Shown here: one piece after another, positions 1-64,000 of the stretch
How positions within the stretch are numbered: the first letter of the stretch is position 1
Layout: every line of letters begins with the position of its first letter
Assembly: GCA_013176395.1 (NCBI GenBank)
Contig: JABMLP010000013.1
Coordinates: forward strand, 682,001 to 746,000
Source: Venturia oleaginea
Lineage: Eukaryota > Ascomycota > Dothideomycetes > Venturiales > Venturiaceae
Length of the DNA stretch: 64,000 bases
Direction: 5' to 3'
The notes under the pieces: generated by a model
What the model saw: only the letters and a program-made list of their open reading frames with translations
Told to the model about the DNA's origin: nothing
Databases searched by the model: none
Translations under genes and position numbers: made by a program

Positions 1-81
1 GGAAAAGCATATCCATCAGTTAATACTATCATAAGCTTTTGCGTTTCCAGCTGGAATCCAATCTTTCCAATGATCTAAAAA

Positions 82-1831
82 CTACATCTTCTCCCAATCA
101 TTCCCTTGCTCCCAAGCATATGCAACCTGAAGTACCGTGTCCTCCGCCCACCAGTTTCCAACAATCTGCACACCAACAGGTAATTTCGTGCCCGACCCTG
201 CCAAAGGACCTTCTTGAATTTCTAGCAAGCCGATAGGCAAAGTCAAAGCAGGATGGCCGGTTTGGTTGAATTGACACGTGTTGGCAGTGAGTCCTACCTG
301 TGTTGCAATTTGACCTAGAGGGGTGGCATCAGGCTCGGCGTGAGGAGTGGCCAAGTACGGCAAAGTAGGTGTAATCAAAACGTCGTACTTCTTCAGCGCT
401 TCATCGTAGGCTGATCTCAAATTCCGAGAAAGGTTCGTTGCTTTCGCGAGAAGATGAGGGAAGGCTGAAGAAGCGTAGACTCCGTTTAGATATATGTTCT
501 TCGTCCTAAACCCTGGTCAGTATACTTGAATATTGTTAAACGGCGACAGGTACTTACGAAACATAGGCGTCGTCCCAGTTCTCTTGCTTCAGCGGGTACA
601 TCAATGAATTTAGATCTTGCATGGCGTATCCGCGTCTCCCAAACGATCCAGATGTTTTGGCGAGAAAACCGCCTGTCTTGCTGATACCCGTCCAGATAGC
701 AGGTCCTTTTTTGTGAAGAGGAACGCTGACTTCTTCTACCACCGCACCCAAAACCCGGAACTGCTCAGCTGCAGCGAGGAACGTGTTCTTGACCCGTGCA
801 TCAAGCACTGGGCTTGTCAAGGACTCGGATATGATTCCTATACGGATATGGCTGAGGTCCTTTGACTGTGATTGTTTGAGATTTGCAGAGTATCGAGGCA
901 CCGGAAACGGACATGCAAATCGATCATCGATGCCATCAGAACCAGCCAGCACTTCCAGAAGCAAGGCATTATCTGCGACTGTTCGTGTCATTGGACCTAA
1001 ATGATCATTTGTCGGCTCGTTTGAACCACAGCCAGTGTACGGTATCAGCCCAAAAGTAGGTTTGAAGCCCACGATGCCCTGACATGTTATTAGGGGAGAA
1101 AAACTGGACGAATGTTTGCTTGGGACGACTAACACAATTACAAGCAGGTATCCGTACACTACCGCCCTGATCTGCCCCGATAGCAAGGTCTACTTCCCCG
1201 AGTGAGACCAGAACTCCGCACCCTGAAGAGCTACCACCGGCAGAATATCCCTTCGCACGAGGGTTGTCCACTGGCCCTGTTGAGGATGAGTGCGAAGTCG
1301 CTGAGTGGCAAAGCGCCTCGCACGTCGCCTTTCCCGATATCTCACCACCCTCTTGTAAGACTCTTGTTACCACGGTCGCGTCTATTCTCTGTCTGATAAG
1401 CAGGGAACAGACTGCTATCTGAGTTACGAACATACCGGCGTGTAATCTTTGACGAAATTGCTGCCCAGAAGCATGGGCACATCCTTCACACCTATATTGT
1501 CTTTGATGGCGACAGTCTTCTCATATAGTCTCCCAGATTTATTCTCTTCCTCGTCTTTGATACTACATCTCCATGCCCACGCACCATATTTGTTGTCTAA
1601 ACGATCTGGGTAATGGACGTTCTTCCTAGGAAATCTCTTGAGATGGGTCGGCGGCTCCTCATCTGGCATAGCCATAAGTTCTTCCGCAGATTCATGAAAC
1701 ACAGCCAGGAGCTTGCGATAATCTTCTCTTTCCCCATTCTTGATGGTCACGCCTAGCCTTTGGCAAATACCTTCCAGAGTGTCCACCGTGACTGGGTTGC
1801 CATCGCGAGGGGCGACTGAAAATACCGACAT
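82..1831 (-). CDS. Amidase (amidase-signature family)
   Basis: Hydrolyses an amide to an acid plus ammonia; the substrate cannot be read from sequence. Four exons (1831-1436, 1388-1134, 1078-558, 505-82) joined by three GT-AG introns give 531 residues, typical for the family. The Ser-cisSer-Lys catalytic set is visible: Lys in VAIKDNIGV, the cis-Ser in [10 protein letters not shown], and the nucleophile Ser in [12 protein letters not shown]. The second junction restores the conserved step [14 protein letters not shown]. The C-terminal half contains the usual [11 protein letters not shown] and PALTLPIGL segments. It is divergent from the PuuE-like gene at 2165 and shares a roughly 330-bp promoter with it, which suggests co-regulation in nitrogen salvage (inference). 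No signal peptide is seen, so it is probably cytosolic. Confidence 0.9.
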
Positions 1832-2164
1832 TTTTCAAAGGAACTTGACAATCCACGAGTCGATTGAAGAATAACGAGAATGTGCCAGATTGAAGATGGG
1901 GTTCGGATGTTTGCCGCATGGTCTCTTTGACCGGGGTATCGAAAGCCGAAGGCTGTAGATACCGACCTTATTGCGGCTAAGATAACGTGTGGATTTCGGC
2001 CGCCATTGCGGGGCAAGGCTGAGCAGCGATGATTAGTTCCCGACGGGCCATACGTATCGCTTTTTCGAGTTTATCACATCCTGAGATCAGGTTCCGGAGG
2101 CTCACTCCAATTTTCTACAAAATCAAAAAGTTCTTAACTGCATCTGTTGGGATTCCATTCAAAG
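1832..2164. promoter_or_regulatory. Shared intergenic region between divergent amidase and PuuE-like genes
   Basis: A 333-bp gap between two divergent start codons, so both promoters must lie here. I see no clear TATA box and no repeat. The function is inferred only from position. Confidence 0.4.
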
Positions 2165-3398
2165 ATGGTTCACGTTGAGGAGTCCGTACAAATCGCACGA
2201 GACTTTGAAGGTATGTAATGTGGCTATCTCGGCGACTCAAACTTTACTTACTAGTACCAGGCTTTGGCGAGCCATCTCAGGACTGCAAGTGGCCGAACAA
2301 TGCTCGCATCGCTGTCTCTTTTGTTCTAAACTACGAAGAGGGCGGCGAAAGAAGTTACCAGGATGGCGATGGATTTAGGTATGCCAGCAATGATGCAACT
2401 CACAGGCATGAGAACGTTGCTAATAACCCTGTTGTGAACCCTATTTGTGGGAGAAAGGGACCGGTACAGGCAAAATGGAAGGGCGATATGTGAATTCTGA
2501 ACAGGATTTTGAGTATGGGTCAAGAGTGGGGTGTTGGAGAATTGCCAGATTGATGAAGGAGAAGGGCTGGAATATGACTATCTATGCGATCTCGAAGGCT
2601 ATGGAGAGAAATCCTAAATTTGCGCAGGCTTGTGTGAGGGAAGGTCATGAAATTGCTGCGCATGGTAATTTTGACATCACACGTTCAAGCGTTCACTAAT
2701 CGTTGTTGTAGGACTTCGCTGGCTCGAGTTCTGGAATCATGGACTCGAAGAAGATAAGAAATATATCAAGGATTCGTTCCTAGACCTGAAGAGGACAACA
2801 GGCGAAATGCCTGTGGGTTTCTACTTTGGGCGTGGAACTCCCAATACGCATTATCTGGTACCCATTGTATTGAAGGAGATAGGTCTTCCTTTGCTGTATT
2901 CTTCTGAGTGCTACAACGACGATGTAAGTGATGCAATCGACATTTCCGAGCTCCAGGCTGACCAAAGCAGGTGCCATACTGGGTCGATCTACCCTGGGAA
3001 AAGGACCTGCCCATCGCAGAGCGAGAAGGAATGCTGATGGTCCCCTACAATTACGACTGCAACGATGGCAAACATCTCATGTCACAAGGTTTTTCGAGCG
3101 CGGCCGGCCAGTCGTATGAAAGCTACCTAAAGGTGCTGTCTGTTATCCTCTCATTTGGAGAAGTGCACTAATGATTTGACAGAGTACGTTCGATATGCTC
3201 TACCGTGAAGGGGGGAAGATGATGAATATTCCTATGCATTCGAGGATTGTTGGTAAGGCTGGGAGAGCTGAGGCTTTGCGCAACTTCATGAATTACATTA
3301 GTGAGAAGGAGGGGGTTTGGGTGACCACCAGAAGGGACATTGCTAAGCATTATCGGGAGACCTTTCCATATGAACCTCAAGACGGAAATACAACATGA
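2165..3398 (+). CDS. PuuE-like polysaccharide deacetylase / allantoinase-family hydrolase
   Basis: Metal-dependent NodB-fold hydrolase related to PuuE allantoinase and cyclic-amide hydrolases. Recognisable blocks are FVLNYEEGGE near the N-terminus, EYGSRVG, REGHEIAAHG (metal-site His), GFYFGRGTPN, VPYWVDLPW, YNYDCND and NIPMHSRIVGK near the C-terminus. Exons 2165-2210, 2261-2378, 2435-2664, 2712-2923, 2971-3132 and 3183-3398 give 327 residues with every phase consistent. Intron 2 (2379-2434) ends in TG rather than AG, yet this is the junction that restores the family sequence around GDGF|SEPYLWEKG. Either a rare GT-TG intron is used, or the 3' splice site is mutated, or there is a sequence error. 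It lies between the amidase and an amino-acid permease, which fits a small-amide or nitrogen salvage role (inference). Confidence 0.85.
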
Positions 3399-4028
3399 TT
3401 TCGTAGGACGAGGATGACTACACGTTAATCCACCCTGCTTCGGTATTCAACATTTCTCTAGATCTGCCTTACAAATACTTCCCGCAATACAATTCTACAC
3501 ACCTTCCAATGTTTCTCTTTGGTGCTTACAAGACTCCAACCAGAGTCACTGTCATAAATCATGTAAGAACATTCGCTAAATTCAACTCACGAACTTAACT
3601 ACCCGACAAGACATATCTCAGTCGGAAACATGCACCCGATTGCCCACTGCTGTGCCGCCGCACTGCCAACCTCTGGATTCCAAGACCAAATCGAGAACGA
3701 TTACCTTTCGTGCTTACAATCCATTCAGCCAATAATCCATAATCCTGGTTTTCGGTCAACCCATCGTTATCTCGCCATGACAATTGGCAATCCCGTTGTT
3801 ATCCTTGTTTAGGATCGACAACCTCCATCGGCTATGCGCAGGCTGCGATAAGAAAAGCACACTAAAACTGTGCAGTTTAAGGTACATCAGCGTGTGGGAA
3901 CTGACGTTGTCTCATCCTTTTAGAGAAACAGTTGTTCTCGACCTTGGACGTCTCGATCCTGATCGTTTAGTTGCTGCTAGGCTGAAGCCTTATTCATACT
4001 CTGTTGAGTTTCGCGCGATCGATTCCAA
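3399..4028. other. Intergenic, 3' of PuuE-like gene and 5' of permease
   Basis: About 630 bases. No convincing coding frame, repeat or RNA gene was seen. It should hold the terminator of the upstream gene and the promoter of the permease. Confidence 0.5.
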
Positions 4029-5928
4029 ATGTCTAACGAAAAGAAAGTCCTCCAGGTCAAAGAACCTCGCCGATCCAGTGACGCCGTGGGAGATGTGGAA
4101 GAGATAGGTTTGGATTCAAGGGATGACTTTGAGGTTTTCAAGAAGGGCGAAGGCGTGGATTTTCGACTGGTATCATGGCCTCGAGCTTCTGTAATTTTTT
4201 TGAAGAGTCTGTTTCATCTTGGAAGCTCTTGGGAATCATACTGATCGAATTGCGCAGTCATCTTCGCTACGGGTGTGTTGAGTATACCTGGTGCCATGTA
4301 CGGCCTTGGAGCCATTGGAGGCTCGCTTTCAGTCGTTGGTTGGGGGGCGTTGAATACTTGTGAGTCTCATGTTTGGTTTCAGATATTGGGATGCAAAAGC
4401 TGATCCATTCAGACACGGCAATTCTTCAAGGCAATTTCCGCAATCGACATGCACACTGTCACAGTATCGCTGGTAAGCCATTTCTCACCCTCCAAGTCTG
4501 GATATGTACTCATTTTACTTTCAGATATGGCTGGTGCTGCCGGCGGCGGTGTCATAGGTCGAGAGATAGTCGGCTTGCTTTTCATCGCCGCATACGTGCT
4601 TTGCACAGGATCGGGTATCATTGGTGTATCCATTGCTCTTAATGCTCTTTCAACCCATGCTGCATGTACGGTTTGGTGGTCGTTAATTGCTACCATTGTG
4701 ATCATAGTGGCGGCTAGTGTGCGCAAATTCCAGAAGATTGGCTGGTTGTCAGTATGTCTTCCAGAGATTTGAGGTTGAGCTAACAGGTTCTAGGACTTGG
4801 GCGGGATTCATCTCGATATATGTGGCTGTGTTTATTGTTGTTATCGGTCAGTCTTACCTCCATTTTTTGAAAACTCATATCAGGTCACGAAGCAAAAGAT
4901 TATTTCCTGCCCGATCATGTTGTGGAGGAAAAAAACGAGCTGAATTTCTGACATACCGAAGGCGTAACCACGCGCGACCGCCCAGCCCTCGCTCCCCAAT
5001 CCGGCGACTTCGACCTGGGCTACCATGCAATTGCCTACCCAACCTTCGCTGCCGGAATGGTCGCCTCATCAACCATCTTCGTGTCTTCAGCGGGGACCAG
5101 TGCTTTCCTACCAGTGATTAGCGAGATGAGAAATCCTCTCCAGTATAACAAGGCTGTTTACACATGTATGGCTGTTGTGCAAGCCTCATACTTGACGTTT
5201 AGTTTGGTGGTGTATAAATGGTGTGGGAAGTGGGTTGCTAATCCTTCGCTTGGGTCCGCGGGTGAGACTGTTAAGAAGGTTGCGTTTGGGATTGGATTGA
5301 TTGGTATTATCGTTTCCGCTTGTTTGTATTTGGTATGTTTGTTGGCTCTGATTCTGTAGGTTTCTCTGCTAACAAATTATTGAAGCACGTCGCATCCAAA
5401 TATGTCTTTGTCCGGATCCTTCGGAACTCGAAGCATCTTCAACAGGTTTTTTAAGCCCACAGTTTATCAACAGGTATACATGCTAATATACCAAAGAACA
5501 CGATGGTACATTGGGTTACTTGGATCTCATGCACCACCATCCTCGGAGCTCTTGCCTTCATACTTGCCGAAGCGATTCCAATCTTCAGCTTCATAATCGC
5601 CTTGACTGGCTCACTATGTTTTGCTCCGATCTCCATTGTAAGCCCGTCTTCATCCCATTTCCCTCCCACATTCTTGAAATGTAGACTAATATGCCGAACT
5701 CAACAGGCATTGCCAGGCTGGCTCTGGCTATACGATCACATGGACTACTGGAAAGGTGGAATTGTGAAAAAGGTTCAGTTCCTGTTCCACTGGTTCCTGA
5801 TGGTTCTAGGAGCATTCTTTCTGGTCGGCGGTACTTATGGGGTTATCAATCAGATCATTCTGGCTTATGCGAATGGTGAGATTGGAGGGGCTTTCTCGTG
5901 TCTGGATAATGCGAACACGACGGCTTAG
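4029..5928 (+). CDS. mtr-like: Neutral amino-acid permease, MTR-like (Aa_trans family)
   Basis: Plasma-membrane symporter of the AAAP family resembling the Neurospora neutral amino-acid permease MTR. Nine exons (4029-4206, 4258-4359, 4413-4472, 4525-4747, 4794-4846, 4962-5332, 5386-5445, 5497-5637, 5707-5928) give 469 residues in one frame. An N-terminal hydrophilic tail (about 60 residues) is followed by about 11 hydrophobic segments, including ATGVLSIPGAMYGLG, FIAAYVLCTGSGIIGVS, AGTSAFLPVISEM, AEAIPIFSFIIALTGSLCF and LPGWLWLYDH, all typical of this family. Intron 5 is the longest (115 nt). Downstream of the PuuE-like hydrolase on the same strand, it may import substrate for the neighbouring catabolic enzymes (inference). 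Confidence 0.92.
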
Positions 5929-6518
5929 TGTGTAGTATAGCAAGTTTTGCAATGAGTGTGGCATACCGAATAAGCGATCTAGTTAGTTCGGCTTAGTTGA
6001 TTGATTGATTGATTGATTTTATCCTACTCGGTTGCAGCCGCTTAATCAGGCAGCTATGTCCGGTTAGGAGGACTTCATCAGACAGCCGACACGTGATAGA
6101 TTACATAATCCACCGCGCCCCACTTCGCCCCGTTCACTGAAACAAGACCAGCTGTCCCCTCCGTCCTCCCTCTTTTCCCTTAACCAGTATCTCCAAATGC
6201 CCGCTGGCTCTTGTAGATACTGGGTATTCTGCTAGTATATCTGTGCTATGTAGACTCAAGAGGCAATGCCTCGTGTTTCGCTATCCTTCTACCTACAGTC
6301 TCCCTCTAATGCTCAGCTTTGTCTATCTGTTTCGCCTTATCCCTCAAGGCCAATGGGTTCCCTAAGTATGTTTCTGCTTGTGAAAGTTGCCTTGCACCAG
6401 ATTCCTATGCGGCGGTGTATTTGGTTGTGTGATGCTGGAGACAATAGTAACCATCGTAGTCGTGATTTCGCTGCTTGGGTGTGATACTCCGGGTATGCCC
6501 GTGGACGAGGCTGTCTGG
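5929..6518. other. Intergenic with a short GATT tract
   Basis: Holds a short (TTGA)n/(GATT)n microsatellite near 5998-6017. No supported gene. The following 700 bases are the nested duplication listed separately. Confidence 0.5.
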
Positions 6519-7230
6519 TAGCTGCCGTATTGTATGGCGCCGATCGTGCTATAGACCTGCCGTCTTATAGTCGGAGCCTACCTGCTGCTAGTCGCTCTCC
6601 CTACTTGCTATATCGCGCTCCTACTCTTGCCAATGCCATAACTGGGACGCAACAGTCTGGGGAGAGGCTCAAGGCTACGTCTGCTGGCTTGTAGGGAGGG
6701 GATTTGCCGCCAATAAGCTCCTTCTATACGTCCTTACTGCTTACTGTGTTGCGCACCTACTCTTGCCAATGCCATAACTGGGACGCAACAGTTTGGGGAG
6801 AGGCTCAAGGCTCTGAACATCAGCTTGCAGCAGGACGGTTTGCGGAGACGATAGTAGATGAGGTTCTCTAGCAGCTGCCGTATCGTGTCGCACCGATTGT
6901 GTTGTAGACCTGTCGTCTTATAGTCGGAGCCTATCTGCTGCTAGTCGCTCTCCCTGCTTGCTATATCGCGCACCTACTCTTGCCAATGCCATAACTGGGA
7001 CGCAACAGTCTGGGGAGAGGCTCAAGGCTACGTCTGCTAGCTTACAGGGAGGGGATTTGCCGCCAATAGGCTCCTTCTATGCGTCCTTACTACTTACTGT
7101 GTCGCGCACCTACTCTTGCCAATGCCATAACTGGGAGGCAACAGTTTGGGGAGAGGCTCAAGGCTTTGGGCAACAGCTTGTAGCAGGACGGTTTGCCAAG
7201 ACGTTGGGAGAGGTTGTCTAGTCGTTGCAG
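6519..7230. repeat. Nested tandem duplication, unit about 353 bp with internal sub-repeats
   Basis: Two imperfect copies start near 6519 and 6871. Each holds two copies of a sub-repeat beginning CTACTCTTGCCAATGCCATA, at roughly 6620, 6757, 6973 and 7111. The sub-repeat continues through ACTGGGACGCAACAGT and GGGGAGAGGCTCAAGGCT. The copies differ by scattered substitutions, so the duplication is not recent. No open reading frame runs through it on either strand, and I see no transposase motif. It could be a decayed element or a local minisatellite expansion. Confidence 0.75.
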
Positions 7231-8046
7231 TGGTGTGTGGTGCCGATTGTTGCGCACCGGGCGTCTGGTGTTTGAGTTGTGTTGAAGGTATTGCCGTTCT
7301 AGCAGTGACTCGTCGACTCGGAGCGTTGCAGTGTCATCTGGGGTGATGGACTAGCCGGGAGATAGTGACTAGATGGTTGCTGTTGTCTTTGGTGGACGCA
7401 TCGTTCGTGTAGCTTGCTCATGTATTCGTCTGCTTGCTCTGCCGTGGCCGCGACGGCGACTCTAGAGATATCTCATCGACGCTGAGGGACGCGCGATGGC
7501 CTCTAGAGGCCGGAGCGGCCACTGGCAGAGGTGTTTTGATGATCTTTAGATGATACTTCTGTAAATTCCAAAAATTGAGTTCTCGCTGTGTGTGCTGTTT
7601 TTTCTTCGTTCGGCTTAGTATTCGTTGAGAATCTTTGGACATGTTTTCAGCCTTGTCTCGTGACATGAGCCGGTCCGAGTGTACTTTAGCGACGCGTACG
7701 CGATTGGATCGTTACCGACTTACGACACAACGCCATCATGAGCGCATTACATTGCACGCGAGGAGACCTTATCCGATAGCCTGCGCAGCACATGTCACAT
7801 CCCAGTAATCGGAAGATGGTTGCGGGTGCTTGCTGCCGTCCTGCCATGCCACGAGGGACGATATGGTTGTCACATCTCACTGGTCAATGGCATAGGAACT
7901 CGGGATGGAGATACTGGAGCTAATGTAAGCAATTCTGGTCATACTGGGGTAGCTTTGCAGCCTCGTCAACTTTCAAGAGTCTGCATTGTGGCATTTTGGC
8001 TCGAGCTAATCCATTGATCCATCAAGCCATTGAATTCTGCATCACC
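7231..8046. other. Intergenic upstream of the hydantoinase gene
   Basis: About 800 bases with no supported gene. Short open frames exist but have no recognisable sequence. The promoter of the gene starting at 8047 must lie in its 3' part. Confidence 0.45.
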
Positions 8047-11000
8047 ATGGCTCCTCCAGGCTACAGATTGGGGACTGACGTTGGTGGTACTTTCACTGAT
8101 GTTCTAGTATTTACACCCGAAGGAGAGACTGTAAGGGCCAAGGTCCTTACCAACACGACCGATCAATCAATTGGAGTCCAAGAGGGTATAGCGAAGGTTA
8201 GGGACATTCTTAAAGACAAGTATGGGTGGTCGGGCAAGTTCGATTACATTCATCAGTATGTATATCTTTAGCCCATACTTTAATCCAGAAGCTGATTCAC
8301 TTACAGTGGAACCACCACCGGTACCAACGCCATCTTGGAAGGGAAGGGCGCAAAGACAGGTCTGATTGTCACCGCTGGACACAAGGACATTTTGACCGTT
8401 CGGAGAAGCCAGATTCCAGGAGGACTAACCTGAGCCAATCGTGCCTTTGGAAAGAACCGTCGAGGCCACTGAGAGGATACAAATAAACGGAGAGATATTC
8501 AAACCACTGGATGAGAATATTTTTCGGGATAGTCTGGCAGATTTAAAGCGGCAGAAACCCGAGGCAATTGCCGTCAGTTTGCTCAATTCTTTTAGCAACA
8601 AAGAGCATGAGAACACCATAAAACGTATTCTACAAGAGGAGTTTGGAGACGAGGTCGAAATTGTGACTTCATCCGAAGTCCTTCCTGAGATTCAAGAATA
8701 TGAGAGAACAGTAACAACGACTGCGAATGCGATTGTGAAGCCAATCGTCAAACGCTACATGAAGAATCTCAAAGAATCGCTTTCGAAAGATACCGACACC
8801 TTGCGAATCTTGAAGTCCGATGGGGATCTGACGTCTGTTGACATTGCCGGTCAAAGGCCTGTTGATCTGCTTCTCAGTGGTCCAGCTGGCGGCGTCAAGG
8901 CAGTCTCCCACCTTGTTGCCAAAAACACTCCGTTCAAGAACCTCCTCACGATTGATATGGGAGGCACGAGTACAGATTGTGCTTTACTTTCTGGCTCTGA
9001 AGTGCTGCTCAGGCGAGAGACCAATGTCCGTTCTTTGACAGTCAAGGCGCCATCGGTAGACGTGGGTTTTCCATCGCTCAGCTGAACCCCATTGTACTAA
9101 TGCCGCGAGCAGGTCAAGACTGTTGGTGCTGGTGGCGGCTCAAGAGCCATGTTCAATGATTTCTCTAAACAACTTCGGGTCGGTCCAGAATCCGCGGGAG
9201 CGAGACCAGGACCAGCAGCCTACGGCAAAGGGGGTGCTCAGGCAACTGTAACTGACGCAAATCTATACCTTGGCTATCTACCTTCCGAACTGCTTGGAGG
9301 TGCATTCAGATTGGATGTTGCAGCGGCTACAACAGCTGTCGAGACTATCGCAAAGCAGATTGGCATGGATGCTCAACAGGCTGCTGAGGGCATCATCGAT
9401 CTTGTTAACGAGACTATGAATGGGGCCTTGAGACTCGTCTCTGTCGAACAAGGTTTTGACCCCGCCGACTTTGCTCTTTGTGCTTTTGGTGGCGCAGGGC
9501 CACTTCATGCAAATGCACTTGGGTATGTTTACACTTTGATTACCTGTTGTCACAAAGTTTTTACGCACCGTCCGGCCTAGTTCATGTCTTGATATGAAGA
9601 GCTCTAAGAGTGCCGGCAGTTTCTTACTAAACTATCTGGCTATCAGTCTCGACTTCGAGATTACAGAATGATCTCAAAGATTTGGCAGTTCATGCGCTAC
9701 ATGCTTCATTCTTCATCCTTCGTCCATTGAGATCATACACTAATGCCGGCTCAGCTCGCTTCTTCGTTGCTGGCCTGTAATCGTTCCTCCTTCTCCAGGT
9801 ATCCTGTGTGCTCAAGGAGATGCTACCACAAAGATGTCCCATGAACAGAGTTGCACATGGATCAAAGTCTGGTCAGATATCAAACCAGAAGACTTATGCG
9901 CAGCTCTGGAAGAACTCAAGCGAGGCTGCTTGAAAACAGTGACTGAGGCTCTGAATGATGTGGATGCCACGTTCCGGACGGTGTATTCGAGCGATATGAG
10001 GTACAAAGGTCAGGCGATGACTTTGACGGTCGACTTTACCGAAGAAGATATCAACGACGCCACTGCTTTGCTGACTGTTCTCCGATCCAAATTCACCGAA
10101 ATGCACGATAAGCAATTTGGGTTCTCGCTTGCAAATGCAGAGCTGGAGACTATGCGTCTTCGCGTCAAGACTACCGATGCATCTGAGGAGGTCGATATCA
10201 AGACCATCGAAGAGGCTGCCGATAGCACGCCCCCGGATAGCGCCATCATCATGAAGCAGATGATCGCCTATAAGGGCGAGAAGGTTGAAGCAACGTTCTG
10301 GGATCGAAGCAAAATCTCAAAGAGTGGATACAAGATTCCAGGGCCAGCTGTCATCACAGAGATGGACTCTAACACGTTGATTTTGCCAGGTTATGTTGGT
10401 GAAATTGATTCTATAGGTAAGTTCGTAACTTGCATTCCATGGAGGATTTACTAAACAATTTAGGCAATATCCTCATCTGGCCAGCTGAGAAAGCAACGAA
10501 GGAAGAAGTTGTTCACACTCCCAAGTCAGCTCGGCAGCTTGTTAAGGACTCCCCGCTGATCTCAACATTGATTTCGTCCGCTCTTGGATCAATTCGGCGG
10601 GAAATGGACACATTAATGCTGCGTTGCGCGATGTCTCCGGCAATTCGAGAACAACAAGACGAGTTTAACGTTATCACCAACACTCGGGGTCAGATGCTTG
10701 TTGGTCAATTCGGCAGTTTCATCACCCAGTTCCTAGAAATATGGAAAGGGACGATAGAAGAAGGTGAATAAACACTCTCCTTTCCTTTCGAATGATCTAA
10801 CGCAGAACAAAGGCGATGTTTTTGTGACAAACGATGTCTATCAGATTGACGGCGCGGTGTCTCATCTGAACGACGTAATAGTACTATTGCCAATATTCTA
10901 CAATCAAGATTTGATCGGTTGGGTATGTAAAACCAAGAAGGGAACTGATTCAGTGCTGATTGTTCCAGGCCGCCAACTTCGGACATTTGACCGATGTTCA

Positions 11001-12926
11001 AGGCAAAGTGCCTGGCTCAATGGTAGGTCCTGATGCTTCCACAGATCGACTTGGTTGCTGACATTCATTTCCAAAGAGCATCAATTCGACCACGATATTC
11101 GAAGATGGACTACAAATTCCTTGTGTTAAGCTTTACGCAAAAGGAGTGTATAATGAAGCGCTTGTGGAAGTCTTTTATCGGAATTCTCGTATGCCCGAAT
11201 GGTTCCAGAGTGATTTGTTAGCACTTGTTACTGCGTGTAAAACTGCTGCTTTGCGAGTTTGTGAGGTGAGGTGAGGTTTCGCGTCCGTCTTGCGTATGCC
11301 TGATGTTGCAACTGATTTTCTACAGCTATGCGACAGATACGGCTTTGAGGTCTACACCGCCGCGACGGATCAGTTGCTCGACCAGAACAGAGAGGCCATT
11401 GCCGAGATTATCAAAACCAAGATCGGCACTGAAAAGAGTAGCTTCACAGATTTCATCGACGATGACGGAAATAGCAATGGACCGTACGCCATCAGCTGCA
11501 CCATGCAAAAAGTGGGAAATAAGCTGGTCTTCGATTGGGATGGAACAAGTCCGCAGAGTAACACTTCGATGAACTACTACCTCAGTAGGACCATGTGAGT
11601 ACACGACTAATAGTCGAGAGAGTGAGCTAATCCTCGCGATCTAAGGTTCAAGATGTTTATTGGTTATTACCTCCTCGCCGTCTACGATCCACACTGCGTT
11701 GTCAACGATGGATTCCATGATCTCGTGGATATAATCATCCCCACTGGATCAATCCTCCGACCCGTGAGACCCGCAGCAGTGAGTTGCAGGACTCATCTTT
11801 TGGGTCGAGTGATGGATGTCATGCAGGCTCTGTTCGGTCAAAGGGACTCAGCATATCGATGCGCCGCCGGGTTTTCCGACTCACCTCACCTCTTCTACAG
11901 CGGCTTCAAGCCCGACGGAGAATTCTTCCTTCTCTATCAGATCGGATTTGGAGGTGTTCCTGCTCGTCCCATTGGAGATGGACCAGATTGTCATTGTCTT
12001 TTCCGTGGGTCTTGTCTTCTCAGCAATCAATCCATTCGTTCCTGACCTGTTGCGAATAGCCTGCATCAAATCCGTGCCTACCGAAAACATCGAGTTGTAT
12101 TTCCCTCTGATCATTGAGGCCAACGAGGCATTGGCTGATTCCGGTGGTGCTGGTTATTTCCGCGGCGGCAATGCACAACGTACTCTTTATCGATTCCTCT
12201 CTGAGGGAGAGGTCAGTATACATGATGACCGGTGGTTAATCAAGCCGTGGGGTGTCAATGGCGGATCTCCGGGTTCGCGGTCGCGGAAATATATTTATCG
12301 GGATAATTTGTTCGGCACGGATGATGCAAAGGCTGAGCCTGTGCCTAGCAAGTGTGATCATCTTTATGTGGGTCCCCACCCATAACGGACTCTAGTATGC
12401 TTGCTGATTGAAGCTAGGTCATGCCTGGCGATGTTTTGGAATGGATCACATGGGGAGGAGGTGGATTGGGCGATGCTCTGCAACGTCCAGCTGAGATCGT
12501 AGCAAAAGAGGTACATATTACCCTTCAAACTCATTCATTATTTTTTATCGCACCCTATCCACATCTAACACGACCCAGGTCCACCGCCGCCTAGTAACGA
12601 TCGACGGCGCCATTCGCAACTACGGCGTCATCGTCAACCAAGAAGATTTCTCGGTAAACCAAGGCGCTACCGAGGAACTACGTCAGAAGATGAGAGTGGA
12701 GAGGAAGTCGACGGGTTGGGATGAGTGTAGTTATGATAGAGGTGGGAGTATTGAGGAGTTGATTGAGAAATGTAAGGATGAGACGGGAATGGAGCCGCCT
12801 AGGCCGCAGTGGGAGAAGAATCCTTATGGGCCGCATGTTGGGTTGCCTTATGTTAAGGAGTGGTATGAGAAGATGAGAGAGAAGCGGGGTTGGGAACTCG
12901 AGGATGGGGGGATGTTGCTTGGTTGA
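8047..12926 (+). CDS. Fused hydantoinase/5-oxoprolinase (HyuA-HyuB), with a frame disruption in HyuA
   Basis: ATP-dependent cyclic-amide hydrolase of the oxoprolinase/N-methylhydantoinase family, about 1,300 residues over roughly a dozen exons. The HyuA half starts at MAPPGYRLGTDVGGTFTD (ATG 8047) and has HHGTTTGTNAILEG, DMGGTSTDCALLSG and VGPESAGARPGPAAYGKGG. The HyuB half, from about 10460, has SSALGSIRREMDTLMLRC, GHLTDVQGKVPGS, CRTHLLGRVMDVMQALFG, GGNAQRTLYRF and WGGGGLGDALQRPAE. All junctions but one close in frame, including a 232-nt intron at 9523-9754. The exception is at 8420-8434: after SQIPGGL the frame meets TGA (8431), and the homologous frame resumes one base over at PEPIVPLERT, with about 20 nt of family sequence missing. 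No plausible GT-AG intron repairs this. The gene may be inactive or the base calls wrong. The rest of the protein is well conserved. Confidence 0.85.
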
Positions 12927-13422
12927 TTGATCTATTCGGACGTGTTTCGAGTTTCCATTCATGGGAGATGGGAATTGGGGATGTCCTTTTTTTGCGGACA
13001 CTGAAAGCCTCCCCTTATCTTTTTATATTTGCCCCCCGTCCTCGCCAGTTTCGAGAAACACGGCTTCGTGCTTTGAGGAAGACGGCTTCTCCAAGTTTTA
13101 TGATGTGGCTCTTACTGTTTTAGTAGAATACTATATCGAATCTCTCGTTAATCGACCTCATATCCAAGGTTTTCTTCTACAACTTGTACGGGGTGGATTT
13201 AAATTATCTTCCCTCCCTCTTTTCCTCTTTCTGTCTAGGTAGGAATTACCACCACGTACCATCAAAATTCCCTTTATAAGGTTAGAGATGCACCCTTAAC
13301 ATCCCCCTCTCTACATCACTAACCCCAGCTAAAAACGATTTCCCGAGCTGATGTTAAGCTGTTGGATCTCGGATCAATGCCATCAGCTCACCACAACAAC
13401 AGCCAGTCCGATGAATGGATGC
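12927..13422. other. Intergenic between convergent genes
   Basis: About 500 bases between the 3' ends of the hydantoinase gene and the minus-strand hypothetical gene. Nothing further is supported. Confidence 0.5.
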
Positions 13423-14118
13423 TCAACCCGTATTCTCCTCTATCTCAACACACTCGTAAATCGTCCCTAGCCTAGAGACTCTCTCCCCAACACAGCGCTT
13501 GCCTTGCGTCTCAGTACCTTGTCTTTGTTGTCGAACCCACGAGCCATCAGCATCAGACAAGCTGATGGGAACCATGAAATGCAAATGCTCCCTCTCAGGA
13601 TCGTACTCGCAGATTCGGCAGTTGGGGTCTAGCCGGTGGAAATGACCATCTTCGCCCTCTCCTGTTGAACATTTTTCTGCCTCTGTGTCTGGATCAGAAG
13701 ATGCGGTTTTCCTGGATGATTTCGGATATTTGGATGACTTGATGATGTGGGCGTATATTCTCTTCAGGGTTGATGATGTGGGAGAGTCGGGGTGGGCATT
13801 GGTATTTGGATCGTGCGTCGTACTCGATGCGTTTCTCGTGTTTGGTTCCTCCTTCTCCCTCGATGCATTCCTCGTCTCCGATGCGCCGTACAAATCGCCC
13901 TTCATCCATTCCCTCATTTTCGACGAGTCGTTGGTAGTTGAAGAGATATGATCAAGAATTCGAGATACCATGACAGAGTAAGCTCCTCTGAAAGTAAGAG
14001 AATCGTTGGATATCGAGTTCGCTCTTTGTTCGGCGGAGAATGACTTCTTATAAACACCTCCATGGCTCGATCTCGCTTTGAATTCGCTCGGCATACGTGC
14101 ATCGCTTTGACTCGACAT
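13423..14118 (-). CDS. Hypothetical Ser/Thr-rich protein
   Basis: Uninterrupted frame of 231 codons from an ATG at 14118. I do not recognise the family. The first two thirds are hydrophilic and rich in Ser, Asn, Thr and Lys, probably disordered. The C-terminal third is more ordered, with HFHRLDPNCRICEYDPE followed by HLHFMVPISL and a run ending in IYECVEIEE. The His/Cys pattern H-x-L-x-P-x-C-x-I-C could be a small metal site, but this is speculation. No signal peptide or membrane segment. Length and composition favour a real gene over a chance frame. Confidence 0.5.
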   Translation of the reverse strand: MSSQSDARMPSEFKARSSHGGVYKKSFSAEQRANSISNDSLTFRGAYSVMVSRILDHISSTTNDSSKMREWMKGDLYGASETRNASREKEEPNTRNASSTTHDPNTNAHPDSPTSSTLKRIYAHIIKSSKYPKSSRKTASSDPDTEAEKCSTGEGEDGHFHRLDPNCRICEYDPEREHLHFMVPISLSDADGSWVRQQRQGTETQGKRCVGERVSRLGTIYECVEIEENTG

Positions 14119-15082
14119 GACCCAAGTTGGAGAATTTTACGGTGACATCCCATCCTTTGGTTGTGAGGGATTGATCCTGAATGACGAACATTCATGATCA
14201 GGATGTGTTGTTTAAATTGGTCGTGGCCCTTCACGGCCACAAACTTTGCCAAATAGGACATCGGACATCAAACTTGGGCACCGAAGTTCACCACAAAAAT
14301 AAGTGACAAATAAATTGCCTTAACAATCTTAATGAATTCCTATCTTTCCAACCATTGGAACAAAAAACAGCGAGGTTGTGGTTACGACGTCTTTCATCAA
14401 AGAAAGATGTTGATAAATTCCAGTGTTGTTCGGGGAGAAAAATTGCCAAGAATTCATCCACACTGATTGCTGATTCAACATCTATCATCAAACAAAATGT
14501 TTGAAAGGAAGGGACTTGAACAATTGAACTTTTTTTGCCGCTAAGTGAAGAGGGCTCGTAGATATGACCGGGCGAAATATCGTAGATGGCATTTGAACCG
14601 GATCTGTTCGTCAGTGGGCCACGGATTTCGACATCAAAATACGAATTGTCGGGCCAATTTGAGTGAACTGATTATTCCCACCTTGAGCCTTTGAAGTGAG
14701 ACAACAATTGGACAGGTTGCGAGGTCAGGTCATAGATCTGACCCGCTTCTCTGTAGGCAAATGCTAGCCGGGACTGGCCGACAAATGGGCTGAGGGCCAT
14801 CGCCTAGACTGGACGATATCGAGATCTGAAAGTAAACATAAATAAGGGCGTTAATAATAATAGTGCTTTCGGAAACGCGATCATCACGTGTTGCCACTCC
14901 CAAAACATCACCACCACATTAATCAAAAGCAACAATCACCAAACCCTCAACGCAAGCCATCCACATATAAATCAATACCATGACTACTCCATCAAGAAGA
15001 CACTTTCCTCCATCACCTCTCCAGTACTTCCACTTGGAAGAAAAGTCTTACCTGTTCAATCAGCGCTCATCTCTTCCCTCAA
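14119..15082. other. Intergenic region between divergent genes
   Basis: About 960 bases separating the starts of the hypothetical gene and the F-box-like gene. A short frame at 14980-15177 overlaps the F-box leader in another frame but has no supporting features. No repeat or RNA gene recognised. Confidence 0.45.
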
Positions 15083-16226
15083 ATGATCAAAATGAAACCT
15101 GCAAATCGAGACCGAAATCCCAGCTTCAAGGCAGCAGCAGTGACCCCAAATACGACACATCCAAATCGAAGCCATAATACCACCGCCAGAGCAGCAGCGG
15201 CTACTCCAACCCCAACTCCAGTACCGATGACACGAACGCCCTCGGGTGAGGCACCACCAAAAAAGCAGCGCCTGACAATCAATGTCAACGACCCTAGTGC
15301 GAAACCTATGAGTCAGCTTGCGTCGCCACCAATCACACCAAACACACTCTTTTCGCCTCGATGGATGTTGAAAATGCAAAGACTACAAATACCCACCTTA
15401 CCAGGACTGTCGACGCCACTTACCGTGCCAGCCAAGACCTACAACGAAGTGAGTTGACGTGACATTTCTGGCTGACCGTGATGTTGCTGACGCGTAACGC
15501 CAGACAATCCTGAACTTACCACCACGTGTTCGACACCGAATCTTCGATCTCATTTTCGAAGATGAGGGTCAGACCAACCTGTCCACATTCGGCGGCCATC
15601 AGGGATGGGAGGCACCTGCCATTCTTCGCCTCAACTCTGACTTCTTGGAAGATGCTCTGCCGGTGTTCTTGCGTAGAACCACGTTGGTCATTCACCGAGG
15701 CGAGGAGTTTAGCGCAGCAAAGGTCTTGAGCAATGGTGCGGCACGATCGGCTGTACAAAAGCTCGATTTCCCACGCGCTTATCTGAACAGTCCCAATGAC
15801 CTCAGAGTGTTCGAGATTATGCGAGCTTGTCCTTCACTAAGAGAGGTAACATTCGACATCTGCGTCGACCATTTGTTGAGACCAACAGTGAACAATGAAG
15901 GAAACATAGTGGGCTGGGAGTCGATGCCTTTCTCGAAGGTGGACAAGCAATATTCCATTTACGTCATCGCACACCTGCCGAATTTAGCCGTGTTGAAATG
16001 TCGATTGGTCGGAGATTGTTATGGATGGAAGCGACGATTAGTGCAACCGGTATTTGAGGATGTCTCGAGTTTCCTCCTCAAGTTCACATCAGGCCGCCTT
16101 GTTCTTGAATCGCTGGGGTGGTGGGGTCGGAAAGAGATTGGTTATGGATCGCGGATGCCCACAGTTCGAGGCGATGGACTGGTGCTGGTCAAAGACAAGC
16201 CAGAGGTCGTGGACTGCTCTGCGTGA
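15083..16226 (+). CDS. F-box-like protein (2EXR/F-box type fungal family)
   Basis: Probable substrate adaptor of an SCF-type ubiquitin ligase. Two exons (15083-15448 and 15504-16226) joined by a GT-AG intron give 362 residues. The N-terminal 110 residues are Pro/Thr/Ala-rich and basic, probably disordered. The second exon opens with TILNLPPRVRHRIFDLIF, an F-box-like start of the type found in many fungal proteins. It continues with LRLNSDFLEDALPVFLRR and a region resembling the usual LRR-less C-terminal part (SLREVTFDICVDHLL). The substrate is unknown. An upstream ATG at 14980 is in another frame and is not used in this model. Confidence 0.7.
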
Positions 16227-16722
16227 AGAAATGTTTCTCGTCAATGTTGGAATTGAGAAAGATCATGGATTTTTGGATGTCTGAAGTGTTCTCCGGAAAA
16301 TTGACATACAAGATAGTGAGCCGAGATTGCTCGGTACACTGAAAAGGGAGATCAATTTGCAGTTGAGATTAATGCTTAGCAATTTCCTGGCACTGATTCT
16401 TAGAAAACCAGCAGGTTTCCAGCAGACCTGCATTGGCCATGGATGCTCGAAAAAGTAGGATGAGTACTTTGGTCGTAGATTCTGAGCTGAGCTATCGGAG
16501 GTCGAAAAGGCGTTGGGATGATCGATTCTGTTTTAAATTTGGTGGCTGCGATTCGTCTGTCTTGTGCAGACAAAGGGGTCTAAATTGTCAATTAGCAGAG
16601 CAGTCTATTCAAAATTGTCTTCGTTTCAATGTTTGCAGCTCATTCGCAATATAAGGCAGGAGCATATCATGAGAAGTAGACTGAGATGAACTCGCAGTGC
16701 CTCTAGATCATTCGTCCTTCCT
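16227..16722. other. Intergenic between convergent genes
   Basis: About 500 bases. No supported gene on either strand. The thioesterase readthrough extension ends at 16723, so part of this is its 3' UTR. Confidence 0.45.
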
Positions 16723-16857
16723 TCATTGCCCTTTTCTAGTTTTCCGGTCGCTTGATCTCTTGGACATCATAAACCCGACCAGCAGAAATAATGACAAGAG
16801 CCCAATTACCCAGGCCATGAGACCGTTGAAACGAGGTTGTAGACCGGGACCATCTAG
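16723..16857 (-). other. Predicted stop-codon readthrough extension of the thioesterase (tail anchor)
   Basis: Directly after the thioesterase stop TGA (16860-16858) the same frame stays open for 44 codons and ends at TGA 16725-16723. The stop and next codon read TGA CTA, the known high-readthrough context in fungi and animals. The extension holds a hydrophobic stretch of about 20 residues (AWVIGLLSLFLLVGF at its centre) followed by a basic tail (SKRSSDRKTRK). That layout is typical of a tail-anchored membrane protein. What is seen: context, frame and hydrophobicity. Inferred: that ribosomes read through and make a membrane-anchored isoform. Confidence 0.7.
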
Positions 16858-18013
16858 TCAAACTTTAGAGGAATCGCCTTGGGCAGGTATGACTTGATTC
16901 AGGAAGGTCTCAAGGTCGTCAATTTCGTCTGGATCAGCGGAGTGAGGTAGGTTCCTAGGTTTATGTTAGCCATGTAGCACAAACGATTCATCATCCCATC
17001 GCCATTCAGCTGAGATTTGTGTCTCAAATCGATGTCGAGCTGATAGTGACCAGCGCCAGAACAGCCTTCGTGGCATCGGAGGGGCGTTAGGTTGGCGCTA
17101 TCACTGTAACTGCTTAAAAAGAGGGAGAAATCCATACTTGTAGGTCTTGAAGTCAACTTCATGACCCCATTCTTTGAGCTTGTCCGCTGTCATCTTTCCC
17201 CAGTCGTATCTTACGACCTGGTCCGCATCGCCATGTCCCATAAATATCTTTGTGGTGTTGTTGGCGCTGCCTGCCTGCGTGATCTTTTCCTTCAACTTGT
17301 CTTGCAGAAGCATGTAGCAGGAAAGTCCGAAGATACCACCAAGCTTTGATGGAGCTGTAAGGCCGGCAAAGAGAGACATTGCCCCTCCCTGCGAGAATCC
17401 TCCCAGGACTATCCGCTCGGTTGGTATGCCCTTTGATGCTTCTTCGGCAATGAGGGAGTGGAAGTAGGCTTGCGAGCGAGTGATTCCGGATTCGTCTTCG
17501 GCTTGGGAGAGGGCAGAGAGAGAAGTCTAAGGGCCATGGTCAGCGAGTGGTAGGGAGCAATGAGAGCTCTGGTGCAATCATGACAGGGAAAGAAGCAGGG
17601 TGCGAACATTGGGACCGTCGCGTTTTCTTACAATATCGTACCAGGCAGGCATACGCATGCCGCCGTGCTATACCGTGGTTAGCTGAGGATCGAATCCTAG
17701 AGCGTAGACAAGCTTACCAAGGTGACGGGAATATTGGGGGCATTTGGAAAGACGAATTTCACTTCCTCAAACTTATTGCGTCTTCGCCAATTCTCAGCAA
17801 GAAATAGCCTTCGGGCGATAAGCTAGAGGTCGAGTGGGCAGAAAGGGGTTGTATTGTACCATCCGTTTCCTCTGAACAAAAGAGATTAGCTATGTCAGGC
17901 TCCAATGTCGAGCTGCAAGGTAAAGCATACGAATCTCCAAGGCCGTGGGCGACGATGACGGTAGCTGTGTGACGCTTGATAGCAGGCACTACTAAGGCTG
18001 CTGGGCCCGACAT
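16858..18013 (-). CDS. Acyl-protein thioesterase 1 (APT1-like serine hydrolase)
   Basis: Removes palmitate from S-acylated proteins in the cytosol. Six exons (18013-17931, 17871-17860, 17808-17718, 17667-17632, 17526-17138, 16954-16858) give 235 residues, the usual family length. Visible features are VAHGLGDSGNGW, FVFPNAPNIPVT, MPAWYDI, the nucleophile elbow GGFSQGGA, the Asp in GHGDADQVV and the His in LPHSADPDE. Exon 2 is only 12 nt and supplies the conserved GNGW turn. The stop is TGA CTA, followed by an in-frame transmembrane extension (listed separately), so a second, membrane-anchored isoform is likely. Divergent from the HhH-GPD glycosylase gene. Confidence 0.9.
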
Positions 18014-18408
18014 TCTGGAGGAAAGATTGTGTATAAGGAGAAAGGGAGCGGCGACGATGTTCTGATATCGACATGCTCGGAAGCCGACCTGCGGGGAGTT
18101 TTCGGAGTTATACTACGGAGGTATCCATCACTCTTCTTCAAACAAGTTTCCCCTTTCCATAGAGAGACGTTAAAGGAAGGAGAAAGATGAATATTCACCC
18201 TCATCCGGACTAACCAAGGCTAGCTGTTCTCTTCTGTGCAACGATGTGAATGTTTCCATCCAAAATCTCCTCTATAACAGCTGTCTTTCTGGCTATTTCT
18301 ACTCCAACATCGCAAGGCCCTGTCCTCTCACTTCTTCACTATCAATTCCTCAAACCAGTCTCTCCTGTGAGCCAATCTAATCTCACAATCCTACGTCTTG
18401 CCGGCACC

Positions 18409-19878
18409 ATGGCATCCAGGGTCACCAGATCCATGGCATCCGAGAAGCCAACCAATAAAGACTCCTTGGATCCAGAGCCAGAGCAGTTATCAAGTCCTCC
18501 GGCCACTCCAGCCTCGATGAATCAAGGTCCTCCATCCAAGACACTTCCCAAAGCCACGCCATCCAAGCTCAAGGTCGAGACTGTCAATCCAGTCACGCCA
18601 AAGAGTAACCGCAAGCGAACCGTCAAAGAATCCGGCAGCCCAGCCAAAGATGAGCTTCCACACAACGTGGGCTCCAAAATCGTCGTGACAACTCCTGCGA
18701 AGAAGCGAGCGAAGAAGTCTCTCCATGTCTTGAAGTCTGGTCTCAATGATCCCCAAAATCAGGAGATTGCAGAAAACCTAGAAGCTGAGTTCGGTGACCC
18801 AAAAGCTGTTCATGCCTCTCCTCCAAAGAGTGCGAAGAAAGCCAAAGCCTCCACACATACACCTGGCCATTCGCCATTCCCAGACCATCCCTATCCCACT
18901 ACAGAGCAGTGTATTGAAGTCGAACGCCTCCTTAGCGCCTTACATGGCCGACGAAATCCACCTGCCGAAATCCCAAAGGCCTCCTTGACCGTTGCAGGTT
19001 GTGGAGAGGTGCCTCATGTGCTGGATGCTCTCATTCGCACTCGTCTATCAGCCGCGACTAGCGGCAGAAACTCTAGTATGGCCTTCCAAGGCCTCGTCGA
19101 CACTTTCGGAACCGTGAAGGATGCTTTCGGACGCGAGAGCGTGGACTGGAACGCAGTGAGACTAGCCACACAGCCAGAAGTCAAAGAGGCCATTGCGAGC
19201 GGCGGTCTCGCCAACAACAAGAGCAAGGACATCAAAGCGATATTGGACCTTGTCTACGCCGAAAATCAAGCCCGGCGTGAGGCTTTACTGGCCAAGAACG
19301 ACAAAGCTCCCGGAGAAGAGAACGAGTCGGAAATGGAAAAGATGGCTGAAATCTCCCGCGCTGAAGATGATATCCTCTCACTCGATCATATGCACCTCCT
19401 CCCAACCAACGAAGCATTCGACAAGCTTGTGTCTTATCCTGGTATTGGCGACAAGACTGCATCCTGCGTTCTCCTATTCTGCTTGAGACGACCCAGCTTC
19501 GCCGTAGACACCCACGTCTTCCGTCTCTGCAAGTGGCTTGGTTGGGTTCCACCAAAGGCCTCGAGGAACCAAACCTTCTCTCACTGCGAGGTTCGAGTTC
19601 CTGATAATCTCAAATACCAGTTGCATCAGCTGTTCATCGCCCACGGCAAGGAGTGTCCCCGATGCCGCGCCAATACTAGTCCTTCGAGTGCGGACTGGGT
19701 CAAGGGATGTGTCATCGAAAAACTTGTCGACAGAACCGAAGCGAGAAAGACTTGTGAAGCCAAGAGCGCGAAAGCCAAAAGCACCAAGGGTGGAAAGAAG
19801 GCGAAGAAGATTGCTGAAAGCGAAGAAGAGGAGAGCGAACTGAGTGAGTTGGAGATGGAGGAAGAGGCAGAGGAGTGA
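18409..19878 (+). CDS. HhH-GPD family base-excision DNA glycosylase
   Basis: Endonuclease III-superfamily glycosylase acting on damaged or modified bases in DNA. Intronless; 489 residues from the ATG at 18409, which has a good ACCATGG context. An in-frame ATG at 18250 would add 53 residues. The first 170 residues are basic and Pro-rich (MASRVTRSM, KKRAKKS), probably nuclear targeting. The catalytic domain has the helix-hairpin-helix SYPGIGDKTASCVLLF, with the Lys expected of a bifunctional lyase, and VDTHVFRLCKWLGW with the catalytic Asp. The C-terminal Cys pattern (C-x2-C then a distant C) is short of the four-Cys iron-sulfur motif of EndoIII. The protein ends in an acidic Glu/Ser tail. Substrate specificity cannot be assigned. 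Confidence 0.88.
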   Translation: MASRVTRSMASEKPTNKDSLDPEPEQLSSPPATPASMNQGPPSKTLPKATPSKLKVETVNPVTPKSNRKRTVKESGSPAKDELPHNVGSKIVVTTPAKKRAKKSLHVLKSGLNDPQNQEIAENLEAEFGDPKAVHASPPKSAKKAKASTHTPGHSPFPDHPYPTTEQCIEVERLLSALHGRRNPPAEIPKASLTVAGCGEVPHVLDALIRTRLSAATSGRNSSMAFQGLVDTFGTVKDAFGRESVDWNAVRLATQPEVKEAIASGGLANNKSKDIKAILDLVYAENQARREALLAKNDKAPGEENESEMEKMAEISRAEDDILSLDHMHLLPTNEAFDKLVSYPGIGDKTASCVLLFCLRRPSFAVDTHVFRLCKWLGWVPPKASRNQTFSHCEVRVPDNLKYQLHQLFIAHGKECPRCRANTSPSSADWVKGCVIEKLVDRTEARKTCEAKSAKAKSTKGGKKAKKIAESEEEESELSELEMEEEAEE

Positions 19879-21239
19879 GCTGGGCCACTCTCTATGCGGG
19901 TCTACACGTGTGACTTCACAGCAGGTCATTCATCAAAAGGTTAGGCGTACTTGCATCATATCTTCATTGGGACTTGTACGTTTTGGCGGACTTCAAGGGT
20001 ATCATCCAAGTGCTAGTATGAGTATGAGATACCATCGGGTTTGTCCTATCTAGGAGGCATGTTACCACGACATCGGGTCGGGAATTCTCTCATGTACTAT
20101 GCACAAAATTTTCGATTTAATCGAATTTGCTTATTTCGGAAATGATACCCGGTCACGCTTTGCCTTGATTCCAGTGCCCTCCTCCCCTCCAGGAATCAAG
20201 ATGCTAACTCTCCTCACCCGGTCTACACCAATGTAGGATCGATATCATTGAAATCCTGTTAACGTTGATCCCATTATACCAGGAATTCGTCCAAAGCAAT
20301 CTCGAATTGCAGATGATGATCGCTGCTCGCCGCTATTGTTGGCTATAGCGGGCTGGTGAATGATGAGATTTTACCGGCTCTGGGTATTCCACGACTGACT
20401 AATCGAGAACCTCTAGAACTAAAGCTTCATCAACTATGAGAAGAGAGTTCATGCATGGGCTGTTATCGTGAACGAACCACGGCGTGAAACCCCGCATGAA
20501 ATATGTGAGGATAACAGGAATTAGTGAACCGGAACAAAAAGACTCGAGACTCTAGGAAAGGACAGAACAACAGCTCTGCCCGGCTCTCTCGTCGTCGCCG
20601 ATTCACTAAAAATAAGAACGAAGGCAATCGCAGTGAGATTTGAGCGCCCGACCTTTGTCGACGACTATCTACTAAAAAGTACCATTTGTCACCTTCCCCT
20701 CCTCTTCCCTCAACCCCCCAAGAAACAAAAGCTGAACACCGAACACTCAAATGCTTGGTGGCCACAAACAATCCCCGGACGGATGGTGACTTTCCTTTCG
20801 CTCTCACCCTCGCTCTTTGCTCTCCTGTTCGCTCGCTGCTCATGGGTGGACCGGGTGTTGTGCTGGTCACCGGCGGGGAGCGCTAGCACATACGAGAATA
20901 GCCGATAGGAAAAGTAGTTCTTCTGTCCAGGGCACACCAAGTATCCTCGACATCTTCTTTCAATGACCGTTTTCTGCTTGTCGAGTTCAATATCTATCCA
21001 AAGACCTGGTAGACCATGTTAGAGCCGGTGATGCACTTGATCATCATGCAGCAACGGACATTGTTCATACACCACTACGCAGATGGAGCTATCCTTTTCA
21101 GTGCTGGGTATCGCAATGACTCTCCACAGCGTGATTTGTTTTTTACTATGTAGATTCCGAAGATGTAATCCATGATGTTTTGCAGGTGATAGACGTGGTT
21201 GTGGGTGCTGAGAGTGGGTGTAGAATGTTGGGAAGTCTC
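19879..21239. other. Start of a gene-poor region
   Basis: About 1.4 kb. Several short overlapping frames occur at 20460-20940 on both strands, but none shows protein-like sequence. No tRNA or rRNA recognised. Confidence 0.45.
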
Positions 21240-22110
21240 ACTTCCGCCTCCAGGGGCAAAACGCGGCGATCACTCAGCAGGCTCCAACTACCATCCCTCC
21301 GCGCATCAAAAGAGACGCTATCATTCAATACCCCTTTCCAACTTTAGGCAGACCAGGGAGACCACAGGGCGGTACTTTTTAGATCCCTCGCGGCACAGAA
21401 AGCGGGCGGAGAACAGTGGATGAATGTTATCTGACCGCCAAACGGACATCGAATTCACTTTGCCCCTTCTGATAGTACGAAAAGAAACGCCACGGATAAG
21501 TCTCGAGGAGCCGCCGTTCGACATCACAGCCCCTTATAGCTATCCAGAGACCACGAGGACCACACCCTCGGTTCTTGGGCGTCCCAGAGTTCGGGCGCGA
21601 CATGGTGTATGAGGAATTTTGACCGCCGAACAGGCAGCATAGTCGTCTCTCACCTCTGCGCATCAAATACAACACCAAAAATGACCTCGAGGAGGCGCCA
21701 ATCGGTATCAAGGCCACCTCTCCAGTCAATCAGAGACGATGTTGACCACCAGCTGGTACTTCTCAGCTCCAGGCGGTATTCTAGAGCGCGCGCGACATGG
21801 TGGACGAGGGTTTTTGACCGCCAAACAGACAGCACGGTCGTCTCCAACTCCCGCACATCAAATGAAACACCAAAAATCTCCTCGAGGGAGCGCCATTCAG
21901 TATCGAAACCCCGTCTTGAGTCACCCAAAGACTATGGCAGCCACAGGCTGGCAATTTTCAGCTCTTAGGGCGGTATTCTAGAGCGCGGGCGGCAGATGAA
22001 TGAGGAATTTTCAACTGCCAGCCGTGCCGCTCCTCCGTGTGTCAAAAAGAAACGCCAAGAATTACCTACAGGAAGACGCCTTCGATGGCTGCCACGAAGA
22101 CCACAGCTCG
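21240..22110. repeat. Degenerate tandem repeat, unit about 187 bp, about five copies
   Basis: Recurring blocks are GACCGCCAAACAGACAGCA (near 21437, 21625, 21827, then a degraded copy near 22010) and GCGCATCAAA followed by AAACACCAAAAATCTCCTCG. The second block appears near 21300, 21477, 21658, 21850 and 22037. Also GGCGGTATTCTAGAGCGCG near 21770 and 21968. Spacing is about 180-200 bp. Copies are heavily diverged by substitutions. No full-length reading frame crosses the array on either strand. Confidence 0.75.
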
Positions 22111-22139
22111 ACGCGGCATCCAGCCTACGGCATCCGAAA

Positions 22140-22570
22140 CTCCTCCACATACCCTCGATTGTCGGCTCCGGTCGCTGCAAAAAAGCACTCACATCGGAGG
22201 CGGGAACAGCAAGAGTGGGAGCATACAAGCATACTTCACTCATCAAAGCCCCCTGGTTCCTGGCCTCCGGCCGCTACGAAAATGGCGCTCATATCGAAGG
22301 TACGAACAGCAAGAGTTGGAGCATTAAGGCAGACTTTAAGAGAATCCTCCAAACTCCCGCGGTCCTAACACTCGGCCGTCGTAAAAAGGCGCTCGTATCG
22401 AGTTTGCGGATGGCAAGAGTTTGAACATCGAGGCATGCTTCAATAAAAACTTCCAAATTCCCGCGACCCTCACACCCGGCCGCTGCATTACAGGGGCGTA
22501 CATCCAAGGCGGAAATGGCAAGAGTTGGAGCATCCAGGCATACTCCTGAAAACACCAGGATGTCTCGGTC
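22140..22570. repeat. Degenerate tandem repeat, unit about 105 bp, four copies
   Basis: Copies begin near 22167, 22268, 22373 and 22479 with CGGCCGCTRC-like starts. Each contains a version of GGCAAGAGTTGGAGCAT. The period is close to 105 bp, a multiple of three. On the minus strand a frame spanning 22289-22909 crosses several copies and repeats a peptide pattern of the type CLDAPTLAISALD. This may be the relic of a repetitive protein gene, but no start, domain or splice structure supports a living gene. Confidence 0.65.
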
Positions 22571-23399
22571 CAAAAACTCGACAACTGTAAGAAAGGACCT
22601 AGGGTGCGGGCAGGATACTCCAGAAAACACCACACTGTCGGCAATCTTCGGCATCCACAACTCTGCAATGGGAGCTTGAGAGAAATGGCAGCATCGTAGG
22701 CAAATATTGAAGGCCGGGTGCTGGCGAGGGCGCGGAGATTCATACGTTCGCAAGAAGCGGCAGGTTGTGAACATACTGAAGGTAGGCACCAGGCAAGACC
22801 ACACGAGAGCCCAGGCCGCTGTCACGAATGATCCCTCGAATGAAACCATGAGCCTATAATAAATGCAGTCATGGAGTTTAGACTGGAAGATCGAACAAAA
22901 GATGGACAATATAGCCTAGAAAGAGCTTGGTGGCATTATCGAGCGCAGGTGACTCAATCGTCTTTGGAAGTTTCTCAAGTCCATGGAGCATCTGGCCTCC
23001 ATCCAAAGGGCAATAAATTAAGCCAGGCGGACACGGAACGCATCTTTCTGATGGCCATCCTAATCAAGAAAGAAGCGGCAGTGAACTCAGAAAGGGCTTG
23101 GGGCAACAGTTGATGAACATCGAGACTGTTCCAGGAGCCAAAGGCATCTGAAGAGATACCACACAGGCCATATCAATCCAGCTCCAATGCTACTGTTGAG
23201 CCATGAAAATTCTCTGTCACAGCTTTGTCTTGAATCGATATTGAGCTCGCGCAGTTCCTGGCAGTGGTTTTGTCGAAAATGATAGGAACCCACCAATATC
23301 GTACTGGACATGTTGTATCGAAACGTATGAGCTGTTTCCGTGACTGAAATGATAAATCGACTGTGGCATCGCCCAACCGAAGGACTATCATTGGACAAA
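22571..23399. other. Gene-poor spacer between repeat arrays
   Basis: About 830 bases. Short frames only; nothing recognisable. Confidence 0.4.
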
Positions 23400-25600
23400 G
23401 CGAATTGAGGAGCCAATGCCTGGGAGTCTGCAATGCATGCAAGCGTTCATTCCTCTCAGACGGTGCTTGTGATGAGGGATCTTTCATTGTTCGAGATGGG
23501 CAGAGTCCGAGCTCATATCACCCTAATTTCCAAGCTCTTTGTCCATTCTGTCTGACTGGAGGCGGTGCTGCCTGGATCCATCAGGGGGCTCGGACGGTCT
23601 TCTGCGTGCATTTCGCGGATCGATGCTTTCTGGATTCCGCCATACGGCGGGAGTCGTTGGAAATTTGCCCTAGGAATAGTCTGCCTGAAGGTGCATGCAA
23701 TCATCCTTCATTCTGTCTCGCTGGAGGTAAAGCTGAGGGCTCTCGGGCGAAATATCGTCGGCGGTGCTGAGAATTGAAGTTGGAGATCGGGAAGGAAGAT
23801 CCGCGGGCCGACACCGGACGAACCCACTCAACTCAAACCTCACTTCTCACCACACAAAAGCTCCATACACCCTTTTTCATCATTCCCAGAGCCTCCATCT
23901 CGACTGCGGATCCGACAATTATATCCATTCAGATCCATATCTCTTTTCCAAACGTTATCGAAACTTCATTTGTCCGCAAACGCTTTTTCAGAGGCATGCC
24001 AACCTCGTTCTCCAGAATATTCGTTCCAACCACAGATCTGACAGTTCACACTCATCATGTCAGGCATTGTTTGCTCTCTTCGGTCTTCCTGGGATTCTTT
24101 TCGATGGCCTAAATGATGCCACCCAACTCGCGCTGATCAGGACGCCCTTCTAGTCCTGGTTCTCAGTGTGATGTTCCGGACGGAGATCTGGATTTGCACC
24201 ATCCGATGCCCTTTCCGCCTCTGGTCCTATCAAACTGCTGCAAACGAAAGATCTAGGCCTTTCATTGTGTGCCTATGCTCTGCAGATCTACCAATGCTCT
24301 TGAGGTCGATATTCCCTTGTGGTTTGCATATCTTCTCCCGGTTTGGTGATCGTCTTGGGATTGGCCTTTATCTTTGAGGTCTGCCTTCTTCATCGGTGTT
24401 CTCAGGGCTCCGCCGGTGCTCTCTCTCGAAATGCTGCCAACATTCTTGAGGTCCGCCAATACTCTTACTCTTGGGGATCGCCGATGCTCTCGAGGTCTGC
24501 GAACACCGCAGGCGCAGTAGGATGCCGTGCCGATAAGAGCGAGAGACTGGTGTGAAATTCAAGCCGCCAGCGCGTGGAGCTCAATTTCGATGGCCGTCTT
24601 CTGCCTATCATCGCTGCCATCGCCCCTGATGTACCCGGATATCTTGAACTCGTGCAGGCCAGTCTGATCCCTCAGGGTGTTGATTGCAAGTCAAAGTTGT
24701 ATCTTGCCTTTGTGCACCAAAGGATCGTTCATCCTTTGAGGCTTAGTATGTTGCTGGTCACCCTCTCTGCCTATCATTGCTGCCATCGCCCCCGATATAC
24801 CCGGATGTCCAAATTGCTCTGATCTCTGATGGTGTGGCATCAAGTCAAAATTTTATCATGCCTTGGGGTACCAAAAGACCCCAGAAGTGAATTTCCTGCT
24901 CTTTGCCAGCTGCCTGTTGGTTTTGACATCCGTGCCGGTGCTGCTGGCGCATCCGTGGATCGATCGGTGTACCAAATGGCCCCAGAAGCGAGAATCCTAC
25001 TCTTTTCCAGCTGCTTATTCATTGTGACCTCCGCTCCGCTGCTGCTGGGGCTTCCGTGGGCCTATGCTGCCAGGAGAAGAGCAATATTTGAATGGGAAAC
25101 GATTTGCCGTATGCGAAAGGGGGATCTTGGGTCATGAGAGGATGCGAGTACGGTCTCGGGGGGGGTGGGGGGGGGGGGGCTCGAATTGATGTTATTATCC
25201 TCGACATCGCCGCTGACGCATTCGTGGACGGATCCTGCCAGGGGAAGTAAGCAATTCCGAGAGTCACAACTGTTCACCGTGTGCGCCAGGTGGTTCTGGG
25301 ACGTGGGAAATTGAGGATACGGTCCTGGGGTCCTCCAGATTGCTGTTCTTCACCGCGTCATCACCGTTTCTGCGGGCCCTTTCGTGGATCGATGTACCAG
25401 GAACAGAGCATTCCTTGAGAACGAAATCGATTCGCGGTACGCGTAGGGGGTTTCATATCGTGGGAAAATAGGCATGCGATTTCGCAGGGCTGTGGGATGG
25501 TGCTCAAATGTTTGCGCACCTTCAATTGCGCCGAGTGTTTGTGCCATCGAAATCTGCGCCTCCGCCCGGCCTTGTCATTATGTCGCCACAAGCATAAGTC
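23400..25600. repeat. Field of degenerate direct repeats with a G-rich tract
   Basis: Several diverged direct repeats are visible. One pair of about 170 bp has ATCGCTGCCATCGCCCC near 24608 and ATTGCTGCCATCGCCCC near 24775. A second motif, GGNTCTTGAGGTCNGCC-like, recurs near 24288, 24447 and 24483. A third, around TTCCGTGGATCGATGTACCA, recurs near 24950, 25050, 25215 and 25370. At 25157-25180 there is a run of G broken by a single T, able to form a G-quadruplex or caused by sequencing slippage. No gene is supported. Confidence 0.6.
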
Positions 25601-28299
25601 AGGAAATCAGGATGATGAGAATAATTAGCTAGCAAGACGGCACATAATCTCTGCGCGCCCTCGCCCCTTTCAGTATGGTGCCCACAGGCATACGGAAAAC
25701 CAGGAAGGCGAGATTATGAGCTGCATTGCAAGGTGAAGTAGAACGTCTGGACGCCTTAATTGTGCTGGGCGTTTCTGCTGCACGAAGTCTTCTTTCCGCC
25801 GCCTGTCTCATGTCTACACTGTCCACAAGCTTGGGACAGAGACTCAAGGTGTATGAAAATACAAGATTCGGCACAAATGGAGCATGAATGTGTAGGCACC
25901 GTCAACTGCTCGGAGCGTCTATGCCGGTTGAAGTCTACCCTAAGCCCAGCCTTCCACTACGCATCCCACAGGGAGAAGTCCGGAATTCAGTGGAGCTTGC
26001 TTGTTTGCGTGCCTCCGACTAGCCTGGTATTCGTGCTGAAGAAATCTGCTCTCCTGGTCCTGCCAGTTTGTCGCCCACGGGTATTGGATCTGAAAGCAGT
26101 ATGTCCACACATGGTCGAACGCTGTCTCCTGCTGGAATCTGTCGTATGCTGCCCAGAAGGATCAACAAGGAATCGGCTTCTGGGATGAAGATTCCTCAAT
26201 CTAGTGCCCCATTACAGCGTTCGTGGTGCATGGTACTCGTCTACGGGAGAACGCTACCAATCTGACCGAGAACGCCTTCATACATAGCGACTCGTCAGCA
26301 TGGCGTAAACATACTTGAGACATGATTTCCTGTGCGGCCAACCTCTGTTTGAACTTCGGTCAAATGGGCGAACTCAAGGCTGTGTAAGAGAAAAGGCTTT
26401 CGTACCCCTAATAGGCCTTGTCTGCTCTTCTCTTCAGCAATGGGGGCTGGAAGGCATCACGTATCACATTTTGCTTGAGATGACATAAGAATAACCCAGG
26501 CAGTTTGCTTTTGTATGCAGTGGAAAGGGCTTATTCCATGATTGTCGGTGTGGTGAATTGTGGCAAACCTCCCACACGGCAGTCTCTTTTCAACGATACT
26601 TGGATCCAAACACCGAAAGCACGCATATGCCACCAAGAAACGACGAGCAATGTATAAGATGATGCGGCCAGGTGAAAAGGTTTAGCATGTCTACGACTAT
26701 TGTTATCATCTCAGATATCATTTAAACTCTTTGTTGGGACCAGAAAGTGGTTGCGAAGTATCCCTCTGTTTCAAGAGCTACAGTGTATGTACACTATTTT
26801 TTATCGGCCGTGGGAGTCACAAGCTATCGAAATTGTTTATGTCAATGGCAATGGCAATGGCCAGGATATGTTTTGCTATTAGCAAGGTCAGGTACGTGCT
26901 ATATCAATCAATTCGTGCGGAATGTCCTATTAAGGGCGCGGTGGGGTAGTTGCGATAGAAGTCCACCGTTCTTGTAGCACATCCCATAGGCGAATTGATA
27001 CCAATTCTCCCATAAGTAGATATCACTCGTTAAGGTATATCCAAGGTTTTCCCCGGGTATTTCACCCGGTTAGCCCATGGGAGTGTGCGAGGGCCCGGCA
27101 ATCTTCCTTTTGCCCCGAAGGGGTAGGTACTTTTTTTATCCATCATGTTGTGGGATGTACTTGTAGTATATTTACGAACAAACTCGAAACATGTAAGTTC
27201 CTCACCGTGGTCTAGTTGGTTGGCTAACATCTTTCGGATTGCTCGTGCTCATCTCAATTCGTCTCGCTTCCAGCTCTAGGATTATATAGATTTAGATAAG
27301 ATTCATCCATTCGAGACATTAGCTAACAACCAAAAGCCCATATCATCCAGATTTCAGTTAAAAAGTCTGAAGGTGATAGCCCCAAATCTTCTTTTTTGCC
27401 TTCTTTATAGCGGCACAAGTGTTGAAGTACAGCTCTCTTTTGCGCGCGTGAGCAGCTAGTTCAATCGGCGGATGAGAGTTTGACTTTTTGTTGACGTGAG
27501 TAACAAAAGGATCAGGCGTAGCATCCGGCTCGTTAACTGACTGCGAACGAACCTGGAACTATTACAGTTTAACATCCTCAAATTGTGGTCGATATCGCTG
27601 AGTCTCTGGCAATATCGCTCCTCAGTTTTTTCATTGGGTTAGTCGCGTAGACTGCCATCATTGGTCAAATCCCAGGCAATTCAGTCTGTCCATTCCTCTG
27701 TTGACCGGCCATAGCGTACAACGCCCAGGCTGGGATTTCATTTTGTGAGATATTCATTTTTGCTACGATGATATACCTATGTAAGAAGGTTGTGGTGGTG
27801 CGATTCAAGGCGAGGGGATTTGTGGAAATGTGAGCTCTGGGTGATGGATTTAGGAGCGTGCCACCCATTTTGCCCTGGCAACATTCTGCGTGTCCAATCT
27901 TTCGGACATGGCCAAGGGCGCAAGAGGACAGCTCAGAGCCAATAGTCACTTGTTGGTCCAGGAGTAAGGACTCGCTGAGAACGCTGAATGTTCGATAGCT
28001 GTAAGTAATGCCGCCGGAGAATGCAGCCTTGTCAGAGCAGAGCTAATACTTCGAAGCATAGTTAAAATACCAATCCAGGCCACGAGGCAGAAGACTGTTC
28101 ATCCAAGGAGTCCATTGATGTGCCCTTGTACAGCAATGAACTCCAATATGTGGCTGTTGTTCGCTTTCTACTAGGAGTGAATGGTCGGGTCATGTGATGT
28201 CGTTTGGGTAGCCCCTTATGAAAAATCTGCTCACATATCAGAATATTCCCCCCACCTCCTACTTGCCAAAGTAAGTTTCCAGCGGACGGATGGAGAAAT
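25601..28299. other. Gene-poor region, nothing assigned
   Basis: About 2.7 kb with short frames only. A segment near 27200 resembles the 5' half of a tRNA, but no complete tRNA can be drawn. Confidence 0.4.
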
Positions 28300-29143
28300 T
28301 TGCATAGTTAGGCAGGCAGGCATGCCTCCACCACAGCAGATACAGCCTGGCTTGAGCGGGTTCTCCGACAGACATACGGAGGGAAGCAAAGGTACCCGCA
28401 TTATCCTTTGCAATGACGTCAGCCGTACACTAACCCCTTATGCAGAAAACGACACCTGGAGTGTCAGCTCCATCTGTCCGCGCGGAGACTCGCCCATTGT
28501 TCAAAGATGACCCGAGAAGTATGTTGGAATGTATCCGGATGATGCACGCCATGAACTAGGTATCAGCTTAACTCAAGTGATCGAGCTCATTAATACAGAG
28601 GAGGATATCTTCCCCAACCCTCGCCGCAATTTGGCCAAGGAGAAGACACAGCCGCCACATTTCAAGGTTCATGAGGAAGGATGATATGAGGCAGCATTAG
28701 GGGAAGAATGCTGGGTACGTGGTTTTCGTTAAGGAGTTGCTCGAGTGCGAAGACAAATACAACAAGATCAGTCACATCTCTCGCAACCAAAGAATCGCCG
28801 GCAATGTTTCGATCCAACTCGAGCACTCTCCATCAAGGATGGAACGCAACACGACGAACTCTATGGCCTCAGGCGTGAGTCTGCACAGAACTACCAGCAG
28901 TCCAGTACTCCATTGAGCACTTCACATACCTCCTCCACATCATGGACGTCTGGAGAACCGGTAACACCGCTGGACCGGCACAGCCTTTGGCAGAACCTCT
29001 CCTCATACGACGACTCCCGATCGGAGCTTTCGCCCGCCTCTAAATCCTACAAGGGCATTCCTAATGACTGCTTCCTAGAAGAGTTTGTAACGCAAGAGCC
29101 TCCTATTTTGAAGCGAAACTCGGAAAGTCAGCAAACGAGCTAG
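28300..29143 (+). pseudogene. Possible decayed gene fragment
   Basis: Protein-like pieces appear in shifting frames. Near 28440-28540 there is GVSAPSVRAETRPLFKDDPR, near 28555-28680 a piece with ISLTQVIELINTEEDIFPNP, and at 28745-29143 a longer Ser/Gln-rich frame ending in PPILKRNSESQQTS. Stops and frame changes separate them, and no splice sites join them cleanly. I do not recognise the family. It may be the wreck of a regulatory protein or chance coding-like sequence. Confidence 0.3.
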
Positions 29144-29925
29144 CTAAACAATTTCTTAATCCACGCCTTACTTTAGTACCGCGGTTATCTTTCTATTTTC
29201 TTCTCCACCCGATATCGCAGCAAGAGCGTTTTCTCGCTCCGTGCTTCATTAATTTTTTAATTATAGAATTAAGCGGTCTAGCCTTGTACCTTACAATCCT
29301 AATAATCTCCTTCCCACCAAAATCACCAAATATAACTTTCCAGCACATCCTCTCCTTCCCAAAACCTCCCGTCACATCCCAAATTCTCCGTCGCAGCGTG
29401 ATGTACGATAACAAATCACTAACCCATTTCTCGAAAATTCATCTCGTACAAGATTCTGATGCAATCAATATACAATATTCAATTTTGTGGCCATGCTCGT
29501 ATCCGTGTCATCCGTGGATATGGGTCTCTTCCAAGGCTTTCTTCCCCTCGTCTAATATTTGTAACTGACTTATCAGAGCCAAGTCCTCCGTCTCGGTATA
29601 ATTTATTTAATAAACGAAACGCCCATTGGTTTTTATTAAGAATATGATGGTTGCGAGTGATCGTTCCCCAAGTCTATGCACTATTCCGTCCTGTATAGAT
29701 CATAAGGATTGACGAGTCACGAGCGGTATTTTCAGCTACTCGGACACCTGGTATCACTTTCTAAACCGTCAGGAAGATAAAGCGTTTAGAAAAAAGAAAG
29801 AAAAGGTTGTATCAAGCAAGAAAACCAACCCGAATTCAAAAGATCTGATCCCAATCTAAGTATCATACACGAATCTCCGTCCCGCCCTCACCCTCCCTTC
29901 ACAAATTCATAAACACCTCCATCCC
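29144..29925. other. Intergenic, AT-rich
   Basis: About 780 bases; nothing supported beyond the likely 3' UTR of the acetyltransferase gene. Confidence 0.45.
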
Positions 29926-30468
29926 CTAAATCCCCTTAACCATAATAAAATCACTCTGCACAACCCCCCCAACAACGAAATCATGCTCCCCAACCTTCTT
30001 AAAGCCAAACCTCTCATAAACCCCAATAGCCCTCTCATTCTCCTCCCAGACACCCAACCACAATGTTCCAAACCCCTCCCCCTTCGCCATCCCCTCCATA
30101 CTCCCCTCCAATAACTTCCCCACGCCCCGTCCATGAAACCCAACATCAACATAAAGACGCTGCAACTCCACCGTATCTTTCAAATGCGCAAGACACGGTT
30201 CTTTGGAGCCACGAGTCAGGAGTGCAAACCCCACCATCTTGTTTTTGGAGGACTCGGTGGCCACGATCATGGATTTGGAGGGGTCGGTGATATCTGCGAG
30301 GATGGAGGTGGCGCTGTAGTGTTCTCCGAGGAATGCTTGGAGTTCTTCTGCCGAGACGGAGTGGCCGAAGGTTTTAGTGAAGACGTCGGCGCCTAGCGCG
30401 GCAATTTGAGCGGCATCTTCTGGGAGAGCGTCGCGGAGGGAGATGGGTGAGGCTGTGGTTGCTGCCAT
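29926..30468 (-). CDS. GNAT-family N-acetyltransferase
   Basis: Transfers acetyl from acetyl-CoA to an amine; the substrate is unknown. A single exon of 180 codons starts at ATG 30468. The GNAT fold is clear: LRDALPEDAAQIAALG at the N-terminus, the beta4 segment VELQRLYVDVGFHGRGVGK with the acetyl-CoA-binding Q/RxxGxG/A-type loop (GFHGRGVG), then LWLGVWEENERAIGVYERFGF (motif B, split here by position only) and a C-terminal strand. Length is normal for a stand-alone GNAT. No targeting signal. Confidence 0.88.
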   Translation of the reverse strand: MAATTASPISLRDALPEDAAQIAALGADVFTKTFGHSVSAEELQAFLGEHYSATSILADITDPSKSMIVATESSKNKMVGFALLTRGSKEPCLAHLKDTVELQRLYVDVGFHGRGVGKLLEGSMEGMAKGEGFGTLWLGVWEENERAIGVYERFGFKKVGEHDFVVGGVVQSDFIMVKGI

Positions 30469-30778
30469 GGTGGGCGTGAATGAATCAGGTCTCGTCGGTG
30501 AGGGATGAAATTGAAATGTTGCCTGGTGAACTAAGTTGGATTTGTAATTGTGAGAACAGCAAAGTCGAGACGAATTTGTAATGGTGGTGATGATTCCGCG
30601 AGTGATGGAGGAAAAGTGTTAGTTGTTTAACGCAGGAAAAAGAGAGATTAGATTCGAAGGTGGTAGATGTCCACACTTCGCGGCATTTTTTGCGCCCTAC
30701 GAGTCATAGTCATCAACAATCTTGGATCACTGACACAACGACGGACGAGTATGAGGAGAATAACAACTATGGCATTGT

Positions 30779-33045
30779 TCAACAGCAGTTACCCTTGCCT
30801 TTGTCACCAAAAGCCATGTGACTCAGCTTGTCAGTCAAATTAGTCGTGCCTTGGCCGCTGGGCGCACTCGAATAACTGGGTGGAATATCCAGGCAAGGAT
30901 TCTTCAGGAAGAAATTTCTCGGTCTCAGAAGCACGCTCATGGGTTCTGCAGGCCTTGAAAAGAATCAGTATGGGAGAACGCAGAGTTAATGGCGAAACTT
31001 ACATCACTGGGAAATCTTCAGGTGCCGGGAAATGTGTGAGTCCAAACGTATGCCACAGCACAACATCAGTGTTCACGATGGACTCTGAGGGATTTGCTGC
31101 AATCCAAGCAGGTAAACCCTGAGAAGGTTCTCCACTGGTCTGTGGAACGTGACGTCCAGCAGGATGAATTTGCGAATCGTCGTCTGGAAATATTGTTAGT
31201 ATTGAGGATGTATACAGTTCGCCCAGCACTCACATTTTGTGACGTGGACAGCATGCCGAGCAAAGCCTGCTCGCTTCCAGACCAATCCACCTTCTTTGAC
31301 GAGCAAAGTTGGCACCTCTCGGCTTACAAGTTTGTAACTCGTCGGCTTGTGGCTGTAGGGATTTATTTTGTTCTCGTTCGACATGTCCCAGGTTCTGCTC
31401 GTTACTCCATTGTAGTCGCATTTCGCTTCCTCTGGCGTGACAAGTTTCGTCTTCTTAGCATAGAAGGCATTGCCATATTTGTTCTCCGCGCTGCCTACTG
31501 CGCCCGCACCCATTTCAGCGTCAACTTGGAAGATCGTATTGTTTGGTCCATCAATGTTCGGGTCCAGTCGCAGACAGAATAGATGCTGATGGTTGTGAGC
31601 ATTGACACCTGGGTAGACCTCAGTTCCCCAGCCGTGCGTATCCTCGCCTGGGTTCATTGCATATGTGTTGAGGATACCAGTCAGCTTGATCTCAAGCTGG
31701 ATTGTGCCATCAAGGTGAAAGATCCAGTAGACGCAGTACTCGTAATTGGCAGCAGTGAAGACGTGAGAAATGATCAATTTGCGGGCGCGAGTAACGGTAA
31801 CTGAGTCGTCTCGGAAGTCGGTCTACAGCCATGTTAACATAGTTGAAAGAAGGCATTTCGTTACGAGGCAACTCACATGTTTGAACAAAATGCCAGCATC
31901 CTCTTCGTGTATGCAAATCGCGTTCTTGATGGTTGAAGGGGCTCCGGCACGATTGACGAAGTTGGCATCCATGTAATGAATAGCACCCTTGCAATCGCAC
32001 CCCAAGCTAAGGCTGTTTGTCATGTAGCCGCCACCATACTCGCCAAGATCAAAAGCATGCTTTCTCTGATGAGGGTGCTCAGGGTTGCCGTACGGAACCA
32101 CCATCTCGGCCAACGACATTCGCCAGAAAACTGGTCTTTCCGTACCCTTGTCATTGAATGTGATGTTGTTAAGAACAATGCCTTCACGGTAGTTGAAACC
32201 AACGTGAACCTTCCAGTTGACCCACTCCACAATATGTCCATCGACCTTGAAAGAAACACCTTCAGGTTGTGTAATGTTGATGGGCTTGAGATCTGTCCGG
32301 AAACCACCTTCTGCTTCGATGGCAGCGGCGTGGTAGTTGTTTGGAGGCGCCTTGTTGATGGGTCTCCGTACTTGAGGAACATCGATGTGAATGATCTCTT
32401 GAGTATCTGCGTTGAAGATTGGGCAAAAGTCGAGAGGATACGAGTACTGGCTGTCGTCGACATGGGGGCGGTAATACATGAGGGCTTGCTGCAACCTCAC
32501 GGAGCTGCCAAATCTCTCGTCGAAGCCAATTGTCCAAGCTGCATACACAATTAGACTTGTCCAGAGATAGAATTCCACAGAAATGACCTACGATCACAAT
32601 ACACCTTGTGCATATCTTCTGCCGGGATACCAATCAAGCCACACTGCTCAATGACCTTAGGATCCTTCCTCGCAATCGACTCTACGATCTGGAGATCCTC
32701 CATGGTGATGAGAGGCTGCACATCAGGGGTATATTCCCAAGAGAGGATTTTCTCCTCGTCCAAATCCACATGGCCGTCATAGACCTTGCTGCCTTTGCCA
32801 ATGCACACCACATCTGCTACCCTGTGTGGTCTGACAGTGTGCTCAGGATCTGCCAGCCAGGCCAGCATGTCTTTCTTCCGAGGCTCCCATAATGTAACAG
32901 CGTTGAAGAAGAGCTCTTTGTGTTCCTTTCGAATGATAGCGACCGCTCGCTCGATTTCAGACTCGGTAAGAGGATCGAAGGGGTGGGAAGGTCCTGTGTT
33001 GCCAGTAAGGTGAGAAGCTACCTGTTTCACTCTTTCGAGGACCAT
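30779..33045 (-). CDS. Copper amine oxidase (topaquinone enzyme)
   Basis: Oxidises primary amines to aldehydes with release of ammonia and hydrogen peroxide; likely peroxisomal or cytosolic, as no signal peptide is seen. Five exons (33045-32592, 32538-31877, 31822-31234, 31193-31013, 30953-30779) give 686 residues, the family length, with all phases closing. The topaquinone precursor Tyr is in AANYEYCVYW, copper ligands are HNHQH and the later His in HTFGLTH, and THFPAPEDFPVMP is the usual C-terminal block. The N-terminal region has HPFDPLTESEIERA. The C-terminus ends in Cys-Cys, with no peroxisomal SKL. With the amidase block at 0-13 kb it adds another nitrogen-releasing enzyme, though 18 kb away. 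Confidence 0.93.
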
Positions 33046-33140
33046 GGTTAGTAGCTACGGTTGAGGAGTATACAAGGAAGGATACAGAGTTCAGAATAAA
33101 GATTCAATTGATCAATAGCTGAGAAGGAGAGCTGAAAGCA

Positions 33141-33150
33141 GTATATATAC
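33141..33150 (-). promoter_or_regulatory. TATA-like box of the amine oxidase gene
   Basis: Reads GTATATATAC about 100 bases upstream of the ATG at 33045. Position and sequence fit a TATA box; no experimental support. Confidence 0.45.
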
Positions 33151-33508
33151 GGTCGGAAAATGGCACGCAAAAGCATAGCTTCATGCGCTCAAAGCCATAT
33201 TGCATGCCCCTCCACCCCGCCCTCATGCGATGGACGCGATGTCTACGGGGTTCCTATCGTGGAAAAGATGGAAGATAAGGAGACAGTAGCTTCGGGCCCT
33301 CGGCACGGCCGGATTTGGTTATTGTATCCTGGCCCAAATGGATGGCCATCCCTATTTGAGCCTGCGTGAGTATTCGACCTCTCTTTCACCGTCTGCCGTG
33401 CCACTTGGATATTATTTCCGCCACAGGAGGATTGCCATTCAGCCATCTTCATCCATGATTGGCGGCATGTTTGCCGAAAGACGAATCCTATGTACTCTTA
33501 TTGTGCTT

Positions 33509-33907
33509 GGCCGTCACTATTCCTACCGTGGTATCTTACTTAATCTACCGTGGACGTTATTCTAAACCTCCCGTGGGTCTTTCTTATAAAATCCGTCAAT
33601 GCGTCCACTTGTCAATAACAATACCGAGCTATATATATAGATAGAGAACTCGCAAGTAAGCGTAGGACTACCCTATGCGTGGGGTTCGCATGAGGGCGTT
33701 TCTTCCTCCAAGCGGGACTCCCTTTTGGAAGTTCTTCTCTAGCCGAGCGCAGCGGAAGTAGCGAAAGGAGGTTTACTATGCGAATCTACACTGTACTGCG
33801 GGAGTAGCAGAAGGAGAGTGTGAAAGGGAGGGGAAGGGTATTGATTGGCTTAGAATACCACCCACGGTAGGTTTGGAACCATGACCACGGTAGGAATAGT
33901 AACGGCC
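33509..33907. mobile_element. MITE, 399 bp, with terminal inverted repeats and 8-bp target duplication
   Basis: Terminal inverted repeats of 24 bp at 33509-33532 and 33884-33907 match at 23 positions; their shared core reads ACTATTCCTACCGTGGT. Directly outside both ends lies the same 8-mer TTGTGCTT (33501-33508 and 33908-33915), a perfect target-site duplication. Subterminal copies of CTACCGTGG or its complement occur inside each end. There is no transposase frame. An 8-bp duplication suggests mobilisation by a hAT-type transposase (inference). It sits between the amine oxidase and the two small secreted protein genes. Confidence 0.85.
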
Positions 33908-34178
33908 TTGTGCTTTATGCAAAGTCAACGTGCACCTACGAAACCCATGTCCTCCTTTCCTGTGCGTACATTGTAATGCCTTCTGTTGATAAAGCTTTGT
34001 ACACATGTAGCAAAATAATAAATGAATGTCTGTATTGATTGATGATGTTCTATATACGGGATCTGAAGTCTCTTCCGTGCAGAGACTTCAGCCCCTGTGT
34101 GCCAATGAATCCACACCTTCAAAGGCCTTGTGATAAATTCAAAACATGAACATTCATTTCAGGAATCACGACGCCATG

Positions 34179-34316
34179 TATAAATTGGGCGGGGGTGGGT
34201 GTATCACGAGAATTTATATATGTCCTGCCGAACACCACAGCATATCTTACATATAGTCGGCCGTCTCAACAACCTGCCGCCTCAACAACCTGCCATTTCT
34301 ACAACCTGCCGCCTCC
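34179..34316 (+). promoter_or_regulatory. Core promoter and repetitive leader of the small secreted protein gene
   Basis: TATAAATT at 34179-34186 and TTTATATATG near 34210 lie 110-140 bases before the ATG at 34320. The leader immediately upstream (34265-34316) repeats CAACCTGCCGCCT about three to four times. The repeat is direct and imperfect; its role is unknown. Confidence 0.4.
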
Positions 34317-34319
34317 ATC

Positions 34320-34595
34320 ATGCATATCATACCTCTTAGTCTTCTAGCTATTACCAGCTTCTCTTCTCTCGCCGCGGGAGAATTGTTCTGTAATAAGACT
34401 CCGCCATCAGAATGCCTAGCCCGACCGTCTGTGGTAAGTCAAACCCAGCTTCGTGTCTATTGGTCGGAACTGAGTAGGTTATATATAATACAGTGCATTT
34501 TCGGCAAAAACGTCTGTGATGTCAACGACCCACCATGCAAAGGAAAGACAAAGATGGTCTGCTGTGGATTGGACTCTTTTTGCGTAAAGTGGTAG
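34320..34595 (+). CDS. Small secreted cysteine-rich protein
   Basis: Two exons (34320-34433 and 34494-34595) give 71 residues. The N-terminal 20 residues form a clear signal peptide (MHIIPLSLLAITSFSSLAAG). The mature part is about 51 residues with eight cysteines in the pattern C-x7-C-x6-C-x6-C-x6-C-x7-C-C-x5-C, enough for four disulfides. The 60-nt GT-AG intron is a multiple of three and contains no stop, so intron retention would give a 91-residue form. I recognise no family. Such proteins are typical candidate effectors or antimicrobial peptides of fungi (inference from form only). A second cysteine-rich secreted gene lies 540 bp away on the other strand. Confidence 0.75.
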   Translation: MHIIPLSLLAITSFSSLAAGELFCNKTPPSECLARPSVVSQTQLRVYWSELSRLYIIQCIFGKNVCDVNDPPCKGKTKMVCCGLDSFCVKW

Positions 34596-35137
34596 ACATA
34601 TCCAGGTAGCTTTCTGGATCCTTAAAGTTTTCCTCGTGTCGCAATTGGCTAAATCTGTTGGATAAGATACGGATAGTGTCTATACGCACTTTTGTCTGAC
34701 TCCGTTTCATAAACGCTGGTTGATAGTGGATGGTTGATATGGGAAGGGAGATTGGTTTCTTCGTCTCAGCCTTTCGACTGCCTCTCCGCCTCGAACTTCC
34801 TCTTTGGGACTTTTTTAATTCCACGTTTACCAATCCTTGACCTAGTACTGATCTTTATGGCTCTTCCGCCCGATAAGAAACCATTGGCAGATACATCATG
34901 ATGTTCCAAACATGACCGGTGTTCGTAGAGGGTCCTCGGCTGATTTATCGAAACTAGAGGTACAGGCTATCACCATTTCAAAGACCCCCACACCTTACAT
35001 CAACAAGCTCAAAATAGTACAACATCACACAGTCCTGCCAACGTCAAACCAACCCTCCCAAACCACCCAAAACATCTCCATAGACTCTTCCAAGCAAAAG
35101 CCTTCCACCCATCCCCAAATCCCACCATTAACCCCCC

Positions 35138-35613
35138 TCATCCCTTCACAGCACAAACCTGATTCGTACAGACCAACTCGCCATCGCAATCATCAAGGGT
35201 CACACACGGATCGCCTGACCCAATCAGTCTCTTTCTACATCATAAGACACAAGGGTAAATCGACTCACCAAGACAATGCAAAGCCCATGAACAACCGGGT
35301 GCCGCTGTAGGCAGGACAGAACAGAACTTATTGACGCAGATCCAGTCACCGGAACAATCATTTTCCTCTTTGCAGGTGGCGCCTGGCAAAATTAGCTTGA
35401 CGGTTTACGGGTATGTATGGCTAAGGAGGGAGGGAGGGAGGTACCGAGACAGTGACCGGCCCAGGTGCAGGTTGAGGCGGCGACGACGCCAGCAGCCGTT
35501 GGTGTTGCTCTAATTATGGCAGTCTTTGAGCACGAAGTTGATTTTTGCTGGGGGTGAGCAAGGGCGTTGGGTAGGAGGCCAGATATGGCGACGAGGGCGG
35601 ATGAGAGCTTCAT
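35138..35613 (-). CDS. Small secreted protein with two tandem six-cysteine modules
   Basis: Three exons (35613-35445, 35382-35269, 35214-35138) give 119 residues. A signal peptide (MKLSSALVAISGLLPNALA) is followed by a short linker and two modules. Both show exactly the same spacing C-x5-C-x4-C-x5-C-x5-C-x4-C. Each begins C-[TS]-W-A-x-H-C-L-G, has a D-C-x-G centre and ends C-x-N-x-x-C. Both introns are phase 1 and fall at the identical Leu-Gly position of each module, so the second module arose by exon duplication. The fold is probably knottin-like. Function unknown; candidate apoplastic effector by form only. Confidence 0.8.
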
Positions 35614-35938
35614 GGTTTGGTAGGATGTGTTAAAGTAGTTGAAGTGAATGGCCAAGGTGATGGTCAAGCTGTTTTCTTGGATGGTAATATTCTGGATGAG
35701 TTGATGGTTGAGAGAATAGGCCAGAGATTGTGAGCGTGGTTTGAATACGTCCGTTGGTCTTGAGTGTCACAAGACGTGCAAAGGAGAAAACTGTGGAAAG
35801 TGAGGTTACACGGCAGTGGATTACCTGTCTCAAATGTTCAACAACAACTCTCGGGTAGCCGCGAGAAACTCTCAACCAAGCCCGACAAAAGCCGAAGTAT
35901 TCTTGACCTGGGTCCGATAGTTAACATCATATTCAGGT

Positions 35939-37725
35939 CTACCTCGCCTCCATCTTTGAGGCGAACCACGCTGCAACCAAAGTCGAACAGCCTCCAAACC
36001 TCATCACCCATCCCAGGCCATCTCTCGGGACCAACCAGAAAATAACTCCGCTAACCAAGGCGGCTATAATCTGCGGGGCCGATATAGCAGAATTATGCAA
36101 TCCCATAATAGCACCTGCTTGGTCTTGCTGAGCAGGCTCGAGTTCTCCATCCAAAACAAGAGTGTTGAGCGCATTCCTTGCGGCAACATCCTTTCCAATC
36201 AACGCAAATGGAACCCAAAGCGTCCCTGCCCATGAAATACCGACGAAAGCTGCGAGAACGATAGCGGTGGTTTGTGATGTGATGAAGAAGGTGGAAAACA
36301 TGGATATCGAAAAGAGGAGATGAGTTGAGGTCCAGGCTGTAGTAATCGCGGTAGTGGGTTTCTGGCCAGCAACACGGATGAATCTCTGGATGATGAGGGG
36401 TAGTAAAATGTTTGTCAATAGCGCAAAGATCGCAAAGACAAGACTGGCAAGACTGCCTAATCGTGCCGCGTCTTCGACAATTTTCGCCTTGTTCCTGGAA
36501 GACATGTTGATATCGTCTGCGAGACGTGGTGCAGCATCTATAGTAGGTCAGCATCTCCTTAGATTTTTGGATCGCTTTGAGCTCACATAGGTGGCCAACG
36601 TAGCTGTACATATGGTTAGCTAGGATGCTACATCAGCGCTAAATTCTCTTACCTCGTTATGTAGAACAGGTAACCAAACCAACTCAGCCACGCGAAAAAT
36701 TGGACCCTGAAGACCTCAAATATTGAATATGGCAGAGCCTTTACACTCCAGACGATATGCTTTACGGTCTCAACGAAAGACAATCCGTCACCGAGCGGTG
36801 CCGGAAGTGAGTAAGGATCTTTCTCCTGTATCAAAACACAAGTAAGCCCAACAGTGGCTGAGAGGATAAACGAAGCAAAGATGCAGAGCCATGCAAATTG
36901 GCTGATATCGACCAATGGCATGATCGAATGAACCGGGATGGCTCCAAGGCCATAGCCAACGATGTTCCCAATGCCAGTAATGCGACTTGCCCACGCACTC
37001 GCTTCCGCTTGCTGTCGAGCAGGACAATTGTCCACGATCAAGGCGCGTATACCGGCTTGAAGTGGCTGTATACAAAGATTAAGCCCGATGATCCACGCTA
37101 TCGCTGAGAGTAACATCCAGGTCTGAGCGGCTCCATCCTTGATATTCCATTGCCAGATATGAGCCAGCATGTGGAAAGATGGCTTGGTGACAGCCAATCC
37201 GAGAATACAGACCATACATCCGATGGTTCCAACGAGGATGAAAGGTCTTCGTCGGCCCCAAGAGTTTTGACATCGATCACTCATTACCCCAACATATGGT
37301 TGCACCAAGAAACCGCACAGTGGTGCTGTATATGTTAGTGAATAATCATCTTAACGTGAATAAGACGAGAATACCAGCAGCCCAAACCAGTGCGGTAAGT
37401 GATTCGGGAAGTCCAAGCGTGAGGAGAAATGGCTGCTTCCGTATCAGTACGAAGGCAAAGGAGATGGAACATGGTATCCTACCGTTCCGTTGCCCATGAT
37501 CAAGGACCACACAACCTGCAACCTAGAAAAGCGACATCAGCCTTGTGTACTGTTTCGGTACGCCCGTCGATATCAATGTATAACTTACCCTCCGGTTGAA
37601 CAAGTCAATACAATCAAATACCGCGTGCTGGCTTCCTTCTCATCACTTTGACGAGAACTCTCAAAACTAGAGTCCCTACTCCTTTCCTCGTCATCTACAT
37701 CAACAAGGGCGCGATAATTAGCCAT
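35939..37725 (-). CDS. GPH/SUT-type sugar transporter (major facilitator superfamily)
   Basis: Proton symporter resembling fungal and plant sucrose or alpha-glucoside carriers. At least six exons from ATG 37725 (MANYRALVDVDDEE) give about 510 residues and 12 predicted membrane spans. Diagnostic sequence is LVQPYVGVMSDRCQ then WGRRRPFILVG in the first cytoplasmic loop, NLCIQPLQAGIRALIVDNCP in the fifth helix region, FFAWLSWFGYLFYIT, and GISWAGTLWVPFALIG near the C-terminus. All introns I could place are GT-AG and close in frame. It borders the RiPP-like cluster; whether it works with it (for example as exporter) is open, since the family normally imports sugars. Confidence 0.85.
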
Positions 37726-38393
37726 ACTCAGGAATAGAAGAAGATGTGACAAAAGAGAGAAATTGTCAACGAGTCTCAACTCGAGCGTGTGTCGTTGAAT
37801 CTGCGGAGGTGTGAGCCTGTGAGCAAAGACCTAGCAAGGAATAGTACGGGGCATATCCCAAATTGCAATCCAAGCACATGCCGCGCAAGCCCCTTTCTAG
37901 ACATTGGCCTCGAGGCGTTGATTCGCCCCTAACTGAGTCTCGTCTTCATTGCTCCAGTTTAAGAGGGCTATAAATATGTGTCCGACGCTGGTGGCATGCT
38001 GGCTCTAGGATCGATATGGCAATTCGGGTCGACGTGCAAGTCCAATAAAATTTCCCGGCAGTTTTCTACGTCCACGTGACGCAAGGTAAACTCCGGAATT
38101 CTCTGAGGTAAACTTCTTCATTCGCGATCCAACTCGCATTGCCGATCAACGACGAACATGTGCTCCGAGAAGACTTTCAGTTATGCCTCCGGCATGAGCA
38201 ATTGTCCAGACCTGTCTAGTCTGATGCAATGTCTCGACGCAGATACTGGTCCGAAGTAATTCATTGATTGTGAGGACCTTGTCATTTCTAAGCTGAGTTG
38301 TTAGCAAGTATTTCCATCTCACCGAACTTTTCCGTGATCGAAATCACTCTTCTTTTCACATTGTGTCCCTCTACTCAATTTTCTCCTCTTTTT
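37726..38393. promoter_or_regulatory. Divergent promoter region, transporter and UstYa-like A
   Basis: About 670 bases between two divergent start codons. No clear regulator site: one near-match to the AflR palindrome TCG-N5-CGA near 38132 has six instead of five spacer bases. Confidence 0.35.
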
Positions 38394-39190
38394 ATGGACA
38401 TTACAGAAACTATCACAAAAGACACCTCTCTACAAATGTCTTCCGGCTCATCTTCCTCTCCAAGCTACGCACCACTCCACGGCAAAGAAGAAAGGGACAG
38501 TGTAGACGGCCTCGACATGCTCCCTCTCCACCGATCTCGTTCTTCTCGCCAAAAGAATACCATAAAGGCTTTCAAAATCATTAGCGGATTGCTTCTCTTT
38601 GCTTTCATCGTCCTCACATTCGCCCTCTCCTTTCACGCCGTCGATCTACTCGGCAAAATCGGACACATGATCAACGAACCAAAGCCAGCATCCCACCAAC
38701 GAAGCTACAAATACCCCTGCGGTCAAACCGCAGCAGAAGCGAAGGAAAAAGGATGCATCCTCGATATAATGTCAATGGCATGGTAAACAAACCTCCCAAA
38801 CCCTCCTCTCCTCTCAAAAAAGCTAAAAGAAAAAAAACTCACACCACCCCCAGGCAATCACCTGAATGCTTCGACGAAGACCTTCACTCAGACTTCATGG
38901 ACCTCGGTCCCTGGAAATTCTACTCGGACGAAACAGCCACCCAGGAACTGTCTTATGAGCAGGTATCTCAAAAGGGCCAGATCAGTTGGGCGGAGAGGAG
39001 GTACTTCGTCGTTCATTGTATTTACGGGTGGAAAGCTATGCATCGCGCATGGCAGCGCGCGTGGAGGATGGATTCAAACCTCGCATCGATGGCTCACACG
39101 GAGCTTTGCTCAAGGGTGCTGGGGAATACGAGTGTACCCCTCGATGCAATGACGACTAGGATCCACGTAGACTTTCCGTCTTGCAATTAG
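38394..39190 (+). CDS. UstYa/DUF3328-related membrane protein A
   Basis: Two exons (38394-38782, 38854-39190) give 241 residues. A cytosolic Ser-rich tail is followed by one membrane span at about residues 60-85 (IISGLLLFAFIVLTFALSF) and a lumenal domain: the layout of UstYa oxidases that modify ribosomal peptides. The lumenal part has CGQTAAEAKEKGC, WKFYSDETAT and HCIYGWKAMHRAW. The two HxxHC motifs of the family are degraded here (FVVHC and HTELC). It is clearly the same subfamily as protein C at 46822-47586, which keeps both motifs intact. It may be a non-catalytic partner or a divergent oxidase. Nearest neighbour of the repeat precursor. Confidence 0.7.
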
Positions 39191-39407
39191 CAGTGTTGGT
39201 ATGTTCAAGTGGGAGCATGATTGTTAAGAGGTGATGGCGGTAACCTTTCAAGTACTTGCAATTCAAAGAATTCCTTACTATCCAGCGTCTTTAAGATTCC
39301 TCCAAGTTTTTTGCTGAGCATTCAAAAGCACTCGTTTCCAATACTAACACCGACATTACCTTTTTTTTCGTACCATTTCTTCATAACTGCAGGGTGCGAT
39401 CATTTTA

Positions 39408-39534
39408 AGCCGTAATCCTTTTTGAGTTTTAGCTCAACCGTAAATTAACCGCAACTTTACGGTTTACATAAATTAGCAACCGTAAAGTTGCGGTTGATTT
39501 ACCGATTATGCTAAACTCTAAAAGTAAAACGGTT
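39408..39534. mobile_element. Fold-back MITE-like hairpin flanked by TA
   Basis: Almost the whole 127 bp is two inverted arms of about 55-60 bases around a loop (TACATAAATTAGC). The inner 18 bases of each arm, AACCGCAACTTTACGGTT, pair perfectly and the outer parts imperfectly. TA dinucleotides flank both ends (39406-39407, 39535-39536), as expected for Tc1/mariner-type insertion. It stands between UstYa-like A and the precursor gene. It could also act as a hairpin in the transcript; no coding sequence. Confidence 0.7.
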
Positions 39535-39900
39535 TAGAAACACCGCATCCCGCGCCTATGGTTACACAAGCTTCTACGACGAAACACTACACGCACCGGA
39601 TGGCACAAATCTCTTCAACTTCGAGTTCAAGCATCACGTATATCTACGATGGCATTTGACAACACGGCCGGAGCGCCGGAACTCTTGGCGTAAAGCGAAA
39701 ACGGTAGTGTTATAATTTTCCAGGGAGGTGCCCAAATTCCCGCCACGGGTGCAAATCGCGCCAACACTATGTAAAGAAGATTCCAGTCCAAATCATGTAC
39801 ATCGGCAACTTGTTCAATCGCCCATCATCCGCCCGATGCCCTCGTTCCCAGGTTGCATTCGCCGCCCAAGTTCCTTTGCAGCTTTCGAAAACCCGAAAAT

Positions 39901-40478
39901 TCAATCCACCTTTGCGAAGAGAGGGTCGCGTTTGTCCACCTTTGCGAAGAGGGGATCGCGTTTGTCCACCTTCGCGAAGAGAGGGGCTCGTTTTTCAACT
40001 TTCGCAAAGAGAGGGTCACGCTTGTCGACCTTTGCAAAGAGAGGCTCGCGCTTGTCGACTGTCATAAGTCAGCACCCAAGAGGGAAAGTATAGCAAGGAA
40101 GTTGATGTACCCTTAGCGAACAACCTCTTATCAACTACGAGCTGTTAAAGTGTGATCAAATGTCAAGGAGAGAGAAAAAGAGACTTACTTTTAGCGAAAA
40201 GGGCTTCTGCATTGGACTCAGCATCGCGCTTGTCGATCTTGGCAAACAATGGGTTTGGCTCTCTCTTGTCGACTTGTGAAGATCAGTATAGTTCAAAGAC
40301 ATTCTTCCAGTGGTATGGACATGCCCTTAGCGAACAAAGGCGCGGCCTCAGCCTCCCGTTTGTCGGTTTTGGCAAATAATGGAGCTGCCTCAGCTTCACG
40401 TTTGTCGACCTTCGCGAAGAGAGGGCTTGCGACAGCGATGCCAAGGAAGGATGCGAAAGTGATGATGGAGAACTTCAT
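39901..40478 (-). CDS. Kex2-processed repeat precursor (RiPP-like secreted peptide precursor)
   Basis: Four exons (40478-40325, 40272-40189, 40134-40111, 40058-39901) give 139 residues. A signal peptide of about 17 residues (MKFSIITFASFLGIAVA) is followed by 11 copies of LFAK, mostly as PLFAK. The copies are separated by ten dibasic sites of the type V/T/I-D/E-K-R. The first two KR sites are followed by EAEA, the dipeptidyl-aminopeptidase trimming signal known from alpha-factor precursors. Released peptides would be about 7-10 residues with the core PLFAK. All three introns are phase 1 and interrupt the same codon of the repeat. The first uses a GC donor (GCATGT). Three UstYa-type genes nearby match the architecture of dikaritin-type RiPP pathways. 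No such core peptide is known to me. An alternative is an unmodified secreted KEP peptide. Confidence 0.85.
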
Positions 40479-40571
40479 AGTGAATGATGGTGAATCGAAG
40501 TAAAGATGTGAGAGTGAATGATGAAAGAATTTAGATGGTCAGGAATATGGAGGATGACCCTGTAATTTGCC

Positions 40572-40579
40572 TTATATAG
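40572..40579 (-). promoter_or_regulatory. TATA-like box of the precursor gene
   Basis: Reads ACTATATAAGG on the minus strand, about 95 bases before the ATG at 40478. Good TATA match at a normal distance. Confidence 0.5.
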
Positions 40580-40983
40580 TGTTTGGGTGACTTCAGACCC
40601 GATTCAGTTCAATGGCAGTTCGAACTCTTCGGCGAGTCGCGAGTATGCTATCGCCATAGCCCGGTGATATTCCATTTTGCAAGGGGTGCATGCTTTACCG
40701 GAGGATAGAGTGACCTCCGAATTTCTTGGTGAAGTGACATTTCTCCGAGAAAGAACACACTAATGATGTCCGGATGTTGTTCAATAGAGTCTGGCGGGTG
40801 GCGCGAACCGAGCTATGGGAACGAAGTAGAGCGGTAGGTTTGCTTTCAGGCCGAATCGGAAATATGCCCGGGGTAACACTCGCAACTCTACTAATGGCAC
40901 TTTTAGGTAAGATTGAATCGGCATTCTTTCCTCCGGTCTGTGATATCCCTCCTCTTGTAAAATTCTGTTTCTTCGAATTGAGA

Positions 40984-41971
40984 ATGCCATCCTCCATCGA
41001 CACAGCCAGCTATGAGAAAGCACCCATGCTCGAAGATAAATGGCAATCGGAAAATGTATCGTCAACTTCTAGCGAAGAAAATGGAGAAGCAGTCGCGATG
41101 CTGAAAGGAAGCAAGCAGAAGGAGAGTACGCCGAAGCCGTGGCCAGAACATCCAATGAAATGGATCAGGTCGCCTTGGGTGTTTTTGTTAGATCTCTTGC
41201 TTGTCACTCTGGTCATGATCTTTGCCTCTCGTGAGCCAAAGAGTGTTCACCTGGACTTTGCAGGAGACGTTACCGGTTTTGTGCCCAGATTTTCTCAGCA
41301 AATTGTGACTTTCAAGGCATATTCAGAATTCATATCGAACCATTCGTCGGAGGAATCGCTGAAGGAAGCTAGAGCACACTGGATGAACTTACTGCCTCGT
41401 GAGTTGCCTGATACGAAATCCTTCTGTGAGAACTACGACTGACATTTACAAGCCGGTCAAGGATTTGTCAAAGTCGATGAGACAGACTTGTTGGATTATG
41501 ATCTCCCAACCCCAATCGTGTCGGCCAAGGGCGTCAAAAGCGTCGGCACATCAATGATGCATGGTCTGCACTGCCTTGTAAGCATATGCATGATTCGTAT
41601 AGTATGTCTTGATTGACTAACAGCTGCACAGTATCTGATTATGTCCGAGTATGACATGCTGGCCATGGGACATCGACAGCCAGGCCATGATACGTGGCAT
41701 TTCGACCATTGCATCGATTATGTCAGGCAACTCCTTCTGTGTGGCGGTGATATGGCGCTCGCAGGCGAGACGCATCCTATGGGCGTCCGTAATCATATCT
41801 CCTGCCCTGTGGTTCCAATGCTAATGTTTATTCCAGGTCTCGGGCTCGGACTTTTTCAACGTCCCGCATTTGTGTAAGAATAAGGATCAGATGTTCGAAT
41901 GGCTTGAAGATCATAGGGACAATGATCAGTACCAGTTTGGATCTCATGAGACACATTATGTGCCTCCTTGA
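40984..41971 (+). CDS. UstYa-family (DUF3328) oxidase B
   Basis: Four exons (40984-41398, 41453-41577, 41632-41784, 41837-41971) give 275 residues with all phases closing. A charged cytosolic tail of about 60 residues is followed by one membrane span (WVFLLDLLLVTLVMIFAS) and a lumenal domain. Both HxxHC motifs are intact: MMHGLHCL and the pair WHFDHCIDYVRQLLLCGGD, the copper-binding signature of UstYa-type cyclases. The C-terminus has VPHLCKNKDQMFEWLEDH, typical of the family. Divergent from the precursor, about 500 bp away, so the two probably share a promoter. It is the most canonical UstYa protein of the cluster and the best candidate for modifying the LFAK peptides. Confidence 0.88.
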
Positions 41972-42292
41972 ACTGGTGTTTGACTGGTTGGTGGAATCGA
42001 TGTGGTGGAGAAAATATAGTAGATATTTGAAACAACTTATGTCATTCTCTTCAGCGAGTAGTTCTCATACTCCATCCCTAGAACATTCTGATCCTACATG
42101 CTGCCGTGCTCAAGAGATGCCAGAAGCAGGACCCAAACTCCATCAACAGTGGGGACTGCCAGTACGCCAATCAAAAGAACGCCTGTGCGAAATGCCGTTG
42201 CTGACCCGCAATCCTTCCAACGCCAGCCATTATCCGAGTCTTGTGCGCCGCGCTGCTGTGCCGCAATTACATGGCCAATATAAAACTACCCT
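41972..42292. other. Intergenic between convergent genes
   Basis: About 320 bases, nothing further supported. Confidence 0.45.
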
Positions 42293-42847
42293 CTAACCTG
42301 CAGACAATGTTTGCTCCACGGCCGCAATCTCCTCCCTCAGAGCTTTCACCAGACCTCGCTGATATTCCAATGTCGTGTTGTCTCGACCATGTGTCGATGC
42401 TTTCGCACTCGAAGGACCCAGCACCGTGTCGAGTTGCTGTGCAGCCTCAGCTGCTCGATTCAATTCATTTCTGAGGATGGCGGCTCGCGTGTGATCATCC
42501 AGAGGTGCTTCGACCTCGAACGCCCCAATCCGGACCCGACTGATGGCCCAGTATCCTTGGCTGGATCCACTGGAGCTTGTACTGACCGAGGAGGGAGACG
42601 CAGTGCTGCTGGAGGTATGAGCGAGGTGATTGTAGCACCGCACCGCCGTGCGCAGGACTAGGACGTAGATGGCAAAATATGAGGGATCCGTACAACTTTG
42701 GCAAGCTGCATACTGGCGACACACGGAGCTCGCGAAGCGGGAGGCATTCAAGACGTGGTCAACAGAAGTCGATGCGATGGATTGCTCGGTTCGATGAAGC
42801 TGGTCGGAGACTTGCAACGCAGATGCAAAGCATTGGCAGTCAGTCAT
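42293..42847 (-). pseudogene. AflR-type regulator, C-terminal part only
   Basis: A 184-codon frame ending at 42293, with coding-like sequence continuing upstream to about 42950. It matches the AflR C-terminal domain of the full regulator at 44624-46075: a DHVLNASRFASSVCRQYAACQSC stretch (shown in part), then FAIYVLVLRTAVRCYNHL, a VRIGAFEVEAPLDD segment and a terminal LVKALREEIAAVEQTL helix. No Zn2Cys6 DNA-binding motif is visible on this strand up to 43800. It is therefore either a truncated copy left by duplication or a regulator whose N-terminal exons I cannot resolve. A 51-codon frame upstream (about 42970-43130) is not obviously part of it. Confidence 0.6.
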
Positions 42848-42950
42848 GAAAGAGGATGTCTGTCTGGAATAAGCGAATATGCATGCGATAATGCCGGACC
42901 GTCGACCCGTCTCACTGGGATCTCGCCAGTATGTCGGGTGGAGGCGATAA

Positions 42951-44623
42951 GCGAAGGTTCAGTTTTGGTGGATTCTTTTAATTAACAATTCTGACTGTGT
43001 AGTCGTATGTAAGGGCCAGGGAGGCAAAGAGGCAGCAAGCAAGGGTGGCCAAAGTCCGGGCCATCAACTCCAATACAGTATAGCGAGGTGAGGTTGGCTC
43101 ACTAATGATACTGTTATCAAGTTGCACCAGCATGATTCTTTGTTCAGGATTCAAACGTCCTTCATCAATACATAATAAAGTGAGTTGAAGGGCGGCAGGC
43201 TACATAAAGCTGAGACAAATACGTTGGAAGCCTCCTTCTCTCAGACTAGAGAAGATCAATTGTTTCGAGCGGGCGCTACGAGGTACGCCGGTATTTTGGG
43301 CCTGACCGTACAGCTCTATTCATGTCCAGGTGGAATATGATTTCAACCTCACTGGGTCCAGCCTTGATACACAAGATCCACCGCTTTGTTAGTGCTATGA
43401 GAAGAAGAAAGAAGCAGGAAAAAGGAAGTTTCCTGTGGCCTGTATAGCGCTTTTAACCATTAATAACATCTAGCCTCATCGGGCTAGCACGGGCTAGATC
43501 AGGCTAAGATCGGGCAAGATCCGGATGAATCAGCTAGGGTCCCGCTCAAATTGAGTAAAAAGCGGGGCACATGATATTTACTGCTTTTTACCGTTATTAT
43601 CGCGGATATAATACATTTAGAGAGAGGGCCGCACGCCCGCCGCTCGGACGAGCCGATCCGTCTAGATCTGATGCTCAGCATTTTTACACATCTCTCCTTG
43701 TCAAACCATTAGCAATTCGATGGATCCCGTGCACTTCTGCAACCAGGATTCAGGATCATCATAAACAGACCTTGGTGAATAAGGTGAGAGCCAAAGCACA
43801 CGACTCCTAAGGCCACTAACTTCCACTCGCATATATCATCCAATCCTACTCAGACGAAAGATTTCGACACCCAGCGACATATTGCTCGGTGATGGAATCT
43901 TTTTGGGAATTTGCACTGGATTTGTATTGCAAAAGAACAGCAATGAGATTACTTGCCATGGTTTCGAGTCCTCGAGCTTAGGGTACTTTAGCTGCACCAT
44001 CAGACGCCCGCTTGCGGTCATCATCAACCACTGCCCCAGCCATTCACCAGTTCCCGCATCACGCTTTCGGTTTTCGAGTACTCCCCACGTACACGAGACG
44101 TCCCCAACGAAGCAAAGCCATTGGATTACTGAATGGGCTGCAAACCTGACTGGACGCTTGATCGAACCAATTCATCGAGGTGCAGCGAAATAGCCTGGCG
44201 CGACAAGGCTGCTCTCAATTCGTTGTTGCATCATTTGCATGCAAAATGTACAACATCTCCTCGCCATGCAGTGTTATCGGCCACTTCTACGTGGCTCATC
44301 CTCATTTCTGCTTGGTCAATCTCCATGATCTACGATCACCTGCAGATGTCCAGCCGTGCTTTTGTCTTCTCCAACAGTCCACTATCCTTGCCACCATGTG
44401 GCCGCCTGGAAACCATCATTCCAATGCATTTTTCCATCTCTCAACTTGCATGAATGCCGCGTTGGGTCTCTGCAGGTTGACTTCGTCTTTACTGCAAGAC
44501 TGGACAGCGGGCTAGCAATTCGAGTGCATACATAACTGTCCGGTACATGCCCAGTGCTGTTGTCCTCCGTTTCTCCAGTTTCAGCAAGCCATTTTCTCTT
44601 TGTTCATCACGCAGTGACACGAT
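42951..44623. other. Intergenic with a short direct-repeat tract
   Basis: At 43475-43530 there are about five imperfect copies of an 11-mer like ATCGGGCTAGC. The surrounding 43440-43690 segment may be an old element, but no terminal repeats or target duplication could be defined. A frame at 43882-44193 has no recognisable sequence. The rest holds the promoter of the regulator at 44624. Confidence 0.45.
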
Positions 44624-46075
44624 ATGTCCGGCACAACAGAATCCAATGGATCGACAACCTCAAACTTGCGCAAAGGCCATACCCGTAAAGAGTCATCGGG
44701 ACACACTTGCACCGCTTGTGATCAGGTAGGCCCCGAATCATCTGTTGGCGCTTGCTCTTTATTGATTGTAGAATTAGTGTTATAGATGCAAGGTGAAATG
44801 CTCTGGAGAACGTCCAATTTGTTCAAGATGTCAGAGCAGTAATTCAGCTTGCACATACTCCACCGGGAAGCCTCTTGGCAAGCCCAAGGGTAGCAAGAAC
44901 AAAGCACAGCGTGCAAAGATGGCGCCGGACACGGGCCGCCCAGGTGATGCTTCCCAGGATGCTGATCCTCTTCCTGGCAATAATCAACTGACAACAACCC
45001 AAGCAGCGAATACACCGCTTCTTCCCTTGAACAGAAAACGTTCAAATGATGAAGATACCTTGCCACAAGTAAGCGAGTACTTCACCATAGCATAAAGATT
45101 GACTAACAGCATTTTGAGCCAAAACGGGTTCTCGGTGCTGGGTCACATGAAGGTGATCGGAATTCAATTGCTTCATTCACGTCTCCGAAGTTCAATACTC
45201 CGGAGACGGCTATAAGCGCAATTCCCATACCTCGACTTCACCAGGAAAGAAACCATGTTCTTAGCCTCGAACCCGCCCCATACTACAGCAACCTAGTTGG
45301 TCAGAGCGATAGTCTTGGTCATGTTCTGGAAAATTCAACGCCAACGGCCATGGAGAACATCTTTCCTTCCGTAGGCCTCAACTTGGAGATGGAGGACTTC
45401 CATTGGTTCGCGCAACCAGAATCATACACATCTGACACTCCGAACGCTGCCACAATCGATCATCTGGTGCAATCAGATACCGTGCCATTGCTCCCGTCGC
45501 TCCAGACAAACGACGTGATGAAGATGAGCAATACTCATTCTCTAGAACTGGTGCCATCGTCTGGATCACCGCAGTTTGACAGGGACCCACCGTGTTTGTG
45601 CGATCCTTTGTCTCTTGGAATTATTTCGGAGCTCTACACTTTACAGCTTTCGTACTCACCATTGGACACGGCTCTCCTTCTTGCACGGCGGGGACTGAGT
45701 ACCGTCTCCTCCTACTTAGCCTGTCCTTCATGTCACAATCACCTGAGCAGTTCGCCTTCACTATTTCTGGCATGCGTGCTTATCTTGCGGCAGGTGTTTA
45801 CTTGTTACTTTACTTTACGAATGCATGGGACGAGAATGCTGGCGTCGCTTTCCAAACAGGAAGAACCCTCTCATCGCGTTGCGATTGGTGATTTTGAGGT
45901 CGAAGGCGAGGAATCATGTCATGCCTTGCTAGACGCCATCGTCCGAGCTGAAATGGAAAAGGGAAAGAGAGTTATTGGTGGGCTGGAACAATGGATGGAG
46001 AAGGTGGGAGATGGTCGAGACAAGATGGTGGGTGTGTTGCTACAATCACTCAGGGAAGAGATTGGTGGAGATTAA
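44624..46075 (+). CDS. AflR-like Zn2Cys6 transcription factor
   Basis: Probable pathway regulator of the peptide cluster. Exons 44624-44725, 44778-45068 and 45110-46075 give 452 residues. The N-terminus has CTACDQ, then after intron 1 CKVKCSGERPICSRC and ACTYSTGKPLGKPKGSKNK: the AflR type of binuclear zinc cluster with its basic linker. Intron 1 splits the cluster. The only in-frame acceptor I find (ending 44777) adds three residues (CYR) between the second and third canonical cysteines; the acceptor that would give the exact spacing is out by one base. The C-terminal half matches the AflR domain (ACPSCHNHLSS, LILRQVFTCYF, VAIGDFEVEGEE, LLQSLREEI). A middle region is Pro/Ser-rich. Confidence 0.82.
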
Positions 46076-46821
46076 CCAATCGATTGTTACAAAAAAAAAC
46101 TCGTTGCTTCACGACGACTAATTTGCTTCTTCCATTTCATGTCTGCAATGTGTATCTGAGCGACATGTTCGGAATTCTTTGGTGACACCGCAGGACTTTG
46201 TCTCGCACCTGCAGCATGCCATGCCATACATACTCACTTAGGTAGATGCAGACGGACCAACCATTTTTCGACTGAAATGGATGAATTATCGTGGAATGAA
46301 ATGAGATGATTCAGAATACCTCACCAATCGCAAATATCCTATCAATATCGTTCATCACCCCGTTTACCAGAACTTCAAACTACGATGCAATCTAATAATC
46401 ATCTTCCGGACTTTTCGTCTTGACGCGTCCACGTGTCTAGCGTCTGCATAATATGCCTAGCAGCACAATGTATGGACAACAAAGCTGAATGAGCGAGAAA
46501 AGGATGAAATGGACCCCTAGAGACCATTGTATTGCGGCAAGGGATAATGTGGAAATATGGAGCTGAATTGTTGAACAAAGAATGTATTGCATTGCATTAT
46601 ATCCGCTATATTTTTACACGACCAAATCCCCGATCTAACGGACGTGCATGGAACAACGCAGAGAAAGTGTGGGAACCGTGGAAAACCATTCTGTCGAATG
46701 GATAACGGAAGAAAGAAAGAGAACCAAAACTTCCCACGAGAATCATATCATTGCCATCTCCACGCCCATCAAAAACCAATCAACACTCCAACCAAAAGAA
46801 AAAGAAAAAAAGGCAAGAAAA
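46076..46821. other. Intergenic between convergent genes
   Basis: About 750 bases, nothing further supported. Confidence 0.45.
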
Positions 46822-47586
46822 CTAACTGAAAAGAACACACGCATCAAAAACCATATAAGCAACTGCATTCACCTTCCTCCTCTCCACCATAACCCCCTCC
46901 CCAAGTAAGCCCACACAATGCATCGTATGATTCAAATTCCCAATCTCACCTGGTATCAACACCCCCCCTCCACCACCCACCCCCAATAAAGCCCGATGAA
47001 CCCTCTCCCAAGCATACAAGCAATGCACAACATGATAATGATGCTCCGTCCACACAACCTCATGCTCACTTATTTCTTCCAGGGGAAGCGGCATCGTAGC
47101 ATTATGGTCTTTATAGAACGTCCACGGGCCGTGTTTTGCGTGGAAGGCTTGGGAGAGGGATTGCGAGTAGCAAGGTTGTGGTGTCCAAGCGAAGGACATG
47201 ACGTCGAATTTACAGCCTAGAGCGCGGGCTTCGGCGGGCGTGGTGCCGCAGTGTGATTTTTCTGTGGGTGTGAGGGTTGGTGGTGGGGTGAGGAAGGGGG
47301 TGTGGAGATTCAGGATGTGGGTTGGGTGGCCGTTTGTTAGTATGAGGAGGAGGAGGAGGAGGGAGGTGCTGGTTATGATGGAGATTAGGATGGAGATTAT
47401 TGAGGGGGTGCAGCAGGATTGGCGCCAAGTTCTGTTTGTCGGGTTGTTGGGCGAGGACTTTTCTAGGAATGCTTCGTTTTCGTCTTCGTCGTGGATGGAT
47501 GCTTCTTCGGAGGGCGAAGAGGTGTCGTGGTATGGCCTGAAGGATTGGCTGGGAGGGTACACTGATCCCTTCGTTAGGAGGACCAT
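46822..47586 (-). CDS. UstYa/DUF3328-related membrane protein C
   Basis: A single exon of 254 codons from ATG 47586. The cytosolic tail (about 60 residues) is acidic and Ser-rich. One membrane span follows (SIISILISIITSTSLLLLLL), then a lumenal domain with CGTTPAEARALGCKFDVMS, WTFYKDHNAT, YHVVHCLYAWERVHRAL and NLNHTMHCVGLL. The two HxxHC motifs of the UstYa family are both present (HVVHC, HTMHC). It is the intact relative of protein A (38394-39190). A poly-Gly stretch (GVGGGGGV) lies between the motifs. It closes the cluster on its right side. The opposite strand also has long open frames here, but without family sequence. Confidence 0.78.
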   Translation of the reverse strand: MVLLTKGSVYPPSQSFRPYHDTSSPSEEASIHDEDENEAFLEKSSPNNPTNRTWRQSCCTPSIISILISIITSTSLLLLLLILTNGHPTHILNLHTPFLTPPPTLTPTEKSHCGTTPAEARALGCKFDVMSFAWTPQPCYSQSLSQAFHAKHGPWTFYKDHNATMPLPLEEISEHEVVWTEHHYHVVHCLYAWERVHRALLGVGGGGGVLIPGEIGNLNHTMHCVGLLGEGVMVERRKVNAVAYMVFDACVLFS

Positions 47587-48621
47587 ACATACTCTTGTGA
47601 GAGCAAGTATATGTACATACTGACAATACCGTAATCCTCGAAAGGCATTTGTCTAGAGAACTATTCTGAAGAAATTCAGATTAACAAGAACGAAACAACG
47701 AAAAGACCACGGAGAATAAAGCTACGCGGCGAGGAAGGGCCTTGAAGAAACAGCTTCTTCCCAGACTGAATCCAGCTGTCCTTAGCAAGTCAAGCATCGT
47801 CAAAAAAATTCATCGGGGCACTACCATAATTCCGGAAGAAGAAGCCAACGGCCGGAGGCGGTAACCGCGACTTCCGCAGAAAAGAGTTTGACGGGCTCCG
47901 TAAAGCACCTACACAATAACCTCCGGGGATAATTTGGACATCGAGCTTGACACTCTGGCTCGGAAACAGGATTCTAGGCCCTCACCTTCTAGCGCCAAAG
48001 CAAGCTTCCCAGCACCACATCCCCCCGGGCAAAATCCTTCGTGGCAAAGCAAGGGAGATTCGCCGCGGTCTATAAATGAACCAGGACGTATTGACGCAAT
48101 GAATACCAGCGTTCAAAAAGGCAGTCACTCGATTCCAAAGTGACGCTGATGAATGAATCCCTACCGATATCTAAGTTGTGTCGGTGATGCCAGGACTTTG
48201 GCGTGGTAGATACCGGTTGGAGGCACAATCTCTCCATAATGAAATACGCCGCGTCTGAGAGTTATCCCTGGGTTTTGTCAGTCTCCTCCTTTACATGGGG
48301 TCAGATGTTTTGAAAATTATGAAAAGCGGTGTCGGATGAACCATACCCATGCCTCAAGCAATCATGACTCGAAAACGGTTCTTTTTAACGCAACGTGTCT
48401 AAAAACAGTAAACAACGGCCTCTATAATGATACAAAGAAGCGAGCGCAGAAAGCCTTCCCAAGAACATGCTCATTATCGCTTTCAAAAATAGAAGATAGA
48501 GATGCCGACCAGTTCATGACGCCATTTCCCGTTTCTAAGACAAATGTCCAGGATGATATCCTCTCATATCCAACAAAATAAGATTTCAACGCCAGGCAAA
48601 TTTTGAAAAAGCACGTCGTTT
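47587..48621. other. Intergenic to the right of the cluster
   Basis: About 1.0 kb. Two short frames (47934-48143, 48336-48581) show no recognisable sequence. Confidence 0.45.
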
Positions 48622-49933
48622 TCAAATAGTCTCACGCTTATTCCAGAACTCTTCCCACCGAGCAGCGCATTTGTCCTGGACCCAGCAGCCTGCTAGATGT
48701 ACGACTAGATCTCCTTTGTACCATTGCATGGTTGGGCCGCCTTCGACGTAGGCGTTTGCGACTCGTTGGTTTATGATTCCCGTGTGTTCGCGGAAGGTCT
48801 TGTGATGTTTGATGAAATGGATCTGTCATTGCGTTAGCCGCTTCAGATTGAAGTGAAACAGAAAAGTTTCGTTTACCAAACCATCTTGTTCTTTGCCAGG
48901 CCAGTCCATCTTCGTGAGAAATGGGTCTGCCCACATGTCCAATAGCCACTGTGTGTACTTGCTTCTACGCAGAAAGAAGCTGCCGGCGTTCAAACCATTA
49001 TGATCCTGTGCAATGAGCATATCAAGGTTATCCAAATCTGCATGGTCCGGCATATAAATGCCAAATGGTGATCTTTCCGCGCCAGTCAATGGCGCTCCCC
49101 AGGCCATCGACTTCTTCATGCCTTTGTGCGACAAGACCAATTCTGTCAGGTCCTGCTTCACGTTCATGATGATAGCATCCAAGTCCAAGAAAAATAGCCA
49201 CTTTGCGTTCGGGAATGTGTTGAAGGCCTCCACTATGGCGGGGACCTTCTTCCAGACGGGAGAAGCGTCTCCCATGTCGAATTTGGAGATGTTGACAAAA
49301 TGGTAGTTGTAGCCATGACGCTCGCAGTACTCTTTGCGGTTCTGTGTCGTCTGTCCAAGAATATCTCTTATGCCTCCATTGTGACCCTTTCCATCCGCAG
49401 CCGTAAGCACAATGATTTCATTTGGTTTAGGCCCTTCAGGCGTGTGCACCATGTCTTTCGGGATGGTCAAGGTGGTGTTTGTGGTTTCGAGTGGTTTAAC
49501 CTTCCAGGCTTTGGAGGAAGGACATTCGGTAGGCTCGGTTGGCTTCGCGGCCACCGTTACAGTGACGGTAACAGGCAGAACGGTCGCCTCGCCAGAATAG
49601 CTGTCATGGCTATCTGGCACACTGTCGGGCCTCTTGAATTTGGGCGGTGTCGATTTGACGGTGTCTACTTGTTCCGCTCCTGAATACGTCGGCCACATCC
49701 ATTCCTTCCATGAGGTTGGGGATTGCGCACCTGGGCTCGCGTCGGAGCTGCCGGAGTATTGCAGCAGTTGGACGGTAGCAAGGAAAACGAGGATGAGGAT
49801 GGTGGCCGTAAGGTATCTGTTTGGTTACTTGTCAGTATGTGCTCTAACCCAAACTTGGCATGTTTGGTTTGCGATTTCCGGTTTGCGGTTCGCGTCAAAG
49901 TCCCACTCACGTCCTTGTCACGCGATGAATCAT
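48622..49933 (-). CDS. Alpha-1,2-galactosyltransferase-like GT34 enzyme (GMA12/MNN10 family)
   Basis: Golgi type II membrane glycosyltransferase that adds hexose to glycoprotein glycans. Three exons (49933-49911, 49816-48877, 48822-48622) give 387 residues. The N-terminal membrane anchor is YLTATILILVFLATVQLL, followed by a Pro/Thr-rich stem. The catalytic domain has IIVLTAADGKGHNGGI, EYCERHGYNYHFVN, VWKKVPAIVEAF, the nucleotide-sugar DxD motif in WLFFLDLDAIIM, LNAGSFFLRRS, and in the last exon HHKTFREHTGIINQR and VVHLAGCWV. The first exon is only 23 nt. No sign that it belongs to the peptide cluster. Confidence 0.9.
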
Positions 49934-50453
49934 CTTAGTCCTGAGAGAGCAGAGGGAGAAATTGTAGATATGGTTGTCAAATTTCAGGAGCTTTACATGG
50001 CAGTAGTCTGTGAAGGAGAGATGTTGGGCAGGGAATGTGGCACTTGTGTGATATTGCCATCCCATGTTCAGCCCATGTTCGTTCAGCTTTGCGATAGGCT
50101 GACAATTTGCCCTGGAAGATGAACCATCTCCTCGCGAGAGAAAGACCGGGCAAGGAGTGGTGCAATCAAGATGAGAGACCCTAGACCCTATTTCGAGGGC
50201 GCATTTCTCGGCCACCCCCCCCAACAAACCACTGGACTCTGCAATTGCTCATTTCAAATCTTGCTTCAGATTCTCATGCACGTGACGTATTATCTTTTTC
50301 ACCCCAAGCTCATCATCATCATCCTCCTGTCCTGGCTGCTCTAGTATCAGGCCGCTGTCACCCGGGTATCCTCGTTAAGGATGTACCATGTTGACAACAC
50401 ACAAAAGGTTATTACAGTACTATATCTGTAACCACACTACTACACATTTCCAA

Positions 50454-51590
50454 CTAACCTGAATCCTCCTTGGCGTCAATGATTTGCGCCGACATGTCCT
50501 CCTCCGCAAAACTACCCTCACGCATCGACTCCACCGTCATACATATGTCCTCAGGATCGTTGCCGGATCCACGCAGCCAGTCGCTCCAGAATGAACAGAA
50601 TGAATGGATGCCTCTTTCGATACTGTTTCCTCTAAGCCCGTTCGTGAAACCACAACTACCTGTCTGTTTCGCTTTGTGGCCTGTTCAGTAGGGTTCGGAT
50701 GATTGAGGATGCGGCCAACATCGTACAGCTTTTGCCCATTGCAATCCTGTCTGAAACAATTCGAGGCTTGAGAGACATGTGAGTCAGTAATTGGCTATTG
50801 GAGCAGAGCGAATCTCAACTTACTCCTTGAGATTCAGGATGATGACAGCAACATAGAGAACTTCATCGAATGAGTCTGAAAGTGCGCGTACACGAACTCG
50901 CTATTCAACTCACTAAGTAGGCCAAAGAAACAGAAGAGGTAGAGACGATCTTTTCTACAAGGCTTTCCATGCCCACAAACGATCCTGTGGAAGCGTATGT
51001 TAGTATAGTCCGATCTGAGGCGAACAGCTGCAGCACTCACCACACGTTCCACCAGAAAGAGATAAAGCATGACCTTGATCGTCGTATAAAACTCCAGGCA
51101 AATGTAAATGGCCCCAATACACACAGTTTGAGAAGTATTAAATCCAATGCCCTGATTAATCAACACAGTCGAAAAGACAAAGCAAAACGAGTCGATGTAG
51201 ATGGTGAGCACCACTACACCGTACAAGTCAGCTCGAGATCTTGCCTCAAAAATTGCCAGCTCCTACACCATCGAGTAAGCGCAATCTCCCGCCATTGCGG
51301 CAGATTAACCATTCTGCGACCTACAAACAAAGGAGTCAGCTTTTGAAAACACCAGGCACAGATACACGGTTTGAAAGAAGGAGGGAACTCACTCAAGCAA
51401 GCAGTAATAAGAGTCAAAGTAACGCCAAGAAGAACAAGTGCGGAAACCCTCCCAGCTATCGGAATAGGTGCGCCACATCCACTCCGTAAATCATCCCTTG
51501 TGACAAGCGACAGCGATAGCATCTGCGCTTCGGTAAGATCGTCAAAACCCACATAAAATCCCAGAGCAGGGTCGGTCCACACACACACAG
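50454..51590 (-). CDS. Polytopic membrane protein, function unknown
   Basis: About five to seven hydrophobic segments across several short exons: VSALVLLGVTLTLITACL, LYGVVVLTIYIDSFCFVFS, TVCIGAIYICLEFYTTIKV, LYLFCFFGLL and VLYVAVIILNL. It resembles the fungal multi-spanning integral membrane proteins of unknown function. The C-terminal tail is hydrophilic, ending before TAG 50456-50454. To keep the frame between the second and third segments, a micro-exon of 11 nt (51310-51320) is required, flanked by two GT-AG introns. The 5' end is uncertain: the frame extends to 51588 but the true start ATG may be at an internal Met or in an upstream exon near 51980. Confidence 0.55.
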
Positions 51591-53074
51591 AAACAAGGCG
51601 GGTGAGAACTGTGGGAGAGAGGGGGAGAGGATATGGGAAAGTGAAAACCCCTCCAACGAGAACGTGAAGTGGACCGACAGTAGTTAAACTCGTACGACAC
51701 GAATGGGATGATCAACAGATTGACGAATCGAAGGAGGGATGTCTATAAGTGGTATATATTTGAATATGTGGACGACATTCGGGAGAAGCAATCAAGGTGA
51801 GAAAGCCAATTGGATCGATTTCATGGCTGGAAACTAAGGATACTGCAGAGGGGAACAGCCACGCCGGATGGGGATGCCGTGCACACATGGACAGCGAATG
51901 GAAGGTGGTTGTACGAGTCCGTCGACTTGTGAGCACACAGCTCTTTGAGGGGATGGTGGGAAACTTGCCTCTCGTAGCCATGACTTAATTGCACACTAAT
52001 AGAGAGAGAAAAGGATAGATTTGAGTTTCAACTCTTAATTCTACCAAGTCTGCGATCCATATCATTTGTGCTGCTCTACCGTTTATCGAGTACACAATCG
52101 TGAGGGTGGACGGCTGCAGGATTTGTCGAGTAATCCGAGGACAGCCTCTCGGATTCGTCCCACTGCTTCTTTCTTTTCCTCCCCCAAATTGGTTCTCGCT
52201 TATATTACGCCCTCGATGCATCAAACTAAATAACTAAGATCAACGTGAAGAAAGGGTTCATCACAGTAAGTCTTCACCACACAAATAAACAATCATCTCA
52301 CTAGATGAGATGTGATCGTACGAAGCAAACGAAAATCAGGGGTGACAGATCTATCCAAGATCGCGATGGAAACTCCTTATACTTGCTCGCTGAGCTCGCC
52401 TACTCAGTCTCAGAACCTTCCAAGAAATAACGAGAAACGATCCGCAGCCTTGCAACGTTCTCAACAAAGCAAGCAGTACATTTGTGTGGTGAGGAAGCGG
52501 AGGGCGCTTCGTTTGCATTTGCGCTCCATAAAGCTTCTATTATGAGTAGCTAGATACGAAGAAAAATCATACGCAACGATACTGGTTGGTCTGGTCCGAT
52601 TTAGTGACCATCTGGGTAACTTGAGAATGGTACAGAACAGGAGTCGGCTGTCGGCTAGCCAGCTTCGAATTCTTCCGCACAGCTGTCTACGGGTCTTTCT
52701 TTCAGAAAACCGAGAGTAGCAATCGTCGTTGTATGCCAAAATGGTGTTAGTGAGGGCAGTGTTCAAAGCTGCACTGTTGAAAGCATTTCCATATCTCTCG
52801 ATCGAGCTGGCAGGATCTCGCTTCGTGTCTGCCGCTTTTGAGGCCAAGGCAAATCTTCCAACACTGCAATGTTCCACATTTTGAAGAGAGTCACATCTTC
52901 AGTCGTGCCCGATTTAGTGGGAATGAGTAAAATTTCCAGCTCCAAAGTTCGATGTGGTGACGATAAACACGTGATCGTGTACACGGACCACTCTCACACA
53001 ATCGTCGAAATCCATCACTGAAAGCGGCAATCGGATTTCTCACCTATCGACAAACACGCCAACCAGCCGCCAAC
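51591..53074. other. Intergenic with one doubtful frame
   Basis: About 1.5 kb. A 138-codon frame at 52461-52877 on the minus strand starts with an ATG, but its sequence has no recognisable features and it could be chance. The promoter of eL24 lies before 53075. Confidence 0.4.
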
Positions 53075-53766
53075 ATGAGGACTTACGAAGACACCTTCAG
53101 CGGACAGAAGATCTACCCCGGAAAGGTGTGCTTATTTCCCTTTCGCCTGCCCTCCACACGATGAAATCGCCCATGTCCCACTCGATAATTCATTGCTAAC
53201 GATGGATTGGAATTACAGGGCAAGCTTTACGTCCGTGGCGACAGCAAAATCTTCCGATTTCAAAATGGAAAGACCGAGTCGTTGTTCCTCCAGCGAAAGA
53301 ATCCCCGCCGAATCGCATGGACCGTCCTTTTCCGAAGACAACACAAGAAGGGTATCTCTGAGGTTAGTGAAAGTCGCTGGAATGGGCAAGTCAGGTTGAT
53401 TCGATAGCATCACTTGGCGGATCCTAAAAGAGATGGACGAACTGAGGACCAACAGGGACAAGAAGTTAACCATGCTATACAATATAGGAAGTAGCCAAGA
53501 AGCGCTCCCGCAAGACCGTCAAACATCAGCGTGCCATCGTTGGTGCCTCCCTCGATGTTATCAAGGAGCGCCGTTCCATGCGTCCAGAAGCCCGTGCCGC
53601 CGCCCGTCAACAAGCCATCAAGGAGGGTAAAGAGAAGAAGACTGCTGCAGAGAGCGCAAAGAAGGCCAACAAGGCAAAGACGGCCTCCAAGGCAGCAGCA
53701 GGTGCAAAGGTCAGCAAGCAGGGTGCAAAGGGTTCAGCGCCAAAGGTCCAGGCCAAGAGTCGTTAA
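53075..53766 (+). CDS. RPL24: 60S ribosomal protein eL24
   Basis: Component of the large ribosomal subunit. Exons 53075-53125, 53219-53362 and 53488-53766 give 157 residues. The conserved N-terminal domain starts [18 protein letters not shown] and continues with [18 protein letters not shown] and [18 protein letters not shown]. The C-terminal extension is Lys/Ala-rich ([13 protein letters not shown] runs), normal for the family. The second intron is 125 nt, longer than average for this window, as often seen in ribosomal protein genes. Confidence 0.97.
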
Positions 53767-54666
53767 ATTCACCTGGGTGCTTTTAAGGGAAACGAGGCGT
53801 TGTGCAACTACTTTGGTTTTGAGCATATGGGAATGGTTGGTCAAGCCATGGCTCGGGTCATTCCTCAGTATGGAATGGAAAACTTGACGGTCAACTGAGA
53901 TGGAAGAATCAACGGCCTGTTCTATGCTCATCTCTCTGCACATGACTTACTTCGTTAACTCGTACTTACCCCAAGAGGACAATTGACGAGATAATGACCA
54001 GAGAGGTCTCCTATCTATTTTTTCCCGCCTCATGCCATTGCAAGGATCTCAAACTTTGTTTACACATCTGTCGAGCTGCATATAGGCTGGTATGATCTAC
54101 AATTATTCCGCCTCGCCGCGACGGAACGGATCAAATCAAGTGCTATTTCTTACAGTGTCCCTGGTCCCAACTAACATCAGACCCCACGGCGGTAGAGTAC
54201 GGCAACTCAACCTGCCGCTGATACTACAGACTAAATCGCAGATCAGCACAGTGCGAAATTATCTTCATCTCGTGTCGAACAAACGCCGAACCAGCCAGTC
54301 GTACGAACTCCTACATGTTCTTGTGTTGCGTCAATGGCGTGGCCACAAACCTTCAGTTACACCGTAACCTCGTTTCCGCCCTCGTTTGACATTCTCAGCT
54401 CCTAACTTCTCCTTTCCACTTCGAATCCTTGCCTCGTGTTCGTGACAATTGTGTCTACCTACTCTCCATATTTTCACCCGCGTGAAGACGCTCTTTGGAC
54501 TCAGTCGTCATTGTCGTCAGCTATCTTACACACTATAGCTGAGATCTCACTAACACGAATCCTTCACAAGTTTCTTGCAAGAAGCCTGCCCCATTATCAC
54601 GCGGCGTCTGCTAGGTAGCACAGAAGTCGATCTGCTCCTAGCCTATATCTCGAATACTTAAATCGC
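53767..54666. other. Intergenic
   Basis: About 900 bases; 3' UTR of eL24 and promoter of the next gene; nothing else supported. Confidence 0.5.
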
Positions 54667-56463
54667 ATGCGTTCCATGAACAGCTCCCACAACGATTTTG
54701 GCTCTCGATCAAAATACCGCCGAACAACGTCAACCATGGTGACAGACGGACCACCACCAACCGGACCAACAGAACCACCCGCATCGACAGAGGCAAAAGC
54801 GGGATCCAGAGCAGAAAACCCAATTCTCCCGGGTTTTTACACCGATCCCAATTTTGTCCTGGGCGATACGTCGGCAACATGGCGCTTTGGGAAACCTCCA
54901 GACTATTCGAGGACGCGCCGGCTCTTCGCCGAAAGTAGGTCTTTCATGATTCTTTGTTGTCCTAAATACAGGACCGTATATCGGTTTTGGTCCCAGAGTA
55001 GGCTGAAGATTGCTTTCAAGCCCATCATTTGCGTCAATAATTTCACCTTCATGGCGGCTCAATTGTCCACGCGACTCAGCGAATCCTTCCTACCAGCAAC
55101 AAGGAGAAGGTCAATGGATCTGTGGCGTTCGAGACATGGGCTGCCACGCAGGTCACACAGCATAGAAGCGCAGAACGACCGTTGTCATGTAACTAACCTC
55201 GACATCAGCCAAGAGCATGAACCACGAAGCCGGCTCCCTCGCCCAACTCGTCGAAAACCTAGTCAAGAACTGGGAAATCGAAGCCTCCTTCAAGACGGAA
55301 CTGGAGAACTGGAGAACGGTCAATCCATGCAAATACACCTTCTCGATGAATGGTGGAACTCCCCAGAAAGGCCAACACATGCTCGAAGTGGGCTCGTACA
55401 ATTCCATCATAGCGCCCAATGAGTATTATAGTCCTGAGTACTCGGACTTTGCGTCGACGCATAAGACGTTTAAGAGAATGATGCCGTTTTTTGCTTGGGA
55501 GGTGTTGGAGGTTTATAGTGGGCCTCCTAAGGTTGCTTTTCGGTGGAGACATTGGGGACAGATGAAGAATGATTATGTTGGTTTCAACAAGTATGTCTTT
55601 GGTCTCTGTTTGATGGAGGCTATCACTAATGATAGTACAGTCGAGCCGAAAAGGTCACGGCGAAAGCTCATGGCGGATGGATTGATATCCAAGGCATCAC
55701 CGTTGCAGACTTGGATGAGGACATGAAGATCGTTCATCTCGAGACCTGGTTTGAGTAAGTGGCTGAAAGTTCCTGGCCGAATGCCATCTAACGAGATGAC
55801 AGTACCATGGATATGTTCCGCCAGATTGCACCCAAAGGGATTGTGAACAAGCAGCCAATGGACATCAAAATTCCAGTCAGCTCAACAGAAGAACCTAGCT
55901 CCGATAGCACCATGGAGGCCGCAGCCTCGCCAGCTTTAGCGCTCCAAGTGCAGCAAGACGGTCAAGCCCTTGCCAACCATGAACCTGCCGGACCTCTCCT
56001 TCCGCATGAGTCCAGCCAGGAAAACCTTGTGGAGAATGATATTCACGTGGACACACAAGAGCTCGTCACCAGACAGATGGAAACGGTTGAACACAGTTGC
56101 GCGAACGACGACGGTGCACCACTCCCTTACCAAGAACCCACAGGTCCTTTACTTGCCCACGAGTCTATTCAAGAAGATATCGCGAGAGACAAAATCGCCG
56201 AGGATGACGTGGAGTTCTTGGATACACTCGAACACGTTGCGAGCAACAAAACTCCCGAAGATGACGTCGAGTTCTTGGATGCACAAGAATACCTGTCTCT
56301 TGAAGCTGCTAGGGAGTCAGATGCCGGTGGCGTCGGGGCACAGATTAAACTGGAAGAAGGAGAAGCTGTGGCTGTGAGTGGAGAGAGTGTGGAGACGATA
56401 ATGACACATGAGGAGATGAGTAGGATTACGGCTGGTGAGTGTCCGTTTTTCAATAGGGAATAG
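54667..56463 (+). CDS. Pathogen-related (SnoaL-like) protein with long repetitive C-terminal extension
   Basis: Exons 54667-54934, 55209-55590, 55641-55754 and 55803-56463 give 474 residues. ATG 54736 is an alternative start in better context. Residues about 45-280 match the fungal and plant pathogen-related protein family with an NTF2/SnoaL fold: WRFGKPPDYSRTRRLFAE, QLVENLVKNWEIEASFKT, IIAPNEYYSPEYSDFAS, FKRMMPFFAWEVLEVYSGPP, FRWRHWGQMKNDYVGFN and MDMFRQIAPKGIVNKQ. Its biochemical role is unknown. The last 180 residues are not part of the family: they are acidic, probably disordered, and contain two repeat pairs (EPxGPLLxHES and EDDVEFLD). Intron 1 (274 nt) is unusually long for this window. 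Confidence 0.85.
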
Positions 56464-58889
56464 GCGGGGTTGAGTATGGTTGTAGTTGATTGATGGGATG
56501 GGATCGGGCTCGAGTTTTGGTGAAGAGTGTTCGCGGCGGTGATGTTAAGGGAGGTTTATACCATACATAGTATTTGTATATCAGGTGCTGGATGGATGTT
56601 GCAGGTAACTATCTCAAATCAGACGGTTTTGCCACTCGGCTCGTTACGGTTGGGATGGGACGACAAGCGAAAAACAAAACGCCGTAGTTCGGCCGATCAA
56701 AGTGCGGGCGTGACGGCCGAGATCGGGGAGGCTAATGCGATAGGATTCGCCGCTTGAGTCACACCATAGCTTCTCCGGAGTCCGGACCTCTGCTTTTTTG
56801 CCGTCTCCTGTCTCACGTCATGTGATTATGGACGCTTGGACGAGGCCAAGATGGAAGTGCACCACGATACACCGGTGTTGGATTGCCCGGCTGGTGTGCG
56901 CGGTAATACCAGGCCGTCGCGTTTCGCCTTAATTCCACTCCGAGACGGATCTATTTACGGTTAATTTGCCCTCAATCGTGTTTCAACTGCTAAATCGAGT
57001 TAGTCTCGCATTATTCACATTGGCCAGCAGCGACGAGATGCGTTACACGTTCGTCAAATCAGAGCGTCGCACCGAGTCACGGCGGGTTCGAGGGGAAAGC
57101 GAGGCGATTTTGGAATCAGCAACACCATGATTGGATCGCTCTGTTGCCGCCGAGGAGTGCGCATTGGACAGCTCAGCCTCCACCAAGAGGGTCTGGCTCG
57201 CAAGGCCACGCATCATCTTATAAGTCGCATCTCAGCATGTTACGTTGTCCTGTAGAACACGGCACTAGCGGATTTAATAACGAATGAAAACAGGCCTCTA
57301 GTAGGGATGAAAGCGTGCAGCACGAGCAGGCGGCGAAGCCAATTATCTCCAACATCAGATCTGATCCTGGACGAGGAAAAAGAAAGCAATGAGTGCTTGG
57401 CTGCCTGGTGTACTTCCATCTCAGCGAGACGAGGCCGTGACTGCAGTTGTCAAGGTGAAGCTTCAGCGATGGCACGATAGAAACATGCCAAATAGTGTGT
57501 CCAAGGCAGTTGGTGTCTTTGTTGTCTTTGGTGTCTTTGGTGTCTTTGGTGTCTGGAATTACAAGTGCTTGTCTGAAATGTCAATAAAGATGAGAGTCGG
57601 TTGGTGGTCCAAGCGCACCCAGTCCACTCAGCCCTCCCCTCTTCGAAGGTTGACCTCAATGACTAGGAGCCCTTTGTCGCTCCTCTCTCACCAGCCAACA
57701 ATATGACCTACGATATCCAGAATCTCGCACAGCGCGCACGCTGTATCTAGACGGAATCTCCTTCGACCGAAACACTTACTCGTCAACATCCTACCTAATA
57801 GTCAAATCGCCGCCCGGTTTGACAGAAGCTGCCTGCTCCGACTCCGTCGCTTGCCGCTACAGTCTACAGACATCGACTCATCCCCCAGATCATCTCAGGC
57901 TCCACAGCCACCTGTACTCTACTCGCCACTCCTCTCGGCCAAAAGCCTGTTTGCTTCCTTTATTTGCCCATAGCCAGCCGCCTACCATCCAAAAGAGCCC
58001 TGGTAGCCTCGTTCACTCGATTGCGACCGACACCGACACGTTTGCTCCGACCAAACAACGTCTAGGCTTCACCTCCTTCTTACCCAAACAATTCACCCCA
58101 TCGACTCACCTCCCTCTACCCAGAAGTTCCTCGATCCTTTGAAGAGGTGGCGTTCTCGAACCCATAGTTCAGCCTGCTCTTCTCCGGCCCCTAACAATTC
58201 AACTTCTACCATTTCGAAATCGCATTATAGGGATACTCAAAATGCCATATTTCGAAGAAACTCTAGCCACTCCAGTCATTCGCCGCTCAGATATCACCGC
58301 TACATCAGACAAGTCCTCAGTCAACGGAGGCCCCCTTTGCTAGACCACCACAGTCTTTCGAGCACCTCTCACCTTCTACTGTCGACCTTGTCGCCCGTGG
58401 AAGATTTGATACTCGGAGTGTCTGTCAACGGTCTCCCACCAGGTCTTGTCTTTGGTGATTCTGTAGCACAACGGTGACTGGAGTAGATCAGGCGCAACGG
58501 ACAAAGCACCAAAATCGCATGCGATTACGGCTTCAACTCGCTGTTCCTCCACCCCCTCCTGGCTACACGGAAAAGCACCAATCCACTTTTCTGCGATCCA
58601 TTCTGCGAGATCACGAAGTCCCCCGTATGAACCGGTTGCGCGCGACATTCAATATTTCAATATCTGGAAAGCATAAGTACCTGCGGAACGCTCGTCACTA
58701 GTCAAATATTCGACGAGCAAGGTGCTGCAATATCGAACGGTTTTCTCTCCTGGTCACGGTACCGGTCACTCCACAACAACATCATCCTCACCTAACCCAT
58801 AAAAGCACCCGATCATCCCATCTACTATTTAACTTCCACCCTCTCTATACTCATTGGAAGACAGTTGAGTGACTACCTTCCTTCACAAA
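56464..58889. other. Intergenic, long 5' region of the cyclin gene
   Basis: About 2.4 kb with only short frames. At 57512-57556 there is a minisatellite of about five 9-mers (GGTGTCTTT). The length upstream of the cyclin start suggests a long leader or large promoter, but no uORF or element can be singled out. Confidence 0.45.
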
Positions 58890-60943
58890 ATGAACTTCGA
58901 CTTTCGTCTGCCACATGTGGCCGCCCCATCTCCTCGAACATCATACCCCTACCAATCATCCATCTCTTCCTCAGCTTCGTCTTCCTCCTCTTCAGTCTTT
59001 TCCGTCGATGCCAATTCATCACAGACGTCGGAAATATCAAATTACACGTCATCTGGCTCACTTTCGATCATCTGGGACTCAGACGATGCTGCGAAGAGAC
59101 TATCAAGTATAAAGGCTTGCGAATTAGCTCCCATCTCAGAGCAAAGATCACATCCTCGACGATCATCTATCTCGGTCGCTCGACCACCTCCTACCCTGGT
59201 TCGCCAATGCGAGCGAAAAGGGCAGTTCGTGGACTGTCTAGTCGGTGAGCATAATAACATACAACAGCCGATCGAGCCCCTGCTAACGAACCGCCTGGAG
59301 ACTCTGCTACTCAAATGGTTGAAGTCATTTGGCCCCTATCAGTTCCAAAGTGTCCTGGTGCACCAGCGACTGGACACGGTGTACTTCCACTGCGCACTTT
59401 CATTCAGGAAACACTGCGGAGATCCCGCACCAGCTTCTCGACCCTCCAAGTTGCTCTCTACTACTTGATTCTCATCAAAGCTCATGTTCCATGCTATGAC
59501 TTCACGATGGAGCAGCCAGTGGATCACCCGTCAATACGCGCTTTACAGTGCGGCCGACGGATGTTCCTCGCGGCGCTCATTTTGGCTTCAAAGTACCTCC
59601 AAGATCGCAACTATTCAGCGCGTGCTTGGAGTCGTATATCTGGGTTAAAAACTGAAGAGATCAACACTAATGAGATGGCTTTCCTACAAGCGGTAAAGTG
59701 GAAACTCCACGTTCCGGAAGCTATGTTCGAGCGTTGGCAGGACATCTTGATCAAGTACACGTCGACTCCACCACCCTCGCCTGGCTCGTCCATGCTTCCT
59801 GTTCTTCACGACTGGAAGATGATTGTACCAATCCTTACTCCAGCACTTGACACCGTCGACGTAGTCCCAAGAAAATCGATGCGTTTGACTCAGCCTGAAC
59901 CAAGGAAGGTATTCACCTCCATTCCTGCTATGGATGTTTGCCCTTCTCCAATATCGGCAGGACCTCCTCGCGTCTTGGAACCAACATTAAACATGCAACC
60001 ACCAACTCCATCATTGATTCGCATGGGTCCACTACCCACACCCATGATGACACCTCAATCTGCCATCAGCAATACTCCTGCAGTGAGTCTTGCCAATTAT
60101 GGATCGAGACGCCCATCAATGTGCGCAGCTATGTCGCAATCACAGCATGTTACCAACTCGAGGTCGACCATGGAATATCCCTGGGCCCGATACAACGGCT
60201 TAGAGGCATATCAGATGTCCAACCGGCGACCTTCGGTTCAGTCGAATTCTGGCTCATCCTCATCATCTTCTCCCGAATCTATGGTCTCAGACACTTCTTC
60301 ACGATCATCTCGGGCATCATCAATCTCGTCAGCCTCGTCAGTCACAAGCGCAAACGCATGGGCGCCAACGTCGGTCAAGCTTGCCCGACTTGCGACTTTG
60401 CGATGCGCTGGATTGCCATGCCCTGGCCAGCAACAGATACCAAACAAAAACTTCGAGTCAGTTGGATCAATCACGTTGGAGCCAATATGTGTCGAGCCTA
60501 TGTCTTCGTCTGATTTGAATATTTTGCATTTGTCAGAATCTGAAATGGCGACGCAACTTCCTATCCGACAGAGAGATGTTCAGGAATTCGAAAGTCCATC
60601 AAAAGGACGCAAGCGATGTCGATCATCTGTGGACTTATCTTTGCATCAAAATGTCCGCAACTTTTTGGGCAATAATGCGAGGTCTTACCTCGTCGATGCG
60701 TCGAACTGTGTCATCGAAGATCGAGCAGTTGCGCAACCATCTTACTTCCTCCAAAGCCCATGTGCTCAGACACCCTCGGTGTTCGGCCCTAAAGCGCTGC
60801 AGTCGCCCGCCAGGTCGGTACCCGAAAGGCGTCTACCAGTCCAGAAGGACCTTGGACGAAAGCGAGCATGCTGTGCCAGCGAGGCCAACCAAATTATGCG
60901 CTTCCCACAAGGCGGACCGGGAATGTGGGCAGGTATTCTATGA
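58890..60943 (+). CDS. PHO85-type cyclin (Pcl family)
   Basis: Regulatory subunit of the PHO85-type cyclin-dependent kinase. Two exons (58890-59244, 59301-60943) give 665 residues. The N-terminal 130 residues are Ser-rich. The cyclin fold lies at about residues 125-270: VEVIWPLSVPKCPG, LPLRTFIQETLRRSRTS, STLQVALYYLILIK, ALQCGRRMFLAALILASKY, LQDRNYSARAWSRISGL and NEMAFLQAVKWKLHVPE. The long C-terminal region is disordered with Ser runs and Pro-rich stretches, a layout seen in Pcl5/Clg1-like cyclins of filamentous fungi. The chosen ATG has an AAAATGA context; an in-frame GTG upstream was ignored. Confidence 0.9.
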
Positions 60944-62422
60944 GCATACTTGCCTTTCTCTCCTCGCTCGAGCGTTGCGTCGATTCTTCTGTGCATATTT
61001 GCCATCTATCACAAATCTTCATTCATCATGCGCGTTGGTTGGGTAGGAAAAGCTCATTCCGGAGTCTGAATTTCGTCATTCAGGAGGAGGGTTAGTTGAT
61101 GAACCAAATCAGCCCAAACGAAACAACAACAACAAGAAATACCTCGATACCCCATCTAAATTCTCGATCTCTCGGTGGTGGGATACAAGGGCGGATGGCT
61201 CATCTGATTCTCTTTTCCTCTTCGATATGGAAGAGAGGAAGAATAGGGAAAAGCGAGATGACGTCAAAGGATGCCTCTGCTGCTTTTTGGGGTTGGGGTG
61301 TTGGAGGCGCACTCCTCTGTAATATCTTTTACTCTTTTTCATTATCTTTTTTAAGTCCGGTGCTCTTCTACTTCCCTAAGTTTGTTAGTATGTAGCCGAA
61401 AGCTCTGTAACTAGTACGAGTACTGTGAGGATGAGAATTCTGAAGATGCAATATGAAAATGACCTACCAATCGGAGACTATTTTACTATTATGTTTGTGC
61501 TTGTATTTGTTCGCTTTCGTCGTGATTGAAGTATGAACCCGACGTCGATTTGAGTATAACGAGTTTTTAGCTATGCCTTGAAACGATTGGAGTGATGACG
61601 ATTTCCATCTGAAGGGACGGGATGAGATCCTCTCGGCCGTCTTTGAGAGCTGTAGGTAAGTTGGAAGAGGAGAGAAGGAGAAAGAGAAGGAGAAAGAGAA
61701 GGAGAAAGAGAAGGAGAAAGAGAAGGAGAAAGAGAGAGACTTCACAACCAGCTACGACTAGGTAGAAAACGCGGCCTCACCAGTGAATAGTGGAGAGGCC
61801 GCACGCTCCGTCCATTTCCACGTATCTTTGAGACAAGTACCTTTTGCGGCCCCTGAAGATCAATCACTTTCCACTTGGCGAGAGCATGTACTCCCTACAT
61901 AAATGCTCGTGTTGGGCCGTCTTTGTTTCTTCGCTTTGTGAGAGAAAGTAATTGATTGATTTTGTGGGGGGGTTTCTTGACGGGCAGGCACTACTGCTGG
62001 TTTGGTATCAGAGAGGGTTGTGTGTAGAGAGAAAAATCAATTCATTGAGTGTGTGGCTTTTGGTGTGTTGCCGAGTGGGAAGATTGATGGGGAGTGAGAT
62101 GAGTGAATCGATTTAATGCTCATCACACCGATTTTTAGATCTCATATCGAGATTGATAATTTTCTGCCCATATCATTTTTTGAGGTTACCAGGAATCTAG
62201 AGCTCGAACCCGGGGGATTTGTTGATCATGCAATCGTCGCTTGTAAGTTTTGTCTTTGATACGTTTCTAATGTACATTCCGCCCAAATGCTAGCAACAAG
62301 AGGACTCATGGTGGATAATTGCATCCCCTTTTCTGGAAATCTGTCCGAGTCATCTCACTCCCGCGTATGCCTTGCCAGTATGCAGCATTTCCCCAACATG
62401 CCTCGAATGGAATACGAAGAAC
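60944..62422. other. Intergenic between convergent genes
   Basis: About 1.5 kb. It holds the GA-rich minisatellite listed separately; nothing else supported. Confidence 0.5.
61663..61739. repeat. GA-rich minisatellite, 12-mer unit
   Basis: Five near-perfect copies of AGAAGGAGAAAG with shorter GA-rich flanks. On the other strand this reads as a run of Ser-Phe, which is not a gene. Polypurine/polypyrimidine tracts like this are prone to slippage. Confidence 0.85.
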
Positions 62423-63528
62423 TTAAATGTTTCGTGTTAACACCCACATGAAGAAGAGTTGTGCGAGGTATGAATATCCAGCCAGGAAGTAGGTGCGACT
62501 CTGCTTCTGGTTGCGGCTGGAAGTGTAAGGGCTGCTGTTTACAGCGTTTGGTGTGGAGTCTGGGAGTAGGACGTAGCGGAGTGATCGAAGCTGTTACGGC
62601 AATTAGTCAAATGTAATGAAGGTCGAAGATGCTCGCGCGGTGGAATTACCAAGAAAAAGGCATTCGCAAAGTAAGTGTATCCGAACACGACATTTCCAAC
62701 CCAACCTCCAGTTCCTCCCCCTCTGTTCCAGATCTCGGCAACGACCAGGGTAACGTTGATGCCCACAAACTTGTATCCCGAGTATGCAACCAGATCGAGA
62801 AGCTGACTCTCGTTGTTTATGCTGAGAAGGTAGATTGCTAGCCTGATGAGTAGAATTTCAAAGAAGACAATGAGGAATGCCCATGTTGCAGCGCTGCCTA
62901 GTAATTCTGGGTGGAACGCGCCCCGCAGACCTGCCAACAATGTGGAAAGCAGGATATAAGTGACAAATCCCATGACAGGGATGTACATGTCGGGCGAGTT
63001 TGCATCTTCGCGAGGCGGAAGGTATGAACCTTCCTGCCCATTGTGAAGCCGCTGTTGTCGCGACCAAGGTCGATGCCGCCAGGGAAAGAGCACGATGAAC
63101 AATTTGTTTAGGACATATTTGTTGGAAACGTTGAAGTAGTGCTTTAGGGCGGTTACGGGGATCCATTTGTTGAACTATGAAAGTACAGTCAGTCTTGGAT
63201 TTGAATAGAGGTTAATTAACAGGCCTCATACGTTTTGCTCGACATACTCCTGGCCGGCATTTAAAGCAGTTTTTCCAACCTGGTAACCCATTTGCGCCGT
63301 GGGGTCACTCATGAAATTCCCAAATTGCGGATTCCCACTGGCATAGCTCGGTGCACCTTGTCCTGGCACTTGTCCTCCTGGTGCGTAGCCATAACTCTGC
63401 TGCTGGGACTGTGGGACTGGAGGCGGCGGCGAGCGTAGTTGCGGAACTGTGGAAACATGCTGAGGAACTGGATGGTGGAGAGGCGGCGAGTGAGCGGGCG
63501 GAGGGTTTTGGTATGCTGGGCGCTGCAT
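62423..63528 (-). CDS. YIF1: Yif1 family ER-Golgi transport protein
   Basis: Multi-spanning membrane protein that works with Yip1 in COPII vesicle traffic. Three exons (63528-63232, 63174-62650, 62590-62423) give 329 residues, the expected length. The cytosolic N-terminus is Pro/Gln-rich. It is followed by the Yif1 domain: NPQFGNFMSDPTAQMGYQVG, WIPVTALKHYFNVSNKYVL, LFPWRHRPW, DMYIPVMGFVTYILLSTLL, a LLIRLAIYLL span, YSGYKFVGINVTL, and the C-terminal AGYSYLAQLFFMWVLTRNI. The start at 63528 has an ACCATGC context; upstream frame extends without an ATG, so a further 5' exon is possible but not needed. Confidence 0.93.
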
Positions 63529-63820
63529 GGTGGGCAGATGTGGTTGTGGTTGTGGTGTTTTGCGGTGACTTCGATGCCTGCGGTGGTATTGGAGTTGAAC
63601 GCGGGCTTCTCGTATGGTCTCGGAAGTGACAGAACTGGTGCGCGATGGTCTTCTGTTTTCAGCCACAGGCCTGGCAGTGGGATTATGTGTTCTTATTGAA
63701 AGAAAGCTGTCACTTTTGTTGTCTTGTTATTGGTTCCAGACACTCCAAAATCGAATGAGATAGATTTCCTATAGTATGACTTCCCCTTCGACATAATATC
63801 AACAAACAGTTACCACTACC

Positions 63821-64000
63821 ATGCTCGATAGCTTCGAGATAATCACCTCGAGCGGCGTCGTGCTCTGGTCGCGCCAGTACATACCCACCGCTGCGAGCTT
63901 GATCAACAATCTAATCCGCAATGTCTTCATCGAGGAGAGCCGAAGCGCCCAGCTCGGGAGTAAGGAACAGAAGATATACAGAAAAGACGGCCAAACCCTG
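63821..64000 (+). CDS. SRP101: Signal recognition particle receptor alpha subunit, N-terminal part (cut by window edge)
   Basis: Open frame of 60 codons running off the end of the window. The start MLDSFEIITSSGVVLWSRQY and the following SLINNLIRNVFIEE match the SRX domain of SRP receptor alpha, which binds SRP receptor beta on the ER membrane. The GTPase domain lies beyond the window. No intron so far. Divergent from Yif1; both act in the early secretory pathway. Confidence 0.9.
   Translation, partial: MLDSFEIITSSGVVLWSRQYIPTAASLINNLIRNVFIEESRSAQLGSKEQKIYRKDGQTL

Follow-up and report, generated by a model that had tools for sequence, protein, structure and literature searches.

A pheromone-style LFAK repeat precursor beside a UstYa-family gene in Venturia oleaginea: a probable small dikaritin-type RiPP cluster

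A short part of the Venturia oleaginea genome encodes a repeat precursor among genes for single-span proteins and putative regulators, raising the question of whether these genes cooperate in making a modified peptide, and of which peptide this would be. We analyzed this locus (38.4–47.6 kb; Table 1) within a window of 64,000 nucleotides, i.e., the whole stretch of contig JABMLP010000013.1 under study, and consider it, with a probability of about 0.62, to be a small dikaritin-type RiPP cluster in which pheromone-style trimming would be followed by oxidation. Among the 28 ORFs or pieces searched with Pfam (a subset of the window ORFs and short exons), no further gene was recognized within the cluster span, in keeping with the remark in the initial annotation that no housekeeping gene intervenes.

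Table 1. Features of the locus, in window coordinates.
Feature	Position	Strand	Basis
Gene A, single-span protein	38394..39190; exons 38394-38782, 38854-39190	+	Hydropathy, motifs, orthologs
MITE-like inverted repeat, between A and precursor	39403..39545		Genome matches
Repeat precursor	39901..40478; exons 40325-40478, 40189-40272, 40111-40134, 39901-40058	-	Spliced frame, repeats, homologs
Intergenic region, precursor/B (505 bp)	40479..40983		Gene models
Gene B, UstYa family (PF11807) oxidase	40984..41971; exons 40984-41398, 41453-41577, 41632-41784, 41837-41971	+	Pfam, orthologs
R1, AflR-C-terminus-like ORF	42293..42847	-	Pfam AflR, similarity to R2
Dispersed repeat, between R1 and R2	43443..43616		Genome matches
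R2, Zn2Cys6 regulator	44624..46075	+	Zn_clus match; C-terminal part homologous to R1
Gene C, single-span protein, single exon	46822..47586	-	Hydropathy, motifs, relatives

Read in its spliced minus-strand frame, the precursor comprises 139 aa from four exons, with a hydrophobic N-terminus (Kyte-Doolittle hydropathy), 11 LFAK copies, and 10 Lys-Arg (KR) sites, bearing out the secreted-type precursor proposed initially. With hydropathy as the basis for the signal, it combines the N-terminal signal and the Kex2-separated repeated cores of dikaritin precursors. LFAK is present in all 11 KR-bounded units, and its copies are encoded by eight different 12-mers, which differ only synonymously (at the third position of all four codons and the first position of Leu). 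A plus-strand reading of the repeat (FAKRGSRLST, in the ORF at 39836-40093) was rejected, since LFAK is constant on the minus strand only (the 11 copies yield 8, 3, and 8 different peptides in the plus frames) and since relatives have the minus-strand protein. These relatives (P0001, P0002, and P0004, all three partial) have the same repeat, and the final copy ends in VD followed by a stop in P0002 and P0004 as it does in the precursor. Intron 1 of the precursor requires a GC-AG splice site; the P0001 ORF appears to continue across introns 1 and 2 at matching positions, suggesting a split gene structure common to both. Another match, P0003 (named Actinophytocola, and coiled-coil-like), was dropped as unrelated, and no second copy of the precursor was found above chance in the V. 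oleaginea genome.

The spacers between the KR sites and LFAK obey a simple rule. Across the 24 copies of the precursor, P0001, P0002, and P0004, every spacer has an even number of residues, and 23 consist of X-Ala or X-Pro dipeptides only, the sole exception being ES, with EA at the matching place in P0001. Such X-A/X-P spacers after Kex2 sites constitute the Ste13 signature described for alpha-pheromones (PMC6339444, PMC9769878). At the level of sequence it is strongly suggested that the resulting peptide would be LFAK[V/I/T][D/E], mainly LFAKVD. The initially proposed core PLFAK is probably wrong, since its Pro sits in a variable dipeptide (SP, AP, DP, EP, or NP) and is missing from 2 of the 11 copies, and since the last copy continues to the VD-stop. 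That the core has no Tyr remains true of LFAKVD, although the masses to be sought would be different. With regard to candidate proteases, the genome contains one kexin-type P domain and four DPPIV_N matches, which group into three genes.

The same spacers raise the alternative that the locus encodes an unmodified linear signaling peptide, matured as an alpha-pheromone via Kex2, Kex1, and Ste13, with the oxidase genes belonging to another pathway or being relics. Alpha-pheromones are unmodified peptides. Since the Ste13 signature is reported to be generally dedicated to them in Ascomycota (PMC6339444), its presence counts against an oxidative RiPP reading, and linear KEP peptides have been found experimentally in agaricomycetes (PMC9769878). 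The Tyr-free core likewise counts against a dikaritin, given that 65.6% of the repeats near DUF3328 genes are reported to have Tyr (PMC7329392). The repeats within the locus, an R1 in which no DNA-binding domain is visible, and the out-of-frame junction of R2 (see below) would also suit a linear peptide. Although the precursor resembles those of alpha-pheromones in placing X-A/X-P dipeptides between the Kex2 sites and each core, LFAKVD fits neither Dothideomycete alpha-pheromone type as described, i.e., two Cys or PYGxPxG (PMC6339444). A UstYa neighbor also sets the locus apart, as DUF3328 neighbors were absent for 100% of 227 and 98.6% of 216 putative alpha-pheromone genes. Together with the conservation of gene B in V. 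nashicola and the joint occurrence of A, B, and C elsewhere (see below), this makes an unmodified peptide somewhat unlikely in our view.

Gene B runs divergently from the precursor, and the region separating them may serve as a promoter common to both. Its 275-aa product has two HxxHC motifs (HGLHC and HFDHC) and matches PF11807 with 44.3 bits unspliced and 72.2 bits spliced (cut-off of 25), placing the UstYa/DUF3328 gene expected near a dikaritin precursor only 505 bp away. Since the 46 Mb genome has only 17 PF11807 genes (23 matches before grouping), this closeness is unlikely to have arisen by chance. For comparison, DUF3328 genes were reported beside 22% of KEPs, with 3.09 genes on average (PMC7329392). 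Relatives of B include P0005 of V. nashicola (84% identical over 95%) and P0006 of Trichodelitschia bisporula (51%). No sequence relative of B was found in the PDB at E<=1, and the structure model of a B ortholog was poor (mean pLDDT of 46).

All three of A (241 aa), B, and C (254 aa) have one strongly hydrophobic segment by hydropathy. Of the three UstYa-type proteins originally proposed on the basis of single spans and HxxHC-type motifs, B is a true UstYa protein, but A and C have no PF11807 match at E<=1, and the two HxxHC motifs seen in both B and C (HVVHC and HTMHC in the latter) read FVVHC and HTELC in A. A and C belong to one family (31% identity), in which two HxxHC motifs occur in 7/7 C-type and 0/6 A-type members; two of the four motif histidines are missing from A in 6/6 aligned A-type members. 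Two of the 13 family members matched PF11807, with a best E of 1.1, and profile-profile comparison of A/C with B aligned the HxxHC pairs, but with a probability of only 1.6% (E of 0.031). Judged by sequence comparison, A/C is a single-span family without Pfam recognition, apart from the PF11807 protein B. The structure model of C was confident at residues 111-190 (block means of 86-92), and its comparison with the PDB gave no match at E<=0.001. Orthologs of A were found in V. nashicola (P0027, 89%) and V. inaequalis (P0028, 87%), and relatives of C in V. inaequalis (P0037, 66%) and V. nashicola (P0043, 61%).

Moreover, the A, B, and C relatives lie on contigs of equal size both in V. nashicola (1,074,189 bp) and in T. 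bisporula (1,906,560 bp), which suggests that the three genes occur together in another Venturia species and in another genus. The V. oleaginea genome itself has A/C-type genes at 6 places, of which 3 have UstYa genes within a few kb and the others (C60 and two weak C15 matches) are without one in the vicinity. Place C9 has A/C-type and UstYa genes plus a second repeat precursor; a scan of the C4 locus for a repeat precursor revealed none. Weighing against the cluster reading, no link could be made between the precursor relatives and A/B/C: P0001 and P0002 are on contigs of only 1.9 and 1.0 kb, and the size of the P0004 contig (34,734 bp) is unmatched among the 22 B and 46 A/C matches listed.

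The two genes initially labeled AflR-type regulators each deviate from the definition of that type (i.e., Zn2Cys6 plus a C-terminal PF08493 domain). R2 does have a Zn2Cys6 domain (Zn_clus, 29.3 bits), but its C-terminal part has no PF08493 match at E<=1, while R1 matches PF08493 with 16.2 bits, under the curated cut-off of 24. Scanning the window with a simple Zn2Cys6 pattern, which an intron-split motif could escape, yielded the second half only, belonging to R2, and none in R1. R1 resembles R2 (28% identity, E of 8e-11) and is probably a fragment, whereas in R2 the halves at the first splice junction are one base out of frame in this assembly (canonical sites tried). The AflR binding site is TCGN5CGA, and its 16 matches in the window (vs. 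14.95 expected) indicate no enrichment, with none in 40479-40983. R1, and perhaps R2, appear damaged, which we counted against a dikaritin cluster.

The MITE-like repeat has 28 genome matches at 14 places including its own, on both strands at each place, and the dispersed repeat has eight matches, seven of which are elsewhere in the genome. These insertions, the truncated R1, the R2 junction, and the GC-AG intron would be compatible with a decaying cluster, i.e., a relic, with a non-functional precursor or regulator in this isolate, of a dikaritin cluster intact in other Venturiales. We deem this quite improbable, as the LFAK copies differ synonymously only, A, B, and C keep open frames across all modeled exons and have conserved relatives, and the split gene structure is apparently common to P0001.

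The dikaritin-type reading is the best available, being based on the anatomy of the Kex2 repeat precursor, the purely synonymous LFAK variation, the spacer rule, the adjacent UstYa gene, and the co-occurrence of A, B, and C; the RiPP proposal of the initial annotation stands in this form, with its core, two UstYa assignments, and completeness revised. As to the latter, the 28 Pfam-scanned ORFs or pieces yielded no tyrosinase, methyltransferase, or peptidase; not every described cluster has these enzymes (PMC12048977). In the proposed pathway, the precursor would enter the secretory pathway via its hydrophobic N-terminus and be cleaved by Kex2 after every Lys-Arg, after which the basic residues would be lost to Kex1-type trimming and the spacers to a Ste13-type dipeptidyl aminopeptidase, so that the copies converge. 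Membrane-anchored B would then oxidize the peptide, and putative partner or accessory roles would fall to C and the motif-degenerate A. R2 would be the likely local regulator. By analogy with what reviews describe for victorin and phomopsin, candidate chemistry would be a Phe-Leu crosslink or dehydro-residues at Val/Asp.

Going by their descriptions, ustiloxin and phomopsin share with this locus a Kex2 repeat precursor, UstYa/DUF3328 enzymes, and a short core, but differ from it in the Tyr-free core, the Ste13-like spacers, A and C outside PF11807, and the lack of a tyrosinase or methyltransferase among the scanned ORFs. Three features stand out as unusual: the predicted pheromone-style trimming, the absence of Tyr from the core, and the A/C proteins. 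Victorin, as described in PMC9233826, offers a Tyr-free cyclization via Phe and Leu, both of which are in LFAKVD. In agreement with the initial annotation, no described product with this core came up in text searches of the literature, but the kind of locus is known: nine dikaritin clusters, with Cin3 in dikaritin-2, were reported for V. inaequalis (PMC9632046), which also has the above relatives of A and C. By description, these clusters likewise place a signal-peptide repeat precursor beside DUF3328 genes, and the present locus may already be cataloged among them. That survey required repeats of at least 10 residues (PMC9632046).

Finally, dikaritin-type peptides have been proposed to stem from mating-pheromone-like precursors (PMC7329392), an origin raised as a question in a review (PMC9233826). 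More speculatively, and in our estimate rather unlikely, the locus could be a living intermediate in that origin, with a pheromone-style precursor recruited into an oxidative RiPP pathway, A/C being an unrecognized RiPP-tailoring family in which A would act with C or B as a partner lacking catalytic activity. With a UstYa gene next to a precursor that retains the processing signature of pheromones, the mating-pheromone origin of dikaritins becomes testable and, if RiPP-linked, the A/C family would provide a second genome-mining marker for fungal RiPP clusters, one that is missed by PF11807.

The precursor gene for the Lys-Arg-separated repeat protein lies in the window (i.e., C5:682001-746000 in the 46.08-Mb genome of 61 contigs), and joining its four exons yields one open reading frame encoding 139 aa, in which LFAK occurs 11 times and KR 10 times. 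Introns 2 and 3 are GT-AG, while intron 1 would need GC-AG. One hydrophobic stretch is located at the N-terminus, and the protein is presumably secreted. LFAK is present in 11/11 KR-bounded units and is written with eight different 12-mers, of which all differences are synonymous; the variable sites are all four third positions plus the first position of the Leu codons. Translation of these 11 stretches in the three plus-strand frames yields 8, 3, and 8 different peptides. Since the copies differ only synonymously, these sequences point to selection acting on the minus-strand LFAK peptide.

Features of the cluster and its flanks (window positions)
Feature	Position	Strand	Remark
Copper amine oxidase	31196-33054	minus	left of cluster
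MFS transporter-like gene	35939-37350	minus	left of cluster; MFS match just below Pfam cut-off
A	38394-39190	plus	single-span protein
Palindromic element	39403-39545		short, MITE-like; between A and precursor
Precursor	40325-40478, 40189-40272, 40111-40134, 39901-40058	minus	exons joined, one open frame
B	40984-41971	plus	four exons; UstYa PF11807, 72.2 bits
R1	42293-42847	minus	AflR-C-terminus-like ORF
Dispersed repeat	43443-43616		between R1 and R2
R2	44624-46075	plus	Zn2Cys6 regulator
C	46822-47586	minus	single-span protein
Glycosyltransferase family 34 (GMA12/MNN10)	48826-49698	minus	borders cluster on right

A search of 5.8 billion proteins with the precursor (E<=10) returned four matches, three of which carry the same repeat, i.e., P0001 (113 aa; AFAK in some copies), P0002 (108 aa), and P0004 (79 aa; LFAR). 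The fourth, P0003, a coiled-coil-like protein from a bacterium, was discarded. At the positions of precursor introns 1 and 2, the P0001 frame appears to continue through introns, suggesting a gene structure common to both. No second precursor copy was found above chance in the own genome (best match beyond three pieces of the gene itself, E 0.77).

From cut site to LFAK, the successive precursor spacers are SP, EAEAAP, EAEAAP, EPNP, DAESNAEA, none, EP, DP, AP, DP, and DP. Together with those of the partial relatives P0001, P0002, and P0004, spacer length is even in 24/24 copies, and 23 of the 24 spacers, many of which duplicate each other and are hence non-independent, consist of X-A or X-P dipeptides only. 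The sole exception is ES within DAESNAEA, for which the matching place in P0001 is EA (DAEAIAEA). X-A/X-P spacers are a Ste13 signature according to Le Marquer et al. (PMC6339444), a signature likewise described in a later study (PMC9769878). The final copy ends as LFAKVD-stop in the precursor and P0002 and as LFARVD-stop in P0004, marking D as the likely C-terminal core boundary. Because the dipeptide spacers and this boundary together give LFAK[V/I/T][D/E], the PLFAK core proposed in the initial annotation is probably wrong. Dipeptide stripping (with ES counted as removable) leaves LFAKVD in 7 of the 11 copies, LFAKID in 2, and LFAKTD and LFAKVE in 1 each, although both the core boundaries and the pheromone-like trimming are sequence-based predictions. 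Candidate proteases in the own genome are four DPPIV_N matches, grouped into three genes, and one kexin-type P domain.

B and the precursor are divergently oriented, with 505 bp between them. B retains both motifs (HGLHC and HFDHC) and shares 84% identity over 95% with V. nashicola P0005 and 51% with T. bisporula P0006; the structure model of a B ortholog was too poor for comparison. A and C are 31% identical, and neither matched PF11807 at E<=1. Among 13 aligned family members (chosen from 46 search matches plus both window proteins), two matched PF11807, with a best E of 1.1. Both HxxHC motifs are kept in the 7/7 C-type members, whereas all six A-type members (window A, P0027, P0028, P0031, P0034, and P0051) carry F or L in place of the first His of motif one and L, F, or V in place of the second His of motif two. 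Profile-profile alignment of A/C with B placed the two motif pairs in register (probability 1.6%, E 0.031); this does not demonstrate homology. The C structure model has a confident core and matched nothing in the PDB at E<=0.001. According to a lichen study, some DUF3328 proteins serve other functions, and the double HxxHC marks the RiPP-related ones (PMC12048977).

The second half of the R2 Zn2Cys6 domain scored 29.3 bits, and joining the two R2 halves at the canonical splice sites tried leaves a frame mismatch of one base, which could stem from an error in the assembly, a non-standard splice site, or gene breakage. R1 resembles the R2 C-terminus (28% identity, E 8e-11), and scanning the window with a simple motif pattern found no Zn2Cys6 other than the half belonging to R2. 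AflR-type sites were unenriched (16 vs. 14.95 expected), and local regulation by R2 is putative. The dispersed repeat has seven further matches elsewhere in the genome, and the palindromic element occurs at 14 genome places including this one.

Among named organisms, Venturia nashicola and V. inaequalis supply the nearest relatives of the cluster proteins, which points to a Venturia-like fungus. With equal contig size read as the same contig, co-location is supported indirectly for A, B, and C in V. nashicola (P0027, P0005, and P0043; 1,074,189 bp) and T. bisporula (P0051, P0006, and P0056; 1,906,560 bp), for A and C (P0034 and P0048; 64,706 bp), and for B and C (P0008 and P0032; 13,504 bp). 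T. bisporula belongs to the Phaeotrichales and Venturia to the Venturiales, both Dothideomycetes. The own genome has A/C-type genes at six places, with UstYa genes within a few kb at three (contigs C5, C4, and C9) and none nearby at C60 or at two weak C15 matches. On C9 (L036), a second Kex2-repeat precursor (2135-2674, minus) has six copies of YEDIIRDVSDRETGGV[I/V]A[N/H] with KKR between them and a probable exon for a signal peptide; two UstYa genes (matches at 4908-5279 and 5855-6406) and an A/C-type ORF (7192-7950) lie next to it. C4:642958-649132 (L033-L034) holds one UstYa gene and three A/C-family genes within ~6 kb, and a simple scan found no repeat precursor there.

According to Umemura 2020 (PMC7329392), DUF3328 genes adjoin 22% of 7878 KEPs and almost no putative alpha-pheromones, and Tyr occurs in 65.6% of repeats beside DUF3328 genes. 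The same paper lists 17/76 relatives of basidiomycete Ste13-type KEPs with DUF3328 genes, so Ste13-type spacers with DUF3328 are not unprecedented. For V. inaequalis, Rocafort et al. 2022 (PMC9632046) count nine dikaritin clusters. One review describes victorin as cyclised via Phe and Leu (PMC9233826), and a second attributes the dehydro-Ile, dehydro-Asp, and dehydro-Pro of phomopsins to three DUF3328 proteins (PMC10880069). In literature text, LFAKVD had one match, unrelated judging by its title, and Venturia together with UstYa had none.

Overall, the initial observation of a repeat precursor with UstYa-type proteins was largely right, and its broader interpretation as a modified-peptide cluster is plausible. 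The analysis demonstrates the gene structures, the repeat, the spacer pattern, the family of B, and the motif loss in A. The peptide would be oxidised, and we infer its crosslink type and biological role; the product is likely a modified LFAKVD-type hexapeptide.
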